Of a stretch of 64,000 bases of DNA, positions 1 to 64,000 are shown piece after piece. Every line of letters starts with the position of its first letter. The stretch's first letter is position 1. A program made the position numbers and the translations under genes. The stretch comes from Algicola sp. Lineage in GTDB: Bacteria; Bacteroidota; Bacteroidia; Flavobacteriales; Flavobacteriaceae. The stretch lies in contig JAAEZI010000005.1 of the NCBI GenBank assembly GCA_018222915.1, forward strand, positions 51,836 to 115,835, written 5' to 3'. Under the pieces are notes generated by a model. It was given only the letters and a program-made list of their open reading frames with translations. It was not told the origin of the DNA and ran no database searches.

Positions 1-1029
1 GTCGTCATCTGACAAACCCCAAGCTCTAATACATGCTAAGGCTTGAGCCGCAAACGCTTCGTTGAGCTCAATAATATCCATATCTGCCATGGTAAGACCT
101 GCTTTTTCAAGCGCTTTATTAGAAGCTTCAACTGGACCAATGCCCATAATTCTAGGTTCGACACCAACGACAGCTGAACTTACAATTCGTGCCAATGGTT
201 TTAAATTGTATTGTTTAACAGCGTCTTCTGACGCAATAATTGTTGCTGCGGCACCATCATTCAATCCTGAAGAATTTCCAGCAGTCACACTACCATCTTT
301 TTTAAAAGCAGGACGCAGTTTTCCTAAAACTCCCAATGTCGTCGTAGGTTTTATGAATTCATCTTTTGAAAACTTAATCGGGTCTTTTTTGCGTTGTGGT
401 ATTTCTACGGTGACTATTTCTTTATCTAGTCGACCGTTTTCTTGCGCCTTGGTGGCTTTCATTTGACTCCAAAAAGCAAACTTATCTTGATCGGCTCTCG
501 AAATGTCATACTTTTCTACTAAGTTTTCAGCCGTCATGCCCATCGCATCGATACCGTACAATTCCTGCATTTTAGGATTTACAAATCGCCATCCGAAACT
601 AGAGTCGTACATTTTGGCATCATTTCCGAAAGCACTTGAGGGCTTCGCCACCACATATGGGCCTCGCGTCATATTTTCAACACCACCAGCGATAAATACA
701 TCACCGTCGCCTGCTTTGATTGCTCTATTCGCATGAATGATTGCTGATAAGCCAGAGCTACATAATCGGTTTACCGTTTCTCCTGGTACCGAAAATGGTA
801 ATCCTCCCAAAGGCGCTGCCATTCTAGCCACATTACGATTGTCTTCACCAGCTTGATTGGCACAGCCTAAAATCACGTCATCGTATGCTTCTTTCGGGAT
901 GCTAGGGTTTCGTTTCACAACTTCTGAAATAACCAACGCGGCTAAATCATCCGTTCTGACCGCTGATAAGGTTCCTTTATAGTTTCCAATTGGCGTTCTA
1001 ATGCCATCTATGATATATGCGTTTTTCAT
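1..1029 (-). CDS. paaJ: 3-oxoadipyl-CoA thiolase (partial, 3' end outside window)
   Basis: Thiolase that would cleave 3-oxoadipyl-CoA to acetyl-CoA and succinyl-CoA, the last step of aerobic phenylacetate degradation (called paaJ or pcaF in other genomes). I translated it by hand from the ATG at 1029; the frame stays open to base 1. The N-terminal nucleophile lies in ETVNRLCSSG (Cys90), and the downstream ELNEAFAAQALA signature is present near the edge. The C-terminal His and Cys motifs lie outside the window. It starts 10 bases after the paaI stop and is the last visible gene of the paa operon. Substrate assignment rests mainly on the operon; the fold assignment is firm. Confidence 0.9.
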   Translation of the reverse strand, partial: MKNAYIIDGIRTPIGNYKGTLSAVRTDDLAALVISEVVKRNPSIPKEAYDDVILGCANQAGEDNRNVARMAAPLGGLPFSVPGETVNRLCSSGLSAIIHANRAIKAGDGDVFIAGGVENMTRGPYVVAKPSSAFGNDAKMYDSSFGWRFVNPKMQELYGIDAMGMTAENLVEKYDISRADQDKFAFWSQMKATKAQENGRLDKEIVTVEIPQRKKDPIKFSKDEFIKPTTTLGVLGKLRPAFKKDGSVTAGNSSGLNDGAAATIIASEDAVKQYNLKPLARIVSSAVVGVEPRIMGIGPVEASNKALEKAGLTMADMDIIELNEAFAAQALACIRAWGLSDDD

Positions 1030-1039
1030 GTTGTTCAAT

Positions 1040-1447
1040 TTAATCTTCCCAGTCTTTTTGTGTTCTATAAACTACGCCTTTGAAAAGCGCTACTAATTGG
1101 TCATCGCGTTTCACTTCGATGACATTAAAACCTAATTTATTATTGACCTTTTCAATAACAGATTCAGCAACGAGGTAATCCCCTTCTTCTAAGGCTTCAA
1201 TATGATTGATACTCGTTTCAATGGACACAGCATATTTACCATGCGTGTTAGCTGCAAAACCGAAAGCCGTATCTGCCAAAGAGTAGCTAATGCCTCCATG
1301 TGCTTTATTCATGCTGTTCAGCATGTCTTTACGTATGGTCAGTGCCACTTTACAGCGTCCGACCTCACATTCTAAAATCTCGATACCTAGCCATTGGCTA
1401 AACGCATCTTGACGTAACATTTTATATGGAATTAGTTCTCCTTTCAT
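1040..1447 (-). CDS. paaI: PaaI-type hotdog acyl-CoA thioesterase
   Basis: A 135-residue hotdog-fold thioesterase. In the phenylacetate pathway PaaI releases CoA from dead-end intermediates such as hydroxyphenylacetyl-CoA, so it acts as a rescue enzyme. The family motif is visible: His50-Gly51-Gly52 followed by Asp59 in AHGGISYSLADT, the region that carries the catalytic acid in PaaI. Length is normal for the family. The ATG directly abuts the paaH stop codon, so translation is probably coupled. An in-frame Met10 is an alternative start. Cytoplasmic, no signal peptide. Confidence 0.88.
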   Translation of the reverse strand: MKGELIPYKMLRQDAFSQWLGIEILECEVGRCKVALTIRKDMLNSMNKAHGGISYSLADTAFGFAANTHGKYAVSIETSINHIEALEEGDYLVAESVIEKVNNKLGFNVIEVKRDDQLVALFKGVVYRTQKDWED

Positions 1448-2602
1448 TCAAAAGAACGTTTGTTGTTCCTGATTCATTTTTCTCAAAAGCGGACTACAGC
1501 GGTAACGATCTTCGTGATACATCGCGTAGAGCTCATCCATTTTTTTTACACACCAACCAATCCCCTTATCGTCTGCCCATTGTAACAATCCTTTAGGATA
1601 ATTAACACCTTTAGTCATCGCGTTATCGATGTCCTCGGCCGAAGCAATATTTAAAAACAAGGCATCTGCAGCTTCATTGATCAGCATCACTAAGACTCGA
1701 TCAAAAATTTGCTGTGCTAGTAATTTGTCTTCCCTTGGTTTTGGTTGGATGGCATTATCGGAATAATCGTAATAGCCTCGACCAGATTTTCGTCCTAAGT
1801 AGCCAGCTTCCGCAAAGCGTTTTTGTGTAAAGGCTGGTTTATAACGTGGGTCAAAATAAAACGCTGTAAAAACGGTTTCCGTGACTGTATAATTCACATC
1901 GTTACCTATAAAATCCATAAGCTCGAAAGGTCCCATTCTAAAACCTCCTAAGGTTTTTAGGCTCCAATCAATGGTGGCAAAATCGGCCATGCCCTCTTCG
2001 TAGATTCGCAGTGATTCACCATAGAAAGGTCGCGCAACACGATTGACAATAAAACCTGGTGTGTCTTTAGCCACGGCAACAACTTTCTTCCAATCGGTAA
2101 TGGTTTGAACAGCCGTTTCTAAGACCTCATTAGACGTTTGGATGGCTGGAATCACCTCGACCAATTTCATTAAAGGCGCAGGATTAAAGAAATGAATCCC
2201 GATACAACGCTCTGGTTGATTGAGTGCTGCTGCAATTGATGCTATAGACAAACTAGAAGTGTTGGATGCAATGATGCAATCTGAGGACACATAGCCTTCT
2301 AATTCAGAAAAGACCTGTTTTTTGACATCCAAATTCTCAACAATCGCTTCAATCGTAAGATTAGAATCTGCCAAGTCATGAAGCTTGTCAACATAGGTTA
2401 TTTGATTCTGAATTCTTGCTTTTTCAGTGGCATCGATACGTCCTTTTTGAATGAGACGCAATAATATTTTTTCCAAGGCGTCTTTCGCTTTATCTAAAGC
2501 GGCTTGATTGGTATCATAAAGTTTTACTTGGCATCCAGCAGTAGCCGCTACTTGTGCGATTCCGCTTCCCATGGTGCCGCTACCAATAATTCCTACTCTC
2601 AT
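1448..2602 (-). CDS. paaH: 3-hydroxyadipyl-CoA dehydrogenase
   Basis: NAD-dependent 3-hydroxyacyl-CoA dehydrogenase oxidising 3-hydroxyadipyl-CoA to 3-oxoadipyl-CoA. The N-terminal Rossmann motif GSGTMG is at residues 7-12, the conserved SNTSS at 113-117, and the catalytic His137/Glu149 pair, 12 residues apart as in the family, lies in HFFNPAPLMKLVEV. The 3HCDH C-terminal helical domain follows, with a second copy of its fold near residues 290-370. At 384 residues it is shorter than the duplicated E. coli-type PaaH but normal for Bacteroidota. It sits 23 bases after paaG and abuts paaI. Confidence 0.9.
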   Translation of the reverse strand: MRVGIIGSGTMGSGIAQVAATAGCQVKLYDTNQAALDKAKDALEKILLRLIQKGRIDATEKARIQNQITYVDKLHDLADSNLTIEAIVENLDVKKQVFSELEGYVSSDCIIASNTSSLSIASIAAALNQPERCIGIHFFNPAPLMKLVEVIPAIQTSNEVLETAVQTITDWKKVVAVAKDTPGFIVNRVARPFYGESLRIYEEGMADFATIDWSLKTLGGFRMGPFELMDFIGNDVNYTVTETVFTAFYFDPRYKPAFTQKRFAEAGYLGRKSGRGYYDYSDNAIQPKPREDKLLAQQIFDRVLVMLINEAADALFLNIASAEDIDNAMTKGVNYPKGLLQWADDKGIGWCVKKMDELYAMYHEDRYRCSPLLRKMNQEQQTFF

Positions 2603-2625
2603 AAATTCGTTGTCATTTTAAGTCT

Positions 2626-3411
2626 TTATTTTCCTTTGAATTTTGGCTGTCGTTTTTCGATGAATGCCGCCACACCTTCTTTATAATCATCACTTTGAGC
2701 CGCTTCAATCTGGTATTTTGATTCCATTTGCAATTGTTGCTCCAGCGAATGAGTCATGGAAGCATTGAACAATTCCTTGATCATACCAAGTGCTTTCGTA
2801 GGCATATTTGCCAATTTTAAAGCGAGTTTTTGAACGTCTTGTTCGAAGGACTCTAAAGGCAGAACTTTATAAATCATTCCCATGTTTTCGGCTTCTTCCG
2901 CAGAAACTTTATCGCCTAACATGGCCAAGGCAGATGCCTTTTGAAATCCGATTAACCGTGGCAAGAAATAGGTTCCAGCACTATCTGGAATTAATCCAAT
3001 AAGACTAAAAGCCTGAATAAAACTCACTTTTTCATGAGCCACCACGATATCACAAGCCAAGGCAATATTTGCACCAGCACCAGCAGCTACACCATTCACG
3101 GCAGCTATCACAGGTTTTTTAATGGCTCTAATTTTTGTAATAATTGGATTGTAGTGCTCCTCTAGTATTTTTTTAAATCCAGGGTTTAAATCAGGTGTCG
3201 TGACTTCCTTCAGGTCTTGACCAGCACAAAATGCCTTCCCACTTCCTGAAAGGACAATGGCTCTGACCTCATCATTGGTGTCACAGTTGTCTAATATGGC
3301 CTGTAATTTTAGAGCCATCTCACGATTAAAACTGTTGAAGACCTCTGGTCTATTTAAAGTGACGTGTGCGACACTGTTTTCAATTTTTAATAGAATTGAA
3401 TTATTGCTCAT
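2626..3411 (-). CDS. paaG: Enoyl-CoA isomerase (ring-opening oxepin-CoA forming), PaaG type
   Basis: Crotonase-fold enzyme of 261 residues. PaaG isomerises ring-1,2-epoxyphenylacetyl-CoA to oxepin-CoA. Visible motifs are AFCAGQDL at 60-67, the oxyanion-hole stretch around 106-121 and IPDS with Asp143, the acid expected for the isomerase-type members. Only one crotonase gene is present here, and a separate PaaF-type hydratase could lie beyond the left edge, so PaaG versus PaaF is judged from the AGQDL/IPDS signature. The gap upstream to paaD is 120 bases and contains repeat copy A. Confidence 0.82.
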   Translation of the reverse strand: MSNNSILLKIENSVAHVTLNRPEVFNSFNREMALKLQAILDNCDTNDEVRAIVLSGSGKAFCAGQDLKEVTTPDLNPGFKKILEEHYNPIITKIRAIKKPVIAAVNGVAAGAGANIALACDIVVAHEKVSFIQAFSLIGLIPDSAGTYFLPRLIGFQKASALAMLGDKVSAEEAENMGMIYKVLPLESFEQDVQKLALKLANMPTKALGMIKELFNASMTHSLEQQLQMESKYQIEAAQSDDYKEGVAAFIEKRQPKFKGK

Positions 3412-3453
3412 ACCTATTATTTATGCAATGTCAACATTGCCATTTTTAGTTTT

Positions 3454-3526
3454 GCGTTAAGGATGGAGGCTTTGTTGGAGCTCCTTGAAAAGAGCGACTG
3501 CCGAGAGCCTGACCCTAGGGTAACGC
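3454..3526 (+). repeat. Structured intergenic repeat, copy A
   Basis: This stretch between paaD and paaG is nearly identical to 51970-52040: a 36-base block is the same in both, and differences are scattered after it. It folds on paper with a closing stem GCGTTA (3454-3459)/TAACGC (3521-3526) and an inner stem AGGCTTT (3467-3473)/AGAGCCT (3504-3510, one G-T wobble), around a GGAGCTCC palindrome (3477-3484). It is inserted inside the minus-strand paa operon, without interrupting a gene. It reads as a dispersed non-coding element. Confidence 0.8.
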
Positions 3527-3531
3527 CATTG

Positions 3532-4032
3532 TTATTTTAAACATTTAAAATAGTCGAATGGTTCTTGGCAATCGTCACATTGAAACTGTGCTTTACATGC
3601 GGTTGAACCAAACTGACTGACCAATCGTGTATTTGTGGATCCACAATGGGTACATTTAACTTTTCGCTTACCTCGAAGCAGCACATCTTTATCGGCTTCT
3701 GGTTCCAAAGGTGCTGCAATGCCGTAATCTTCCAGAGCTTTTCGTCCTCTAGGAGTGATCCAATCGGTTGTCCAAGCAGGATGTAAAACGAGTTCTATGT
3801 GGGATTCATATCCCGCTTCTTTCAAAGCGCTTTTAATATCGTCACCAATGACGTCCATTGCAGGACAACCACTATAGGTTGGTGTAATCTCCACATGAAC
3901 CACATGATCGATAATGACCGCAGAACGCACAACACCCATATCCATAATTGACAATACTGGAATTTCAGGATCTGACACCTTTTCCAAAATGGGTATTAAT
4001 CTTTCATCAATTTGTTGTTCTGTTGTCATCAT
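3532..4032 (-). CDS. paaD: Phenylacetyl-CoA epoxidase subunit PaaD
   Basis: PaaD belongs to the MIP18/DUF59 family and is thought to help assemble the iron centres of the PaaABCE phenylacetyl-CoA epoxidase. The DUF59 signatures DPEIPVLS (from residue 21) and TPTYSGCP (50-57) are visible. The C-terminal tail is a Cys-rich zinc-ribbon-like region with Cys127, Cys130, Cys152 and Cys155. Two adjacent ATG codons (4032 and 4029) could both serve as the start. It follows paaC after 33 bases. Length, 166 residues, is typical. Confidence 0.92.
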   Translation of the reverse strand: MMTTEQQIDERLIPILEKVSDPEIPVLSIMDMGVVRSAVIIDHVVHVEITPTYSGCPAMDVIGDDIKSALKEAGYESHIELVLHPAWTTDWITPRGRKALEDYGIAAPLEPEADKDVLLRGKRKVKCTHCGSTNTRLVSQFGSTACKAQFQCDDCQEPFDYFKCLK

Positions 4033-4065
4033 TTAACTACGACTCTTTCTTTTTTATATTGTTTA

Positions 4066-4821
4066 TTACCATTCCATATTGGGATATGCACGTTGCATAT
4101 ATTGTAATTCACTCAGAATATATCCCATATGCTCGGTATGAATCCCACGCTTACCACCTTTGTGGAAATATTTGGATTCTGGAACCTCTAGTGTGGCTTC
4201 TTGTAACACGTCACCGACCTTCTTATAGTAGCTTTCTTTTAGTGTTGTAACATCCACTCCAATACCTTCAGCTACCATAGCTTTATCGGCCTCTGTTTGA
4301 TGAAACAATTCATCTGTGTACATCCATAAATCTGAAATTGCTTCTTGCATTTTTAATTTGCTTTCATCAGTCCCATCACCTAAACGTCTGACCCAATCTG
4401 ATGAAAACCTCTCGTGATAACTCACTTCCTTGATGGATTTATTCGCAATGGCAGACAAGGTTAAATCCTTACTTTTTTGCAATTCACGTAAAAATGCTAA
4501 ATGATAGACATCAAATAAGAACTGTCTTCCTATGGTGTAAGCAAAATTCGTGTCTGGTTGTTCTACTAATAAGACATTTAAATAGTCACGTTCTTTGCGA
4601 AGCATGGCAATATCATCTTCAGATCTTCCATCACCAGCCAATTTTGCGGCATACTGATAGTAGCTTCTTACCTGCCCAAATAAATCGAGGGAAATATTGG
4701 TACAAGCGATGTCTGTTTCTAAGCTCGGTCCATGTCCTGTTAATGCGCCTAAGCGTTGTCCTAAAATGAGGCTATTATCAGCGATACCAAGAATGTATGT
4801 GTATAAATTTTCGTTCTTCAT
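4066..4821 (-). CDS. paaC: Phenylacetyl-CoA epoxidase structural subunit PaaC
   Basis: PaaC is the non-catalytic, ferritin-like partner of PaaA in the multicomponent oxygenase that epoxidises the ring of phenylacetyl-CoA. The 251-residue helical protein carries the characteristic N-terminal stretch around residues 13-42 (ADNSLILGQRLGALTG, then ETDIACTN). Its ATG overlaps the paaB stop codon by one base (TAATG), so the two are probably translationally coupled. No signal peptide; cytoplasmic. Confidence 0.92.
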   Translation of the reverse strand: MKNENLYTYILGIADNSLILGQRLGALTGHGPSLETDIACTNISLDLFGQVRSYYQYAAKLAGDGRSEDDIAMLRKERDYLNVLLVEQPDTNFAYTIGRQFLFDVYHLAFLRELQKSKDLTLSAIANKSIKEVSYHERFSSDWVRRLGDGTDESKLKMQEAISDLWMYTDELFHQTEADKAMVAEGIGVDVTTLKESYYKKVGDVLQEATLEVPESKYFHKGGKRGIHTEHMGYILSELQYMQRAYPNMEW

Positions 4822-5114
4822 TACATGTGTTTTACATCATCTGGCAAATTATAAAACGTTGGGTGGCGATAGACTTTATCTTGCGCTGGTTCAAATAATT
4901 CACCGTTGTGTTCTGGGTTTGAGGCTGTGATATGTTTTGATTCTACCACCCAAATACTCACACCTTCATTCCGTCTGGTGTATACGTCCCGAGCATTTTC
5001 CAATGCCATTTCCGCATCTGCTGCATGCAGACTACCAAAATGTCGATGCTCTAATCCGTTTTTACTTCTTACGAAGATTTCCCAAAGCGGCCAGTTTTTT
5101 GTTGCCATAATCAT
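4821..5114 (-). CDS. paaB: Phenylacetyl-CoA epoxidase subunit PaaB
   Basis: Small 97-residue PaaB subunit, which bridges PaaAC heterodimers in the epoxidase complex. The N-terminal WPLWEIFVRSKNGLEHRHFG and the following VGSLHA-like region (HFGSLHAADAEMALENARD) are typical. It overlaps paaC by one base and lies 66 bases after paaA. A second possible ATG lies close to the start (Met3), so the exact N-terminus is uncertain by a few residues. Confidence 0.92.
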   Translation of the reverse strand: MIMATKNWPLWEIFVRSKNGLEHRHFGSLHAADAEMALENARDVYTRRNEGVSIWVVESKHITASNPEHNGELFEPAQDKVYRHPTFYNLPDDVKHM

Positions 5115-5180
5115 TAGTATTTCATAGTAAGCACTTATAGAGCGATGTGTTATCTAACTCGAGTGCGCACTTGTTTAAAT

Positions 5181-6137
5181 TTAAACTGCTTGTTTTTCTT
5201 TTCGTTCTTGTTGTTTGTCGGCATATGCCATAGCTGCATTTCTCACCCATGCGCCACGTTCCCATGCGCCAACTCTTGCTTTCATTCGTTCCTTATTCAT
5301 TGGACCATGACCTTTAACAACTTGCCAAAATTCCTCCCAATCTATTGCACCAAAATCATAACTCCCGCGTTCCTCATTCCATTTTAAATCTGGGTCTGGA
5401 ATAGTCAATCCAAGAATATCGGCTTGTGGTACCGTTTGGTCAATAAATTGCTGACGCAATTCATCATTGGTCTTACGCTTTAATTTCCATTTCATGGACT
5501 GTGCCGTGTGCACGGATTCGTCATCCGTTGGCCCAAGCATCATAAGACTTGGCCACCACCAGCGGTTCAAAGCATCTTGTGCCATTTCCTTTTGCTCTGG
5601 AGTTCCATTGGCTAATTTCAACATAATTTCATAGCCTTGTCTTTGGTGAAAACTTTCTTCTTTACATACACGAATCATAGCACGTGCATAAGGACCATAA
5701 GACGTGTTACACAAAGGAACCTGATTAATAATGGCTGCGCCATCCACTAACCAACCTATGGCACCCATATCAGCCCAAGTTAAGGTAGGGTAATTAAAAA
5801 TACTTGAGTATTTGGCCTTACCTGAATGTAATTGTTCGTACAATTCTTCTCGTGAAACTCCAAGAGTTTCACAAGCAGAATACAAGTATAAGCCATGTCC
5901 AGCTTCGTCTTGTACCTTTGCCAATAAGGCTACTTTACGTCTTAGAGATGGTGCCCGTGTTATCCAGTTTCCTTCAGGTAGCATTCCTACAATTTCGGAA
6001 TGTGCATGTTGAGAGATCTGTCTGATATGCGTTTTGCGATATTTCTCAGGCATCCAATCTTTGGGCTCAATCTTTTCGTCACGTGCGATACGTGCTTCAA
6101 AATGGGCCTCTAAATTTTTAATTTGTTCTTCACTCAT
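5181..6137 (-). CDS. paaA: Phenylacetyl-CoA epoxidase catalytic subunit PaaA
   Basis: Di-iron oxygenase subunit that inserts one oxygen atom into the aromatic ring of phenylacetyl-CoA. Iron-ligand motifs are visible: Glu49 in HSEIVG, QDEAGH at 76-81 and EESFH at 160-164. Length of 318 residues is normal. It is preceded by a 95-base gap after paaE and followed by paaB, paaC and paaD. The Lys/Glu-rich tail after residue 305 is a normal variable end. The family assignment is secure. Confidence 0.95.
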
Positions 6138-6232
6138 AACGATTGTTTTTTGTGATTTACGTTTTCTTTTTCAATATGTTGTTCGTTTCAAATAGACCAA
6201 CCCTGTGTAGGTCATTTCAAACTTCTAAAATG

Positions 6233-7306
6233 CTATACGTCGAAATCGACAATTACCTTTTCTGTAGTAGGAACAGCTTGACAACTCAAAACATAATTTT
6301 GAGCTACCTCCTTCTCCTCTAAAGCATAGTTGATCTTCATTTCTACTTCCCCTTCTTTCACTTGACACTTACAAGTACTGCACACACCACCTTTACAAGC
6401 AAATGGTAAATCGGCTCCAGCACCTAAGGCAGCGTCTAAAATATTGTCGTACTCTTTAGTCATGGTAAACTGGAATTCTTTTCCGCCATCAACGATAGTG
6501 ACTTCCACGCCTTCAACATTTTGTTTCGCCAGTCGTTCAGCCCGTTTGATATCTTCCTCAGACAATCCTGTAACGAATAATTCGAAGTGGATTAATTCCT
6601 TGGGCAAACCTGCTTGAATGAGGTAATCACTTACGAAGGTCACCATCTGTTCAGGACCACATAAGAACACTTCATTCGTATCTGGAATATCAATAAATGT
6701 TTTACTCAGCACCTCCATTTTTTCGTCGTCAAATCTTCCATTGAAAAGGTCGATGTCACGACGTTCCTTAGTTAGAAAATAATAAATTTCTAGGCGACCA
6801 AAAAATGTATTTCTCAACTGCTCTAGTTCTTCCTTAAAGATAATGGATTTCGCCGTTTTATTGACATAGAACAATTTACACGTGGCATTTGGTTCTGCAT
6901 ATAAATGCGTTTTGATCATAGAAAGCACTGGCGTGATCCCACTACCAGCCGCAAAGAAAAGGTAATTCTTCGCTTGTTTAGGGTCTACATGTACTCCAAA
7001 GGTTCCACTAGGCACCATGACTTCCAAGAAATCACCAGATTTTAATTGTTCATTTACAAAAGTTGAAAATTTACCTCCTGCAATTTGCTTAACAGCGACT
7101 TTCCATTGATGATCTCTCGGACTAGAGCACAAGGAGTAAGAACGACGCACATCTTCACCGTTTATATCGGCTTTTAGCGTTAAGTGCTGGCCTTGTCTGA
7201 AATTGAATTCATCTTGTAAATTCTCAGGAACTTCAAAAGTCACGACCGAACAATCATCGGTCTCCTTATAAATATCTTGTATTTTTAGCTTATAAAATTG
7301 AGCCAT
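6233..7306 (-). CDS. paaE: Phenylacetyl-CoA epoxidase reductase PaaE
   Basis: NADPH-dependent reductase that feeds electrons to PaaA. An N-terminal FAD-binding ferredoxin-reductase domain has RSYSLCS (55-61) and the nicotinamide-binding FFAAGSGITP (117-126). A C-terminal plant-type 2Fe-2S ferredoxin domain has Cys304-x4-Cys309-x2-Cys312-x29-Cys342. It is the first gene of the operon here, ahead of paaA, rather than after paaD as in E. coli. The promoter with an overlapping palindrome lies 19-51 bases upstream of the ATG. Confidence 0.94.
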   Translation of the reverse strand: MAQFYKLKIQDIYKETDDCSVVTFEVPENLQDEFNFRQGQHLTLKADINGEDVRRSYSLCSSPRDHQWKVAVKQIAGGKFSTFVNEQLKSGDFLEVMVPSGTFGVHVDPKQAKNYLFFAAGSGITPVLSMIKTHLYAEPNATCKLFYVNKTAKSIIFKEELEQLRNTFFGRLEIYYFLTKERRDIDLFNGRFDDEKMEVLSKTFIDIPDTNEVFLCGPEQMVTFVSDYLIQAGLPKELIHFELFVTGLSEEDIKRAERLAKQNVEGVEVTIVDGGKEFQFTMTKEYDNILDAALGAGADLPFACKGGVCSTCKCQVKEGEVEMKINYALEEKEVAQNYVLSCQAVPTTEKVIVDFDV

Positions 7307-7324
7307 ATTTCTGCCTTAATATCT

Positions 7325-7357
7325 AACTAACACTTGTTAGTTTGGAGAACAAATATA
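7325..7357 (-). promoter_or_regulatory. paa operon promoter with overlapping palindromic operator
   Basis: On the minus strand TATATTTG (7357-7350) matches the Bacteroidota -7 element TAnnTTTG. Immediately downstream is a perfect inverted repeat, AACTAACA-CT-TGTTAGTT (7325-7342), with 8-base arms that would cover the transcription start. Its core CTAACACTTGTTAG fits the CNAAC(n4)GTTNG pattern of many TetR-family operators. The TetR gene is directly upstream, so repression of paaEABCDGHIJ relieved by a pathway CoA-thioester is the natural inference. No convincing -33 TTTG was found. Confidence 0.7.
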
Positions 7358-7374
7358 CGAAATTTAATTCTTAA

Positions 7375-7944
7375 TTACTTGTTAATTCCTTCAATGAGGA
7401 CTTCACTCAGGCTCTCGGCTAAATCGTTTGCGTCCAAATCTTCTTTTTTTGGAATCCATAGATATAACGAACGTAATGTTGTAAGCATTGAAAACATCAC
7501 AATCTCTGGATTGGTCGACTTGATTTCAGAAGCATGGATTCCATTTTTGATAATCGTTAAAAAATTAGTCTCATACTCATTACGCAATCGCAGATAATAA
7601 TCTAATTGATCTTCTAAGTGCATCCAGTCATTGTTCAAGGATGCCATGCCATTGGTATTTTGGGCCGTAATGTTGACGTGTAAGCTAACAATCTTTTTTA
7701 GCTTAGAAATGTTAGACGTTTCAGAATTAATAATCTCAGTCATGCCTTCTGTAAATGTTTCAGCAATTGAGATAATAATATTTTTAAGGATATCTTGTTT
7801 TGAGGCTATATGATTGTACAAACTTGCAGCCTTCATTCCCATCGCAGTCGCTAAATCGCGCATAGTTACAGCACTATATCCTTTATCTTTAAAAAGTTTC
7901 GCTGCTGTTGAAATTATTTCGTCTTTTCTAGTTTCGAGTTTCAA
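7375..7944 (-). CDS. TetR/AcrR-family regulator, probable paa repressor
   Basis: The N-terminal helix-turn-helix is clear (TRKDEIISTAAKLFKDKGY, then TMRDLATAMGMKAASLYNHI), followed by an alpha-helical ligand-binding domain that I cannot assign. The frame is open back to an ATG at 8022, but that would overlap the divergent rhodanese gene and add about 26 unlikely residues; I prefer a TTG start at 7944, giving 189 residues, normal for the family. It lies just upstream of paaE in the same orientation, with the palindrome between them. It is plausibly a functional counterpart of PaaR, though TetR members cannot be assigned by sequence reading alone. Confidence 0.82.
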   Translation of the reverse strand: MKLETRKDEIISTAAKLFKDKGYSAVTMRDLATAMGMKAASLYNHIASKQDILKNIIISIAETFTEGMTEIINSETSNISKLKKIVSLHVNITAQNTNGMASLNNDWMHLEDQLDYYLRLRNEYETNFLTIIKNGIHASEIKSTNPEIVMFSMLTTLRSLYLWIPKKEDLDANDLAESLSEVLIEGINK

Positions 7945-7993
7945 AGGTTCGTGAGTTCTTGTAATTCTTTGTAAATTTAAATAAAAAGAAACT

Positions 7994-8299
7994 ATGGGAT
8001 TTTTTGATTTTATTTTTGGCACTAAAAAGCGACAAGTAATGTCCTATTTAAAAAATAATGCACTGATCTTAGATGTTCGAACACAACGTGAGTGGGATCG
8101 TGGTCATCTCGAACAGGCGAGACTTATTCCTTTGGACGACTTAAACAATCGCGTGGAAGAACTTCAGTCTTTAAATCGACCGGTCATTGTTTGCTGTGAA
8201 AGCGGTGTTCGTTCTTCTAAAGCCGCCAAATTCTTAAACCTCCATAACATCGATGCTATTAATGGAGGTGGTTGGGTAAGACTCTCAAAACAGTTATAG
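7994..8299 (+). CDS. Single-domain rhodanese-like protein
   Basis: A 101-residue cytoplasmic rhodanese domain. The DVR motif is at 27-29 and the active-site loop Cys68-Glu-Ser-Gly-Val-Arg73-Ser is intact, so sulfur transfer or a related persulfide activity is possible. The physiological acceptor is unknown. It is transcribed divergently from the TetR gene and its stop overlaps the end of the DUF4230 gene by six bases. The genomic position gives no further hint of function. Confidence 0.85.
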   Translation: MGFFDFIFGTKKRQVMSYLKNNALILDVRTQREWDRGHLEQARLIPLDDLNNRVEELQSLNRPVIVCCESGVRSSKAAKFLNLHNIDAINGGGWVRLSKQL

Positions 8300-8908
8300 T
8301 TTTAAATCTTGTAGTTGCTCCAAATTGTTCACTGGATTTTCATTGTATTGGAGTGTCCATCCCATTGATTTGGTGAGGATGAAGAATTTAGCCAATTCAC
8401 TGATGAGTCGATTTTGTGCATTGGATTTAAGATCGGAAGCTTCTATCTTTTTTAATAAAGATTTTTGTACTGTCTGTTTAATGGCATTGTAATCCTTAGC
8501 CTCAAATTGATTGAGGAAATCGGCTTGAATATCATAATATTCGAAATCTGGACTTATTTTAATTTCTTCTTTTGGAATACTTAAAATTCGCAACACTTTT
8601 TGAAGCTCATCTATTTCATATTCGATTTGATTTAAGTCATAACCTATTGTGACATCCGCATTAACAACGACAATCGCTTTTTTCTCAGCTTCTATTAAAT
8701 CGCCAAAAATCGCTTTAGAGTTTTTATATGTAAACACCTCAGAAAAATGTCCTTCAGTCACCACTAACTTTCCCACATTTTTCACCTGTTCTTGTATGAG
8801 TGCGGTGTTTTCCTTGAGCGTTATTTCATCTTTCCGCTTATCACCACAGTACTTAAAAGTGAGCAAAATAAGCAAAGTGATAACGATTCCAAAAAGAATT
8901 TTTCGCAT
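8294..8908 (-). CDS. DUF4230 family membrane-anchored protein
   Basis: A 204-residue protein with one N-terminal membrane segment (about residues 4-20) and an exported remainder. The body resembles DUF4230, a family of unknown function common in Bacteroidota; the stretch KKAIVVVNADVTIGYDL is characteristic. It follows gldC by nine bases and may belong to the gldB-gldC transcription unit. No enzymatic motif is visible. Confidence 0.75.
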   Translation of the reverse strand: MRKILFGIVITLLILLTFKYCGDKRKDEITLKENTALIQEQVKNVGKLVVTEGHFSEVFTYKNSKAIFGDLIEAEKKAIVVVNADVTIGYDLNQIEYEIDELQKVLRILSIPKEEIKISPDFEYYDIQADFLNQFEAKDYNAIKQTVQKSLLKKIEASDLKSNAQNRLISELAKFFILTKSMGWTLQYNENPVNNLEQLQDLKL

Positions 8909-8917
8909 AGTTTTCTT

Positions 8918-9253
8918 TTACTTATTCAACTCCAATTTTTCTGCAAAATAATCACAGAAATCTTTCATTGTGGCTGTCATTTTCTCATCTTGAGTTGCCC
9001 TGTGAAATGTGTTAGACATTTCCACTAAGGTCTGATGAAAAAATTGCTTCATTTCGTCTACAGGCATGTCCTTGGTCCAAAGATCAATTCGCAAGGTCTC
9101 TTTGGCTTTAGAATCCCACACAGAAAGCATTACTGCCTTGGCTTCTTCCTGAGATATACCGCCATCTTCCGCTGACCAATGCAATTTTTCAGGAACTCTA
9201 TTTTCATCGAGTTCTACGCTTAGTTCTATTTTTGAAGTATGTGTTTCTGCCAT
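8918..9253 (-). CDS. gldC: Gliding motility protein GldC
   Basis: GldC is a small cytoplasmic protein that increases efficiency of gliding in Flavobacterium but is not strictly essential. The 111-residue product starts with the conserved TSKIELSVELDENRVPEKL and continues with the family's KEVMLSVWD-like segment. Its ATG overlaps the gldB stop codon by one base, reproducing the gldB-gldC pairing known in flavobacteria. This is one of the clearest taxonomic markers in the window. Confidence 0.92.
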   Translation of the reverse strand: MAETHTSKIELSVELDENRVPEKLHWSAEDGGISQEEAKAVMLSVWDSKAKETLRIDLWTKDMPVDEMKQFFHQTLVEMSNTFHRATQDEKMTATMKDFCDYFAEKLELNK

Positions 9254-10212
9254 TATTTAGGTGGTTTATAGTTTGAATTGTTAAAAATTTCTATCGCCTC
9301 TGTTTGCAACATTTGCTCTAAGGTGACGTCATTGTTTTTCATGTAAGCTCTCACAATTTGCCAACCTATATATTGGCCCAATCGACCTGGAGTTTCACGG
9401 TCCAATTCCAAGTAGAACTTTGTAAAAGGCGCCTCAGCAATAAATCGACCAGGCAAACTGCTATCGGTGTCGTACAACATTTCGTGGGATACAAAATGCC
9501 GCCATATCATATCTTCATTAACTTGAGCAAATTCCAACTGATCCTCCGTATACCCAATTTTTTCAGCATCTGTTTTAAAAGGAATCACTTTATCCTTAAA
9601 GTATAATTGCTTTCCAAAATAGATCATTTCGTCCAATAATGTTTTCTTTTGAAGCTGAAAAATGTAACGCTCACTGTAAGCTTTGGCTAAGTCGACCACG
9701 ATCTGTGATGCCTTCATGTTTTCAGTTAAATACCGTGGAATTCCATCATAAAATTCATGATTTGTTCCGAGATAGTTATCAATAGCAATTAAAACAATCG
9801 TATCTGTAACAACGACTTTATTTCTATAATCGACAAAGTTCGAAAGTGTTACAACTCTTGGTTCAGAGAAGGTTTTATCGTAATACTTCAGGTGTTGAAA
9901 CAAGCGTTCAATGTCTAAAGTTTCAGACTTAAAATCATCAAATACTTCCCCAATCGCTTTATTCAATCCAATTTGCAATGTATCCTGCATTCTCTCTACC
10001 CAAACTGAATCTGGAATTCGGTTTGAGAACAAAAAAGGAAATGCCTTTTTTAACTCGTCCAAATTATCAGGTGCTGTATTCGCAAAGGCACGATCGAATC
10101 GTTCAACCATCACATTGGTGTCAATTTTAGCAATTTCAGAGGCAACGCCATCGTCATTTTTACAATTAAAAAGTATGAGAAAAACTAGAGTTAATAAAGC
10201 TATTTGTTTCAT
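9253..10212 (-). CDS. gldB: Gliding motility lipoprotein GldB
   Basis: GldB is a lipoprotein needed for type IX secretion-dependent gliding. The N-terminus is a lipoprotein signal with a probable lipidated Cys17 (LILFNC), followed by KNDD, acidic residues suited to outer-membrane sorting. The 319-residue length and the VERFDRAF and FPFLF elements near residues 36-68 fit the family. It is translationally coupled to gldC. The 104-base gap upstream to nadE holds the divergent promoters. Confidence 0.92.
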   Translation of the reverse strand: MKQIALLTLVFLILFNCKNDDGVASEIAKIDTNVMVERFDRAFANTAPDNLDELKKAFPFLFSNRIPDSVWVERMQDTLQIGLNKAIGEVFDDFKSETLDIERLFQHLKYYDKTFSEPRVVTLSNFVDYRNKVVVTDTIVLIAIDNYLGTNHEFYDGIPRYLTENMKASQIVVDLAKAYSERYIFQLQKKTLLDEMIYFGKQLYFKDKVIPFKTDAEKIGYTEDQLEFAQVNEDMIWRHFVSHEMLYDTDSSLPGRFIAEAPFTKFYLELDRETPGRLGQYIGWQIVRAYMKNNDVTLEQMLQTEAIEIFNNSNYKPPK

Positions 10213-10316
10213 GTACTGAATTTATAAAAACTTAATCGAGTAAATTTTTATTACTAACGCTATTAGGTTATTTTTGTTTTGCAAAGGTACTCAATTAGAC
10301 TAAAACACTCATTAAA

Positions 10317-11105
10317 ATGCAAACAGAAAAAGTTATTGATCATATCGTAAAATGGTTAAAAGATTATGCCAATAATGCTGGTATGAAAGGATTTGTAGTT
10401 GGGATTTCTGGTGGTATTGATTCTGCAGTGACCTCAACGCTTTGCGCTAAAACCGGATTAGAGGTATTGTGTATTGAAATGCCCATTCATCAGGCAGCAA
10501 GTCATGTAAGTAGAGCTCAGGAACACATTGAACAATTAAAACAACGTTTTCAAAATGTTAGAGACACCAGAGTGGATTTAACGCCTGTTTTTGAAGAATT
10601 TAAAACTGAAGTCTCCTTAGATGGTAAACAGGCCACTGTAGATATGGCCTTAGCCAACACAAGGGCGAGATTAAGAATGACCACTTTGTATTACCATGCT
10701 GGTCTTTTAGGTTTATTGGTGGCAGGAACTGGAAATAAGGTCGAGGATTTTGGCGTTGGGTTTTACACGAAATATGGCGATGGTGGTGTCGATTTGAGTC
10801 CGATAGCAGACTTACTGAAGTCGGAGGTTTATCAACTGGGAGCGTTCCTAGATGTGCCTGATTCTATTATGGCAGCCGCACCAAGTGATGGTTTGTTTGG
10901 TGATGCTAGAAGTGATGAAGACCAAATTGGGGCATCGTATCCAGAACTGGAATGGGCGATGGCCATGAAAGACCAAGGAAAAACAGAAGCCGATTTTGAA
11001 GGACGTCAAAAAGAAGTGTTTCAGATATTTATGAGATATAATCGATCGAACACACATAAAATGATTCCTATTCCAATTTGCGAAATCCCTAATAATTTAA
11101 AATAA
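10317..11105 (+). CDS. nadE: NH3-dependent NAD+ synthetase
   Basis: Converts deamido-NAD, ATP and ammonia to NAD. The PP-loop SGGIDS is at residues 31-36 and the product has no glutaminase domain (262 residues), so it is the ammonia-using form. The GTGNKVEDFGVGF and TKYGDGGVDLSPI segments around residues 138-160 are characteristic. A TATTTTTG -7 element at 10269-10276 lies about 40 bases upstream of the ATG. It is transcribed divergently from gldB. Confidence 0.94.
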   Translation: MQTEKVIDHIVKWLKDYANNAGMKGFVVGISGGIDSAVTSTLCAKTGLEVLCIEMPIHQAASHVSRAQEHIEQLKQRFQNVRDTRVDLTPVFEEFKTEVSLDGKQATVDMALANTRARLRMTTLYYHAGLLGLLVAGTGNKVEDFGVGFYTKYGDGGVDLSPIADLLKSEVYQLGAFLDVPDSIMAAAPSDGLFGDARSDEDQIGASYPELEWAMAMKDQGKTEADFEGRQKEVFQIFMRYNRSNTHKMIPIPICEIPNNLK

Positions 11106-11241
11106 TCCTTGAATTTAATATCGTTAAAAATGGGTTATGTTGATTTTTTTACTAATTTTGCATTGCAAATCTCCACATTCTTGAATTTATTGATATAAGT
11201 TCTGGCACTCTATTACTAACTAACCAAAAAATTTATGTATC

Positions 11242-11871
11242 ATGATTAAGGTATTAATCGTTGACAATCATCCTATCGTCACTACTGGCTTTCAGTTGTT
11301 ATATGAAAATCATGAAGACATCAAAATAGTCGGTACTGTAGGGAGTGGTGTTGAAATCTTTGAATTTGTAAGAAGACATGACGTGGATGTTATCGTCTCC
11401 GAAATTGAATTACCTGAATTAAATGGTATCACGGCTTTAAGAGCTATTAAAAAAGAGCACAGCCATATTAATATTGTGATGTTCAGTTATCATCCTGAAG
11501 AAATTTATGCCATAAGCACTATTAAAGCAGGTGCTTCCGGCTATGTCTCTAAATCTGCACCTATAGATGTTATTACCAAGGCTATTAAACTGGCTGCTGA
11601 AGGTGAAATACATTTGAGTAATAAAATGTCCAAACATCTCAATTACAATGACACCAAGCAATCTAAGAGTAGAATTTACAAACGTCTTTCAACACGCGAA
11701 GTTGAAGTTCTTAAATTATTGTCTTCCGGTAAGAAGAACAAGGAAATTGCACAAGAATTAAACATCAACGAAAAAACAGTCAGTACCTATAAAGCTAGGT
11801 TGTTTAAAAAATTGAATGTTAACAACCTCATTGACTTGGTAAATCAAGGGAAGCAATTGGATCTGACTTAA
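11242..11871 (+). CDS. NarL/FixJ-type response regulator with Glu at the phospho site
   Basis: Receiver domain (about residues 1-118) followed by a LuxR-type helix-turn-helix (about 148-205, LSTREVEVLKLLSSGKKNKE). The conserved Lys104 (VSKSA) and the Asp8 of the acidic pocket are present, but the second acidic residue is Asn9 (usually Asp), and the phospho-accepting Asp is replaced by Glu54 in SEIELPELNG. Such a regulator may be phosphorylation-independent or locked in an active-like state. No histidine kinase is nearby. A TAATTTTG -7 element lies at 11153-11160. It converges with dnaG and the two stops overlap by four bases. Confidence 0.88.
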   Translation: MIKVLIVDNHPIVTTGFQLLYENHEDIKIVGTVGSGVEIFEFVRRHDVDVIVSEIELPELNGITALRAIKKEHSHINIVMFSYHPEEIYAISTIKAGASGYVSKSAPIDVITKAIKLAAEGEIHLSNKMSKHLNYNDTKQSKSRIYKRLSTREVEVLKLLSSGKKNKEIAQELNINEKTVSTYKARLFKKLNVNNLIDLVNQGKQLDLT

Positions 11872-13835
11872 ATTTTACCTCCAACAACTTTACCCAGTTT
11901 TCTAGACAACAACATTTTTAGTCCTAAATAATCTTTAACATCTTCCAATATCCCTCTGGTATTTGTCTCTTCACGCAAGGTATCATTTTGATACTCGGCC
12001 ACTTTTTTATCAATGAGATAACACCTTAGCGTTAAAATCGTTTGTGTAACTAATTGCGCTATGGTATGTTTTTTTTCCTTTGGAATGATGTTATTACGCT
12101 CCCAATCATGCAGATTGTAACGCTCATCATTCATCAAAATAGTAGTGACGTCACTAGCTAATTGTTGCTCCAGTTGATTGACAAAATTCTTGGTAGAAAA
12201 CTCTGGATCTTGGTGAAGCGTATCAATAATAGTGTAATACAATGACTTAAAATTCGGATTGGAGAATTGCATTTCATCCTCTTGCAAATCAAGATATATT
12301 TTTTCAAAAACTTTAGCGTTATGCACAACGGGTTCTAGTTTCAGCTCACCATCATCCGTTTCTTTTAAAACCAAATCTTCAAAATCTTCAGTTTCGGTCC
12401 CGTACAACAATAAGATTTCAATAATCTTCCGTTCTAGCTCATATTGCAAATCCACCTTAGGTGCTTTAGGTTCGGGCTTCACAACATTAAAAGCCTTTTG
12501 TTCAGACTTATAAGCTTTTTGACTCTCCTGAGCGTCCTTTTTATTCATCTGTGCCAAGGTACTGAAGAGCACCTCTTCGCTAATATCCATGATGCGAGAA
12601 CACTCTTGAATATAGATTTCCTTTTTTATCTGGTCTGGAATTTTTGAAATACTGTTGACGATATCCCTAATGGTTTCCGCTTTCTTTATAGGATCATTGT
12701 TCGCTTCCTTTATCAGTAGCGATGCTTTAAACTGAATAAAATCTTTGGAGTGGTCTTCGAGAAACTCTTTTAATTCTTCAAGCGTGTTTTGTTTCGCAAA
12801 ACTATCTGGGTCTTCACCTTCAGGAAATGAACATACTTTGACATTCATCCCTTGTTCCAAAATAAGATCAATCCCGCGGAGCGATGCTCGAATACCAGCA
12901 GCATCTCCATCAAAAAGCACGGTAATATTGTTGGTAAGACGATTAATGAGTCGTATCTGTTCTGGTGTTAAAGCGGTACCTGAGGATGCCACCACATTTT
13001 TGATACCTGTTTGATAAAACTGAATAACATCTGTATACCCCTCAACCAAGTAGCAATTATCTTCTTTAGCAATGGCTTGTTTCGCATGGTAAATCCCGTA
13101 GAGAATCTTACTCTTATGATACACTTCACTCTCGGGTGAATTCAAGTATTTCGCCGCTTTTTTATCCGTTTTAAGAATGCGTCCACCAAATCCTAAAACA
13201 CGTCCGCTCATACTGTGAATTGGAAACATGACACGTCCTTTAAAACGATCAAACTGGCGTTCAGGCTTTACAATGGTTAGTCCTGTTTTTTCAAGGAAAT
13301 CTAGTTGATAGCCTTTTTTGATAGCCTCATCAGTAAATGCTTGCCATTCATCCAAGGCATAGCCCAAATTAAATTGCTTGATGGTCTCATTAGTAAAACC
13401 ACGCTCTTTAAAATAGCTTAACCCAATAGCCTGCCCTTGATCTGTTTTAAATAAGATACGCTCAAAATAGGATTGTGCAAATTCGTTGACCAAATAAAGG
13501 CTTTCGCGCTCATTAGCTTCCTGCTTTTGTTCATTGGTCTGCTCCGTTTCCTCGATTTCTATGTTATACTTCTTAGCCAAGTATTTTATAGCTTCCGGAT
13601 AGGTAAAGTGCTCATGCTCCATTAAAAATGTCACAGCATTACCTCCTTTGCCACTTGAAAAATCTTTCCAGATTTGCTTGACAGGAGACACCATAAAGCT
13701 CGGTGAACGTTCATCACTAAACGGACTCAATCCTTTGAAATTACTTCCCGCTTTTTTTAATTGCACAAAATCGCCTATAACCTCCTCTACTCGAGCGGTT
13801 TCAAAAACTTGTTCTATCGTGGATTTTGATATCAA
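11868..13835 (-). CDS. dnaG: DNA primase DnaG lacking canonical zinc ligands
   Basis: Synthesises RNA primers at the replication fork. The RNA polymerase core has the TOPRIM motifs EGYTDV and LFDGDAAG, and a helical C-terminal region for helicase contact follows. The frame is open back to an ATG at 13913, but that would run through the upstream terminator (13866-13899); a TTG at 13835 gives MISKSTIEQVFE, the usual N-terminus, and 655 residues, a normal length. In the N-terminal zinc-finger module the expected Cys-His-Cys-Cys ligands are Ser37, Ser40, Asp58 and Ser61 at exactly canonical spacing. Confidence 0.93.
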   Translation of the reverse strand: MISKSTIEQVFETARVEEVIGDFVQLKKAGSNFKGLSPFSDERSPSFMVSPVKQIWKDFSSGKGGNAVTFLMEHEHFTYPEAIKYLAKKYNIEIEETEQTNEQKQEANERESLYLVNEFAQSYFERILFKTDQGQAIGLSYFKERGFTNETIKQFNLGYALDEWQAFTDEAIKKGYQLDFLEKTGLTIVKPERQFDRFKGRVMFPIHSMSGRVLGFGGRILKTDKKAAKYLNSPESEVYHKSKILYGIYHAKQAIAKEDNCYLVEGYTDVIQFYQTGIKNVVASSGTALTPEQIRLINRLTNNITVLFDGDAAGIRASLRGIDLILEQGMNVKVCSFPEGEDPDSFAKQNTLEELKEFLEDHSKDFIQFKASLLIKEANNDPIKKAETIRDIVNSISKIPDQIKKEIYIQECSRIMDISEEVLFSTLAQMNKKDAQESQKAYKSEQKAFNVVKPEPKAPKVDLQYELERKIIEILLLYGTETEDFEDLVLKETDDGELKLEPVVHNAKVFEKIYLDLQEDEMQFSNPNFKSLYYTIIDTLHQDPEFSTKNFVNQLEQQLASDVTTILMNDERYNLHDWERNNIIPKEKKHTIAQLVTQTILTLRCYLIDKKVAEYQNDTLREETNTRGILEDVKDYLGLKMLLSRKLGKVVGGKI

Positions 13836-13865
13836 TTTATAGCATATTAAGAAGCGTAAATTTAA

Positions 13866-13899
13866 CAAAAAAAGCTCCATTTCCGAAGGAAATAGAGCT
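13866..13899 (-). terminator. Intrinsic terminator after the outer-membrane protein gene
   Basis: Read on the minus strand, AGCTCTATTTCC-TTCG-GAAATGGAGCT forms a strong hairpin (one mismatch region in an 11-base stem) followed by seven T. It sits 25 bases after the stop of the outer-membrane protein gene and 31 bases before the TTG start of dnaG, isolating the ECF sigma operon from dnaG. Confidence 0.85.
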
Positions 13900-13923
13900 G
13901 ATAATATAATCATGTTATGAACT

Positions 13924-14997
13924 TTAATCTAAGTCAAATCGCATTCCTATTGACAAGTTGTGTTGATCAAAAGCTTGGTCTTTAAACATGGGACTTAAAT
14001 CATACTTCACATACAAGCCTACACCACTGTAACCAATATATCCGCTCAATCCGTAAACAAAAGGTGATGCATTGTAATTACGTCTAATCTTTTGTTTAAC
14101 ACGATCACCATCTTCTTCAAATCGCAATTTTTGTTGGGTCCCAATATTGAAACCTGCATATCCTCCAAAACCTACTTTAAAATGATCTGAAGTACTATAT
14201 CTAAAATAATCATCGCGCTCAATCTTTCTGGAAGGTCCAAATTCAAAATGAATAGGCACAACTAAATTCGTGATTCGAAACTCTGATTCTTTTAATTCAC
14301 TCGGAAAAACTTCCAAGGTGGTTGTATTTCCATTTTGAACAAAATACCGATCACCCTTTGGTGTCAACTTATTCCATTGTACAGATAATCCATATTTGAA
14401 ACGCATGGCATTTGATTCTTTAAAAACTCTTGTTTTCCATGCCAGACCCAATTCTACGAAACCAGAGGTTAAAAAGGTATATTTATCACCAATTTTTTGT
14501 CCGTCTCCTATCGCATTATTAGCACCTAAGGCAAAGACTAAATCGCTTGTCGTACGTTTGTCATATTTTCTAGGCTTATTTTTTCTTTTGAATTTGATGC
14601 CACTAAACTCACCAAAATTATTGAATCCAATCCTTACTGCGTCCTCAATGTCATCTTCATAGATGGCATCATTGCGTTTGATTAATGCAATTTTGTTCTC
14701 AATAATGGCGATTCTGTTCTCAATGTTTGAAGCCCGTTTTTTGGCCAATTCCATCTTTTTCATTTCAGCTTCAGCTTCTGTGAGTTCACCATTTTCCATG
14801 CGTTGATTTACAGCTTCCACCTCTGCTTTTAGAAATTCCCGCTCTTCATCTTGAATCAATTTCTTTAACCTTTCAAGGTTTTCAATTTTATATTTCAACG
14901 GTGTTGAAACTGAATCTGTTTGAGTTTCTTGTGCATTCACTCGACTAACAATTAGACATAGGGTGACTAGCACTACATACTTTGTAATAGTGTTCAT
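13924..14997 (-). CDS. Outer-membrane beta-barrel protein with coiled-coil N-terminus
   Basis: A 357-residue exported protein. The start at 14997 gives MNTITKYVVLVTLCLIV and a signal peptide ending VNAQ; the frame extends 15 residues upstream into the anti-sigma gene, which I reject. Residues about 30-100 are heptad-rich, charged coiled coil (alternating Lys/Glu/Ile), then a barrel-like region with alternating aromatic residues resembles PorT/OmpA-type eight-strand barrels. It is the third gene after the ECF sigma and anti-sigma genes, so it is probably part of their envelope-stress response. Specific function unknown. Confidence 0.8.
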   Translation of the reverse strand: MNTITKYVVLVTLCLIVSRVNAQETQTDSVSTPLKYKIENLERLKKLIQDEEREFLKAEVEAVNQRMENGELTEAEAEMKKMELAKKRASNIENRIAIIENKIALIKRNDAIYEDDIEDAVRIGFNNFGEFSGIKFKRKNKPRKYDKRTTSDLVFALGANNAIGDGQKIGDKYTFLTSGFVELGLAWKTRVFKESNAMRFKYGLSVQWNKLTPKGDRYFVQNGNTTTLEVFPSELKESEFRITNLVVPIHFEFGPSRKIERDDYFRYSTSDHFKVGFGGYAGFNIGTQQKLRFEEDGDRVKQKIRRNYNASPFVYGLSGYIGYSGVGLYVKYDLSPMFKDQAFDQHNLSIGMRFDLD

Positions 14998-15022
14998 AAT
15001 GTTTGTTTTTAATTGATGTTTA

Positions 15023-15835
15023 TTATTGGTTACGCTCGGCAACTGCAGTCTTTACCGTTCGATAACTAGATTTTAAGCTTTCAAATACTCGTGTTCTAAA
15101 GGATTGTTCAATATCGTACTCTACGTCTTCGAGGAGTGCTCTTGCATCAACCGTTCTGGTAGTTTCACTATATATACGCTCACGCAAAATTTCTTTTTCT
15201 GCCTGTTTCAGAAGGGCTTCTATTTCAGAATCCGAAACAGTACCCTCTTGTAATTCTAGCCTTTTTATTTCCTGAACCACTTCAATAACCTTTGCCTCTT
15301 CCAGACTCATTGTCGCTAACACTTTTTCTTTTTGTGGCTGAGTAATAGCAGCTACAGTAGTTTCAGAATTATGGATAGATATTTTAGGATCTTCTTCAAT
15401 AACATTGACCTTGGGAACGTTTTGAGATGCCACTAGCAACTCTGATTCTTCCTTTCTAGTAGTTACTGAAGTATTCATCTCGAGTACATCCTCATTCGTC
15501 TTAATATTATCATCTATATTTTCAAACAACTCAGTAGCCAGTTTATCTTGCTGAGACTTCATAACGGGTTCCTTCTTAACATCCGTTTTCATTTCCGTTT
15601 CAACAATAACTGGTGAGATATTAGAACTTTCAGGAGATTTAAAAAACAGGGTTGTTACTAGTAACACACCAACCAAACTTGCCGCTATGCCTACATAGAG
15701 AAATAACCCTTTAGACTTACGCTTGTCACGCGACTCTAATTGATCTTCAAGTTTTCCCCAAGCATCTGCTGACGGCTGAAGCGTTCGCTTTTCTAATTTT
15801 TGTTTTATATTTTCATCAAACTTAATTGGTGCCAT
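15023..15835 (-). CDS. Probable transmembrane anti-sigma factor
   Basis: A 270-residue protein with a short cytoplasmic N-terminal segment (residues 1-44, containing a PSADAWGKLEDQL motif common in these Bacteroidota regulators), a single membrane segment at about 45-65 and a long Glu/Lys/Thr-rich periplasmic part. It overlaps the sigma gene by 14 bases and precedes an outer-membrane protein gene. That topology and position are those of an anti-sigma factor controlling the ECF sigma upstream, although no recognised zinc-binding anti-sigma domain is visible. Confidence 0.78.
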   Translation of the reverse strand: MAPIKFDENIKQKLEKRTLQPSADAWGKLEDQLESRDKRKSKGLFLYVGIAASLVGVLLVTTLFFKSPESSNISPVIVETEMKTDVKKEPVMKSQQDKLATELFENIDDNIKTNEDVLEMNTSVTTRKEESELLVASQNVPKVNVIEEDPKISIHNSETTVAAITQPQKEKVLATMSLEEAKVIEVVQEIKRLELQEGTVSDSEIEALLKQAEKEILRERIYSETTRTVDARALLEDVEYDIEQSFRTRVFESLKSSYRTVKTAVAERNQ

Positions 15836-16388
15836 AACTCGTGGTATTAATGTCTTTAATTTTCTTTTGAAGCATTTGTCTTGCCTTGAACAGTTGTGAT
15901 TTTGAGGTGCCTAATGAAATATTCAAAATTTCAGCAATCTCTTGGTGTTTGTAACCCTCTATAGCATACATCACAAACACGACCTTATAACCTTCAGGCA
16001 GCTCATCAATAAGCTGTTGAATCTGCGCCACCTCTATCTGGGATTCTACATTGTTGTACGGCTCCTGTTGTAATTGGTCCTCTTCAACCGAAAATTCCAT
16101 CTGTTTCTGTTGGCGTAAAAAAGAGATACTTTCTCTTACCATGATTCGTCTTAACCAACCTTCAAAACTTCCTTCATTTTTAAAGTTTTTCAGATTCACA
16201 AATGCTTTATAAAAAGCGTTTAACATCACAGACTCGGCATGTTGCATATCCTTTACATAATAACGACAAACACTCAACATTTTTGGCGCATGGATTTCAA
16301 ACAAAGTTTGCTGCGCATTGCGCTTTCCTTTTGCTGCCTTTTTTAAAAGGGTTGTATTGTTCTTATGATGTAATTGAATGACTTTCAA
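15822..16388 (-). CDS. ECF RNA polymerase sigma factor
   Basis: A 188-residue sigma-70 family protein with only regions 2 and 4. Region 2 includes DMQHAESVMLNAFYKAF and the FEGWLRRIMVRESISFLR block; region 4 ends with YKHQEIAEILNISLGTSKSQL, a helix-turn-helix. This domain set marks an ECF factor that directs a small regulon, probably envelope stress. It is followed by the anti-sigma gene and an outer-membrane protein gene, and is preceded by an ECF-type promoter of its own. Confidence 0.92.
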   Translation of the reverse strand: MKVIQLHHKNNTTLLKKAAKGKRNAQQTLFEIHAPKMLSVCRYYVKDMQHAESVMLNAFYKAFVNLKNFKNEGSFEGWLRRIMVRESISFLRQQKQMEFSVEEDQLQQEPYNNVESQIEVAQIQQLIDELPEGYKVVFVMYAIEGYKHQEIAEILNISLGTSKSQLFKARQMLQKKIKDINTTSYGTN

Positions 16389-16417
16389 GATTACTTATGT
16401 TTTGCCTTCTATTTATA

Positions 16418-16446
16418 TAGACGCTTTATTTAAAAAAATGGTTGCC
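16418..16446 (-). promoter_or_regulatory. ECF-type promoter, probably autoregulatory
   Basis: On the minus strand GGCAACC (16446-16440) and CGTCTA (16423-16418) are separated by 16 bases. An AAC-containing -35 and a CGTC-type -10 at 16-17 base spacing is the general pattern of ECF promoters. It lies 30-58 bases upstream of the sigma ATG, so the sigma factor probably transcribes its own operon. No TAnnTTTG element is visible here. Confidence 0.6.
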
Positions 16447-16493
16447 TGCGTGTGAAAAAAAATTACAAAATACTATATTTCAGTAATATAAAT

Positions 16494-17471
16494 TTACTTT
16501 TTTCTTTCTATTACGTAGTTCACCATCAATTTCAATGCCGATTTATATTCAGAATCTGGGTAAGTATCTAAGATTTGTAGGGCTTGGCTTTGAAACGCAT
16601 GCATTTTTTCAATCGCATAATCTAAGCCATTGTTTGTCTTGACGAAATCAATAACCTCCTTAACACGTTTCTTATTCTTGTTATGGTTTTTGACTGAATT
16701 TATAAGCCAAGCCTTTTCTTTTTTTGTGCAAGTGTTGAGAACATGAATTAAAGGCAAGGTCATTTTTTGTTCCTTAATATCGATTCCAGTAGGTTTACCA
16801 ATGGCTTCCTCGCCATAATCGAATAAGTCATCCTTAATTTGAAAAGCCATACCAATAAGCTCACCAAATTTGCGCATCGATTCAACATCTGGTGCATTGG
16901 GTTTTACGGAGGCAGCTCCCAAACTACAGCACGCGGCAATTAAGGTCGCCGTTTTTTGCCGAATAATGTCGTAATAAATTGCTTCCGTAATATCTAATTG
17001 CCGCGCCTTTTCGATTTGCAATAATTCGCCTTCACTCATTTCGCGTACTGCCACAGATATAATTTTCAATAGATCGAAATCATTATTATCAATTGATAGT
17101 AGTAAACCTTTGGACAATAAATAATCACCAATAAGAACGGCTATTTTATTTTTCCATAAGGCATTTATAGAGAAAAATCCGCGTCGTCTATTGCTATCAT
17201 CAACCACATCATCATGCACCAAAGTAGCGGTATGAATCAATTCAATAACGGCTGCTCCTCGATAAGTACGCTCACTGACTTGACCATTATCGACCATTTT
17301 AGCCACCAAGAAGACAAACATCGGACGCATTTGTTTACCCTTTCGGTTAACGATATAATGTGTAATCCGATTTAATAATGCTACCTTACTAGACATAGAT
17401 AATAGAAACTTTTGTTCGAAAAGTTCCATTTCATAGGCAATAGGCTGTTTTATTTTTTCAGTAATCTTCAA
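16494..17471 (-). CDS. All-trans polyprenyl diphosphate synthase
   Basis: Head-to-tail isoprenyl chain elongation enzyme, most likely making the side chain of menaquinone. Both Asp-rich motifs are intact: HDDVVDDSNRRRG (first Asp pair at 87-88) and QIKDDLFDYG. Length is 325 residues, normal for the octaprenyl/solanesyl group (IspB-like), but chain length cannot be read from sequence with certainty. It stands alone between the sigma operon and the divergent T9SS cargo gene. Confidence 0.9.
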   Translation of the reverse strand: MKITEKIKQPIAYEMELFEQKFLLSMSSKVALLNRITHYIVNRKGKQMRPMFVFLVAKMVDNGQVSERTYRGAAVIELIHTATLVHDDVVDDSNRRRGFFSINALWKNKIAVLIGDYLLSKGLLLSIDNNDFDLLKIISVAVREMSEGELLQIEKARQLDITEAIYYDIIRQKTATLIAACCSLGAASVKPNAPDVESMRKFGELIGMAFQIKDDLFDYGEEAIGKPTGIDIKEQKMTLPLIHVLNTCTKKEKAWLINSVKNHNKNKKRVKEVIDFVKTNNGLDYAIEKMHAFQSQALQILDTYPDSEYKSALKLMVNYVIERKK

Positions 17472-17561
17472 TTAGGATGCTCAAAATTTAAGGAATACTA
17501 CAAAATTACTAATTAAGTCGCTAAGGAAATGAAATACTAATAATAAATCGTTAAAATTTAC

Positions 17562-17591
17562 TTGTAGGAAAAGGTCACACCAATATTTTTG
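17562..17591 (+). promoter_or_regulatory. Bacteroidota-type promoter of the T9SS cargo gene
   Basis: TTG at 17562-17564 and TATTTTTG at 17584-17591, separated by 19 bases, match the TTG/TAnnTTTG consensus used by the Bacteroidota housekeeping sigma factor. The ATG of the secreted protein follows 37 bases later. Confidence 0.65.
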
Positions 17592-17628
17592 TATATTTAA
17601 TTGTTAATTAATTTAAAACCCGAACTTT

Positions 17629-18558
17629 ATGAAAAAAATTACTCTTTTATTTTTAACTCTCATTGCTTTTACTTTCGGTTATGCTCAAGAAACCATTTCT
17701 TTTGAGGCTGCTGAAGGTTATACTTTGGGTGACATCAACACACAAAATGGATGGACAACTACTGGAACTGGTCCAGGGACCTTTGTCACAAATCAAGTAG
17801 TGAGCAATGAGCAAGCTACGGATGGCACTAATTCCTTAAAAATTGTTCAAGAAACAGCTTTTCCCGGGCAAAGTTCGGCGATTGTTGGTGGATTTTATAA
17901 TTATGCCGTTCCTGTACCTCAGGATGGTTCTGTTTTTTCTGCAGACATGCGTATTACGTTGCAAAGTGCGAATAGCTCCAATTTTATTTTTGGAATAGTT
18001 AATTTAACAGCTGGTTCATTTATCGCTTGGTTAGAATTTGATTTTGGCGGTAATATTTTTGTGCTTGTTGACGATGGCTTAGGTACCGTTGTAAGAAATG
18101 ATACTGGTGTGAGCTGGAGTCAAGACACTTGGTACAATGTACGTATGGAAATTGCCGCTTCAACCATTACTTTCTACGTGGATGACGTTTTGGTAAGTAC
18201 AGGCACCGTTATCATTCCTGACGCTGTTGAGCAAGTACGTTTTTCACATGATAACTTTGAAGGCGATGCTTTTATTGATAATTTCAGAACTAACGATGAA
18301 GACTTATCTGTTAATGAATTTGATACCAATGCTTTCACGCATTTTTACAACAAGAATTCTAAAACCTTAGAGTTATCATCAAGCCAAACTGCTTTGACTA
18401 ATATTCAGATTTTTGACGTGTTAGGAAAGCGTATTTTAAACAGTAGCTTAACTGGAAACGACGCTACCGTAAATACCGCGAATTTTAAAGATGGTATTTA
18501 TATTGCTAGAGTAGCTACTGCCCAAGGTGCAGAAACTATTAAGTTCCTTAAAAATTAG
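17629..18558 (+). CDS. Secreted protein with type IX sorting domain, LamG-like
   Basis: A 309-residue secreted protein. Residues 1-19 form a signal peptide ending YAQ. The middle (about 20-215) is a beta-rich region with the look of a concanavalin/LamG-like jelly roll (WYNVRMEIAASTITFYVDD near the centre), suggesting glycan or surface binding. The C-terminal ~75 residues are a type A T9SS sorting domain (NIQIFDVLGKRIL, then FKDGIYIARV and ETIKFLKN), so it should cross the outer membrane by type IX secretion. No catalytic motif is visible and the ligand is unknown. Confidence 0.85.
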   Translation: MKKITLLFLTLIAFTFGYAQETISFEAAEGYTLGDINTQNGWTTTGTGPGTFVTNQVVSNEQATDGTNSLKIVQETAFPGQSSAIVGGFYNYAVPVPQDGSVFSADMRITLQSANSSNFIFGIVNLTAGSFIAWLEFDFGGNIFVLVDDGLGTVVRNDTGVSWSQDTWYNVRMEIAASTITFYVDDVLVSTGTVIIPDAVEQVRFSHDNFEGDAFIDNFRTNDEDLSVNEFDTNAFTHFYNKNSKTLELSSSQTALTNIQIFDVLGKRILNSSLTGNDATVNTANFKDGIYIARVATAQGAETIKFLKN

Positions 18559-18580
18559 GAAGTTGATGATCTATGAAATT

Positions 18581-18609
18581 AAAAAAAGCGACCGATGGTC
18601 GCTTTTTTT
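18581..18609. terminator. Bidirectional terminator between T9SS cargo gene and rlmN
   Basis: GCGACC-gat-GGTCGC hairpin flanked by seven A on the left and seven T on the right, so it works on both strands. It serves the secreted protein gene ending at 18558 and rlmN ending at 18611. Confidence 0.92.
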
Positions 18610-18610
18610 A

Positions 18611-19651
18611 TTAGGTCTTATTAGCTAATTGTCCGCAAGCAGCATCAATATCTTTTCCTCGAGAGCGTCTTACAGTTACGGTAATTCGGTGAGCTTCCAA
18701 CATATTGACATACATATCTATGGCTTTTGAATCTGCTTGCTGGAATTCACCATCGTCAATTGGATTGTATTCAATTAAATTCACTTTACTAGGTGCGAAC
18801 TTACAGAACTCAATAAGAGCATCCACATCTTTTTTTGTATCGTTAATGCCATCCCAAACCACATACTCATAAGTAATCCTATTTTTAGTCTTAGCATACC
18901 AGTATTCTAAAGCTTCCCTTAAATCTTCCAATGGAAAGGTGGCATTAAAAGGCATGATGGATGTTCTGATATCATTGATGGCTGAGTGCAAAGACACCGC
19001 TAAATTGAATTTCACCTCATCATCGGCCATTTTCTTGATCATTTTAGGAACGCCTGAGGTTGATACGGTGATTCTTTTTGGAGACATGCCTAAACCTTCG
19101 GGTGAGGTTATTTTATCGATTGATTTAATGACATTATTGTAGTTCATGAGTGGCTCACCCATACCCATAAAAACGATATTTGTTAATGGTCGGTCAAAAT
19201 ACAATCGACTTTCATTATCTATGGCAACGACTTGATCAAAAATTTCATCAGGATTGAGGTTACGCATTCTTTTGAGTCTAGACGTTGCACAAAATCGGCA
19301 ATCCAAACTACAACCTACTTGACTTGACACACACGCGGTTGTTCTTGTTTTTGTAGGAATCAATACAGATTCTACCACCAATCCGTCATGTAATCGTACC
19401 GCATTTTTGACGGTTCCATCTGAACTCCGCTGCATTTGATCTACTTTGATATGATTGATCACAAAGGCATCCATGAGCATCTGACGGGTTTCCTTGGAAA
19501 TGTTGGTCATATCGTCAAAGGTATGTGCACCTTTGTTCCATAACCATTCATAAACCTGGTTTCCACGAAAAGCTTGATCGCCTTGTTGGACAAAAAAGTC
19601 TCGCAATTGTTCTTTAGTTAGTGCTCGTATGTCTTTCTTTTTAGTACTCAT
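18611..19651 (-). CDS. rlmN: 23S rRNA (and tRNA) adenine-C2 methyltransferase RlmN
   Basis: Radical SAM enzyme methylating A2503 of 23S rRNA and A37 of some tRNAs. With the start at 19651 it has 346 residues, the usual length; the frame runs 13 residues further to 19690, but a TATTTTTG promoter-like element at 19660-19667 falls in that extension. The radical-SAM cluster Cys114-x3-Cys118-x2-Cys121 and the C-terminal methyl-carrying Cys339 (AACGQLA) are visible. Repeat copy C lies immediately upstream. Confidence 0.94.
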   Translation of the reverse strand: MSTKKKDIRALTKEQLRDFFVQQGDQAFRGNQVYEWLWNKGAHTFDDMTNISKETRQMLMDAFVINHIKVDQMQRSSDGTVKNAVRLHDGLVVESVLIPTKTRTTACVSSQVGCSLDCRFCATSRLKRMRNLNPDEIFDQVVAIDNESRLYFDRPLTNIVFMGMGEPLMNYNNVIKSIDKITSPEGLGMSPKRITVSTSGVPKMIKKMADDEVKFNLAVSLHSAINDIRTSIMPFNATFPLEDLREALEYWYAKTKNRITYEYVVWDGINDTKKDVDALIEFCKFAPSKVNLIEYNPIDDGEFQQADSKAIDMYVNMLEAHRITVTVRRSRGKDIDAACGQLANKT

Positions 19652-19690
19652 AAGTTCTGCAAAAATAGGATATTTTATAGGACGAGCCAT

Positions 19691-19782
19691 GCATTAGCGG
19701 TTGAAACGGCATCCTTTTGTTCCCAACAAAAGATATAGTGGAAAACGCGGCGCGCCGAAGCCTAAGCGTAGGCGCGCAATGC
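19691..19782 (+). repeat. Structured intergenic repeat, diverged copy C
   Basis: Primary sequence is only partly like copies A and B, but the plan is the same: opening GCATTAGCGGTTGA versus GCGTTAGGGATTGA in copy B, and ending AATGCCCAAAT versus AACGCCCAAAT. The closing stem GCATT (19691-19695)/AATGC (19778-19782) covaries with GCGTT/AACGC. Inside are GGCATC (19708-19713)/GAAGCC (19757-19762, one mismatch) and a perfect TTTTGTT-ccc-AACAAAA hairpin (19715-19731). It lies between the queA terminator and rlmN. Confidence 0.6.
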
Positions 19783-19789
19783 CCAAATA

Positions 19790-19818
19790 AAAAAAGCCTT
19801 GCGAATTACAAGGCTTTT
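19790..19818 (-). terminator. Intrinsic terminator of queA
   Basis: On the minus strand AAAGCCTTG-taattcg-CAAGGCTTT followed by a run of T, located 19 bases after the queA stop. Confidence 0.88.
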
Positions 19819-19836
19819 ACTGAATAGTTATATCAT

Positions 19837-20886
19837 TTAGATGATGAGCATGGCATCACCGTAAGTGTAGAATCGGTATTTTTCCTTAACCGCTTCCTCA
19901 TACGCTTTTTTCATAAATTCATGACCAGCAAATGCAGACACCATCATCAATAAGGTGGATTTAGGCGTGTGAAAATTCGTGATCATACTATTGGCAATAC
20001 TGAATTCGTATGGTGGAAAAATAAATTTATTCGTCCAACCCGAATATTCATTGAGTAAACCATTCGAAGACACCGAACTCTCAATAGTTCTCATTGCCGT
20101 TGTACCTACAGCACACACACGTTTTTTATCTTGGATACCTTTATTAATGATATCTGCAGCCTCTTGTCTGATAACGATTTCTTCACTATCCATTTTATGT
20201 TTAGACAAATCCTCAACTTCAACTGGGTTAAACGTACCCAATCCTACGTGTAAGGTGACCTCTGGCAACTCAACCCCTTTAATTTCCAATCGTTTAAGCA
20301 AATGTCTTGAGAAGTGTAATCCTGCCGTTGGTGCTGCTACAGCGCCTTCGTTTTTAGCAAAAATAGTTTGATAACGCTCTTCATCTTCTGGCTCAACGTC
20401 TCTTTTGATGTATTTTGGCAATGGTGTTTCACCGAGCTCTGTCAGTTTTCTTCTGAATTCACTATAGGAACCATCATAAAGGAAACGCAATGTTCTACCT
20501 CTTGACGTGGTATTATCGATAACTTCGGCAACTAAGGTTTCGTCTTCACCGAAATATAATTTATTCCCGATACGTATTTTCCTTGCAGGATCAACCAACA
20601 CATCCCAAAGTCGTTGTTCTTCATTTAATTCTCGTAACAAGAACACTTCAATTCTTGCGCCAGTTTTCTCTTTATTCCCGTACAAGCGTGCTGGAAATAC
20701 TTTCGTATTATTTAAAATCATCACATCTCCTTCATCGAAATAATCGATGATATCCTTAAAAAGTTTATGTTCGATGGTTTGATTTTTCCTATCCAAAACC
20801 ATTAATCGAGATTCGTCTCTTATTTGTGATGGACGCTCTGCTAATAATTCTTCTGGAAGGTCAAAATTAAAGTGTGATAATTTCAT
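19837..20886 (-). CDS. queA: tRNA preQ1(34) S-adenosylmethionine ribosyltransferase-isomerase
   Basis: QueA transfers the ribosyl moiety of SAM to preQ1-modified tRNA in queuosine synthesis. The 349-residue protein begins [19 protein letters not shown] and contains the family signatures [19 protein letters not shown] and the [19 protein letters not shown]-terminal block. It has its own promoter (20910-20941) and terminator, so it is likely monocistronic. Confidence 0.95.
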
Positions 20887-20909
20887 TTGTTATATTTTTT
20901 TTAAAGGTG

Positions 20910-20941
20910 CAAATATACAATGTCTAGATAGGGGTTGTCAA
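20910..20941 (-). promoter_or_regulatory. Bacteroidota-type promoter of queA
   Basis: On the minus strand TTG (20941-20939) and TATATTTG (20917-20910) are separated by 21 bases, fitting the TTG/TAnnTTTG consensus. The queA ATG follows 24 bases after the -7 element. Confidence 0.68.
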
Positions 20942-20955
20942 GTAAAACACCGTAT

Positions 20956-22185
20956 TTATTTAGAAAATTTAAATCCGATCGCTTTTAAATCATCCCAAAA
21001 CGTCGGATATGATTTAGAAACGACCATATAATCTTCTATTTTTAAATTTGTTTTTAATGCTAATGGTGCAAATGCCATGGCCATGCGATGATCGTTATAC
21101 GTGGCAATAGTGACATCGTTTTGCCATTCCGAGATAGGCTGTAATTGTAATGCTTCTGATGTAATACTCACCTGAGCCCCAAACTTCTGAAGTTCGTTTT
21201 GTAAGGCCACTAAGCGATCTGTCTCCTTAATTTTTAAAGTGTGTAATCCTGAAAGCTGACATTCCAGACCTAATCCCAAACAGGTTACAGCTATGGTTTG
21301 AGCGATATCTGGCGCATTTTTAAGATTGATTATAATGGGTTGTTTATCGCCATCTTCTTGCTTTATTAAGGTGAGTGCATGTTCATCAAATTTTGATGCC
21401 ACACCAAATAGCTTATAAATATCTACAAGTACCGAATCACCTTGTAAAGAAGTTTTATTATAAGATGACAGCGTAATTTCAGTACCAACAGGGCTTAGAG
21501 CGACCATACTGAAGTAATAAGAAGCCGAAGACCAATCAGATTCTACGGTTATTACTTTTGTTTTTAAAGGGCTGACTTTGGGTTGTACTGAAATTGTTTG
21601 ATTCTCAAAGCGTGACTCAATTCCTAATTGACTTAATAAATCCAGCGTCATTTGGATGTATGGCATAGAAGTGATGTCACCTTCCAATGTTAATGCCAGT
21701 CCGTTTTCTAATTTGGAAGCTATTAATAATAATGCTGAAATGTATTGACTACTGACATTGGCCTTTAAACTGACCTGGTTTTTCGATAATGTTTTACCTT
21801 TAATTAAAAGTGGCGGACAACCTTCAGTCTCTAAATAGGAAATGTCTGCTCCTAATGCCTTCAGTGCTTCTACTAAAATAGCAATTGGGCGTTCCTTCAT
21901 CCGTTGAGAACCGGTAAGCACGACTTCTTTTCCTTGGCGACTGGCAAAAAATGCTGTTAAGAAACGCATAGCGGTTCCAGCATGATGGATATCTATGATT
22001 GAATCGTCACCAGCTAAGGCTTTCGCCATCACTTTACTATCATCGGAATTAGAGCAATTATTTATAACCAATTCTGGGAAAAGTGCCTGCAAGAGCAATA
22101 AGCGATTGGACTCACTTTTAGAACCAGTAATGGTAATACTTGACGCTCTGTGTACCTCCGATTTATATAATTTCAATATCATCAA
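20956..22185 (-). CDS. aroA: 3-phosphoshikimate 1-carboxyvinyltransferase (EPSP synthase)
   Basis: Sixth step of the shikimate pathway. Motifs visible: GSKSESNR near residues 21-28, HAGTAMRFLTAFFA (around 82-95) and the late DHRMAMAFAPLAL block. At 409 residues it is slightly short but normal for this phylum. Met1 and Met2 are adjacent alternative starts. It is the last gene of a long minus-strand series from rsgA, 28 bases after the mazG-like gene, and complements the aromatic operon 10 kb away. Confidence 0.94.
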   Translation of the reverse strand: MMILKLYKSEVHRASSITITGSKSESNRLLLLQALFPELVINNCSNSDDSKVMAKALAGDDSIIDIHHAGTAMRFLTAFFASRQGKEVVLTGSQRMKERPIAILVEALKALGADISYLETEGCPPLLIKGKTLSKNQVSLKANVSSQYISALLLIASKLENGLALTLEGDITSMPYIQMTLDLLSQLGIESRFENQTISVQPKVSPLKTKVITVESDWSSASYYFSMVALSPVGTEITLSSYNKTSLQGDSVLVDIYKLFGVASKFDEHALTLIKQEDGDKQPIIINLKNAPDIAQTIAVTCLGLGLECQLSGLHTLKIKETDRLVALQNELQKFGAQVSITSEALQLQPISEWQNDVTIATYNDHRMAMAFAPLALKTNLKIEDYMVVSKSYPTFWDDLKAIGFKFSK

Positions 22186-22213
22186 AAAGTTCCTATTTAC
22201 AACAAGAAATGGA

Positions 22214-22540
22214 TTATTTTAATTTGTCATTATTGTGGTGCCTATCGTGATCTCTTTTTGTTTTTTTGTCCATTTTTTTATCGAAGGCCTTTTGCAAATC
22301 GATTCCTGTTTGGTTCGCTAAGCACAAAACAACAAATACCACATCCGCTAACTCTTCTCCTAGATCTTTGTCCTTATCACTTTCCTTCTCACTTTGTTCG
22401 CCATATCTGCGTGCGATTATCCTAGCAACCTCACCAACCTCTTCTGTAAGTTGAGCCATGTTAGTTAACTCATTAAAATATCTAACGCCATGTTCCTTTA
22501 TCCAGTCATCAACCGCCTTTTGAGCCTTAGCTAAGTCCAT
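22214..22540 (-). CDS. MazG-like nucleotide pyrophosphohydrolase
   Basis: A 108-residue all-alpha NTP pyrophosphohydrolase. The metal-binding pattern Glu33-Glu34-x2-Glu37 (EEVGE) and Glu63-x2-Asp66 (EELADV) is intact, so hydrolysis of a (d)NTP to the monophosphate is expected; the substrate is unknown. The last 15 residues are unusually Lys/His/Asp-rich (KRDHDRHHNNDKLK). The start lies one base after the stop of the upstream DUF3857 gene, so it is co-transcribed. Confidence 0.85.
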   Translation of the reverse strand: MDLAKAQKAVDDWIKEHGVRYFNELTNMAQLTEEVGEVARIIARRYGEQSEKESDKDKDLGEELADVVFVVLCLANQTGIDLQKAFDKKMDKKTKRDHDRHHNNDKLK

Positions 22541-22541
22541 A

Positions 22542-24563
22542 TTATAACTTTTTTAGAACGATTTTCTCCGATTGCTTCTCGATAACTCTTGTGTAAAATT
22601 TCTTAAAAACCTCGTAGTCTTGTGCTATAATGATAGGAGACCTCATATCTAAGGCGATGGTCAATTGTAAAAAGCTGCCATTTTCTTTTACTAAGTATGT
22701 AAATCCGCCAACATTTGAATTAAAGTCTAACTTCTCACTCTTTGGCAATGATTCTACCGCATACCCTTCAGGAATCATGACGTTCACCATATACTTTGTT
22801 GAAAAGGGATAGGTTAAATCGATAGGATACTGTCTCTTTTCTTGCTTAAATGGGTTCTCTTCAGAAGCCATAAACAGCATAGGAGAGACATATAAATTAC
22901 CGCCTATGTCTTCAACCGCATTTTCTAATTCATAATTGTAGGTGATTTTTACCGGTTCCGTATACGCCATCTCATTTTCAATTTGCAAATCAGATACGAG
23001 CAATTCGCCATTATCCTTTTCAATGGTTTTGATATATTCGTCCGGACTGGTATTGGCAAATTTATTTCTAAAATCCATAGCTAAATAATCTGTTTTTTGC
23101 TGACGTAACTTTCCATCAATAGTAAGGTCTGGATTTATCTTCACATTTAAAGAGGTCACTTCAGAAGATAAACTATTTGGATATAAATTAATCCAAGCAG
23201 AACTACCACTCTCGCGAACGACACGTCCTTGCCAATTGAGCACTCGAGCAGGAAGCACATTAAAGCTACTGTAAGGCGAAGAAGCATCTAAAAGCACATT
23301 AAAACCTTCATGCTCTACCATACAGATCACATAATTGAAACCTTGCTGCGTTGGAAATAATGGAATACCATGATTTTTGGTACTTATCAAGACTGGATTT
23401 GCTTGAATTCCTGCGTATCGCAACATGGCCGTCAGCATTAAATTAATATCGGCTATATTTCCAGCACCATCTTTGTAAGCTCTTCTTACACCAATATCAC
23501 TTGTGAATCCATAAAACTCATTCCACTGCATTTTTGATTTCACAAAATGATAAATCATTCCCGCTTTTTGTATAGGATCTTCAACACCGCCAACCAAAGC
23601 ATCAATATCATTCTCAAAATATCCAGATTTCGACAATTGGCCTCCAAATCCATCATTACTATAAATGGTTTTTGTTACGGCATCCCAATTTGTTGAGAGT
23701 GGTCTTAATTGCTGATTTGGAAATTTTACCGCTGATAATTCCATGATTAATTTAGCTCTATAATTATCAACATTATCTACAAATGGTTCTGGCTTTAAAG
23801 CAGGCACATTATCACATGAGCTAGATAGCACATTTACCCTGTAAGATTCTTTGGATTGTGTGGTTTTAATTCTAGAGGGTTTCAAGTCAGTTGAACCTAT
23901 GTTAGAATTTGTATTGGTAAAGACAATGGTTTTGCTGTCTAAAGACTCCTCAATAGGTGGTGTATATGAAGCCCTTGGGTTTAAGAGCTTATTATACATA
24001 TAATATTCAGGTGTTTTAATATCTAATTCAAATTTGTTAATAGGAATTGTGTATTGAAAATCAATGTCATCTATTGCAGAAAACGGTGACCTAATTTCAT
24101 AGGTGTACTCAATCACCGCACCTTCCTTTATATTGGGCATTGTAAAGGATTCTGTTTTCCAATATTTATTAGTCTCTTCAGAAAACATCCCGTCCTTTCT
24201 AAGTTTATCTTCCTCAATTTTACCACTCACTAGATTATAGGTATAGCCCTTTAGCTTTGTTAAATTTTCTTTTTTGGCATTCGTTTCATTGTAGATTTTG
24301 ATACGTTTGGTTGCCCATTTATAGCCTTCTTTATTGTAAATTTTAATACGTTCATGCACTTCCTTAACTTGCGTAAAACCATCACCTTGTATGTAATCAA
24401 ATCGAACATGTTCATTACGATATAGAACGGCTGCGTCGGCCAAAGAATCTAATGGATGTGCTTTTTCCATTAACTCTTCTTTAGATACTTTTCCGAATTT
24501 AAAATCTTGGGACTTTGCACTAAATACTATTAGGAATAAGGCTATGGTATATTTGATTTTCAC
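22542..24563 (-). CDS. DUF3857/transglutaminase-like exported protein without catalytic Cys
   Basis: A 673-residue exported protein (signal peptide ending SAKSQ) with an N-terminal DUF3857 beta domain, a transglutaminase-core-like region (about 325-440) and a C-terminal DUF3858-like beta domain. At the place where the family has a Gly-x-Cys-x-Asp nucleophile motif this protein reads GNIADINL (368-375), so the catalytic Cys is absent. It may be a binding or structural protein. The adjacent upstream gene is a paralogue that keeps the Cys. Confidence 0.8.
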   Translation of the reverse strand: MKIKYTIALFLIVFSAKSQDFKFGKVSKEELMEKAHPLDSLADAAVLYRNEHVRFDYIQGDGFTQVKEVHERIKIYNKEGYKWATKRIKIYNETNAKKENLTKLKGYTYNLVSGKIEEDKLRKDGMFSEETNKYWKTESFTMPNIKEGAVIEYTYEIRSPFSAIDDIDFQYTIPINKFELDIKTPEYYMYNKLLNPRASYTPPIEESLDSKTIVFTNTNSNIGSTDLKPSRIKTTQSKESYRVNVLSSSCDNVPALKPEPFVDNVDNYRAKLIMELSAVKFPNQQLRPLSTNWDAVTKTIYSNDGFGGQLSKSGYFENDIDALVGGVEDPIQKAGMIYHFVKSKMQWNEFYGFTSDIGVRRAYKDGAGNIADINLMLTAMLRYAGIQANPVLISTKNHGIPLFPTQQGFNYVICMVEHEGFNVLLDASSPYSSFNVLPARVLNWQGRVVRESGSSAWINLYPNSLSSEVTSLNVKINPDLTIDGKLRQQKTDYLAMDFRNKFANTSPDEYIKTIEKDNGELLVSDLQIENEMAYTEPVKITYNYELENAVEDIGGNLYVSPMLFMASEENPFKQEKRQYPIDLTYPFSTKYMVNVMIPEGYAVESLPKSEKLDFNSNVGGFTYLVKENGSFLQLTIALDMRSPIIIAQDYEVFKKFYTRVIEKQSEKIVLKKL

Positions 24564-24566
24564 TAG

Positions 24567-26480
24567 TTAAGTTTTTGATATGAATACAATTTTTGTTTTG
24601 TCGTGTCTTGTGACTTCTTTTTGAAAATCACGGAATTCTTTATACTGCTCTTTTGAATAATAGCCTTTATTTAAAACATAGGTTCTTTTATAAAGCAGTT
24701 CATGTTCTGATTTTTTTTCAATGGAAAAGGTATAACTTCCATATGTATTCGAAATAGCGACTGGATCTGGCATGGCCTCTACAGCGAGAGACGGGTCAAT
24801 TTTAATGACAAATTCATCTTTATCAATAAACCCTCTTTGAATTTCAAAATCCAATTCGCGCTTTTTGTATCTCGGTGGAATGGTGGTCACCCTATTAAAC
24901 GCATTTGGTTGAAACAGGAAACGTTTGCCACTCTTAGTCGCATAATTTGCCGAGGAGACTTTTGCTGTTTCTGTGAATATGACATTTGTTTTGTCATTAT
25001 TGTATGATAAACTTTCAACAGACAAATTATTTATATAGCTCCAGTATTCTTTTATATCCAGTTCTTGTTCACGCGTTGGTTGAAGTTGCACACCTTCGTG
25101 CAATGCGTATTGAAATCCATGGGTTTTTATAACAACATCAGCTGATATCGCACCATCTACGTCTAACATGATGGTCGCATTTGTCAGTTGTAAATTTTCT
25201 TCCGTAGGATACACGGTAGTATGTACAATTTTACCGCCTTCTGGTGTGATGAGTAAAGCGTCTCTATCGTCAGTGAAATTGGCAATATAACCAAACGGAT
25301 TCGTCTGACTTGTACATTCGAGCCATACGTCTTCTTCGGCATTTGGAATACACAATACAACGTGATTACCTTCCGTCGCAGAAAATTCTTTATCGATATT
25401 AACCAAATCTCTGTCACCATAAATCACGGCATAATGAGATGTGACACCTACTGCTTTTAATAAAGCTTTGGTATAATTAGTCAACCCTTTACAATCTGCA
25501 TAACCCAATCGATCCACATCTTGCGCTAGCATTGGCTTCCATCCACCAATACCAATTTGAACACTGATATAACGTGTTTTATTCTGCATGTAATTGTAGA
25601 CAATTCTCGCTTTTTCCATGTCGGTTGTAGCTTCAGCCGTCAGTTTTTTAACGTCTTCAACGGCAGCACCAAATAAATCATCTGTATCTGTGAGCAATTC
25701 ATCATACATCCATTTCCCAAAATCTTCCCAATGTTGATTGACGCCTTTCACGCCTTCCATGTCAAATTCTGTCAATGCTAACTTCAATTCAGGTGCATAA
25801 GTAAAAAAAGACGGACTATAAGCTTCAGGTTTTAAGGACATAAGATGCTTTGCCGAGTAATGGTAATCGCTGTGCTTTTCTATAGCATAATCTTCAAAAT
25901 TGGATGCTTTAATTTTCAGTGCAACTTCGGAGTCATTGATAATCTTGAATTCTGAATACTCAGTACTACAGTAAAACCCTGTAATAGGTCGCCATCTAGG
26001 TAAAAATGCGGTAGAATTATGGATGACTTCTGTTTCTAATACCATGGTGTAGGGGTAATCGACGGGTGTGTAATCCAAATATTTTACGCGATTATCGGAA
26101 TACAATGTTCCGCCACTTACAGCACTCACATCTTGAAAATCGTTTTTTCTGATTTTTTTTATTTCCTCACCATTGGCATCATATATCTTTGCTTCGAGTT
26201 TCGAGATGTTCACGTTGTCATCATAATGGGAAATGGCATTTAATTTTGAATTTCCGTACTCATTGAATACGGTCACTATCCGCTTTTTCGTTAATATGTA
26301 TTTATCGTAGTCTTTAATTTCAACTATAGTATGATCATAGCGCACCACGGCATTGACCTTAACTTTTAATTCTAAAGGAATGGTATAGGAAACTAAAAGA
26401 TCCTCATCTTGAGAAATCATAAGCATGGGTAGTAACAGCAAACAAAGTGTTGCTAAATATTTGAAGGGCATAAAAGACAT
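24567..26480 (-). CDS. DUF3857/transglutaminase-like exported protein with catalytic Cys
   Basis: A 637-residue exported protein with a signal peptide in about the first 23 residues (Met4 is an alternative start). DUF3857 domain, then a transglutaminase-like core with Cys330 (GYADCKGLT) and His373 (GNHVV), followed by a probable Glu388 in place of Asp (WLECTS). It could act as a cysteine protease or transglutaminase on an unknown envelope substrate. It lies three bases upstream of its paralogue, and the pair looks like an ancient tandem duplication. Confidence 0.8.
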   Translation of the reverse strand: MSFMPFKYLATLCLLLLPMLMISQDEDLLVSYTIPLELKVKVNAVVRYDHTIVEIKDYDKYILTKKRIVTVFNEYGNSKLNAISHYDDNVNISKLEAKIYDANGEEIKKIRKNDFQDVSAVSGGTLYSDNRVKYLDYTPVDYPYTMVLETEVIHNSTAFLPRWRPITGFYCSTEYSEFKIINDSEVALKIKASNFEDYAIEKHSDYHYSAKHLMSLKPEAYSPSFFTYAPELKLALTEFDMEGVKGVNQHWEDFGKWMYDELLTDTDDLFGAAVEDVKKLTAEATTDMEKARIVYNYMQNKTRYISVQIGIGGWKPMLAQDVDRLGYADCKGLTNYTKALLKAVGVTSHYAVIYGDRDLVNIDKEFSATEGNHVVLCIPNAEEDVWLECTSQTNPFGYIANFTDDRDALLITPEGGKIVHTTVYPTEENLQLTNATIMLDVDGAISADVVIKTHGFQYALHEGVQLQPTREQELDIKEYWSYINNLSVESLSYNNDKTNVIFTETAKVSSANYATKSGKRFLFQPNAFNRVTTIPPRYKKRELDFEIQRGFIDKDEFVIKIDPSLAVEAMPDPVAISNTYGSYTFSIEKKSEHELLYKRTYVLNKGYYSKEQYKEFRDFQKEVTRHDKTKIVFISKT

Positions 26481-26558
26481 TTAATTTTGTAAGTTTTCAA
26501 ATATAATTTTTTTAGTGGAATAGGACCACGAATTTCTAAAATAAACAGTATTAATTAC

Positions 26559-27089
26559 TTAATCCTTTTTGTTTAGACGACCTTTTTTGACGAGATAAGT
26601 AATCCCCAAAACAATGATACAAGGGGTTAATATATACTTGAATTCACTCCACAACACGCGTAATCCCCATTCTGAAAAAAAAGCGTCAATTCCAATGGGA
26701 GACACCTTAATGATGCGTTCTGAAAAAAAATATCTGGAGTTGTCAAAGGGAATAAAAAAACCCACCCCTTTACCTCCTGTGGTCATAGCATCTAGAATTC
26801 CATGAGACAGTGTAGATAGAATGATTACTACAAAAAATAGCCACTTTCTATGTTTGCCAAAACTCAGTGCCAGAATACTACTCCAGATGACAGCAAACAT
26901 CACAGAATGTGTGAACCCACGATGTCCTAAAGGATGCAAATAAGGGATTCCAAATTGAAAACTCAGCACGTCAATATCTGGAATTACGGCAGAAACAATG
27001 GCGAAGAATACTAGTAGTTTTCCCGATTTCGAAGAAAGCGCTTTAGAGATTGTAAAAGCTACGATACCATGTCCAAAAATTGATGCCAT
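26559..27089 (-). CDS. YdjM/DUF457-type membrane-bound metal-dependent hydrolase
   Basis: A 176-residue integral membrane protein with about four hydrophobic segments. The conserved metal-site residues are present: PDID (37-40), HRGFTHS (56-62) and SHGILD (95-100). The family is annotated as LexA-binding inner-membrane metal-dependent hydrolase, but its reaction is unknown. It overlaps dtd by one base, so it is coupled to the dtd-rsgA unit. Confidence 0.82.
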   Translation of the reverse strand: MASIFGHGIVAFTISKALSSKSGKLLVFFAIVSAVIPDIDVLSFQFGIPYLHPLGHRGFTHSVMFAVIWSSILALSFGKHRKWLFFVVIILSTLSHGILDAMTTGGKGVGFFIPFDNSRYFFSERIIKVSPIGIDAFFSEWGLRVLWSEFKYILTPCIIVLGITYLVKKGRLNKKD

Positions 27090-27541
27090 CAGATACGATC
27101 TTTGGTGTCTATGATAATGGTTACTGGTCCATCGTTTAATAGGGATACTTTCATATCGGCTCCAAACTTACCTGTTTGAACGCGCTTTCCTAAATGGTTT
27201 TCCAAAGCAGCTACAAAGGCTTTATATAATGGAATTGCGATATCTGGTTTTGCAGCCGCTAGGTAACTTGGTCGATGGCCCTTTTTGGTACTTGCGTGCA
27301 AGGTAAATTGACTTACGACAATAACATCACCTTCTATTTGCTGCAAGGACTTATTCATCACGCCATGCTCATCATTAAAGATGCGTAAATTGGCTACTTT
27401 TTTAGACAACCATGAGACATCTTCTTCTGTATCTTCGTTCACAATACCAACCAATACAAGTAACCCATTTGATATTTTCGCTACTTCTTTGTCTTCAATC
27501 ACTACGGAAGCATGACTCACACGCTGAATAACTGCTTTCAT
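27089..27541 (-). CDS. dtd: D-aminoacyl-tRNA deacylase
   Basis: Removes D-amino acids mischarged onto tRNA. The 150-residue protein has both active-site signatures, SQFTLHASTKKGHRPSY (around 77-93) and NDGPVTIIIDT at the C-terminus, and starts with the typical MKAVIQRVSHASV. It lies three bases after rsgA and overlaps the ydjM-like gene by one base. Confidence 0.95.
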   Translation of the reverse strand: MKAVIQRVSHASVVIEDKEVAKISNGLLVLVGIVNEDTEEDVSWLSKKVANLRIFNDEHGVMNKSLQQIEGDVIVVSQFTLHASTKKGHRPSYLAAAKPDIAIPLYKAFVAALENHLGKRVQTGKFGADMKVSLLNDGPVTIIIDTKDRI

Positions 27542-27544
27542 AAC

Positions 27545-28495
27545 TTAGCTTTCTTCCCAATTGTCTGTTCGGTAGTGTTCTTCATCACCATCTAATATCT
27601 GTAAATAGCTCCGATATCTAGAATACGCAATATCGTCGGTATCTAAAGCATCTTTCACAGCACATTTAGGTTCTTCGACGTGCAGACAGTTGTTGAACTT
27701 GCAATCCTGTTTCAGCTCAAAAAATTCAGGAAAATAGTCGCCTATTTCCTCTTTATCCATGTCCACAACACCAAAACCCTTGATTCCTGGTGTATCAATA
27801 ATCTTCGCATCAAAACTCAAATCGAACATTTCAGCAAATGTCGTCGTGTGTTGACCTTGACTATGCTGGCTTGAAATTTCTTTCGTCTTCAAATCCAATC
27901 CAGGCTCAATCGCATTTACTAAAGTTGACTTGCCAACACCTGAATGACCTGCAAACATACTCACTTGACCAATCATTAAAGATTTGACCTTATCTACATT
28001 TTTACCTGTTTCCGCTGAAATCCCAATACACTCATAGCCAATCTTTCTATAAACATGTGCTAAATAACGAACTTCATCTAAAGCTTCGTCATTATAAGTA
28101 TCAATTTTGTTGAATAGCAGAATGGTATTGATGGAATAGGCTTCCGCAGTCACTAAGAATCGATCAATAAAACTAGTAAATGTTGGCGGATTATCAATCG
28201 TAATCAGCAAAAAGACTTGATCAATATTAGCCGCAATGATATGTGTTTGCTTTGATAAATTAACCGATTTACGAACAATGTAATTTGTACGATCATGAAT
28301 GCGATGAATAACGCCTGTGGTTTCATCATTATTCATTTCCAACTCAAAATCTACATGATCACCAACAGCTAGAGGGTTGGTGCTTTTGATTCCTTTTAGT
28401 CGAAATTTACCCTTAATTCTACATTGATAGGTCGCACCAAGACTCGTCTTGACGGTATACCAACTTCCTGTAGATTTATATATTGTTCCGGTCAT
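27545..28495 (-). CDS. rsgA: Small ribosomal subunit biogenesis GTPase RsgA
   Basis: Circularly permuted GTPase assisting 30S maturation. An N-terminal OB fold (about 1-75) is followed by the permuted GTPase with LFNKID (G4) ahead of GHSGVGKST (G1), and a C-terminal zinc domain CKFNNCLHVEEPKC. Length of 316 residues is normal. It is the first gene of the rsgA-dtd-ydjM series and is divergent from the small secreted protein at 28575. Confidence 0.95.
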   Translation of the reverse strand: MTGTIYKSTGSWYTVKTSLGATYQCRIKGKFRLKGIKSTNPLAVGDHVDFELEMNNDETTGVIHRIHDRTNYIVRKSVNLSKQTHIIAANIDQVFLLITIDNPPTFTSFIDRFLVTAEAYSINTILLFNKIDTYNDEALDEVRYLAHVYRKIGYECIGISAETGKNVDKVKSLMIGQVSMFAGHSGVGKSTLVNAIEPGLDLKTKEISSQHSQGQHTTTFAEMFDLSFDAKIIDTPGIKGFGVVDMDKEEIGDYFPEFFELKQDCKFNNCLHVEEPKCAVKDALDTDDIAYSRYRSYLQILDGDEEHYRTDNWEES

Positions 28496-28574
28496 TCATT
28501 AAAATTATGAAACAAAATAACGATTTTTAATTTTATGAAATCTTATCTTAGGAATATAATTTAAAATCAACAAT

Positions 28575-29027
28575 ATGAAAAAATTAGCATTAACTATGGT
28601 ATTGGCGATCTTGTCATTCACGGATGCCTTCGCACAAGTTGAGTACAAAGTGGTTACTAGTATCGAATCCATTGTACCCAGTGGACTAGGTAGGTCACGA
28701 ATCATTTCTGCCAATGAAGATCGAGACTATAAAGAATTTACATCGGAACAAACTGATGAAGATCATACTAGAAACAAATCAAAACGTGGTGACATTCGAG
28801 TTAAGGATTTTGAAGAAACCAAACTTTTAAACTTTTACAACATTGGCGGTATCCGATTTCAGAATATCGCAGCAAATGATGCGGTTGTATCCTCTAAAAT
28901 AAACGGCATGATTGAAGCGGGATGGGAACTAGCTTTTGTGACTAGCGCTGTAGAAAGTGATAGTGGTAAAGATGATGGTCACGGTATATTTGTGACACGC
29001 TATATTTTTAAACGCAATAAACAATAA
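28575..29027 (+). CDS. Secreted protein of unknown function
   Basis: A 150-residue protein with a clear signal peptide (MKKLALTMVLAILSFTDAFAQ, cleaved after the AFA/Q region). The mature part is charged, with no membrane segment, Cys or recognised domain; the C-terminus FVTRYIFKR is beta-like. I do not recognise the family. It is monocistronic, divergent from rsgA and closed by a strong terminator, which argues that it is a real gene. Confidence 0.75.
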   Translation: MKKLALTMVLAILSFTDAFAQVEYKVVTSIESIVPSGLGRSRIISANEDRDYKEFTSEQTDEDHTRNKSKRGDIRVKDFEETKLLNFYNIGGIRFQNIAANDAVVSSKINGMIEAGWELAFVTSAVESDSGKDDGHGIFVTRYIFKRNKQ

Positions 29028-29029
29028 AA

Positions 29030-29056
29030 AAAGCCCGTCAATCGACGGGCTTTTTA
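29030..29056. terminator. Bidirectional terminator
   Basis: GCCCGTC-aatc-GACGGGC hairpin with an A run on the left and five T on the right. It separates the convergent genes ending at 29027 (plus) and 29078 (minus). Confidence 0.93.
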
Positions 29057-29077
29057 ATTTTTTAAATCGGAATGTTA

Positions 29078-30721
29078 TTAGTTCACAGACATGACGCCTA
29101 ACTTATCCTCGGATTTTCTGGAAGAATAAATAATATATTCGCTAGCCGATTTTCTAAAAAATACACGTGGTCTTAAAACCAATTGAGATTTTTCTACATC
29201 TTCTTGGTCTACACGCGTCATAACTCCGTTGTTATCAAACATCACAGCTGCTGGAACCGCCTTATTGTAATTACCTAACCATTTGATCTCCTCAATATCC
29301 GTCACACCATAGTTTTTAGTATTGTCATTGAAAATCACGGTCAACTTATCATTTTCGTAGATAGGCATGGCGCTTAAATACTCAGGTCCTTTCCCAAGAA
29401 CAGCGACAGGAACACTAAAACCTGCACTAACCGTAAAGTTCGAATTGCCTGCAAATGCCGCAAAACCAACCGACATTGTAGTGTATGCCGCCTTTTGTTT
29501 TTTTGGAATGACATTAGACCATCCAACAGTACCATCAGGATTTATAGATGTTACAATAATTTCATTATTGATATGTGTGACAGGCGTAAAAGATAACGGC
29601 CCTATCCCTGAGCTACGGCCAACAATGATTTGTTGATATTCTGATAGAAGTATTAATCCACCATCACTCTTCTGCACTAAACTATGGGTCACATACAACG
29701 GCTTTACGTCTTTACCTTTTTTAGCTCTACGTTCACCGATGAGCTTAACTTTCGTATCGTAGTCAAATTCATTGAATTTCAATTGATTGACACTTTTAGA
29801 ATTGACATCTACAACAGCTGCATAAACACCCTTAAGTTCTTTATTTGCCTTTCCATTCTCTCTCACACTAGAATAAAAACCAACCAATCTTACTATATCA
29901 TCATCGCCAGCTAACATCTCGCAATTGATAATTTCTTTGTCTGTAAATGCAATGTCAATGATTTCTTTTTCATAACCATTAGCAGCCTTAAATGCATGTA
30001 CTTGAAATTTTTCGTTATTCGTTTTCGTTTTTTTATCCCGATAACTTTCATTGATAACAATGAACACATCGTCATTAAAATTAACGTCAAAATCTGCTAT
30101 ATCAAACTCTAAGTCTCTACGATCATTAAATGGCACTTTTTCTAAATGCTGTGCCATAATATCCAAATTATTATTGATCAGCTTCATTTCATACTGAATC
30201 ACTTCTTCTTTGTCAAAAAGAGCAGCATGAAGGATTAGTAGTCGATCAGCATTTGGAGATTCCTTAATATAGAAGGCACCACGCTCACGGTTTTTTGTAA
30301 CCTTTGTTGAAAATAATTTCTTTGTGTTTGTCGTTAAGGTTCCGTCTTCAGCTATTTCAGCCGCCAATAAATTCGCTACCTTTTCTTTTTTATCATAGAC
30401 ACTACCCAAGATAAATATGCGTCCATCGAGAACAGCGATTTCCTCAAACTCTGGTTCTTTATCCTTAAAATCTCCCATTTCAATCTCATTCGTTGAGATC
30501 AAAGACATGTCGTCGGCATTAAACACTTTAATGTAGAAGTTGTTTTTGGTAGTTGCTAAAGTGTAAATCTTACCATTTGCCTCTCCAGCAATTCTCACAA
30601 TTTTTTCCTTGTCAGCTTCAATTTCTTGTCCGAGTGCAATAGAAATAGGTCCAATCGTTTGCGCATTTACTAGACATGAGAGACCAATGGTCATGAATAG
30701 ACACAGCATTTTTTTAATCAT
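29078..30721 (-). CDS. Secreted protein of unknown function
   Basis: A 547-residue protein with a signal peptide ending VNAQ. The mature part is beta-rich with repeated patterns of the type hydrophobic-strand, Asp/Gly turn, which would suit a propeller-like fold, but I recognise no named domain and no C-terminal T9SS sorting signal. It has its own promoter (30766-30795) directly after the terminator of the aromatic operon, so it is an independent unit. Function unknown. Confidence 0.75.
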   Translation of the reverse strand: MIKKMLCLFMTIGLSCLVNAQTIGPISIALGQEIEADKEKIVRIAGEANGKIYTLATTKNNFYIKVFNADDMSLISTNEIEMGDFKDKEPEFEEIAVLDGRIFILGSVYDKKEKVANLLAAEIAEDGTLTTNTKKLFSTKVTKNRERGAFYIKESPNADRLLILHAALFDKEEVIQYEMKLINNNLDIMAQHLEKVPFNDRRDLEFDIADFDVNFNDDVFIVINESYRDKKTKTNNEKFQVHAFKAANGYEKEIIDIAFTDKEIINCEMLAGDDDIVRLVGFYSSVRENGKANKELKGVYAAVVDVNSKSVNQLKFNEFDYDTKVKLIGERRAKKGKDVKPLYVTHSLVQKSDGGLILLSEYQQIIVGRSSGIGPLSFTPVTHINNEIIVTSINPDGTVGWSNVIPKKQKAAYTTMSVGFAAFAGNSNFTVSAGFSVPVAVLGKGPEYLSAMPIYENDKLTVIFNDNTKNYGVTDIEEIKWLGNYNKAVPAAVMFDNNGVMTRVDQEDVEKSQLVLRPRVFFRKSASEYIIYSSRKSEDKLGVMSVN

Positions 30722-30765
30722 AAGTAAATCTTGTTGTTGTTAGCGAAAGTATTTTCTTTCAGGAG

Positions 30766-30795
30766 CAAAAATAGACTATTATTTGGTTTTACAAA
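30766..30795 (-). promoter_or_regulatory. Bacteroidota-type promoter of the 547-residue secreted protein
   Basis: On the minus strand TTTG (30795-30792) and TATTTTTG (30773-30766) are separated by 18 bases, an excellent fit to the consensus. It lies between the aromatic operon terminator and the ATG at 30721. Confidence 0.72.
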
Positions 30796-30828
30796 CTTTT
30801 AGGGCTTTGTGTACGAACCACTAAGAGC

Positions 30829-30857
30829 AAAAAGTCTCACCAAATAGTGAGACTTTA
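30829..30857 (-). terminator. Terminator of the aromatic amino acid operon
   Basis: On the minus strand AAAGTCTCAC-tatttg-GTGAGACTTT is a perfect 10-base stem followed by T residues, two bases after the end of the DAHP synthase/chorismate mutase gene. Confidence 0.92.
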
Positions 30858-30858
30858 T

Positions 30859-31941
30859 TTATCCGTTGATAATTTTTTCTTGATGATTAATGGACTCTTG
30901 GTGAATCGCTTTAAATAAGCGTAAGATAAATTCTTCACTCAGGCCTTTATCTTCACCTTCAAGAACCATTTTCCCAAGTATTTCATTCCATCTTTTACTC
31001 TGAAGAACGGCGACGTTCTTTTGTTTTTTCAATTCACCAATACCATCAGCCACCTTCATACGTTTCCCTAACAACTCAATAATTTGATTATCAACCACAT
31101 CAATCTGTGCTCTCAAATTATTTAAGGTGTTATTGTACTCGGCCTCAGGATCTGTTTCTTTACGGATTCTGAGATCTTCCATTATTTGTACAAGACTCTT
31201 TGGAGTTACCTGTTGAGCGGCATCACTCCACGCATTGTCGGGATCAAAATGTGTTTCTATCATCAAACCATCAAAGTTCAAATCCAAGGCCGTTTGTGAT
31301 ACATCAAAAATCATGTTGCGTTTTCCTGTAATATGAGATGGGTCATTTATTAAAGGTAAGTCTGGAAATTTTGTTTGAAGCTCAATGGCGATTTGCCATT
31401 CAGGATTGTTACGGTATTTAGATTTTTCATAGGTTGAAAATCCTCTATGAATAACTCCAAGGTTCATAATATCTGAAGAAGCCAATCGTTCGATAGCGCC
31501 TAGCCATAATGGCAAATCTGGATTCACTGGATTTTTAACCAAGACGATTTTATCGGTTCCCTTTAGGGCATCGGCAATTTCTTGAACAATAAATGGACTC
31601 ACCGTTGAGCGTGCACCAATCCACAACAAATCAATATCGTGTTCTAGTGCCAATTCCACATGATTTCTGTTAGCAACTTCGGTCGCTGTTTTTAATCCTG
31701 TTTCTGCTTTGACCTTTTGTAACCATTTTAGTCCTAAGGCTCCAACACCCTCAAAATTTCCAGGACGTGTTCTCGGTTTCCAAATACCTGCTCGATAATA
31801 ATTGACATCCGTATCTTTAAGCTCATGGGCAATTTTAAGGACTTGTTCTTCCGTTTCTGCACTGCAAGGACCAGCGATAACCAGTGGGTGATTTAATCCT
31901 AGATCATCCAACCATTTTCTCATTTCTTTTGTATTCTCCAT
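30859..31941 (-). CDS. Bifunctional DAHP synthase / chorismate mutase
   Basis: One polypeptide joins the first step of the shikimate pathway to the branch towards Phe and Tyr. Residues about 1-260 are a type I-beta DAHP synthase (VIAGPCSAE, KPRTRPGNFEGVG, DPSHITGKR). Residues about 270-360 are an AroQ-type chorismate mutase (LRAQIDVVDNQIIELLGKRM). The fusion is well known in Bacteroidota and is thought to allow prephenate feedback. It is the last gene of the pheA operon, nine bases after tyrA. Confidence 0.94.
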   Translation of the reverse strand: MENTKEMRKWLDDLGLNHPLVIAGPCSAETEEQVLKIAHELKDTDVNYYRAGIWKPRTRPGNFEGVGALGLKWLQKVKAETGLKTATEVANRNHVELALEHDIDLLWIGARSTVSPFIVQEIADALKGTDKIVLVKNPVNPDLPLWLGAIERLASSDIMNLGVIHRGFSTYEKSKYRNNPEWQIAIELQTKFPDLPLINDPSHITGKRNMIFDVSQTALDLNFDGLMIETHFDPDNAWSDAAQQVTPKSLVQIMEDLRIRKETDPEAEYNNTLNNLRAQIDVVDNQIIELLGKRMKVADGIGELKKQKNVAVLQSKRWNEILGKMVLEGEDKGLSEEFILRLFKAIHQESINHQEKIING

Positions 31942-31950
31942 AATTCTCTT

Positions 31951-32802
31951 TTAAGCAATTCCGTTCAATATATCTTTTATATGATTTGTATTTTTCATTT
32001 CGTTGTAAATCTCATCAAAATCATCGGCTTCCATCAAAGCCTTAAATCCTTTGAGGTTATTTATGTATTCCTCTAAAGTTTCAATAACATTGGCTCTATT
32101 TTGTTTAAAAATAGGTGTCCACATATCTGGTGAGCTTTTAGCTAAACGCACGGTACTTTCGAATCCACTTCCCGCCATATCAAAAATATCACGCTCATTT
32201 TTTTCCTTTTCAATGACGGTCTTTCCTAACATAAAGGAAGAGATATGTGACAAATGTGACACATAAGCAATATGCTTATCATGTGCTTCAGGATTCATAT
32301 AACGAATACGCATTCCCATATCTGAAAACAACTTCAGTGCTTTCTCTTGTAACTTAAAGGTCGTTTTTTCAACTTCACAAATGATGTTTGTTTTTTTCTG
32401 AAATAAGCCAGTCATAGCTGCCTTAGGTCCAGAAAACTCGGTGCCTGCAATAGGATGCGTTGCCAAAAAATTACGACGTCTTGGGTGTGATTCTACTGAT
32501 TGACAAACTGGTAATTTTGTAGATCCAACATCCACCACTAACGTCGTATCAGAAATAACATCCAGTATCTTAGGTAACACTTTTACAGCCGTATCTACAG
32601 GAATAGAAAGAATGACTAAATCGGCATGAATGAGATCCTCATACGTCGCTTTTTCTTGAATCACGTTTAAATCAATCGCCTGATCTAAATGAGCATCATT
32701 CGTATCAATCCCATAAACCTTTGCCTTAGGATTTAATGATTGTATATCCATAGCCATACTACCACCAATCAACCCAACACCTATGATGTAAATTTTATCC
32801 AT
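31951..32802 (-). CDS. tyrA: Prephenate dehydrogenase
   Basis: NAD(P)-dependent conversion of prephenate to 4-hydroxyphenylpyruvate for tyrosine. Start at 32802 gives MDKIYIIGVGLIGGS with the dinucleotide-binding motif at 8-15 and 283 residues; the frame runs 61 codons further upstream into the aminotransferase gene, which I reject. Substrate motif HPIAGTEFSG is visible. No C-terminal ACT domain, so regulation is probably at the operon level. It lies five bases after the aminotransferase gene. Confidence 0.93.
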   Translation of the reverse strand: MDKIYIIGVGLIGGSMAMDIQSLNPKAKVYGIDTNDAHLDQAIDLNVIQEKATYEDLIHADLVILSIPVDTAVKVLPKILDVISDTTLVVDVGSTKLPVCQSVESHPRRRNFLATHPIAGTEFSGPKAAMTGLFQKKTNIICEVEKTTFKLQEKALKLFSDMGMRIRYMNPEAHDKHIAYVSHLSHISSFMLGKTVIEKEKNERDIFDMAGSGFESTVRLAKSSPDMWTPIFKQNRANVIETLEEYINNLKGFKALMEADDFDEIYNEMKNTNHIKDILNGIA

Positions 32803-32807
32803 AATTT

Positions 32808-33953
32808 TTATTTCAGTCTTGCTAAAGCCTCTTCTAATTCTTCCAAAGGTGCACAAAGTGAAATCCTTATATATCTCTGACCATTGGATCCAAAAATGGT
32901 TCCAGGAGTGATAAATATCGATTTCTCTTTTAAAATTAAATCTATGTATTCTTCGGCATCTAAATATTCGGGCAGTTTTGCCCAAACAAAGAGTCCAGAT
33001 GCATTTTTATTGAATGTACAGTTTAAAGCTTCTGCAATTTTCCATACGACTTCACGACGTTGCTCATAAACACTATTGAGGCTCATATACCACATATCGG
33101 AACAGTTTAACGCTTCAACAGCGCCTTTTTGAATGCCCAAGAACATACCAGAATCCATATTACTTTTCACTCGCAATACCGCCTTTATATAATCACCATG
33201 ACCCATCAACATCCCGACGCGCCAACCTGCCATATTGAACGTTTTACTCAATGAATTTAATTCTAGACAGACCTCTGAAGCTCCTTTGTATTTCAAAATA
33301 CTTCTAGGGTATTTGTTCAAAATAAAACTGTAAGGATTATCATTAACAATGAGGATATCATTTCGCTTAGCGAAAGTGATCAAATCTTCAAAAAGCTTGT
33401 TGGTTGCAATCGTTCCTGTTGGCATGTGCGGATAGTTTACCCACATTAATTTAACGTTTTCAACCCCTCTTTTTTCTAAAGCCAGTAAATCTGGGAACCA
33501 ATGACTCTCCTCTGTTAGGTCATAAAATACAGGTTTAGCTCCCACCAAATTTGTCACGGATTTATAAGTAGGATAGCCTGGATTGGGAATCAAAACCTCA
33601 TCACCTTCATTTAAAAAAGCCATCGAAATATGCAGAATCCCTTCTTTACTACCCATTAATGGGAGCACTTCGGTTAATGGACTTAAAGGAACATTAAATC
33701 GGTCTTTATAAAATTGAACCATGGCTTCTCTGAGCTCTGGCGTTCCTTGATAACTTTGATATTTATGTGCCGCGTCTTCATTGAACGTCTCAACCAACGC
33801 GTTCAATACGCGTTCGGGCGGATTTAAATCCGGACTCCCAATCCCTAAATTAATAATAGGTTTTCCCTGGGAAATAAGCCTATTGACCTCTCTCAATTTC
33901 TTTGAAAAGTAATATTCTTCTACTTGCTTCAAACGATCAGCTATCTGTATCAT
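32808..33953 (-). CDS. Class I/II PLP aminotransferase, probably aromatic
   Basis: Fold-type I aminotransferase of 381 residues. The PLP lysine lies in SLSKTFNMAGWRVG and the NDNPYSF motif carries the ring-contacting Asp/Tyr. Its place between pheA and tyrA strongly suggests transamination of phenylpyruvate and 4-hydroxyphenylpyruvate (or of prephenate); sequence alone would also permit an aspartate or diaminopimelate aminotransferase. It overlaps pheA by four bases (ATGA). Confidence 0.88.
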   Translation of the reverse strand: MIQIADRLKQVEEYYFSKKLREVNRLISQGKPIINLGIGSPDLNPPERVLNALVETFNEDAAHKYQSYQGTPELREAMVQFYKDRFNVPLSPLTEVLPLMGSKEGILHISMAFLNEGDEVLIPNPGYPTYKSVTNLVGAKPVFYDLTEESHWFPDLLALEKRGVENVKLMWVNYPHMPTGTIATNKLFEDLITFAKRNDILIVNDNPYSFILNKYPRSILKYKGASEVCLELNSLSKTFNMAGWRVGMLMGHGDYIKAVLRVKSNMDSGMFLGIQKGAVEALNCSDMWYMSLNSVYEQRREVVWKIAEALNCTFNKNASGLFVWAKLPEYLDAEEYIDLILKEKSIFITPGTIFGSNGQRYIRISLCAPLEELEEALARLK

Positions 33954-34777
33954 AATTTCGCATTTTTATATTCCCCTAACACCTTAAAATCTTGCGCCAT
34001 GATTTCCATGATGGTTTTGGCTTTTTTATAATCCTTATAATCCTCGAAAGTGACATCTACAAAAAAAGCATACTTCCATGGTGTATCCATTTTAGGGAGT
34101 GATTGTATCTTGGTTAAATTTAGTTTACAATCACTTAAAACATTCAAAATAGTCGCCAAACTTCCTCTTTTATGGTCTAATTCAAATTTCACTGAAGCCT
34201 TATTAATTTCCGCCTCTGGAATTTCTGAATTTTTCGTCTTAACCACAAAAAAACGCGTCTCATTGTGCTTGATTGTTTGAATACTCTCTGCTAAAATCTC
34301 GAGCCCAAACAATTGAGCCGCAAGCGCAGAAGCAATTGCAGCCACTTTACTTATTTGACCTTCTTGAATGCGTCTCGCTACCTCAGCAGTATCCTTATCT
34401 TCTATCAATTTGATATGCGGGTATTGCTTAAAAAATGTCTTGCATTGTAATAAAGCCATAGGATGCGAGTATACCTCTTCAATCTCTAAAATGGATTGAT
34501 TTGGCAATGCCATCAGATGGTGTTGGATATCTAAATAATGTTCTCCTATGATATGCAATCCGTGTAAATCGATAAGTGCATAGTTTGGAATAATGGAGCC
34601 TGCAATGGAATTTTCGATAGCCATTATAGCGGCTTCACTTTGGTTATTTAAAATACTATCTGCCACAGCATCAAAAGTCAAACACTCGTTGACTGAAATC
34701 GTCTCATCAAAAAATTGCTCCGACACAATATGATGAAAAGACCCTTTAATACCCTGTATAGCGACCGATTTTATCAT
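33950..34777 (-). CDS. pheA: Prephenate dehydratase
   Basis: Converts prephenate to phenylpyruvate. Residues about 1-180 are the dehydratase domain (ENSIAGSIIPNYAL; the catalytic Thr in NETRFFVV), and a C-terminal ACT domain (KRGSLATILNVLSDCKLNLTKIQSLP) should bind Phe for feedback inhibition. Start at 34777 (MIKSVAIQG) is preferred over the ATG at 34798, which falls inside the attenuator stem. The ATG comes directly after the attenuator's T run. First gene of the operon. Confidence 0.94.
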   Translation of the reverse strand: MIKSVAIQGIKGSFHHIVSEQFFDETISVNECLTFDAVADSILNNQSEAAIMAIENSIAGSIIPNYALIDLHGLHIIGEHYLDIQHHLMALPNQSILEIEEVYSHPMALLQCKTFFKQYPHIKLIEDKDTAEVARRIQEGQISKVAAIASALAAQLFGLEILAESIQTIKHNETRFFVVKTKNSEIPEAEINKASVKFELDHKRGSLATILNVLSDCKLNLTKIQSLPKMDTPWKYAFFVDVTFEDYKDYKKAKTIMEIMAQDFKVLGEYKNAKL

Positions 34778-34804
34778 AAAAAAAGTCCCGATTTTCATCG
34801 AGAC
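34778..34804 (-). terminator. Attenuator terminator ahead of pheA
   Basis: On the minus strand GTCTCGAT (34804-34797), loop GAAA, ATCGGGAC (34792-34785) and seven T. The 8-base stem has one wobble pair. The T run ends at the pheA ATG (34777), so transcripts stopping here contain only the leader peptide. A segment overlapping the leader peptide stop, ATGAGA (34851-34846), can pair with TCTCgAT of the stem's 5' arm with one bulge, a weak possible antiterminator. Confidence 0.85.
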
Positions 34805-34847
34805 CTATATTAAATTTATTGTTTATAAATTACACATATAACGCCTC

Positions 34848-34907
34848 TCATTTCTCTGAAAAAAAGAAATAAAACCAGTTGTAATATGTGAAACTAAATG
34901 TGTTCAT
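34848..34907 (-). CDS. Aromatic leader peptide of the pheA operon (attenuation)
   Basis: A 19-residue ORF, MNTFSFTYYNWFYFFFSEK, ending TGA. Ten residues are aromatic: six Phe, three Tyr and one Trp, with the run WFYFFF just before the end. It is followed 44 bases later by an intrinsic terminator abutting pheA. This arrangement is that of a ribosome-sensing leader peptide: scarce Phe-, Tyr- or Trp-tRNA stalls the ribosome in the run and should prevent the terminator. The operon makes exactly Phe and Tyr and controls shikimate entry. It is too short for ordinary gene finders. Mechanism inferred, not shown. Confidence 0.85.
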   Translation of the reverse strand: MNTFSFTYYNWFYFFFSEK

Positions 34908-34922
34908 TGTATAATTATGTTG

Positions 34923-34952
34923 CTAATGTAATTATTATTTTAAGAAATCAAA
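34923..34952 (-). promoter_or_regulatory. Probable promoter of the leader-pheA operon
   Basis: On the minus strand TTTG (34952-34949) and TACATTAG (34930-34923), 18 bases apart; the -7 element differs from TAnnTTTG at one position. The leader peptide ATG follows about 16 bases after the -7 element. Confidence 0.55.
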
Positions 34953-35057
34953 ATTGTTCAACCACATTTTTAGGGAATCTATTTCAGTTTTAAAGATTTC
35001 ACAATTTAAACAAACACCTTACTTATAATTACTATTTTTGAATAAATTTATTGCTAT

Positions 35058-35969
35058 ATGTCTATTGAAGTTACTCATATCACCAAATGCTATGGTGAAC
35101 AAAAGGCTTTGGATGATATTACCTTCTCTGTAAATAAAGGTGAAATTGTTGGTTTTTTGGGTCCAAATGGTGCCGGAAAATCAACATTAATGAAAATACT
35201 TACCACATATATTGAGGCTACTGAGGGCGAAGCAAAAGTTAATGGGTTTAATGTACAAAGCGAAAAAATGGCTGTTCAAAAGAGCGTTGGATATTTACCA
35301 GAGCACAACCCGCTTTATTTAGACATGTACGTTAAGGAATATTTAAAGTTTAACGCTGGTGTTTATAATATCAATTCATCTCGAATAGAAGAGGTTATTT
35401 CCTTAACAGGTTTAACACCAGAATCCCACAAGAAAATAGGACAATTATCAAAAGGGTATCGACAACGTGTTGGACTGGCCAACGCATTGTTACACGATCC
35501 GTCGGTTTTAATTTTAGACGAACCTACAACAGGTCTTGATCCTAACCAATTAATTGATATTAGACATCTTATTAAAAATATTGGTAAGGACAAGACCGTA
35601 TTTCTCTCCACTCACATCATGCAGGAGGTAGAGGCTATTTGTGACCGTGTGATTATCATCAACAAAGGTAAAGTTGTTGCAGACAAGAAACTCAAAGAAT
35701 TACGAGATGAGAAAGAACAGACGGTTATTGTAGAATTTGATTATCGGGTTGAAGATGCGTTTCTTCTCAAACTACCAAAAGTTAATCGTGTGAAAAATAC
35801 GCATGATTTTGTTTATGAAATCACCTTTTCTACTTCGGAAGATATGCGTTCACATGTGTTTGATTTCGCACATGACAATCAGTTAAAAATTCTTCAATTA
35901 AATCAGAAAAATGCCAGTTTGGAAAGTTTATTCAGAGATTTGACAACGGAGGCTATTCCTCAAAAATAA
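35058..35969 (+). CDS. gldA: Gliding motility ABC transporter ATP-binding protein GldA
   Basis: ATPase of the GldA/GldF/GldG ABC complex associated with gliding. Walker A GPNGAGKST (35-43), ABC signature LSKGYRQRVGLA, Walker B VLILDEPTTGLDP and the switch His (STHIM) are intact. Length of 303 residues with the C-terminal regulatory domain is typical of GldA. GldF and GldG are not nearby. Without them a generic ABC exporter role is possible, but the N-terminal MSIEVTHITK and overall pattern fit GldA. A TATTTTTG -7 element is at 35033-35040. Its end overlaps the next, convergent gene by 17 bases. Confidence 0.85.
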   Translation: MSIEVTHITKCYGEQKALDDITFSVNKGEIVGFLGPNGAGKSTLMKILTTYIEATEGEAKVNGFNVQSEKMAVQKSVGYLPEHNPLYLDMYVKEYLKFNAGVYNINSSRIEEVISLTGLTPESHKKIGQLSKGYRQRVGLANALLHDPSVLILDEPTTGLDPNQLIDIRHLIKNIGKDKTVFLSTHIMQEVEAICDRVIIINKGKVVADKKLKELRDEKEQTVIVEFDYRVEDAFLLKLPKVNRVKNTHDFVYEITFSTSEDMRSHVFDFAHDNQLKILQLNQKNASLESLFRDLTTEAIPQK

Positions 35970-36705
35970 GGGCTCCTGTATAAAATGCTTCTACATCAAC
36001 CACTGGAGGTGTATTCACAGCAATAACATCACCTGTACTTCTTATTTCGCCTGTGAGCGATTGTTGCGCATTGATTATCAAATCATTGCTACTGCGTTGA
36101 AATATGGTGACATCTTGCGCCTCCAGAAAACGCCCTTCAAATCTTGCATCGCCAGCATAAAATCCAATAAAGATAGTATCCACCTGTCCTGATAAAAAGA
36201 CACTTGATAAATTATTAACGCCAATATTCATGGTATTGCAATCCACTTCGAGATTAAAATTTCCGTCGGTATGATAGCCTTCTGTGTCTTCAAAATCTTC
36301 TGAAAGCAACTGTAGAGCGTTATAACTCAAAACCCCTTCACTTCTGACTGTTAAACCCGAACTATTTCTAATTTGCGTAAGATTTGGAGCACTTACAAAG
36401 ACTTTTGTAACACCATAATCACGCGTTATATTACAAGCGTTATTATTATATAACTTTAATCGGCCGTCTTCTACTTTAACATCAATATCATTCATCAAAT
36501 ACTCTCCTGTTTGCACCCTAACACTTTGTGTAGGTGCATCAGAAACGATTAACTCTATACGTTCAAAAACGGTGATTTCGGTGAAAGAATCAACTTCAAA
36601 TTCCTTCTCGATGATATCACCAGCATTTTGAAAACAATCGGGTACGTTTTCACCGTTGCAAGACAACAATACCAATAGACCAATGATGTAACTAACTTTT
36701 CTCAT
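35953..36705 (-). CDS. GIN-domain (DUF2807) lipoprotein
   Basis: A 250-residue probable lipoprotein: signal with a lipidated Cys16 (LLVLLSCNGE). The mature part is a right-handed beta-helix-like GIN domain (DUF2807), typified by EFEVDSFTEITVFERIELIV and repeated strands ending in Asn/Ser turns. Function of the family is unknown; surface adhesion or head-domain roles are suspected. It overlaps the lipid A deacylase-like gene by four bases and gldA by 17 bases at their 3' ends. Confidence 0.82.
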   Translation of the reverse strand: MRKVSYIIGLLVLLSCNGENVPDCFQNAGDIIEKEFEVDSFTEITVFERIELIVSDAPTQSVRVQTGEYLMNDIDVKVEDGRLKLYNNNACNITRDYGVTKVFVSAPNLTQIRNSSGLTVRSEGVLSYNALQLLSEDFEDTEGYHTDGNFNLEVDCNTMNIGVNNLSSVFLSGQVDTIFIGFYAGDARFEGRFLEAQDVTIFQRSSNDLIINAQQSLTGEIRSTGDVIAVNTPPVVDVEAFYTGALIFEE

Positions 36706-37802
36706 AATCTCACCCCTATTCCAAATTCTACAGCTTCTGCTTTTGCCGCATGTGATTTTAACGTAATCGCTCCAAAAAAGCGATCTCCAAAATAACGCTT
36801 AAGTCCAATCCTGTTATAAACCCGACCCTCAAAATCATAAGGGTAATACACATAATAACCAAGTTGTGTTATAAACGACATTTTATTGATAAATAATTCA
36901 TGACCAACAAAAAGACCTAAACGCTTCCAATCTTCGTTTCCTGTCACATTGAGTTCTGGAAATGCCACAGAATAAAAGTAAATCAATTCTTCTAAAAATT
37001 TTGAAAAAAAGACATCTGCTCCTATTTGAATCGCACTTTTTCGATTTAAGCGTTTATCGGCATATGCTGAAATAATATAAAAAGGATATTGTCCAATACC
37101 GACAATATCGCTTTCGTTGAGACCACCTCTATAGACTAAGTTATATTTGATAGGTTCATTAAATTTTTTCTCTTCTACGGAAGGCAGATACTCCGGCGTT
37201 TTATCATAATTAAACACATAATTTGTTCCTACATTAAAAACGAACGTATTGGTAGAATTATTGGGCGCTCTAAAATTAGCATTCGAATAATGAATAATGG
37301 AGATACCTGCTTGCAATCCAAACCCTTTAAAAATCTGTTCCTTTTTATAGTTGAGCATGACATAAGTAGAGCTCAACAAGTCTGACCCATAAGCGTTATT
37401 TCTAAAGTTCTCAACTTTGTCATATGGATGAGACGCATAGGCAATTCCTTGGGCGATTCTAAAGTTCAAATGACGCTTTAAAAAATAGAAATCATAATGG
37501 GCATACAAACCATAATTCTCACCTAAAAAATCGTTTTTTAAATTTTGATAAATGAATGAAAATCCCCAATCTGGATAATTATAGCGACTTTCCCAGGCTT
37601 TATAACCGAAAGTTTTCTTGCTATAACTCAAAATCAACCCTGTGGGATGGTCAGTGATTAAATGTGATATGGCAGGATTATGCTCTAGAATGGTCCCATA
37701 ATAAAAATTAGCATCCAAGCTAAAAAGATTAGGATCCTGATCTTGAGCATAGCTTAAGGCACATACAAAACAGCAGATGTAGGTTATTATAAAGCGCTTC
37801 AT
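36702..37802 (-). CDS. Acyloxyacyl hydrolase / PagL-like outer-membrane protein
   Basis: A 366-residue outer-membrane protein with a signal peptide ending SYAQ. The segment around His171-Tyr-Ser173-Asn174 followed by Pro180-Asn181 matches the HxSN...N pattern of the PagL lipid A 3-O-deacylase family, where His and Ser are catalytic. Barrel-like alternating aromatic strands cover the rest. The additional ~150 residues beyond PagL's size are usual for the Bacteroidota branch. Lipid A deacylation is plausible but unproven. It starts 34 bases after metF, so it might be co-transcribed with it. Confidence 0.8.
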   Translation of the reverse strand: MKRFIITYICCFVCALSYAQDQDPNLFSLDANFYYGTILEHNPAISHLITDHPTGLILSYSKKTFGYKAWESRYNYPDWGFSFIYQNLKNDFLGENYGLYAHYDFYFLKRHLNFRIAQGIAYASHPYDKVENFRNNAYGSDLLSSTYVMLNYKKEQIFKGFGLQAGISIIHYSNANFRAPNNSTNTFVFNVGTNYVFNYDKTPEYLPSVEEKKFNEPIKYNLVYRGGLNESDIVGIGQYPFYIISAYADKRLNRKSAIQIGADVFFSKFLEELIYFYSVAFPELNVTGNEDWKRLGLFVGHELFINKMSFITQLGYYVYYPYDFEGRVYNRIGLKRYFGDRFFGAITLKSHAAKAEAVEFGIGVRL

Positions 37803-37836
37803 TCAATTTAGTTATGAAGCAAAAATAACAGAATAA

Positions 37837-38793
37837 TTAGAACACTTGTTCAGCAACAGACTTTATATTACTACTTTTTCCCATAGAATAGTAATGCAGC
37901 ACTGGAATCCCTGATTTTTGAAGGGCTTTTGATTGTTCCACACACCATTCGATACCAACTTCACGAACTTGGCTATTATCCTTACATTTTACGACTTCAA
38001 TAATGAGTTCCTCAGGTAAATCAACGTGAAAACGATGTGGAATCAAATTCAATTGCTTCTTGGTAGAAATAGGTTTAAGTCCGGGAATGATAGGAACCGT
38101 AATACCTTCATTTCGGCATTTTTCAACAAACTTGAAATATTTATCGTTGTCAAAAAACATCTGTGTTACAATATAATCAGCACCTTTTTTTATTTTCTTC
38201 TTCAAGAAGTGGATATCACTATCTAAACTTGGTGCTTCCATATGCTTTTCGGGATATGCGCCTACACCAACACAGAAATTGGTAGGTGATGTATTCTGAA
38301 GTTCTTCATCTAAATACACGCCATTATTTAAATCTGAAATTTGACTCACTAATTCACTGGCATAATGATGCCCTTCCTTTTCGGGACGAAAATAGGTTTC
38401 TGTTTTTACGGCATCGCCACGCAGCGCCATCACATTATCGATTCCTAGAAAGTCGAGATCAATTAGGAAATTCTCTGTGTCTTCCTTTGTGAATCCACCA
38501 CAAAGAATATGAGGAATGGCATCAACGCCATATTTGTTTTGTATGGCAGCACAAATGCCCACAGTTCCTGGACGCTTCTTAACAATTTGCTTTTTTAACA
38601 AACCATTGCCAACGTCTTTATAGGTGTACTCTTCTCTGTGATAGGTGACGTCTATAAACGGTGGTTTAAACTCCATTAACGGGTCAATATTATCAAAAAT
38701 AGATTGGATGTGCTGCCCTTTTAATGGTGGTAAGATTTCAAAAGAAAACTGTGTATTACCTTGTGCGTTTTTTATGTGTTCTATTACTTTCAT
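37837..38793 (-). CDS. metF: 5,10-methylenetetrahydrofolate reductase
   Basis: FAD-dependent reductase producing 5-methyl-THF for methionine synthase. The 318-residue TIM barrel shows SFEILPP near the start (catalytic Glu), the NVMALRGD motif, and VTQMFFDNDKYFKF. It is the last biosynthetic gene of the SAM-riboswitch-controlled operon. Its ATG is one base downstream of the stop codon of a 31-codon ORF. Confidence 0.94.
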   Translation of the reverse strand: MKVIEHIKNAQGNTQFSFEILPPLKGQHIQSIFDNIDPLMEFKPPFIDVTYHREEYTYKDVGNGLLKKQIVKKRPGTVGICAAIQNKYGVDAIPHILCGGFTKEDTENFLIDLDFLGIDNVMALRGDAVKTETYFRPEKEGHHYASELVSQISDLNNGVYLDEELQNTSPTNFCVGVGAYPEKHMEAPSLDSDIHFLKKKIKKGADYIVTQMFFDNDKYFKFVEKCRNEGITVPIIPGLKPISTKKQLNLIPHRFHVDLPEELIIEVVKCKDNSQVREVGIEWCVEQSKALQKSGIPVLHYYSMGKSSNIKSVAEQVF

Positions 38794-38794
38794 A

Positions 38795-38890
38795 TTAGCT
38801 TGTTGCTATCAGAGATGCTATCCACAATGAGATAACTGTTAGCAAAATGAGTTGCAAAACAAATCTGATTTCTAGTTTATATTTCTTCAT
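38795..38890 (-). CDS. Candidate 31-residue single-pass membrane peptide
   Basis: ORF between metH and metF: MKKYKLEIRFVLQLILLTVI followed by a short hydrophobic tail ending in Ser. It has a positively charged N-terminus (Lys, Lys, Lys, Arg) and a single hydrophobic helix of about 20 residues, the classic look of a small inner-membrane protein. The TAA stop is followed after one base by the metF ATG, so translation would be coupled. Its reality rests on composition and position only; no homologue is known to me. Confidence 0.5.
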   Translation of the reverse strand: MKKYKLEIRFVLQLILLTVISLWIASLIATS

Positions 38891-38965
38891 CTTATGAGGT
38901 TTAAAATTCAGTACAAGAGTATTGCTTTAAGATTTTCAAACCATTAGTTAATGTCTATTAAATTG

Positions 38966-41650
38966 TTAAGTTTCGGCTAAGTTAGGATTGAGCCATTTTC
39001 TTGCTTCATCTTCTGAAATAGCGCGACGTTTCGCATAATCTTTCAATTGGTCTTCTGTGATTTTCCCAAGTCCGAAATACTTAGCTTCAGGATGTCCAAA
39101 ATAATAACCACTTACACTGGCTGAAGGCCACATTGCTAAACTTTCCGTTAATGTCACACCTATTCGTTCTTCCACTTTCAAGGTTTTCCAGATGGTTGTC
39201 TTTTCCAAGTGATCTGGACAGGCAGGATAACCTGGTGCAGGGCGAATTCCTTTATACTGTTCCTGGATCAATTCGTCGTTTGTTAATGTTTCGCTTTGCG
39301 CATAACCCCAATGCGTTGTCCTAACTTCTTTGTGTAAATACTCGGCAAAGGCTTCTGCTAGTCGATCGGCAAGTGCCTTGATCATGATGGCGTTATAATC
39401 ATCATGATCTGCCTCAAATTTTTTAGCCAAATCCTCTGTTCCAAATCCAGTGGTGACACAAAAAAGCCCTAAATAATCTTCGATACCTGAATCCTTTGGT
39501 GCAATAAAATCGGCCAATGCCATGTTGGGAATCCCGTCACGCTTTTTCAATTGTTGCCGCAGAGTTAACAAGGTAGCCAATGCACTACCATCTTCCGCAT
39601 ATAATTGTATGTCATCGTCGTTGACCGTATGCGCCTGGAATAATCCAAAGATTGCTTTCGCTTTCAAAAGTTTTTCATCAAATATTCTTTTTAGAAGCTG
39701 TTGGGCATCATTGAATAATTCCTGAGCTTGCTGCCCTACCACATCATCCTTGAGGATTTCAGGAAATTTCCCGTGTAAATCCCAACTTCTGAAAAAAGGA
39801 CTCCAATCGATATAAGCCTCAAGTTGGGTAATATCGAACTCATCGATCACCTGAATTCCGAGGGTTTTGGGTCGTGTGATCTCAGTTGCGTCCCATGATA
39901 ATTGTAATTTATTTTGTCGCGCATTTTCAATAGATATATAATCTTTACGTTTGCCTCGTTTCAGAAACTGTTCACGAAACTTATCATACTCTTCTCTTAT
40001 TTGCTCCTTATATACCTGATTATTCTTCTGAAGAAGATTACCCACAACGGTCACCGCTCGTGAAGCATCATTGATATGTACAACCGTATGCTTGTAGTTT
40101 GGCGCTATTTTTACAGAGGTATGTGCCTTAGAGGTCGTCGCGCCTCCAATCATTAGAGGGATATCCAGCGCTTCTTTTTGCATGGCTTTGGACACATACA
40201 CCATTTCATCTAATGATGGTGTAATTAAGCCACTTAATCCAATAATATCGACCGCTTCAGACTTCGCCACTTCAATAATTTTTTCTGGTGGCACCATGAC
40301 ACCCAAATCTACGATCTCATAATTATTACAACCTAAAACAACACTTACGATATTTTTACCAATATCATGTACATCTCCTTTAACAGTTGCCATTAAGATC
40401 TTACCAGCAAACTCTTGTTTACCTTCTTTTTCAGCCTCGATAAATGGTTGAAGATAAGCAACTGCTTTCTTCATAACACGTGCAGACTTCACCACTTGTG
40501 GCAAAAACATTTTTCCACTTCCAAAAAGATCTCCTACGACATTCATTCCAATCATTAAATGTCCTTCGATCACATCTATGGGCTTTTCAGATTCTAAACG
40601 TGCTTCTTCAACATCCTCAATAATAAAGGTTTCAATCCCTTTGACTAAACTATGAGTGATGCGTTCTTGAAGCGTCGTATTTCGCCATTCTGAAACTTTA
40701 GTTTCATCAATTCTTTTCTGTCCTTTAAAACTATCGGCAAAATCTAGCAATCGCTCCGTCGCATCATCATGTCTATCAAATAGTACATCTTCCACATGTT
40801 GCAATAAGTCCTTCGGAATTTCATCATATACCTCTAGAAGCGTTGGATTTACAATCCCTAAATTCATCCCATTTTTGATGGCATGATATAAAAATGCAGA
40901 GTTAATCGCCTCACGAACGACAGTATTGCCACGAAATGAAAAGGACACGTTACTGACACCTCCAGATACATTGGCAAAGGGCAAATTTTCTCGAATCCAT
41001 TTGGTCGCTCTAAAAAAATCCAAAGCATTTAAACGATGTTCATCCATTCCTGTTGCTACCGGAAAAATATTAGGATCAAAAATGATGTCCTGTGGTGGAA
41101 ATTGCACCTCATTGACTAATAGGTCATATGAGCGTTTACAAATATCGATACGTCTTTGATAAGTATCGGCTTGCCCAACCTCATCAAAGGCCATAACAAT
41201 AACGGCAGCTCCATAGCGCTTCACCAATTTTGCTTGTCGTTTAAATTCGTCTTCTCCCTCTTTGAGACTGATCGAATTAACAACCGATTTCCCTTGTACC
41301 ACCTGAAGTCCGGCTTCAATAATTTCCCATTTAGAACTATCAATCATGATTGGGATTCGAGCGATATCTGGTTCAGAAGCAATGAGATTTAGAAACTTGA
41401 CCATGGCATACTTACCATCGAGCATTCCTTCATCCATATTCACATCTAAAATTTGAGCTCCTCCTTCTACTTGATCTCTGGCAACATCCAAAGCTTCATC
41501 AAATTTTTCTTCTTTAATTAAGCGAAGGAATTTTCGTGAACCCGTAACATTGGTACGCTCACCAACATTAATAAAATTACTTTCTGGTGTAACGACTAAG
41601 GGTTCTAATCCCGAGAGCGTTAAATATTTCTTAGAATCACTAGCTATCAT
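38966..41650 (-). CDS. metH: Cobalamin-dependent methionine synthase, C-terminal part (folate, B12 and reactivation domains)
   Basis: An 894-residue protein carrying the folate-binding domain ([14 protein letters not shown] near residue 26), the B12 cap and binding domains ([10 protein letters not shown] with the axial His), and the SAM-binding reactivation domain ([15 protein letters not shown]). The homocysteine-binding domain is encoded by the separate upstream gene, with which it overlaps by four bases. In E. coli both are one ~1227-residue polypeptide. No frame-shift remnant is apparent: both have clean ends. Confidence 0.93.
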
Positions 41651-42651
41651 TTGGCAATCTGAGGTATTAATCTGGGTTGATAGTTTTTTGCAATATCGGC
41701 TATGGCCTTTATATGATCAGGATTGGTGCCACAGCAACCACCAATGATATTAATCAATCCATCTTTGAGGTAATCCTCAATAAGCTGTTGCATTTGTTTC
41801 GGAGATTGATCGTATTCACCAAAAGCATTTGGTAGTCCTGCGTTAGGATGTGCCGACGTGAGAAATTCTGTTTGTTGAGACAATCGTTGTAAATAAGGTT
41901 TGAGTTGTTCTGCTCCTAAAGCACAATTAAAACCAACACTGAGTAAAGGGATATGTGAAATGGACGTCAAAAAGGCTTCAACGGTTTGCCCAGATAAGGT
42001 TCGGCCAGAAGCATCTGTAATAGTTCCTGATACCATGATTGGTATATCGATTTGACGTGCTTCTTTCACCTCTTCTATGGCAAACAAAGCTGCTTTCGCA
42101 TTGAGTGTATCAAATATAGTTTCTACCAAGAGCACATCTACACCACCGTCTACCAAAGCTTCTACCTGCTGCTTGTAGGCGACACGTAACTCCTCAAAAG
42201 TAATGGCTCGAAATTCTGGTCGGTTCACATCTGGCGACATACTTGCTGTTTTATTGGTTGGGCCAATACTACCAGCAACAAATCTTGGTTGATCGGGATT
42301 CGCTTTAGTAAATTCATCCGCCACCTGCTTGGCAATTTTAGCTGACTCAAAATTGAGCTCATAAACCAAATCTGCCATATCATAATCTGCCATCGCGATG
42401 GTTGTTCCCGAAAATGTATTCGTTTCAACAATATCTGCGCCTGCATTGAAATATTGTCGATGCACATCGGCAATAGCCTCTGGTTGGGTGATGGAGAGCA
42501 AATCGTTATTTCCCTTCAATGATGAGGGATAATTTTTAAAGCGACTTCCTCTGAAATCTTCTTCTGAAAAATTGTAGCGTTGCAACATGGTGCCCATGGC
42601 ACCATCAAGCACTAAAATTCGTTTTTGTAATTCTTCTTGTATGTTCTTCAT
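41647..42651 (-). CDS. metH: Methionine synthase, homocysteine-binding (N-terminal) part
   Basis: A 334-residue homocysteine S-methyltransferase domain. It contains [10 protein letters not shown] near the start and the zinc-ligand cysteines in GFNCALG and GGCCGT. It matches the N-terminal third of the usual one-piece MetH, so in this organism MetH is made as two subunits. It abuts cysM (no gap) and overlaps the second part by four bases. Confidence 0.93.
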
Positions 42652-43545
42652 TTAAGCATTATATAAATTTGAAGATAAATATCGGTCCCCTCTGTCACAT
42701 ATGATGACAACTACTGTTCCCGATTCTAATTCATTAATTACTTTTAAAGCCGTTGCGACAGCACCACCACTACTCATTCCTGCAAACACGCCTTCTTCAT
42801 TTGCCAATCGCCTTGCCATATCTTTAGCTTCAGCCTCACTGACTTCAATCACTTGGTCTACTTTTGAGCGATCAAATATTTTAGGAACATAAGCAGGTGA
42901 CCACTTTCTAATTCCTGGAATTCTAGAGCCATCTGTAGGTTGAGCGCCTACTATGGTTATCGCCTTGTTTTGCTCCTTTAGAAATGTAGAGGTTCCCATT
43001 ACAGTTCCTGTAGTTCCCATTGCCGAAACAAAATGGGTGATTTTGCCGTTGGTATCGTTCCATATTTCAGGACCTGTTGTTTTGTAATGGGCTTTCCAAT
43101 TATCTTCATTCTCAAATTGATTTAATAAGGTATACCCCTTTTCATCTCTTAATTGAAACGCTAGATCTCGAGATCCTTCAATTCCAATTTCCGCAGATGT
43201 CAAAATAACTTCTGCTCCGTAGGCCTTCATTGTTTTAATTCGTTCTTCGGTCGAGTTCTCTGGCATTATCAAAATCATGTGCAAACCGAGCAAATTAGCA
43301 ATAAATGCTAGAGCGATTCCAGTATTTCCGCTCGTGGCTTCTACCAAGGTATCTCCCGCTTGAATATCTCCTCGTCGAAGTGCTTGGGAAATCATATTGT
43401 AAGCCGCTCTATCTTTGACACTTGCCCCTGGATTATGACCTTCCATTTTAAAATATAAATCCACATTTTTATGAGAATTAATCCTTGTCGACTTAATTAA
43501 AGGGGTGTTTCCAATTAATTCAATGATGCTTTCTACTTTACTCAC
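42652..43545 (-). CDS. cysM: Cysteine synthase (O-acetylserine sulfhydrylase B type)
   Basis: PLP enzyme making cysteine from O-acetylserine and sulfide. The 297 residues include the PLP lysine in GASVKDRAA, the TSGNTG loop and the GMSSGG near the C-terminus. Length and the RRWSPAYVP-like region resemble CysM more than CysK. It overlaps cysE by eight bases, so donor and acceptor enzymes are made together. Confidence 0.9.
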   Translation of the reverse strand: MSKVESIIELIGNTPLIKSTRINSHKNVDLYFKMEGHNPGASVKDRAAYNMISQALRRGDIQAGDTLVEATSGNTGIALAFIANLLGLHMILIMPENSTEERIKTMKAYGAEVILTSAEIGIEGSRDLAFQLRDEKGYTLLNQFENEDNWKAHYKTTGPEIWNDTNGKITHFVSAMGTTGTVMGTSTFLKEQNKAITIVGAQPTDGSRIPGIRKWSPAYVPKIFDRSKVDQVIEVSEAEAKDMARRLANEEGVFAGMSSGGAVATALKVINELESGTVVVIICDRGDRYLSSNLYNA

Positions 43546-44269
43546 TTTGTTTGGTTCTTATGTTATATTCTTTTTTATAAGTTAACACGGAATTTGGTGG
43601 CACAGAATTGGTCACACACACATTCGCTCCTATGATACTATTTGCGCCAATAACCACATCACCACCCAATACTGTTGCGTTCGCATAAATGACCACATTA
43701 TCCTCAATGGTAGGGTGTCTTTTTATATTAGCTAAGTTCTTTTTAACATGGACACCGCCTAAAGTGACACCTTGATAAATTTTGACCTCGTTATTAATAA
43801 TGGTCGTCTCTCCAATCACAATTCCGGTGCCGTGATCCAAAAAAAATGAGGCACCGATGGTCGCACCTGGATGAATGTCAATACCTGTAATACCATGCAC
43901 ATACTCACTCATCATTCTAGGGATAATACGAACGCCTAGATTTAGTAACTTATGGCTTAGTCTGTGAATGGCAATCGCATAAAACCCAGGATAGGCCAAA
44001 TAGATCTCCTCGTGGCATTTATTGGCTGGATCATTATCTTCAAAAGCTTTAGCATCACGATGCAATTGTAGTCGTATTTCTGGTATAGACAATTCAAACT
44101 TTTTCCAATGTTGAAGGCCATCGGGAATTGACAGTGTTGTTGCCATTACCAAAAATTTTTCTCTGAGAAATTCAAGGTCTCCACTTTTTTCATCAAACAA
44201 AAAATAATAGATCCGTTTGGTGAATTGTTCGATGTCATCCTTAAGTCTAACGTTATATTTAATATTCAT
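43538..44269 (-). CDS. cysE: Serine O-acetyltransferase
   Basis: Makes O-acetylserine from serine and acetyl-CoA. After an alpha-helical N-terminus the 243-residue protein has hexapeptide repeats of a left-handed beta helix (GIDIHPGATIGASFFLDHGTG, then DNVVIYANATVLGG). Resembles the EpsC/SAT group with catalytic His in DHGTG. It is in the SAM-riboswitch operon, linking cysteine supply to methionine control. Confidence 0.92.
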   Translation of the reverse strand: MNIKYNVRLKDDIEQFTKRIYYFLFDEKSGDLEFLREKFLVMATTLSIPDGLQHWKKFELSIPEIRLQLHRDAKAFEDNDPANKCHEEIYLAYPGFYAIAIHRLSHKLLNLGVRIIPRMMSEYVHGITGIDIHPGATIGASFFLDHGTGIVIGETTIINNEVKIYQGVTLGGVHVKKNLANIKRHPTIEDNVVIYANATVLGGDVVIGANSIIGANVCVTNSVPPNSVLTYKKEYNIRTKQSE

Positions 44270-44307
44270 TACTATTCAATTTAAACACTGCCTGCTAAAT
44301 ATATTGT

Positions 44308-45330
44308 TTAATTATTTAACACTGAATTTCTATCCAATCGAACTTTCGACTCAAGACCAACATCATTTTTAAAAATTGGTTTTAAAAATTTTATGAGCTG
44401 ATTAAATTCTATTAAAAATGCGTCATGCCCATGTATGGACTTAATCTCAGAAATGGTGACATTCGCTTTTTTTTGCTTGAGTTCGACATAGGTTTTCCAA
44501 TTTTCTTCAGGCTTAAAAAACAAATCAGAATTGATAGTGACAATATGAATATCTGAGGTGATTGGCGCTACTACCTCCATAAAATTTCCTCGGTCTCTTG
44601 TGATATCGATTGTTTTTAGAATGTGATTCATGAGTTTGTAAGCTGCTAAATGAAAACGTTCATGCAAGCTTTGTCCGTGAAAACTTAACCAACTTTCAAC
44701 GTTAAAAATAGCGGCTGCCTTTTCACTTCGTTGAAACTTACTCGTAAAGGATTCGGGTGTTCTATATAAGGTCATAGCATGCATTCGAGCATCCGACAGC
44801 GGTGCTTTTGAATGATTCAAAATAGCGTCTTGAATATAGCAATTCGCAATTAACCAATCTGTAGACTTCCAATCACTTGCGATGGGAATAACGTGCTCAA
44901 TTAAGTTAGGATGTAACGCTGCTAACTCCCAGGCAATACCTCCACCAACAGAACCACCAATCACGGCAAACAAGCTAGTAATTTTCAATTGTCGTAAACC
45001 CTCAGCAAATAATTGAGCCACAACACGAGCGTTAAACGCTTTGTAATTATCTATCAAATGATCTTCCAATTGATCATAACCATTTCCGGGAATATTGAAA
45101 GCCAAAATTGTATAATTTTTGGTGTCGATGCATTTGTCCTCACCAATAATATCTGACCACCATCCATCCTTTCCACAAACATTAGAATTGCCCGTCAATG
45201 CATGATTTACTAGTACGATGGGCGCCTGAAATAATGGCTGACCAAATAGTTGATAAGACAAATAAATATCTTGTGATTTTCCAGAAGGCAATTTAAAATC
45301 TGATATGTATATGTATTGTAATTTAGACAT
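44308..45330 (-). CDS. metX: Homoserine O-acetyltransferase
   Basis: Alpha/beta hydrolase-fold enzyme acetylating homoserine. The nucleophile motif is IGGSVGGG (Ser), and the C-terminal HGHDAFL carries the catalytic His. The 340-residue length is typical. It follows metY by 71 bases and supplies its substrate. A succinyltransferase activity cannot be excluded by reading alone. Confidence 0.9.
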   Translation of the reverse strand: MSKLQYIYISDFKLPSGKSQDIYLSYQLFGQPLFQAPIVLVNHALTGNSNVCGKDGWWSDIIGEDKCIDTKNYTILAFNIPGNGYDQLEDHLIDNYKAFNARVVAQLFAEGLRQLKITSLFAVIGGSVGGGIAWELAALHPNLIEHVIPIASDWKSTDWLIANCYIQDAILNHSKAPLSDARMHAMTLYRTPESFTSKFQRSEKAAAIFNVESWLSFHGQSLHERFHLAAYKLMNHILKTIDITRDRGNFMEVVAPITSDIHIVTINSDLFFKPEENWKTYVELKQKKANVTISEIKSIHGHDAFLIEFNQLIKFLKPIFKNDVGLESKVRLDRNSVLNN

Positions 45331-45401
45331 TGTTTGAAGGTTTTAAATAAGTGCCATAAACGATTCAGTCTACAGCACTTACATTGAACACTATTTAAGA
45401 T

Positions 45402-46694
45402 TTAAATTAAAACTGTCTTTTTTACAATGTCGAAAGCTTCTCTTAAATCAGCTTTTAAGTCATTAATATCCTCAATACCAACCGAAAGACGAATGAGATC
45501 CTTTGATACTCCTGTCGCTAATTGTGACTCATCACTCAGTTGCTGATGCGTTGTACTTGCTGGATGAATAATTAATGATTTCGTATCACCGATATTAGCT
45601 AACAAGGAGAATATTTTAGTTGTATCCACTATTTTTTTTGCAGATTCATAGCCACCATCAACGCCGAATGTGACGATACCACTTTGTCCATTAGGCAAAT
45701 ATTTTTTGGCTAACTGCTTATATTTACTAGACTCTAAACCAGGATAATTTACCCAATTCACCTCAGGTTGCTCTTGCAACCATTTGGCCAATTCAAGTGC
45801 GTTTTGACTATGTTTTTTAATGCGCAGCTCCAGCGTTTCTAAACCTTGAATAATTTGAAATGCATTAAACGGACTCAAAGCACCACCATAATCGCGCAGA
45901 CCTTCGATCCTAACCTTTGCAATAAAAGCAGCTGCTCCTATAGCTTCATTATAAACCAAGCCATGATAACCAGGAGACGGTTCGGTAAACTCCGGAAATT
46001 TGCCATTTCCCCAATCAAAAGTTCCAGCATCTATAATAACACCTCCTAAGGACGTACCGTTTCCATTGATATACTTGGTTAAAGAGTGAATGACAATATT
46101 GGCACCATATGCAATTGGATTCAACAAATACGGTGTAGCCACCGTATTGTCCACAATTAGTGGCACTTTATAAGCTCTAGCTTCTTTTGATATCGCTTCG
46201 ATATCCAATACATCTAATTTCGGATTTCCTAAAGATTCAACAAAAAACACGCGTGTATTTTCTTGAGCTGCCTTTTGAAAGTTTTCAGGATCAGATGGAT
46301 CTACAAAGCTTGTTGTAATACCATGTCTTGGTAGCGTTACACTGAGCAAATTATAAGTCCCACCATAAAGACTATTCGAGGCAACAATGTGATCGCCAGC
46401 CTTCAATAAAGTGAGTAAGGTAGTTGAAATGGCCGAGGTTCCAGAAGCTGTTACAACGGCTGCAATACCACCTTCTAGAGCAGCCAATCTCTGCTCCAAA
46501 ACATCGTTCGTTGGGTTATTCAATCTCGTGTAGATAAAACCTGGTACTGATAAGTTAAATCGCCCTGCAGCATCATCAGCATTATCAAATACATAGGATG
46601 TGGATTGATAAATTGGAACGGCTCTCGTTCCTGCATTTTGACTAACATCATGTCCAGCGTGCAACGCTTGTGTTGCAAATTTTTGTGTACTCAT
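45402..46694 (-). CDS. metY: O-acetylhomoserine sulfhydrylase
   Basis: Cys/Met metabolism PLP enzyme that forms homocysteine directly from O-acetylhomoserine and sulfide. The start at 46694 (MSTQKFATQALHAGHD) gives 430 residues, the usual size for MetY; an open frame up to 46739 adds 15 atypical residues and is rejected. The PLP lysine is in HSLTKYINGNGT. First gene of the operon, preceded by the SAM-I riboswitch. Confidence 0.93.
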   Translation of the reverse strand: MSTQKFATQALHAGHDVSQNAGTRAVPIYQSTSYVFDNADDAAGRFNLSVPGFIYTRLNNPTNDVLEQRLAALEGGIAAVVTASGTSAISTTLLTLLKAGDHIVASNSLYGGTYNLLSVTLPRHGITTSFVDPSDPENFQKAAQENTRVFFVESLGNPKLDVLDIEAISKEARAYKVPLIVDNTVATPYLLNPIAYGANIVIHSLTKYINGNGTSLGGVIIDAGTFDWGNGKFPEFTEPSPGYHGLVYNEAIGAAAFIAKVRIEGLRDYGGALSPFNAFQIIQGLETLELRIKKHSQNALELAKWLQEQPEVNWVNYPGLESSKYKQLAKKYLPNGQSGIVTFGVDGGYESAKKIVDTTKIFSLLANIGDTKSLIIHPASTTHQQLSDESQLATGVSKDLIRLSVGIEDINDLKADLREAFDIVKKTVLI

Positions 46695-46817
46695 TTTTCT
46701 AAGTTTTTGAGTTAATAAATAAATTAAAACAAAAGCCAAATAAGCTTCAAAGGAAGCATACTTAATAGAAAAATGTTAAAAAGAAATACGTAACTACAGA
46801 TGAGTAATTACGTTTGG

Positions 46818-46939
46818 GTTATCTATCCAGCTTATCGATAAATGAATCGAAAAACTCAGTAGAATTTAGCACCTTCATTGATTAATTCAATGGGTTGCTA
46901 AGGCTTCATCGGGTCTATTCCCTCCGCCTTTCTTGATAA
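46818..46939 (-). promoter_or_regulatory. SAM-I (S-box) riboswitch
   Basis: Read on the minus strand the segment starts GTTATCAAGAAAGGCGGAGG, continues with GACCCGATGAAGCCTTAGCAACC and, after a variable P3 hairpin, GGTGCTAAATTC. These are the invariant parts of the SAM-I aptamer, including the kink-turn GATGA. P1 can close as GTTATC (46939-46934)/GATAAC (46823-46818). An AT-rich hairpin ACGTAATTAC-tcatct-GTAGTTACGT (46813-46788) followed by ATTTCTTTTT is the likely expression platform. It controls the metY-to-metF operon, presumably off at high SAM. Confidence 0.95.
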
Positions 46940-46970
46940 CATTTCAGTAAGTTATTGAACTTTGTGAACA

Positions 46971-47003
46971 CAAATATTGCAATAGAAAAATCACAATTCC
47001 AAA
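46971..47003 (-). promoter_or_regulatory. Probable promoter of the met/cys operon
   Basis: On the minus strand TTTG (47003-47000) and AATATTTG (46978-46971), 21 bases apart; the -7 element has one mismatch to TAnnTTTG. The riboswitch begins about 30 bases downstream. The rest of the 46740-47125 gap holds no gene that I can see. Confidence 0.5.
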
Positions 47004-47125
47004 TTTATATCGCATTATTTAGAAATATTTATGAGATTCCTATTTGATATACCAGAAACTGATTATTTCGTAATCTTTAGATGCTCCATTCAAAATAGCG
47101 GTAGGATCTTAGGGATAAAAAAAGC

Positions 47126-48676
47126 TTACACCTGGTTGTTTCTTGCCAGATATTTTTGACGAATAACCTCACCCACTGGTTTATTTTGAATTTTACTCTC
47201 TAACCAAGAAATAATATCTAAATACAAAAAAGCGCGACGCTCATATGGGTGATCTTCATAGGGCTTTAATATGTTATAGAGTTGCTCAAAGGCCTTCTTG
47301 ATATCTTGCGGATAAATATCCTGTAACCCTCTAATAAATTTTATCATTTCCTTTTGCACCTCGTAAAGGTCATTAATTTTTAAAAGGAACTTATAAGTAC
47401 TTCTTAACAAGGCTTCAATGTGATAATCCAAACCAGCTTCATAATGCGCTACCAAATTTAAAACGCGCGCGAAGCACTGTAAATCCTCGCGCATCAATAA
47501 CGATTTATTATTGATAATTTTATCTAAATAGAAGATACATTCTTTATTATTTCCAGCTCCGAAATGAAGACTAGCAAACTTGTAATAAAAAATCATCGTA
47601 TGGTGCACATCTAGGCGATCTTTGAACCTTTTAAGTTCTTTTTCAATTTTAGGAATAATTTTTAATCCATCCTGGAAGCTACCATCAATAAAATAAAGGT
47701 TGATTGAATTAAGATTTAAATATAAAAACGTAAGCGCTTGTACATTTTCATCTTTAGGAAACTTCTTTTCAGTGGTTATATGCTGAAATTTCAGTAGTTG
47801 TTCCTGAAATTTATCCTTATTGCCTATAAAAAATAGCGCCTCAAGCAGGTAGTTATTCCCCTTGAGGAAAAACACAGGATTAAGCTGAATCATTTCTGGA
47901 TGTTCATAGAACAAATCAACCCATTTCAAAGCATATTTATAACAATTTTTGAAATCCTGCATTAAAAAGCTATACCATAAATAGGCGTTGTATAACCATA
48001 ATTTTTCTCTGAAGCCGAGATCCTTAATATGAAATTTTGGCAACCTATTTTCAAAATATTGCGTTACCTCTTGACTTTCAGCTTCATTTTTAACATAACC
48101 TGTCTTTAAAATAATGCTATAAAGTTGCAAAGATAAATTAGACAGTTTACTCGCTATCACATTCTGAAAGCTGAGTTCTTTCGCTTGTATGGTCAATTCA
48201 TCAGCACGTGTACTGATACTTCTTGTAATGTATTGTGACTCAATAATTTTTTCAAGTTCCACAATTTCGTAGGCCAAATTTTTCTCCTCATTCTGAATCG
48301 CCACCTCCTTGGATTTATCCAAAATTTTAAGACTCTGCTTATACAAGCCTTTATGATATAAAATGGAGGCAAAATCTAATTGTTCTCTAATTTGAGACCT
48401 GATATTTTGATGCGAAGGATTGAGCTTCAAACTAATTAAAATCTGCTTATACAGATGGGCTTTAACATTTGCTAACTGCTGTTTCTTAACCGTTCCAGTT
48501 TTTAGAATTGCCGACTCATCATATGAGGAGGCTTTGTCCAAAATATTGAATAAATTCAAAAATTTTGAATCCTGATTAACCTCCAATCGTCCAACATACA
48601 ATTTGAATTGTCGCTTTTCTGATTTGGTAAGCGATTTTACCAATAGAAATAAGTTATCTTTTTGATCCTTAGTCAT
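47126..48676 (-). CDS. Conserved-looking helical protein of unknown function
   Basis: A 516-residue cytoplasmic protein with no signal peptide. It is almost entirely alpha-helical by composition, with repeating Leu/Tyr/Lys patterns resembling tetratricopeptide-like repeats (for example DFASILYHKGLYKQSLKILD), and no catalytic motif. I do not recognise the family. It is transcribed divergently from leuA, with the intergenic region shared. A scaffolding or regulatory role would be a guess. Confidence 0.75.
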   Translation of the reverse strand: MTKDQKDNLFLLVKSLTKSEKRQFKLYVGRLEVNQDSKFLNLFNILDKASSYDESAILKTGTVKKQQLANVKAHLYKQILISLKLNPSHQNIRSQIREQLDFASILYHKGLYKQSLKILDKSKEVAIQNEEKNLAYEIVELEKIIESQYITRSISTRADELTIQAKELSFQNVIASKLSNLSLQLYSIILKTGYVKNEAESQEVTQYFENRLPKFHIKDLGFREKLWLYNAYLWYSFLMQDFKNCYKYALKWVDLFYEHPEMIQLNPVFFLKGNNYLLEALFFIGNKDKFQEQLLKFQHITTEKKFPKDENVQALTFLYLNLNSINLYFIDGSFQDGLKIIPKIEKELKRFKDRLDVHHTMIFYYKFASLHFGAGNNKECIFYLDKIINNKSLLMREDLQCFARVLNLVAHYEAGLDYHIEALLRSTYKFLLKINDLYEVQKEMIKFIRGLQDIYPQDIKKAFEQLYNILKPYEDHPYERRAFLYLDIISWLESKIQNKPVGEVIRQKYLARNNQV

Positions 48677-48823
48677 CTAATAGAATACGATTTATATTAT
48701 TGATTTTCAGTTATTTAAATCTTATTTAATTCGTTGAACATCGTAAAGTTAGTTTAAACAGAAACGTTAATGTATAACCAAAGTATAAATTCGTAAGACA
48801 ACTGAAAAATAAATGTTCAATAA

Positions 48824-49999
48824 ATGTCTGATAACAACGTACAAATTTTTGACACAACGCTCCGAGATGGCGAGCAAGTCCCAGGCTGTAAATTAAATAC
48901 CAATCAGAAATTAATCATTGCAGAGCGGCTGGATGCTTTAGGCGTTAATGTCATTGAAGCTGGATTTCCAGTTTCAAGCCCAGGTGATTTTAAATCGGTA
49001 GAAGAAATATCCAAACTCATAAAAAATGCCACCGTATGTGGATTGACACGTGCTGTAGAAAACGATATCAAAGTGGCGGCTGAAGCCCTTAAATTTGCAA
49101 AAAAACCAAGAATACATACAGGCATTGGCACTTCTGAATCACACATCAAATTCAAATTTAATTCAGATCAGGACACTATTTTAAAACGAGCATACGACGC
49201 TGTTGCTTATGCTAAGTCTTTTGTTGAAGATGTGGAGTTTTATGCGGAAGATGCAGGACGAACCGATAATGAATTTTTAGCTCGCATCTGCGAAGCAGCT
49301 ATCCAAGCAGGTGCCACAGTGCTAAACATCCCTGACACTACAGGCTATTGTCTGCCTAGTGAGTACGGTGAAAAAATGAAATATCTCATGGAACACGTTA
49401 GAGGTATTGACAAAGTCATCTTATCTTGTCATTGCCACAACGACCTTGGTCTGGCCACAGCGAATTCCATAGAAGGTGTCATTAATGGTGCACGTCAGAT
49501 TGAATGTACTATCAACGGTATTGGAGAACGTGCTGGCAACACAGCTTTAGAGGAAGTTGTGATGATTTTAAAACAACATCCTTATCTCAAGTTAGATACC
49601 AGTATCAATACGCAACATCTATATGGCATTAGTCAATTAGTAAGTGACAGTATGGGTATTTACACGCAACCCAATAAGGCTATTGTTGGTGCTAATGCGT
49701 TTGCGCATAGTTCTGGGATTCACCAAGACGGTGTTATTAAGCATCGTGAAACTTATGAAATTATCGACCCTAAAGACGTTGGTGTTACTGAAAGCGCTAT
49801 CGTATTAACCGCAAGAAGTGGACGTGCAGCGTTAGCTTATAGAGCCAAAAATGTTGGCTATGAATTAACGAAATTACAGTTAGATGATGTTTACGCTAAC
49901 TTTTTGACGTTTGCCGACCGAAAAAAGGAAATCAATGATAATGATATTCATCAAATCATTGAAACGAGTCAAGTATATAGAGAAATAATTAGCGCATAA
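48824..49999 (+). CDS. leuA: 2-isopropylmalate synthase
   Basis: First committed step of leucine synthesis. HMGL-like barrel with [13 protein letters not shown] at 9-21 and HCHNDLGLA as metal site. At 391 residues it lacks the C-terminal allosteric LeuA dimer domain of the full-length enzyme (about 510 residues), so it is the short form, and leucine feedback at that domain is not expected. First gene of leuACDB; abuts leuC. Confidence 0.92.
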
Positions 50000-51382
50000 A
50001 TGGGACAGACATTATTCGACAAAGTTTGGGATGCACATGTGGTAGATTCTATTCAGAACGGACCACAAATATTGTATATTGATAAACATCTAATACATGA
50101 AGTTACAAGTCCGCAAGCATTTAAAGAATTGGAAGACAGACACATTCCTATTTTCCGACCAGATCAAATTGTGGCAACGGCAGATCACAATACACCAACC
50201 ACGAACCAACATTTACCAGTTAAGGATGCTTTGTCTCGAAAACAATTAGAGCAACTCTCCTCAAACTGTAAAAAAAATAATATCACACTTTATGAATTAG
50301 GTCATAAATACAATGGTATTGTCCATGTCATGGCTCCTGAACTGGGAATTACGCAACCAGGCATGACCATCGTTTGTGGCGACAGTCACACATCTACCCA
50401 TGGAGCTTTTGGATCTATTGCCTTTGGTATTGGGACCTCTCAAGTGGCTCAAGTATTTGCAAGCCAATGCTTATTGTTGACAAAACCAAAAAGTTTACGA
50501 GTGACGGTGAATGGCAAATTAAAGCATGGTGTTTTGCCTAAGGACGTCATTCTTTATATCATTTCTAAACTTGGCACCAATGCTGGTACGGGTTATTTCT
50601 GCGAATATGCTGGTGATGTTTTTAAAAACATGTCTATGGAAGGTCGTATGACGGTTTGTAATATGAGTATCGAAATGGGTGCGCGAGGCGGCATGATTGC
50701 TCCCGACCAAACGACTTTCGACTATGTTGAAGGAAGAGCGTTTGCGCCAAAAGGTGCTGATTTTGACCAGAAAGTGGCTTATTGGAAAACATTAGCCACA
50801 GATACAGATGCGCAATTTGACAAGGAGTATTATTTTGACGCAGAAGACATCGAACCTATGGTGACCTACGGCACAAATCCTGGAATGGGAATTAAAATTT
50901 CCGATTATATTCCTGAGACGAGCGATGCTTCCTTTGAGAAATCATTGAAATACATGAATTTTGAAAAAGGAGAATCACTCATTGGGAAACCTATCAATTT
51001 TGTGTTTATTGGCAGTTGCACCAACTCAAGAATTGAAGATTTTAGAGTGGCAGCAGATTACATCAAAGGGAAACAAAAAGCAGATCATGTCACTGCTTGG
51101 CTAGTTCCAGGTAGTAAACAAGTGGAAGCCCAAATTATCAAAGAAGGCTTAAAAACTATTTTTGACGATGCTGGTTTTGAGCTTCGTCAACCTGGTTGTA
51201 GTGCTTGTTTGGCAATGAATGATGATAAAATTCCGCAGGGAGAATATTGTGTTTCGACGAGTAATCGCAACTTTGAAGGACGACAAGGTCAAGGTTCGAG
51301 AACTATTTTGGCAAGCCCATTAATGGCAGCAGCTACAGCCGTTGAAGGTAGAATAGTGGATATTACAAAACAATTGAATTAA
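50000..51382 (+). CDS. leuC: 3-isopropylmalate dehydratase large subunit
   Basis: Aconitase-family subunit carrying the 4Fe-4S cluster. Cysteine ligands are visible in GSCTNSR and GCSACLAMN, and [12 protein letters not shown] marks the family's active site. 460 residues. Starts directly after the leuA stop codon and is followed after one base by leuD. Confidence 0.95.
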
Positions 51383-51383
51383 T

Positions 51384-51983
51384 ATGGAAAAGTTTACAAC
51401 CTTAACATCGCAAGCTATTCCATTAGCTATTGAAAATGTCGATACCGATCAAATCATACCTGCACGTTTTTTAAAAGCTACAGACCGAAAAGGCTTTGGC
51501 GACAATGCCTTTAGGGATTGGCGATATGACAAAGATGGCCGTTTGAATTCTGACTTTGTGTTGAATGATGCCTCTTACCAAGGACAAATTCTAGTCGCTG
51601 GTGATAATTTCGGGTGTGGCTCGAGTCGTGAGCATGCAGCATGGGCTCTAACCGATTATGGATTTAAAGTTATAGTATCGAGTTTTTTTGCAGATATTTT
51701 TAAAGGGAACGCCTTAAACAATGGCTTGTTACCTGTTCAAGTTTCTGAATCTTATTTGGCTGAAATGATGCAGACCATCACGGAGCAACCTGACACCAAA
51801 ATAACTGTAAATCTCGAAGCACAAACCATAGGAATTGAGGGTAACGCTCATGTTGAAAATTTTGACATAGACCCTTACAAGAAAACTTGTATGATGAATG
51901 GCTACGACGATATTGATTATTTACTCAGTAAAACCGATCGTATTGTGGCCTATGAACAAGAAATGAGTCGCGTTAGGGATTGA
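51384..51983 (+). CDS. leuD: 3-isopropylmalate dehydratase small subunit
   Basis: Swivelling domain partner of LeuC, 199 residues. [18 protein letters not shown] start ([16 protein letters not shown]) and [17 protein letters not shown] are intact. The last codons (RVRD and the TGA) are inside repeat copy B, so the C-terminal end was apparently rewritten by the repeat. The core of the enzyme is unaffected. Confidence 0.93.
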
Positions 51984-52040
51984 GGCTTTGTTGGAGCTCC
52001 TTGAAAAGAGCGACTACCGAAAGCCCGACCTTGGGAACGC
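51970..52040 (+). repeat. Structured intergenic repeat, copy B
   Basis: Nearly identical to copy A (3454-3526), differing mostly by single substitutions and two short indels. Closing stem GCGTT (51970-51974)/AACGC (52036-52040) and inner stem GGCTTT (51984-51989)/AAAGCC (52020-52025). It begins within the last codons of leuD and occupies most of the gap before leuB. Confidence 0.8.
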
Positions 52041-52094
52041 CCAAATTAATAATAAAATGAATCCTTAAATTAAGGATAACCAACATACTAATTA

Positions 52095-53213
52095 ATGAAA
52101 TTACAAATTGCTGTTTTACCAGGTGATGGTATTGGACCAGAAGTGACCAAACAATCTGTAAAGGTTTTGAAAGCCATTGCACACGAGTTTGACCACACGT
52201 TTTTATTCAAGGAAGCACCCGTTGGCGCTATTGCTATCGATCAAACTGGTACACCACTACCAGACGACACTTTAGAGCTCTGTAAACATACGGATGCCAT
52301 ACTTTTTGGTGCTATTGGTGATCCTAAATATGACAATAACCCTTCTGCAAAAGTACGTCCTGAACAGGGATTGTTAAAATTGCGTAAAGCCTTAGAGCTA
52401 TATGCTAATATACGACCTGTAAAAGCATACGATACCTTGCTGAGTAAATCACCTTTGAAACGTGATATTATTAAGGGCACTGACATAAGTATCTACCGAG
52501 AATTAACTGGTGGAATTTACTTTGGAGAAAAGCAATTGAGCGATGATGGTGATACGGCTTCTGATCTATGTGAGTATTCACGTTTTGAAATTGAGCGCAT
52601 CACCCATTTGGCATTTAAAGCGGCACAAACGCGTAAACGAAAAGTAACTTTAGTGGATAAAGCCAATGTATTAGAGAGTTCGCGTTTATGGCGAAAAGTC
52701 GTCAAAGAAGTCGCTCGAAATTATCAGGATGTTACCTTGGATTTCCTCTTTGTTGATAATGCAGCCATGCAAATGATTTTAAATCCGAAACAATTTGATG
52801 TGATCTTAACCGAAAACATGTTTGGTGATATCATTAGTGATGAGGCTAGTGTGATTGGAGGGTCAATAGGTCTTTTAGCATCGGCATCTGTGGGCGACAA
52901 GCATGCCATGTTTGAACCCATTCACGGGTCCTATCCGCAAGCGAAGAACTTAGGAATTGCCAATCCCATAGCTTCCATATTATCAGCAGCCATGCTTTTG
53001 GAACATTTTGAACTCTTCGAGGAAGCTGATCTTATTAGGGAAGGTGTTGATCGCTCGTTGAAATTGAATATTACCACACCTGATTTAAATACCAAATACA
53101 ACCATATCACAACGACGAAAGTGGGCGATTTTTTGGAAGATTGTATCAATAATCCCAAAGATACCAATATGAATTTCGCAAACATACATTTAGGTCAATC
53201 TACTATTATTTAA
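52095..53213 (+). CDS. leuB: 3-isopropylmalate dehydrogenase
   Basis: NAD-dependent oxidative decarboxylation of 3-isopropylmalate. Begins MKLQIAVLPGDGIGPEV and has the NMFGDIISDEAS metal-site motif and HGSYPQAKNLGIANP (cofactor loop). 372 residues; the final ~15 residues after KVGDFLEDCI are a variable tail. It is separated from leuD by 111 bases containing repeat copy B, so its expression may depend on read-through. Confidence 0.94.
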   Translation: MKLQIAVLPGDGIGPEVTKQSVKVLKAIAHEFDHTFLFKEAPVGAIAIDQTGTPLPDDTLELCKHTDAILFGAIGDPKYDNNPSAKVRPEQGLLKLRKALELYANIRPVKAYDTLLSKSPLKRDIIKGTDISIYRELTGGIYFGEKQLSDDGDTASDLCEYSRFEIERITHLAFKAAQTRKRKVTLVDKANVLESSRLWRKVVKEVARNYQDVTLDFLFVDNAAMQMILNPKQFDVILTENMFGDIISDEASVIGGSIGLLASASVGDKHAMFEPIHGSYPQAKNLGIANPIASILSAAMLLEHFELFEEADLIREGVDRSLKLNITTPDLNTKYNHITTTKVGDFLEDCINNPKDTNMNFANIHLGQSTII

Positions 53214-53253
53214 CTTTAAGGGTAAGTCTATTAATCATAGTGGCATTGAATAG

Positions 53254-53281
53254 AAAAGCATCTGGAAACAGGTGCTTTTTG
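53254..53281. terminator. Terminator between leuB and ilvA
   Basis: AAAGCATCTG-gaaa-CAGGTGCTTT hairpin (one G-T pair) with T run on the right and A run on the left; it can end transcription of leuACDB and, in the reverse sense, ilvA. Confidence 0.85.
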
Positions 53282-53302
53282 TTATCATGACTTTCTTGGT
53301 CT

Positions 53303-54568
53303 TTAAACGAGAAACTGAAATAAATCCGGTTTGTCATTGAGGTAATCACCATAAAAGTTATGCAGTTTCATTTTAGTAATTAATGGCTGTAAATCCTCGG
53401 CAGACTGTAATTCCAAACCTACAACGGCTGCGCCATTTTCGCGATTGGTTTTTTTGGTATATTCAAAATGGGTAATGTCATCATTCGGACCTAAAATTTC
53501 AGCAACAAATTCTCGCAAGGCACCTGCTCGCTGTGGAAATTTTATAATAAAGTAATGCTTCAGATTAGCATATAACAAAGCACGTTCCTTGATTTCGGCA
53601 GTTCTTGTAATATCATTGTTACTCCCACTAACCACACATACCACGTTTTTCCCACGCAAATCGTCTCCATACTGATCAAGAACAGCAATGCTCAATGCAC
53701 CTGCAGGCTCCACTACGATGGCATCCTTATTATATAAATCTAAAATGGTTTGACAAATTTTACCTTCATCCACGACTTTAACATCATGCAATGTATCCTT
53801 ACAAATAGCGAAATTCAAATCGCCTACACGTTTGACCGCAGCACCATCTACAAAGTTTTCAATATGATTTAATGTCGTGTTTCGATTGTTCTTTATAGAG
53901 GTCAACATGGACGGTGCCCCTTTTGGTTCCACTCCTATAATTTTAGTTTGAGGTGACAAGGCTTTAAATACCGTTGACAAACCTGCCGAAAGCCCACCAC
54001 CTCCAACAGGTATAAATACATAATGAATTGGATGTGCCTTGGCTTGATCTATAATTTCTAAACCAACAGTCGCCTGACCTTCAATAACTTTCTCATCATT
54101 AAAAGGGTGAATAAATGTTTTGTTTAAGCGTTCACAGACTTCCATAGCCGAATGGTACGCGTCATCAAAAGTGTCGCCTACCAATACGACATCTACATAA
54201 GCCTCACCAAACATTTTTACCTGTTCTATCTTTTGATTTGGTGTTGGTGCAGGCATAAAAATAGTCCCTTTTATTTTCAACAGTTTACAAGAAAGTGCGA
54301 CGCCTTGTGCGTGGTTACCTGCACTCGCACAGACAATTTCATTTTCTATCTGTCTCGCATCTAATGATGAAATTTTGTTGTCGGCACCTCTAATTTTATA
54401 AGATCGTACCTCTTGAAGATCTTCCCGCTTAAAGTAAATATTAGCATTAAATTGCTTAGAATAGCGCGCATTCTTAATTAATGGCGTCACAGATGCAATG
54501 CCTTTTAATTTTTCTGCAGCAGCTTCAACAGCGTCTAAAGTGGGTTTGTATGTTGTTTGAGTCTCCAT
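53303..54568 (-). CDS. ilvA: Threonine dehydratase (biosynthetic)
   Basis: PLP enzyme converting threonine to 2-oxobutanoate for isoleucine. The PLP lysine is Lys58 in RSYKIRGA and the phosphate loop is VGGGGLSAG. The C-terminal ~90 residues form one ACT-like regulatory domain (KFPQRAGALREFV), giving 421 residues, the short biosynthetic form. Overlaps the ilvC stop by one base; last gene of ilvDBNCA. Confidence 0.93.
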   Translation of the reverse strand: METQTTYKPTLDAVEAAAEKLKGIASVTPLIKNARYSKQFNANIYFKREDLQEVRSYKIRGADNKISSLDARQIENEIVCASAGNHAQGVALSCKLLKIKGTIFMPAPTPNQKIEQVKMFGEAYVDVVLVGDTFDDAYHSAMEVCERLNKTFIHPFNDEKVIEGQATVGLEIIDQAKAHPIHYVFIPVGGGGLSAGLSTVFKALSPQTKIIGVEPKGAPSMLTSIKNNRNTTLNHIENFVDGAAVKRVGDLNFAICKDTLHDVKVVDEGKICQTILDLYNKDAIVVEPAGALSIAVLDQYGDDLRGKNVVCVVSGSNNDITRTAEIKERALLYANLKHYFIIKFPQRAGALREFVAEILGPNDDITHFEYTKKTNRENGAAVVGLELQSAEDLQPLITKMKLHNFYGDYLNDKPDLFQFLV

Positions 54569-56073
54569 TAAGCTAACACCGATTGCGGCGTTTTAACGTC
54601 TTCTGTTTTGATGACTTTCATCGCACTCATAGATGCTCGCAATCTTTTACCTACCGCCTCTATTGGATGATTTCTAATAGCCTCATTCACACGAATGAGT
54701 TCTACATTGTCTACGGCATTTGATTGTGCATAGGTGCTTCCAATTAAAGAGGTATCAACTGACGTCATAAATTCCTTTAGTAATGGCTTGCAAGCATGAT
54801 CAAATAAATAGCAACCATATTCTGCGGTATCAGAAATAACACGATTCATTTCAAACAGTTTTTTTCGAGCGATGGTATTAGCTATCAGAGGTAGTTCGTG
54901 TAATGATTCGTAGTAAGCGGAATCTTCAATGATCCCTGCGCTCACCATCGTTTCAAAAGCCAATTCTACACCCGATTTCACAAATGCTACTAAAAGAAGG
55001 CCATGATCAAAATAGGCTTGCTCACTGATATGACTGGTGGTTAACGCTGTTTTCTCAAAAGCAGTTTCACCTGTTTCTGCGCGCCATTTTAATAAGTTTT
55101 GATCATCATTTGCCCAATCTTCCATCATGGTTTTTGAAAAATGTCCTGAGATAATATCATCCATGTGCTTTTCAAATAATGGTCGCATAATCCCTTTCAA
55201 TGTTTCTGCCAATTCGAAGGCTTTGATTTTGGCCGGATTAGATAAGCGATCCATCATATTGGTAATCCCTCCATGCTTTAAGGCTTCTGTTATGGTTTCC
55301 CATCCAAATTGAATCAGTTTAGCCGCATAACCAGCATCGATTCCTTCTTCAACCATTTTATCAAAAGATAGAATAGCACCTGTTTGTAACAAACCACACA
55401 AAATAGTTTGCTCTCCCATTAAATCAGATTTTACTTCTGCCACAAAAGACGATTCAAGCACACCTGCTCTATCACCACCAGTAGCCACAGCATACGCTTT
55501 TGCTTGCGCCCAACCTTTGTTTTCTGGATCATTTTCGGGATGTACAGCAATTAATGTTGGCACACCAAAACCACGTTTATATTCTTCACGAACTTCGGTA
55601 CCTGGACACTTAGGTGCTACCATTATCACCGTGATATCTTCACGAATTTTCATTCCTTCCTCCACGATGTTAAAACCATGAGAATAACTGAGGGTGGCAC
55701 CTTTTTTCATCAGTGGCATCACTGCTTTTACCACATTATTATGTTGCTTATCTGGTGTCAAATTCAAGACTAAATCGGCATTAGGAATGAGTTCTTCATA
55801 AGTCCCTACATGAAAGTCGTTTTCAGTGGCATTTTTAAAAGATGCTCTTTTTTCATCGATAGCTTGCTGTCTCAAAGCATAAGCAATATCCAATCCCGAA
55901 TCTCTCATATTCAACCCTTGGTTCAGACCTTGAGCGCCACAACCTATAATAACAATCTTCTTTCCTTTTAAGGCATTCACACCGTCTTCAAACTCTGAGG
56001 CTTTCATAAAGCGGCATTTTCCTAATTGATCTAATTGTTGTCTTAATGATAATGTGTTAAAGTAATTTGACAT
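54568..56073 (-). CDS. ilvC: Ketol-acid reductoisomerase (long, class II form)
   Basis: Second common step of branched-chain synthesis. The dinucleotide motif CGAQGLNQG is at 45-53, with Arg68 in the following loop suggesting NADPH. At 501 residues, with a duplicated helical knot domain, it belongs to the long class II enzymes rather than the ~330-residue class I. Eleven bases downstream of ilvN. Confidence 0.94.
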
Positions 56074-56084
56074 TTTAGTAGTTT

Positions 56085-56615
56085 TTAATGTTGAAATGCT
56101 TCGAGCATTTTTGATATCTTCATTTCATCTTTGGTGACAGCTATCCTCCCAGATCGGGTAAATTGCATGATTCCAAAAACACTTAATTCTCTATATAACA
56201 ATTCTATTTCCTGCTTACGTCCTGATTTTTCCAAAACGAAAAACTCCTTATTAACCGTCACAATTCTAGCATTGCTCTCTTTAATAATATTCTGAATTTG
56301 ACGTTCCTCAAACAACAAATCCGATTTTATTTTAAACAAACAAGATTCTTGATAAATGGTTTCATCTTCTCTGTGATAAAACGCTTTGATAACCTCAACT
56401 TGTTTATCTATTTGACCGATGATTTTTTTCATTTGAGTTTCAGTCATATTCACCACAATGGTAAATCTTGAGACGCCTTCAATTTCTGATACGGATGAAT
56501 TAATACTCTCAATATTAATATGACGTCGTTGAAAAATGGCTGAAATCCTGTTTAACAGACCAATGTTATTTTCTGTGTATACCGAAACGGTAAATTGATT
56601 GATTTGCTCTTCCAT
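56085..56615 (-). CDS. ilvN: Acetolactate synthase small (regulatory) subunit
   Basis: N-terminal ACT domain ([21 protein letters not shown]) followed by a second ACT-like C-terminal domain; 176 residues, normal. It should confer valine feedback on IlvB. Two bases after ilvB. Confidence 0.93.
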
Positions 56616-56617
56616 AA

Positions 56618-58354
56618 TTATTCTAATCTTATATCTGATACGGATGCTCCGGATGGCACCATAGGAAATACATTATCTTCCTTTTCTACACAAACCTCTA
56701 AAAAATAGGCTTCTTTACTTGCAATCATTTCCTCAACAGCTGCGGCTAATTCTTCACGTTTTGTCACTCGTTTTGCATTTAAATAATAACCTTTAGCAAT
56801 GGCGACAAAATCGGGATTGGTCATTTCGGTAGACGCATAGCGTTTATCAAAAAATAATTGTTGCCACTGTCTTACCATCCCTAAAAAGTCGTTGTTTAAA
56901 ACCACTACTTTCACAGCAGTTTTTTGCTGAAATATGGTGCCAAGCTCTTGAATGGTCATTTGATAACCACCATCACCAGATATTGAAATCACTTCACGAT
57001 CTGGCGCTGCCATTTTTGCTCCAATAGCTGCTGGTAAGCCGAAGCCCATAGTTCCTAAACCTCCTGAAGTAATATTACTCTTAGTCGTATTGAATTCGGC
57101 ATAACGACAAGCAATCATTTGATGCTGTCCTACATCCGTGACTATGGCTGCCTCTCCTTTGGTTTGTTTGTTGATTTCCTTTAAAACTTCACCCATTGTT
57201 AGGCCTTCCTTAGTTGGATAAAGATCCGCCTTTATCACTTTTTCATATTCAATCTGATAAAGGTCTTTGAATTTTTGGTGCCATGCTTCATGCGAATTCG
57301 ATGTCAATAGTGGCAAGAGTGCCTCTAAGCTAGTTTTGGCATCTCCAAGAACAGCGACATCTGTTTTCACATTCTTATCTACTTCTGCAGGATCAATTTC
57401 GAAATGTATGATTTTAGCTTGTTTTGCATAGTAATCAAGGTTGCCAGTTACACGATCGTCAAATCGCATCCCAATGGCTATTAAGACATCACATTCATTG
57501 GTCAAAACATTGGGTGCATAATTGCCATGCATTCCAACCATACCTACATTTAACGGATGTGAAGTTGGAATAGCGGAAGCTCCAAGTATCGTCCAAGCCG
57601 CAGGAAGACCTGCTTTTTCAATAACCGATTTAAATACGTTTTCTGCTTCACCCAAAATGACGCCTTGTCCCCAAACCACTAATGGTTTTTTAGCCTTATT
57701 TATCAAGTCTGCAGCAGCTTTCAAATCGTCTGGATTGGCTGTAGGAACAGGTTTATAACTTCTTATTCCGGCACATTTCTTATATGCAAAATCGAATGTT
57801 TCGAATTGCGCATCTTTTGTAATATCTATCAAGACAGGACCAGGTCTTCCGCTTCTAGCAATATAAAAAGCCTTGGCAAGCACTTCTGGTATTTCAGAGG
57901 CTTTGGTTATTTGATGATTCCATTTGGTCACAGGTGTTGAAATACCGACGATATCCGTTTCTTGAAAGGCGTCACTACCCAACAAGTGAGAACCCACTTG
58001 ACCCGTAATGCACACCATGGGTGTAGAATCAATTTGTGCGTCTGCGATTCCAGTGATCAAATTCGTAGCTCCAGGTCCAGACGTTGCAATGGCGACACCA
58101 ACCTTTCCAGAAATTCTAGCATACCCCTGAGCTGAGTGTGTCGCTCCTTGTTCATGACGTGTTAGGACATGATGTATCTTATCTTGATACTTGTAAAGTT
58201 CATCATAAACTGGCATGATGGCACCTCCAGGATAACCGTATAATGTGTCAACACCCTCAGCTAACAAACATTTTATGATTGCCTCACTTCCTGAAATATG
58301 TTCAGTGGATGGGACAGTGCTTGATGGATGATGCGTGGTTTGTGGATCTTTCAT
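56618..58354 (-). CDS. ilvB: Acetolactate synthase large subunit
   Basis: Thiamine diphosphate enzyme for acetolactate/acetohydroxybutyrate. GYPGGAIMPVYDEL near residue 40, the catalytic Glu in TRHEQGATH, and the TPP motif GDGGYQMTIQEL ending in VVLNND. 578 residues. Nine bases after ilvD. Confidence 0.95.
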   Translation of the reverse strand: MKDPQTTHHPSSTVPSTEHISGSEAIIKCLLAEGVDTLYGYPGGAIMPVYDELYKYQDKIHHVLTRHEQGATHSAQGYARISGKVGVAIATSGPGATNLITGIADAQIDSTPMVCITGQVGSHLLGSDAFQETDIVGISTPVTKWNHQITKASEIPEVLAKAFYIARSGRPGPVLIDITKDAQFETFDFAYKKCAGIRSYKPVPTANPDDLKAAADLINKAKKPLVVWGQGVILGEAENVFKSVIEKAGLPAAWTILGASAIPTSHPLNVGMVGMHGNYAPNVLTNECDVLIAIGMRFDDRVTGNLDYYAKQAKIIHFEIDPAEVDKNVKTDVAVLGDAKTSLEALLPLLTSNSHEAWHQKFKDLYQIEYEKVIKADLYPTKEGLTMGEVLKEINKQTKGEAAIVTDVGQHQMIACRYAEFNTTKSNITSGGLGTMGFGLPAAIGAKMAAPDREVISISGDGGYQMTIQELGTIFQQKTAVKVVVLNNDFLGMVRQWQQLFFDKRYASTEMTNPDFVAIAKGYYLNAKRVTKREELAAAVEEMIASKEAYFLEVCVEKEDNVFPMVPSGASVSDIRLE

Positions 58355-58363
58355 ACGTATAGT

Positions 58364-60043
58364 TTAAAATTCATCGGTCACACAACCTTTAGATGCTGAT
58401 GACACAGTTTTTGCATATTTATAGAGAACACCTCGATCAAATTTTAAGTCTGGTGCCTTCCATTGTTGTTTTCTTTCTTGTAATACCTCATCGGAAACCT
58501 CAACTGAAATTGTATTCGTCTCGGCATCAATCGTGATAGTATCACCGTCTTTCACCAAAGCTATGGTACCACCTTCCTGTGCCTCTGGCGTAATATGTCC
58601 AACCACAAAGCCGTGGGTGCCTCCAGAAAAGCGACCATCTGTTATGAGTGCCACATCATTTCCTAATCCGGCTCCCATAATAGCTGCTGTGGGTTTTAGC
58701 ATTTCTGGCATTCCTGGTCCACCTTTGGGTCCTTCATATCGAATAACGACGACATCACCTTTCTTTACAAGGCCATTCCTGATACCATCATTTGCTTCAT
58801 ATTCACCCTCAAACACCTTGGCTTTCCCTGTAAATCGGAGACCTTCTTTGCCGGTTATTTTTGCGACGCTACCCTCTTCAGCCAAATTGCCGTACAACAT
58901 CCTGAGATGTCCTGAAATTTTAATCGGCTTTTCAATAGGTTTAATGACTTGCTGGCCTTCTTCAAGATCATTAACATCCAATAAGTTTTCAGCGATAGTT
59001 TTACCAGTAACAGTTAGACAATCTCCATGAATTAGTCCCTTCTTCAAGAGGTATTTTAGCACTGCAGGAATGCCTCCTACAGCATGCACATCTTCCATAA
59101 GATATTGACCACTAGGCTTCAAATCAGCCAAAAATGGTGTTTGATCACTGATGTCTTGAAAATCCTTAAGTGTGAAATCTATTTGCGCAGCTCTAGCGAT
59201 TGCCAGAAAGTGAAGTACCGCATTGGTAGAACCTCCTAAAATGGTCACAAGACGTACAGCATTTTCTAATGATTTTCTAGTGATAATATCGGAAGGTTTA
59301 ATATCTTTTTCTAAAAGTGTGCGCATCGCTTCTCCTGCCAGAATCGACTCTTTCTTTTTTGCATCACTCAAAGCAGGATTGGAAGAATTGAAGGGCAATG
59401 ACATTCCTAATGCTTCAATTGCTGAAGCCATTGTATTGGCCGTATACATCCCACCACAAGCACCTGCTCCTGGACAGGCTTTTTCAACGATATTTTGATA
59501 TTCATTTTCTGTCATGGTCCCAGCCACCTTACTACCCCAAGCTTCAAATGCGGAGACAACGTCTAGTTTTTTTCCATTATGACATCCTGAATCAATCGTC
59601 CCACCATAAACGAGAATACTTGGACGATTTAAACGTATCATTGCCATCAATGCGCCAGGCATATTTTTATCGCAACCTACAACCGTAACTAAACCATCAT
59701 AGCTCATCGCCTGAACAACTGTTTCCATGGAATCAGCGATGATATCACGAGAAGGTAATGAATAACGCATTCCAGGCGTTCCCATAGAAATACCATCACT
59801 TACACCAATAGTATTAAAAATCAATCCTACCACATCTTCACTTTTAGTCCCTTCCTTGACCAGCTGTGCTAAGTCATTTAAATGCATATTACATGGATTG
59901 CCTTCATAACCAGTACTGGCAATACCGATGATAGGTTTGTAAAAATCTTCCTTAGTTAATCCGATAGCATGTAACATTGCCTGTGCCGCAGGTTGTGTTG
60001 GATCTTGTGTTACAGTTTTACTGTATTTATTCAGTTCACTCAT
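58364..60043 (-). CDS. ilvD: Dihydroxy-acid dehydratase
   Basis: Iron-sulfur dehydratase, third common step of branched-chain synthesis. Cluster cysteines Cys51 (GNPCNMH), Cys124 (GCDKNMPG) and Cys196 (GACGGMY) are visible, consistent with the [2Fe-2S] type. First gene of the ilv operon. The 248-base gap before it holds only the gltD terminator; I found no convincing branched-chain leader peptide there. Confidence 0.95.
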
Positions 60044-60219
60044 ATGATAATTTTTGCAAATTCAAATGGCCGTGTCTAAAATACCGGTTTCACATTCCTT
60101 CATGGATAGTTTTAGGTGATTCGCGCTAAACCCAACACACAAAATAGACACTCAAAAAACTGAATAACAGTAAGTTAAGTGTTTTTAAGTATGATGTTCA
60201 AAAGGGGCAATTTTCTTAA

Positions 60220-60248
60220 TAAAAAAGCCTTCTCAGTGGAGAAGGCCC
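60220..60248 (-). terminator. Terminator of gltBD
   Basis: On the minus strand GCCTTCTC-cact-GAGAAGGC followed by six T, 44 bases after the gltD stop. It separates glutamate synthase from the ilv operon. Confidence 0.92.
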
Positions 60249-60291
60249 TGTATTTAAAAAAATCAAGAGATTTAGGTTCTAGTGCCATGAG

Positions 60292-61758
60292 CTAAACACG
60301 AGGCAAATCTCCTGCTTCTTTTAGAGGTAAATTTGAATGTCCCATTAAGTAAGCATCCACATAGTGCGCTGCTTCACGACCTTCCGAAATGGCCCAAACA
60401 ATAAGGGATTGACCGCGTCTCATATCACCAGCTGTAAAAATACCTTTTACATTGGTAGCATAATCTTTTGTCGTTGCTTTTATATTCGTTCTGAAGTCTG
60501 TTTCAAGACCAAATTGATCGGCTAATGTTTTTTCAGGACCTGTAAAACCTAAGGCTAGTAAAACCAAATCACAATCCCATTTTTTTTCAGTATTTGGTAG
60601 CTCCTTCAAAATTGGTCGTTCATCTTTTTTAAAGACCCATTCAACTTCAACTGTTACTAAACCCGTAAGGTTACCATTCTTATCGCCCAAAAATTCTTTC
60701 GTTGAAATGCTAAAAAAACGTTCAACACCTTCCTCATGCGACGATGTCTTCTTTAGTTTCATTGGCCAATAAGGCCATGGCTGATGTGCTGGACGCCCTT
60801 TAGGCGGTTTGCTTAAAATCTCAAAATTTGTGACAGATTTCGCTCCATGACGATTAGAGGTTCCTATACAGTCAGAACCTGTATCGCCACCTCCAATAAC
60901 AATGACATTTTTATTTTTAGCCGAAATAATAGCTTCAAAAGGCACTACACCATCCACATATTGGTTATTTTGTTTTAAAAAATCCATAGCTTGATGAACG
61001 CCTTTCAAGTGACTACCCTTGATAGGAATGGATCGTCTTACCGAGGCACCGCCACATAGTAATACGGCATCAAATTCTGCTTTGATGGTTTCTACGTTAA
61101 TAGTGTTTCCAACCTCAGCATTGGTTTTAAAATTGATTCCTTCTTTTTCTAGTATTTCAAGTCTTCTATCAATAATTGATTTCTCCATTTTGAAATCTGG
61201 AATCCCATATCGCAGTAATCCTCCAATTTTTGCATCACGTTCAAAAACAGTCACATGATGTCCGGCACGATTAAGTTGTTGAGCAGCCGCTAATCCGGCT
61301 GGACCAGAGCCAATAACTGCTACCTGCTTATCTGTTCTAATTTTAGGAGGCTGCGCTTTAATCCAACCTTCTCTAAAGGCAGTTTCAACGATATTCTTTT
61401 CAATGGTTTCAATGGCCACAGGATCTTCGTTAATGCCTAAAACGCATGCTTCTTCACAAGGAGCTGGACATAAACGTCCGGTAAATTCTGGGAAGTTATT
61501 AGTCGCATGCAAAATTTGAGCTGCCTCTTTCCAACGACCTTTATAAACTTTATCATTAAAGTCTGGGATTAAATTCCCTAGAGGACAGCCACTATGGCAA
61601 AATGGAATACCACAATCCATACATCTTGCTCCCTGATCTTTCAGTTTTTCCTCATTTAAAGGGATTGTAAACTCCTTATAATTTTTTAGACGATTTGCTA
61701 CCTTTTTATATGGTTCATCTGCCCTTTTGTATTCTAAAAACCCTGTTATCTTTCCCAT
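60292..61758 (-). CDS. gltD: Glutamate synthase small subunit
   Basis: NADPH-oxidising flavoprotein subunit of GOGAT, passing electrons to GltB. N-terminal 4Fe-4S cysteines in CMDCGIPFCHSGCPLGN, two GxGxxG dinucleotide motifs (VIGSGPAGLAAAQQL and VIGGGDTGSDC). 488 residues. Starts four bases after gltB and is the last gene before the terminator. Confidence 0.95.
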   Translation of the reverse strand: MGKITGFLEYKRADEPYKKVANRLKNYKEFTIPLNEEKLKDQGARCMDCGIPFCHSGCPLGNLIPDFNDKVYKGRWKEAAQILHATNNFPEFTGRLCPAPCEEACVLGINEDPVAIETIEKNIVETAFREGWIKAQPPKIRTDKQVAVIGSGPAGLAAAQQLNRAGHHVTVFERDAKIGGLLRYGIPDFKMEKSIIDRRLEILEKEGINFKTNAEVGNTINVETIKAEFDAVLLCGGASVRRSIPIKGSHLKGVHQAMDFLKQNNQYVDGVVPFEAIISAKNKNVIVIGGGDTGSDCIGTSNRHGAKSVTNFEILSKPPKGRPAHQPWPYWPMKLKKTSSHEEGVERFFSISTKEFLGDKNGNLTGLVTVEVEWVFKKDERPILKELPNTEKKWDCDLVLLALGFTGPEKTLADQFGLETDFRTNIKATTKDYATNVKGIFTAGDMRRGQSLIVWAISEGREAAHYVDAYLMGHSNLPLKEAGDLPRV

Positions 61759-61762
61759 GTTC

Positions 61763-64000
61763 TTAAGCTATTAATGTATTTTCTGCTTCCAATCTAATGA
61801 GTGCCTGACGATATTCTTCTGGTAAAACTTTAATGAATTTTGGAAGCTCTTTTTGCCAATTCTCCAAAAGACGCTGAGCTAGTGGACTTAATGTCGCATT
61901 GTAATGATTTTCGACAAGTCCTCTTAGTTCTGTCACATCATCAGTCTCACAGACTGTTTCTAAATTTAAGCCCTCTTTATTACAGAGCTTATCAAAAGTT
62001 CCTTTTGGGTCATAAACATAAGCGATGCCGCCACTCATACCTGCTCCAAAATTTCTACCTACTTCACCTAATACTACGACACGTCCACCGGTCATATATT
62101 CACATCCATGATCACCAATACCTTCTACCACTGCTAAGGCTCCAGAATTTCTCACACAGAAGCGTTCTCCAGCTTTTCCATTGACATAGGCTTCACCAGA
62201 GGTGGCTCCATAGAGCGCCACATTTCCTATGATAATATTATCTTCTGGTACAATGGTGGCTTCATCTGGCACTTTCACAACTAATTTAGCACCAGACAGA
62301 CCTTTACCGAGATAATCGTTGGAGTTACCATTAATAATCAAAGACAAGCCTTTCGTTGCAAAGGCTCCAAAACTTTGGCCTGCGGAACCTGTAAAATTAA
62401 TCTTCAATGTATTTTCTGGTAATCCTTGAGCGCCATAAATCTTAGAAATTTCATTACTTAAAATGGCGCCAAAAGCACGATCTCTATTCGTAATTTTAAA
62501 TTCTAAAACTGTCTTTTCTTTACGGAATAAAGCAGGATGGGCTCGACTTATAACCTTGAAGTCCAAGGCCTTTTCCAAACCGTGATCTTGGCTTTCAGTG
62601 TTATATAATTTTGTTTCTTCAGGGACCTTCACTTTATGAAGAATAGGTGTTAAATCTAAGCCCAACGCTTTGTAGTGTGCTATGGTTTTATTACGATTTA
62701 GTTTCTGAACTTGACCAACCATTTCATCCACAGTTCTAAAACCTAACTGCGCCATAATTTCACGTAACTCTTGTGCTACGAAGTACATAAAATTAACGAC
62801 ATGCTCAGGCTTTCCTTTAAATTTTTTACGAAGTTCTGGGTTTTGTGTAGCGATGCCTACAGGACAAGTATTTAAATGACATACACGCATCATCACACAG
62901 CCAGAAGCTACCAAAGGCGCTGTGGCGAACCCAAACTCTTCTGCGCCTAATAAACAAGCTATGGCTACATCACGACCTGTTTTCAATTGTCCGTCGCATT
63001 CCAAAACCACGCGATTTCGTAGGTTATTCATCACTAATGTCTGTTGGGCTTCTGCCAATCCAAGTTCCCACGGAAGTCCGGCATGTTTGAGTGATGTTAG
63101 AGGCGACGCACCAGTTCCACCGTCATGACCAGAAATTAATATCACATCACCTTTAGCTTTTGCAACACCAGCTGCAACCGTACCGATACCAACTTCAGAC
63201 ACAAGCTTTACATTAATTCGAGCCGTTCTATTTGCCGATTTTAGATCGTAAATAAGTTGAGACAAATCCTCAATAGAATAGATATCGTGGTGAGGAGGTG
63301 GAGAAATCAACCCTACATAGGGTGTAGAGTTTCTGGTCTTCGCAATTTCTGGATTCACTTTTGAACCCGGCAATTGACCACCTTCACCAGGTTTCGCTCC
63401 TTGCGCCATTTTTATTTGTATTTCCGAAGCATTGGTTAGATAATTTGAAGTCACTCCAAAGCGTCCAGAAGCTACCTGTTTAATAGCAGAATTTTTCCAA
63501 TCACCATTAGCGTCTTTGTAGAAGCGTACTTCATCCTCACCACCTTCTCCAGAGTTACTTTTGCCGCCAATTCGATTCATCGCAATGGCCAAATTTTCAT
63601 GCGCCTCCTTACTAATAGAACCATACGACATAGCTCCAGTTTTAAAGCGTTTCACAATTTCCGTCCATGGTTCCACTTCTTCCATTGGAATGGGATCGTA
63701 ATTCGTGAATTCAAACAAGCCTCTAATGGTCATTAATTGCTTGGTCTGTTCATTAATTAATTCTGAATAATCTTTATAGGTTTTGTGTTTATTTCCTCTA
63801 ACAGCCTCTTGTAATTTAGCGACGGTTATTGGATTGAAGGTATGCTTCTCACCATGTCGTCGCCATTTGTATTGTCCTCCAAAATCTAATTGCAAATCCG
63901 CATCTACGACAGCTGTTTTATAAGCTTTTTTATGTCTCTTACTAATTTCTTTTTCAATTTCACGCAAGCCAATTCCTTGTAATCTTGTTACGGTATTTGG
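61763..64000 (-). CDS. gltB: Glutamate synthase large subunit (partial, 5' end outside window)
   Basis: The frame is open at the right edge, so only the C-terminal 745 residues are seen. They hold the FMN synthase barrel ([19 protein letters not shown]), the 3Fe-4S cysteines in [15 protein letters not shown] and the C-terminal GXGXG beta-helix ([20 protein letters not shown]). The glutaminase domain lies outside. A TTG at 63967 is an internal codon, not the start: the preceding residues read [11 protein letters not shown]. Confidence 0.95.

Follow-up and report, generated by a model that had tools for sequence, protein, structure and literature searches.

Leader-peptide attenuation is textbook knowledge in E. 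coli, where the pheA leader (pheL) contains both a terminator and a pairing that competes with it. The pheA gene of E. coli encodes a chorismate mutase–prephenate dehydratase and its leader is read as a sensor of Phe, whereas at the locus described in the present study codons for Phe, Tyr and Trp stand before a four-gene operon concerned with Phe, Tyr and DAHP. The E. coli leader peptide lies upstream of pheA, and the gene is regulated by Phe-charged tRNA (PMC11802643). A second system described in the same source, after Neshat et al. 2014, is AroR of C. glutamicum, the leader of the aroF operon, which contains Phe and Tyr codons and is subject to ribosome-mediated attenuation (PMC11802643). 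As far as that account goes, AroR resembles the present leader in that its Phe and Tyr codons lie upstream of an operon with DAHP synthase, but differs from it in reading Phe-Tyr-Phe only, in that Tyr supply is reportedly without effect, and in belonging to another phylum and another operon. The uORFC-13-1 motif is a candidate RNA in which an upstream ORF with at least one Phe codon lies beside a terminator, and its authors compare it with a hypothesized attenuation of aroF in E. coli (PMC8632094). Unlike the present leader this motif is confined to one genus, and the text of that paper contains neither ‘Bacteroid’ nor ‘Flavobact’ (PMC8632094).

For the Bacteroidota, our literature search found only brief mentions of leader-peptide attenuation in print. 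In B. thetaiotaomicron, sORFs ‘reminiscent of leader peptides’ are reported (PMC7366714), and a general discussion of leader genes, according to which attenuation is known in Actinobacteria, refers to Lopatovskaya et al. (2010), whose comparative survey of attenuation may cover Bacteroidetes (PMC4833913). In F. psychrophilum, structured 5′ elements common to other genera are described upstream of pheA and hisG, together with ‘strong clues’ for leader-peptide attenuation before amino-acid operons (PMC9723704). To judge by this description, the pheA element of F. psychrophilum is very probably the same as that analysed here. For pheA, Section 19 of that account names neither a peptide nor codons, and describes neither an antiterminator nor a mechanism; the conservation of aromatic codons, the covarying antiterminator, the geometry of stalling and the spread past the family that we report below go beyond it. 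Apart from this source, an aromatic leader in Bacteroidota was not found described in the literature covered, subscription papers lying mostly outside the search. The element is very likely a classical attenuator, and such control has hardly been described in this phylum. It is a naturally occurring candidate for sensing two or more aromatic amino acids, and with it regulation of the shikimate pathway in Bacteroidota becomes directly testable.

The region upstream of pheA in Algicola sp.

The stretch of DNA analysed (referred to below as the window) comprises 64,000 nt of the forward strand of Algicola sp. (assembly GCA_018222915.1, contig JAAEZI010000005.1, positions 51,836–115,835). The features on which the analysis is based are listed in Table 1.

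Table 1 Features of the pheA operon and its upstream region in the window
Feature	Position	Strand	Remarks
Predicted promoter	34923..34951	−	TTG 34951–34949, 18-nt spacer, −7 box TACATTAG 34930–34923
Leader peptide ORF MNTFSFTYYNWFYFFFSEK	34848..34907	−	Read directly; 19 codons, ATG 34907 to TGA 34848
Aromatic codon block Tyr-Tyr-Asn-Trp-Phe-Tyr-Phe-Phe-Phe	34860..34886	−	Predicted ribosome stall region
Antiterminator arm GAGGC	34843..34847	−	Adjoins leader stop codon; pairs with GTCTC 34804–34800
Predicted terminator hairpin	34783..34806	−	10 pairs, 4 G-C and two G.U; 4-nt loop GAAA
Seven-T run of terminator	34778..34784	−	Abuts pheA ATG at 34777
pheA, prephenate dehydratase	33950..34777	−	PF00800
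Class I/II aminotransferase	32808..33953	−	PF00155
tyrA, prephenate dehydrogenase	31951..32802	−	PF02153, PF20463
DAHP synthase–chorismate mutase fusion	30859..31941	−	PF00793, PF01817

Direct reading of the minus strand bore out the claim of the initial annotation that a short aromatic ORF lies upstream of pheA, with 6 Phe, 3 Tyr and 1 Trp among its codons, and the seven-T run was likewise found where it had been placed, directly before the start codon of pheA. The 8-bp terminator proposed at the same time is present as the core of the hairpin (34804..34797 with 34792..34785, one U.G pair included), the full stem being longer, and the distance from the leader stop codon to this core is 43 bases rather than the 44 first given. 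The hairpin is the only terminator-like site in 34600..35200, compared with a mean of 0.2 in shuffled sequences, and the RNA of 34776..34920 folds with −29.7 kcal/mol (z −3.84), a value as good as which was found in none of 200 shuffles. An in-frame ATG at 34798, within the stem-loop of the terminator, was considered as the pheA start and rejected, because relatives in which the hairpin lies further away start at the position equivalent to 34777.

The proposed operon of pheA, aminotransferase, tyrA and DAHP synthase was confirmed by Pfam in the identities of its genes, all four of which lie on the minus strand and either overlap or are separated by gaps of at most 9 nt. Among named relatives, the closest PheA is that of Psychroserpens jangbogonensis, with 87% identity. 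The nearest upstream gene, which encodes an ABC transporter ATPase, lies at 35058 on the plus strand and is divergent from pheA, so that the leader and the terminator belong to pheA. An assignment of the terminator to a neighbouring gene was rejected, since this upstream gene is divergent and none directly upstream on the minus strand needs a terminator.

The predicted −7 box ends 15 nt before the leader ATG. TAnnTTTG is the consensus of the sigma-A −7 box in F. psychrophilum, where it occupies positions −12 to −5 (PMC9723704), and a promoter of the TTG/TAnnTTTG type (5 of 6 box letters or better) precedes 136 of the 173 leaders with a terminator in the comparison below, compared with 7 of 173 after mononucleotide shuffling. 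Transcription would probably start approximately 11 nt upstream of the leader ATG.

Occurrence of the leader among relatives

We compared 231 pheA loci, made up of 80 named loci, 31 from the same and related genomes and 120 from genomes of the family, order and class; merging of those with an identical 150-nt upstream sequence left 208 distinct loci, including that of the window. The 165 loci referred to as ‘family’ are those from the same genome, genus or family together with the 80 named loci, which were assigned to the family on the strength of their names and of a PheA identity of at least 73%; a few of them are metagenome bins named to phylum only. The 120 loci were hand-picked among the matches listed and within the family represent mostly one locus per genus. 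A leader was scored by a strict rule, i.e. an ATG-initiated ORF of 8–45 codons with at least six Phe, Tyr or Trp codons, at least 28% aromatic codons and a run of three, situated at most 300 nt from pheA.

This rule was passed by 181 of the 208 distinct upstream regions and by 85 of 4160 dinucleotide shuffles, the compared loci being related by descent and the counts not independent of one another. In addition, we performed a control with the upstream regions of ORFs of at least 150 codons at the same loci, in which 24 of 670 regions passed, namely 20 pheA regions and 4 others. As A/T-rich DNA readily gives Phe codons, and as a number of shuffles pass the rule, the ORF might in principle be a chance T-rich frame lying next to a neighbouring gene's unrelated terminator; the proportion of loci passing, the spacing and covariation described below and the divergent orientation of the upstream gene leave this explanation a negligible probability, and it is refuted by the comparison across relatives.

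By group, the rule was passed at 159 of 165 family loci (family matches were listed down to approximately 62% identity and the most distant members are under-sampled), at six of 17 in other families of the order and at 16 of 26 in other parts of the class, i.e. at 22 of 43 distinct loci outside the family. The six family loci that did not pass are not losses of the leader: in four it lies further upstream, at −306 to −646 (L035, L040, L043 and L181), and in the other two the sequence is truncated at a contig end, L030 retaining an aromatic frame without a start and L032 only the part after the leader. Five further loci (L111, L199, L207, L214 and L225) contain sub-threshold candidate leaders that were picked up by a looser rule. 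Outside the family, the attenuator is absent from seven loci of one family of the order (L194, L195 and L200–L204), from a 0.6-Mb genome and from others. In five of these seven loci an open frame ends 2–23 nt before pheA, and this suggests that the attenuator was lost on a move into another operon. The check on the upstream regions of relatives that had been proposed with the initial annotation therefore came out in its favour, in that leader and terminator are conserved and codon differences keep the aromatic residues; the predicted leader arrangement stands before pheA in nearly all of the sampled members of the family and recurs in other families of the class.

Two local variations were observed in the course of this comparison. 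Among the close relatives L011, L017 and L018 the distance from the terminator to pheA jumps from 0 to approximately 100 nt, with the leader and the terminator staying fixed, and in L011 and L017 the start codon of pheA is TTG. In L040, L043, L035 and L029 (Gelidibacter), the attenuator is separated from pheA by repeat-like stretches, and the leader stands at up to −646. These stretches contain an inverted repeat, ‘TCCCGCC...GGCGGGA’, and a common part, ‘AACTAGTTGAACTAATC’, which is present once and in varied form in L029 and L035 and in several copies in L040 and L043.

Terminator and antiterminator pairing

A terminator is present behind 173 of the 181 leaders, and our script found none behind the other eight. 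Measured from the end of the aromatic block, which by the script closes with the last run of at least two aromatic codons and excludes a lone later Tyr, the distance to the terminator has a median of 53 nt (5–95% range, 48–58 nt), whereas that from the terminator to pheA ranges from 5 to 101 nt (5–95%). As the first spacing is near constant and the second variable, the leader and the terminator look like one module.

The same distances bear on a mainly translational function, in which the hairpin abutting the pheA ATG would hide the start region until a ribosome stalled on the leader opened it. In favour of such a function, the window has 7 nt between the hairpin core and the ATG of pheA, and the stem ends at most 12 nt from the pheA start at 54 of the 173 loci, but at the other 119 the hairpin is further from pheA (approximately 100 nt at the far 5% end), and these distant hairpins keep the T run, the stem and the spacing to the leader, all of which termination explains better. 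We thus regard a mainly translational function as very unlikely, although the hairpin may have an added translational effect in this genus.

Transcription termination, the preferred reading, is in keeping with the covariation of the stem. In the alignment used for this purpose, which holds 88 of 123 diverse sequences and leaves out the class-sample loci and some loci of unusual length, 98.8% of the cells of the terminator stem are paired and six of its ten pairs show two-sided changes, and on all five measures none of 500 shuffles was as high.

A purine arm (GAGAC, GAGGC, GGGAC and others) lies 11–12 nt past the aromatic block at 138 of 166 loci and pairs with the 5′ arm of the terminator (GTCTC, GTCCC, GCCTC and others). 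An alignment-free comparison of the arm region with the terminator 5′ arm gave −10.9 kcal/mol for the cognate pairing and −5.7 with the arm region shuffled, the cognate pairing being stronger than its shuffled mean at 172 of 173 loci. When arms were exchanged between types, terminators of the GTCCC type gave −14.3 with their own arm and −6.25 with that of GTCTC-type species; for terminators of the GTCTC type the loss was small (−10.0 with their own arm and −9.4 with a GTCCC-type arm). When all arms are ranked, the cognate arm has an only moderate mean rank fraction of 0.39, because most loci share one type. Arm and terminator 5-mers pair fully at 152 of 166 loci (seven of the 173 were dropped as the motif is missing), compared with a mean of 125 and a maximum of 134 in 2000 re-dealings. 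In the MAFFT alignment A1, 81.8% of the antiterminator helix is paired; three of the five measures exceed those of shuffles, and on the other two 289 and 453 of 500 shuffles were as high. The score of the helix in this alignment is lowered partly because one subgroup is misaligned by one base.

The antiterminator had been described at first as a weak pairing. This holds for the window, in which it consists of five pairs including one G.U and its best duplex has −7.4 kcal/mol, but in relatives the pairing is often longer and covaries. Because the purine arm changes together with the terminator 5′ arm, the antiterminator is better supported than that description implied.

Conservation of aromatic codons

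Among the final twelve codons of the block, 72% are aromatic in frame compared with 19% and 30% in the other frames, and there are no in-frame stops compared with 5 and 112, the choice of frame by the strict rule being a bias towards such values. Single-base differences at aromatic codons, counted between cores at least 70% identical in pairs that are not independent, were synonymous in 45.6% of cases (1514), exchanged one aromatic residue for another in 49.9% (1657) and were of other kinds in 4.5% (151), where 23% aromatic-preserving and 77% ‘other or stop’ would be expected. Both Phe and Tyr codons occur in all 173 leaders with a terminator, and Trp codons in 126 of them; a Trp codon is found in 121 of 159 family leaders and in five of 22 outside the family. 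A scan of the Algicola genome for the codon string FYFFF gave nine matches, including the leader, compared with eight for the reversed control, and four of the other eight matches, when checked for frame, lie in stop-to-stop stretches of 42–69 codons.

These data also bear on the possibility that the short ORF is incidental and that pheA is under the control of a riboswitch or T-box RNA. In favour of such an RNA, the z-score given above shows that the region is structured, and no Rfam family reached threshold at this place. What is conserved, however, is codons and frame, as the stop counts illustrate, and the best-conserved RNA pairing is that of the terminator and its competitor; we therefore consider an RNA of this kind highly improbable. 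The Rfam covariance models gave no T-box or riboswitch match at the leader, and membership of the Phe_leader family (RF01859) was rejected, the score of 18.9 bits (E 0.96) lying below the gathering score of 55. Across the whole window one match alone reached gathering level, a SAM riboswitch (RF00162, 46816–46942, minus strand, 72.5 bits) upstream of a 445-codon ORF (45402–46739) that, by eye, looks like an O-acetylhomoserine sulfhydrylase-type enzyme.

Ribosome position and the folding of the leader RNA

To assess the effect of ribosome position, we modelled the folding of a transcript that extends to the terminator loop, taking only the RNA ahead of the ribosome and placing the ribosome front 12 nt past the A site. 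In the window, the modelled antiterminator probability is approximately 1.0 for every A-site position within the block and falls to 0.87, 0.46, 0.19 and 0.04 over the four codons that follow, the fourth of which is the stop codon. The means over the 173 loci are 0.99 for the block and then 0.83, 0.43, 0.20 and 0.21, returning to 0.26–0.35 at codons 5 to 8 past the block; with the ribosome at the leader stop codon itself the mean is 0.21. Moving the ribosome front 3 nt in either direction, to 9 or 15 nt past the A site, displaces the predicted switch by one codon. At codons 5 to 8 past the block a lone late Tyr (..LYV) occurs in many relatives, and according to the model a stall at it would not switch the RNA.

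With the ribosome removed, the antiterminator still has a modelled probability of 0.86 in the window and a mean of 0.66 over the loci. The pairs of the 1:2 protector hairpin are 74.7% formed in the alignment and show excess covariation, and the free transcript of the window is predicted to prefer the antiterminator. Because the ribosome-free model favours the antiterminator, a protective 1:2 hairpin, or basal repression by it, is not clearly predicted.

Proposed mechanism and the amino acids possibly sensed

Taken together, the leader, the covarying arm and the predicted terminator make it very likely that this region works as a ribosome-mediated transcription attenuator of the pheA operon. 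This reading is built on what can be read from the DNA, i.e. the ORF, the hairpin with its T run, the operon, and their conservation, spacing and covarying arm. In the mechanism that we infer for leader translation, stalling, termination and the response to starvation, a transcript starting approximately 11 nt before the leader ATG would be translated as far as the leader stop codon when the relevant aromatic tRNAs are in ample supply, and the ribosome would there cover the GAGGC arm. With the arm covered, the GTCTCGAT/ATCGGGAC hairpin would form and RNA polymerase would stop at the T run. When charged tRNA is scarce, the ribosome would stall within the block, at a codon for Tyr, Trp or Phe, and leave the arm free to pair with the 5′ half of the terminator, so that the operon would be read.

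One leader may in this way read all three aromatic amino acids, the sensing of Trp being the least secure part. A fuller version, which we put forward tentatively and rate well short of an even chance, is an OR gate, in which a shortage of Phe-, Tyr- or Trp-tRNA would each stall the ribosome and free the antiterminator, Phe and Tyr control would be ancient in Bacteroidia with Trp control largely an addition of the Flavobacteriaceae, and the abutting hairpin would also gate translation of pheA. If this is true, the Phe branch, the Tyr branch and the first enzyme of the pathway are all tied to the whole aromatic pool through one RNA.

The attenuator may instead respond in practice to Phe, or perhaps to Phe and Tyr, only, with the Trp and some of the Tyr codons as passengers, a possibility that we take seriously and place somewhat below even. 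Each of the three final block positions is a Phe codon in 151–159 of 173 leaders, and Trp is missing from 38 of the 159 family leaders and from 17 of the 22 others; trpE has a WWW leader of its own in the same genome, and AroR of C. glutamicum is a precedent, as Tyr availability reportedly has no effect on its operon (PMC11802643). However, Tyr codons average 3.8 per leader (lone late Tyr included) and are lacking from none, and over the last twelve block codons TGG occurs 125 times in frame and only once and six times in the other frames, with Trp recurring at differing places in differently built leaders. Moreover, a stall at a block Tyr or Trp codon frees the antiterminator in the folding model as fully as one at Phe, and the operon both makes Tyr and opens the pathway to Trp.

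Other leaders in the same genome

Inspection by eye of the DNA upstream of ilvD (domain at 58985–59938, minus strand) revealed no obvious branched-chain leader. Elsewhere in the Algicola genome, also by eye, a His leader, MNFIQLHHHHFHTCTQAS (LHHHHFH), precedes hisG (contig C82, locus L232) and a Trp leader, MNTILNHTWWWATRNSKFVS (TWWWA), with three consecutive Trp codons, precedes trpE (contig C49, locus L233), each followed by a hairpin and a T run. With these two leaders in the same genome, leader-peptide attenuation looks like a habit of this organism's genome.
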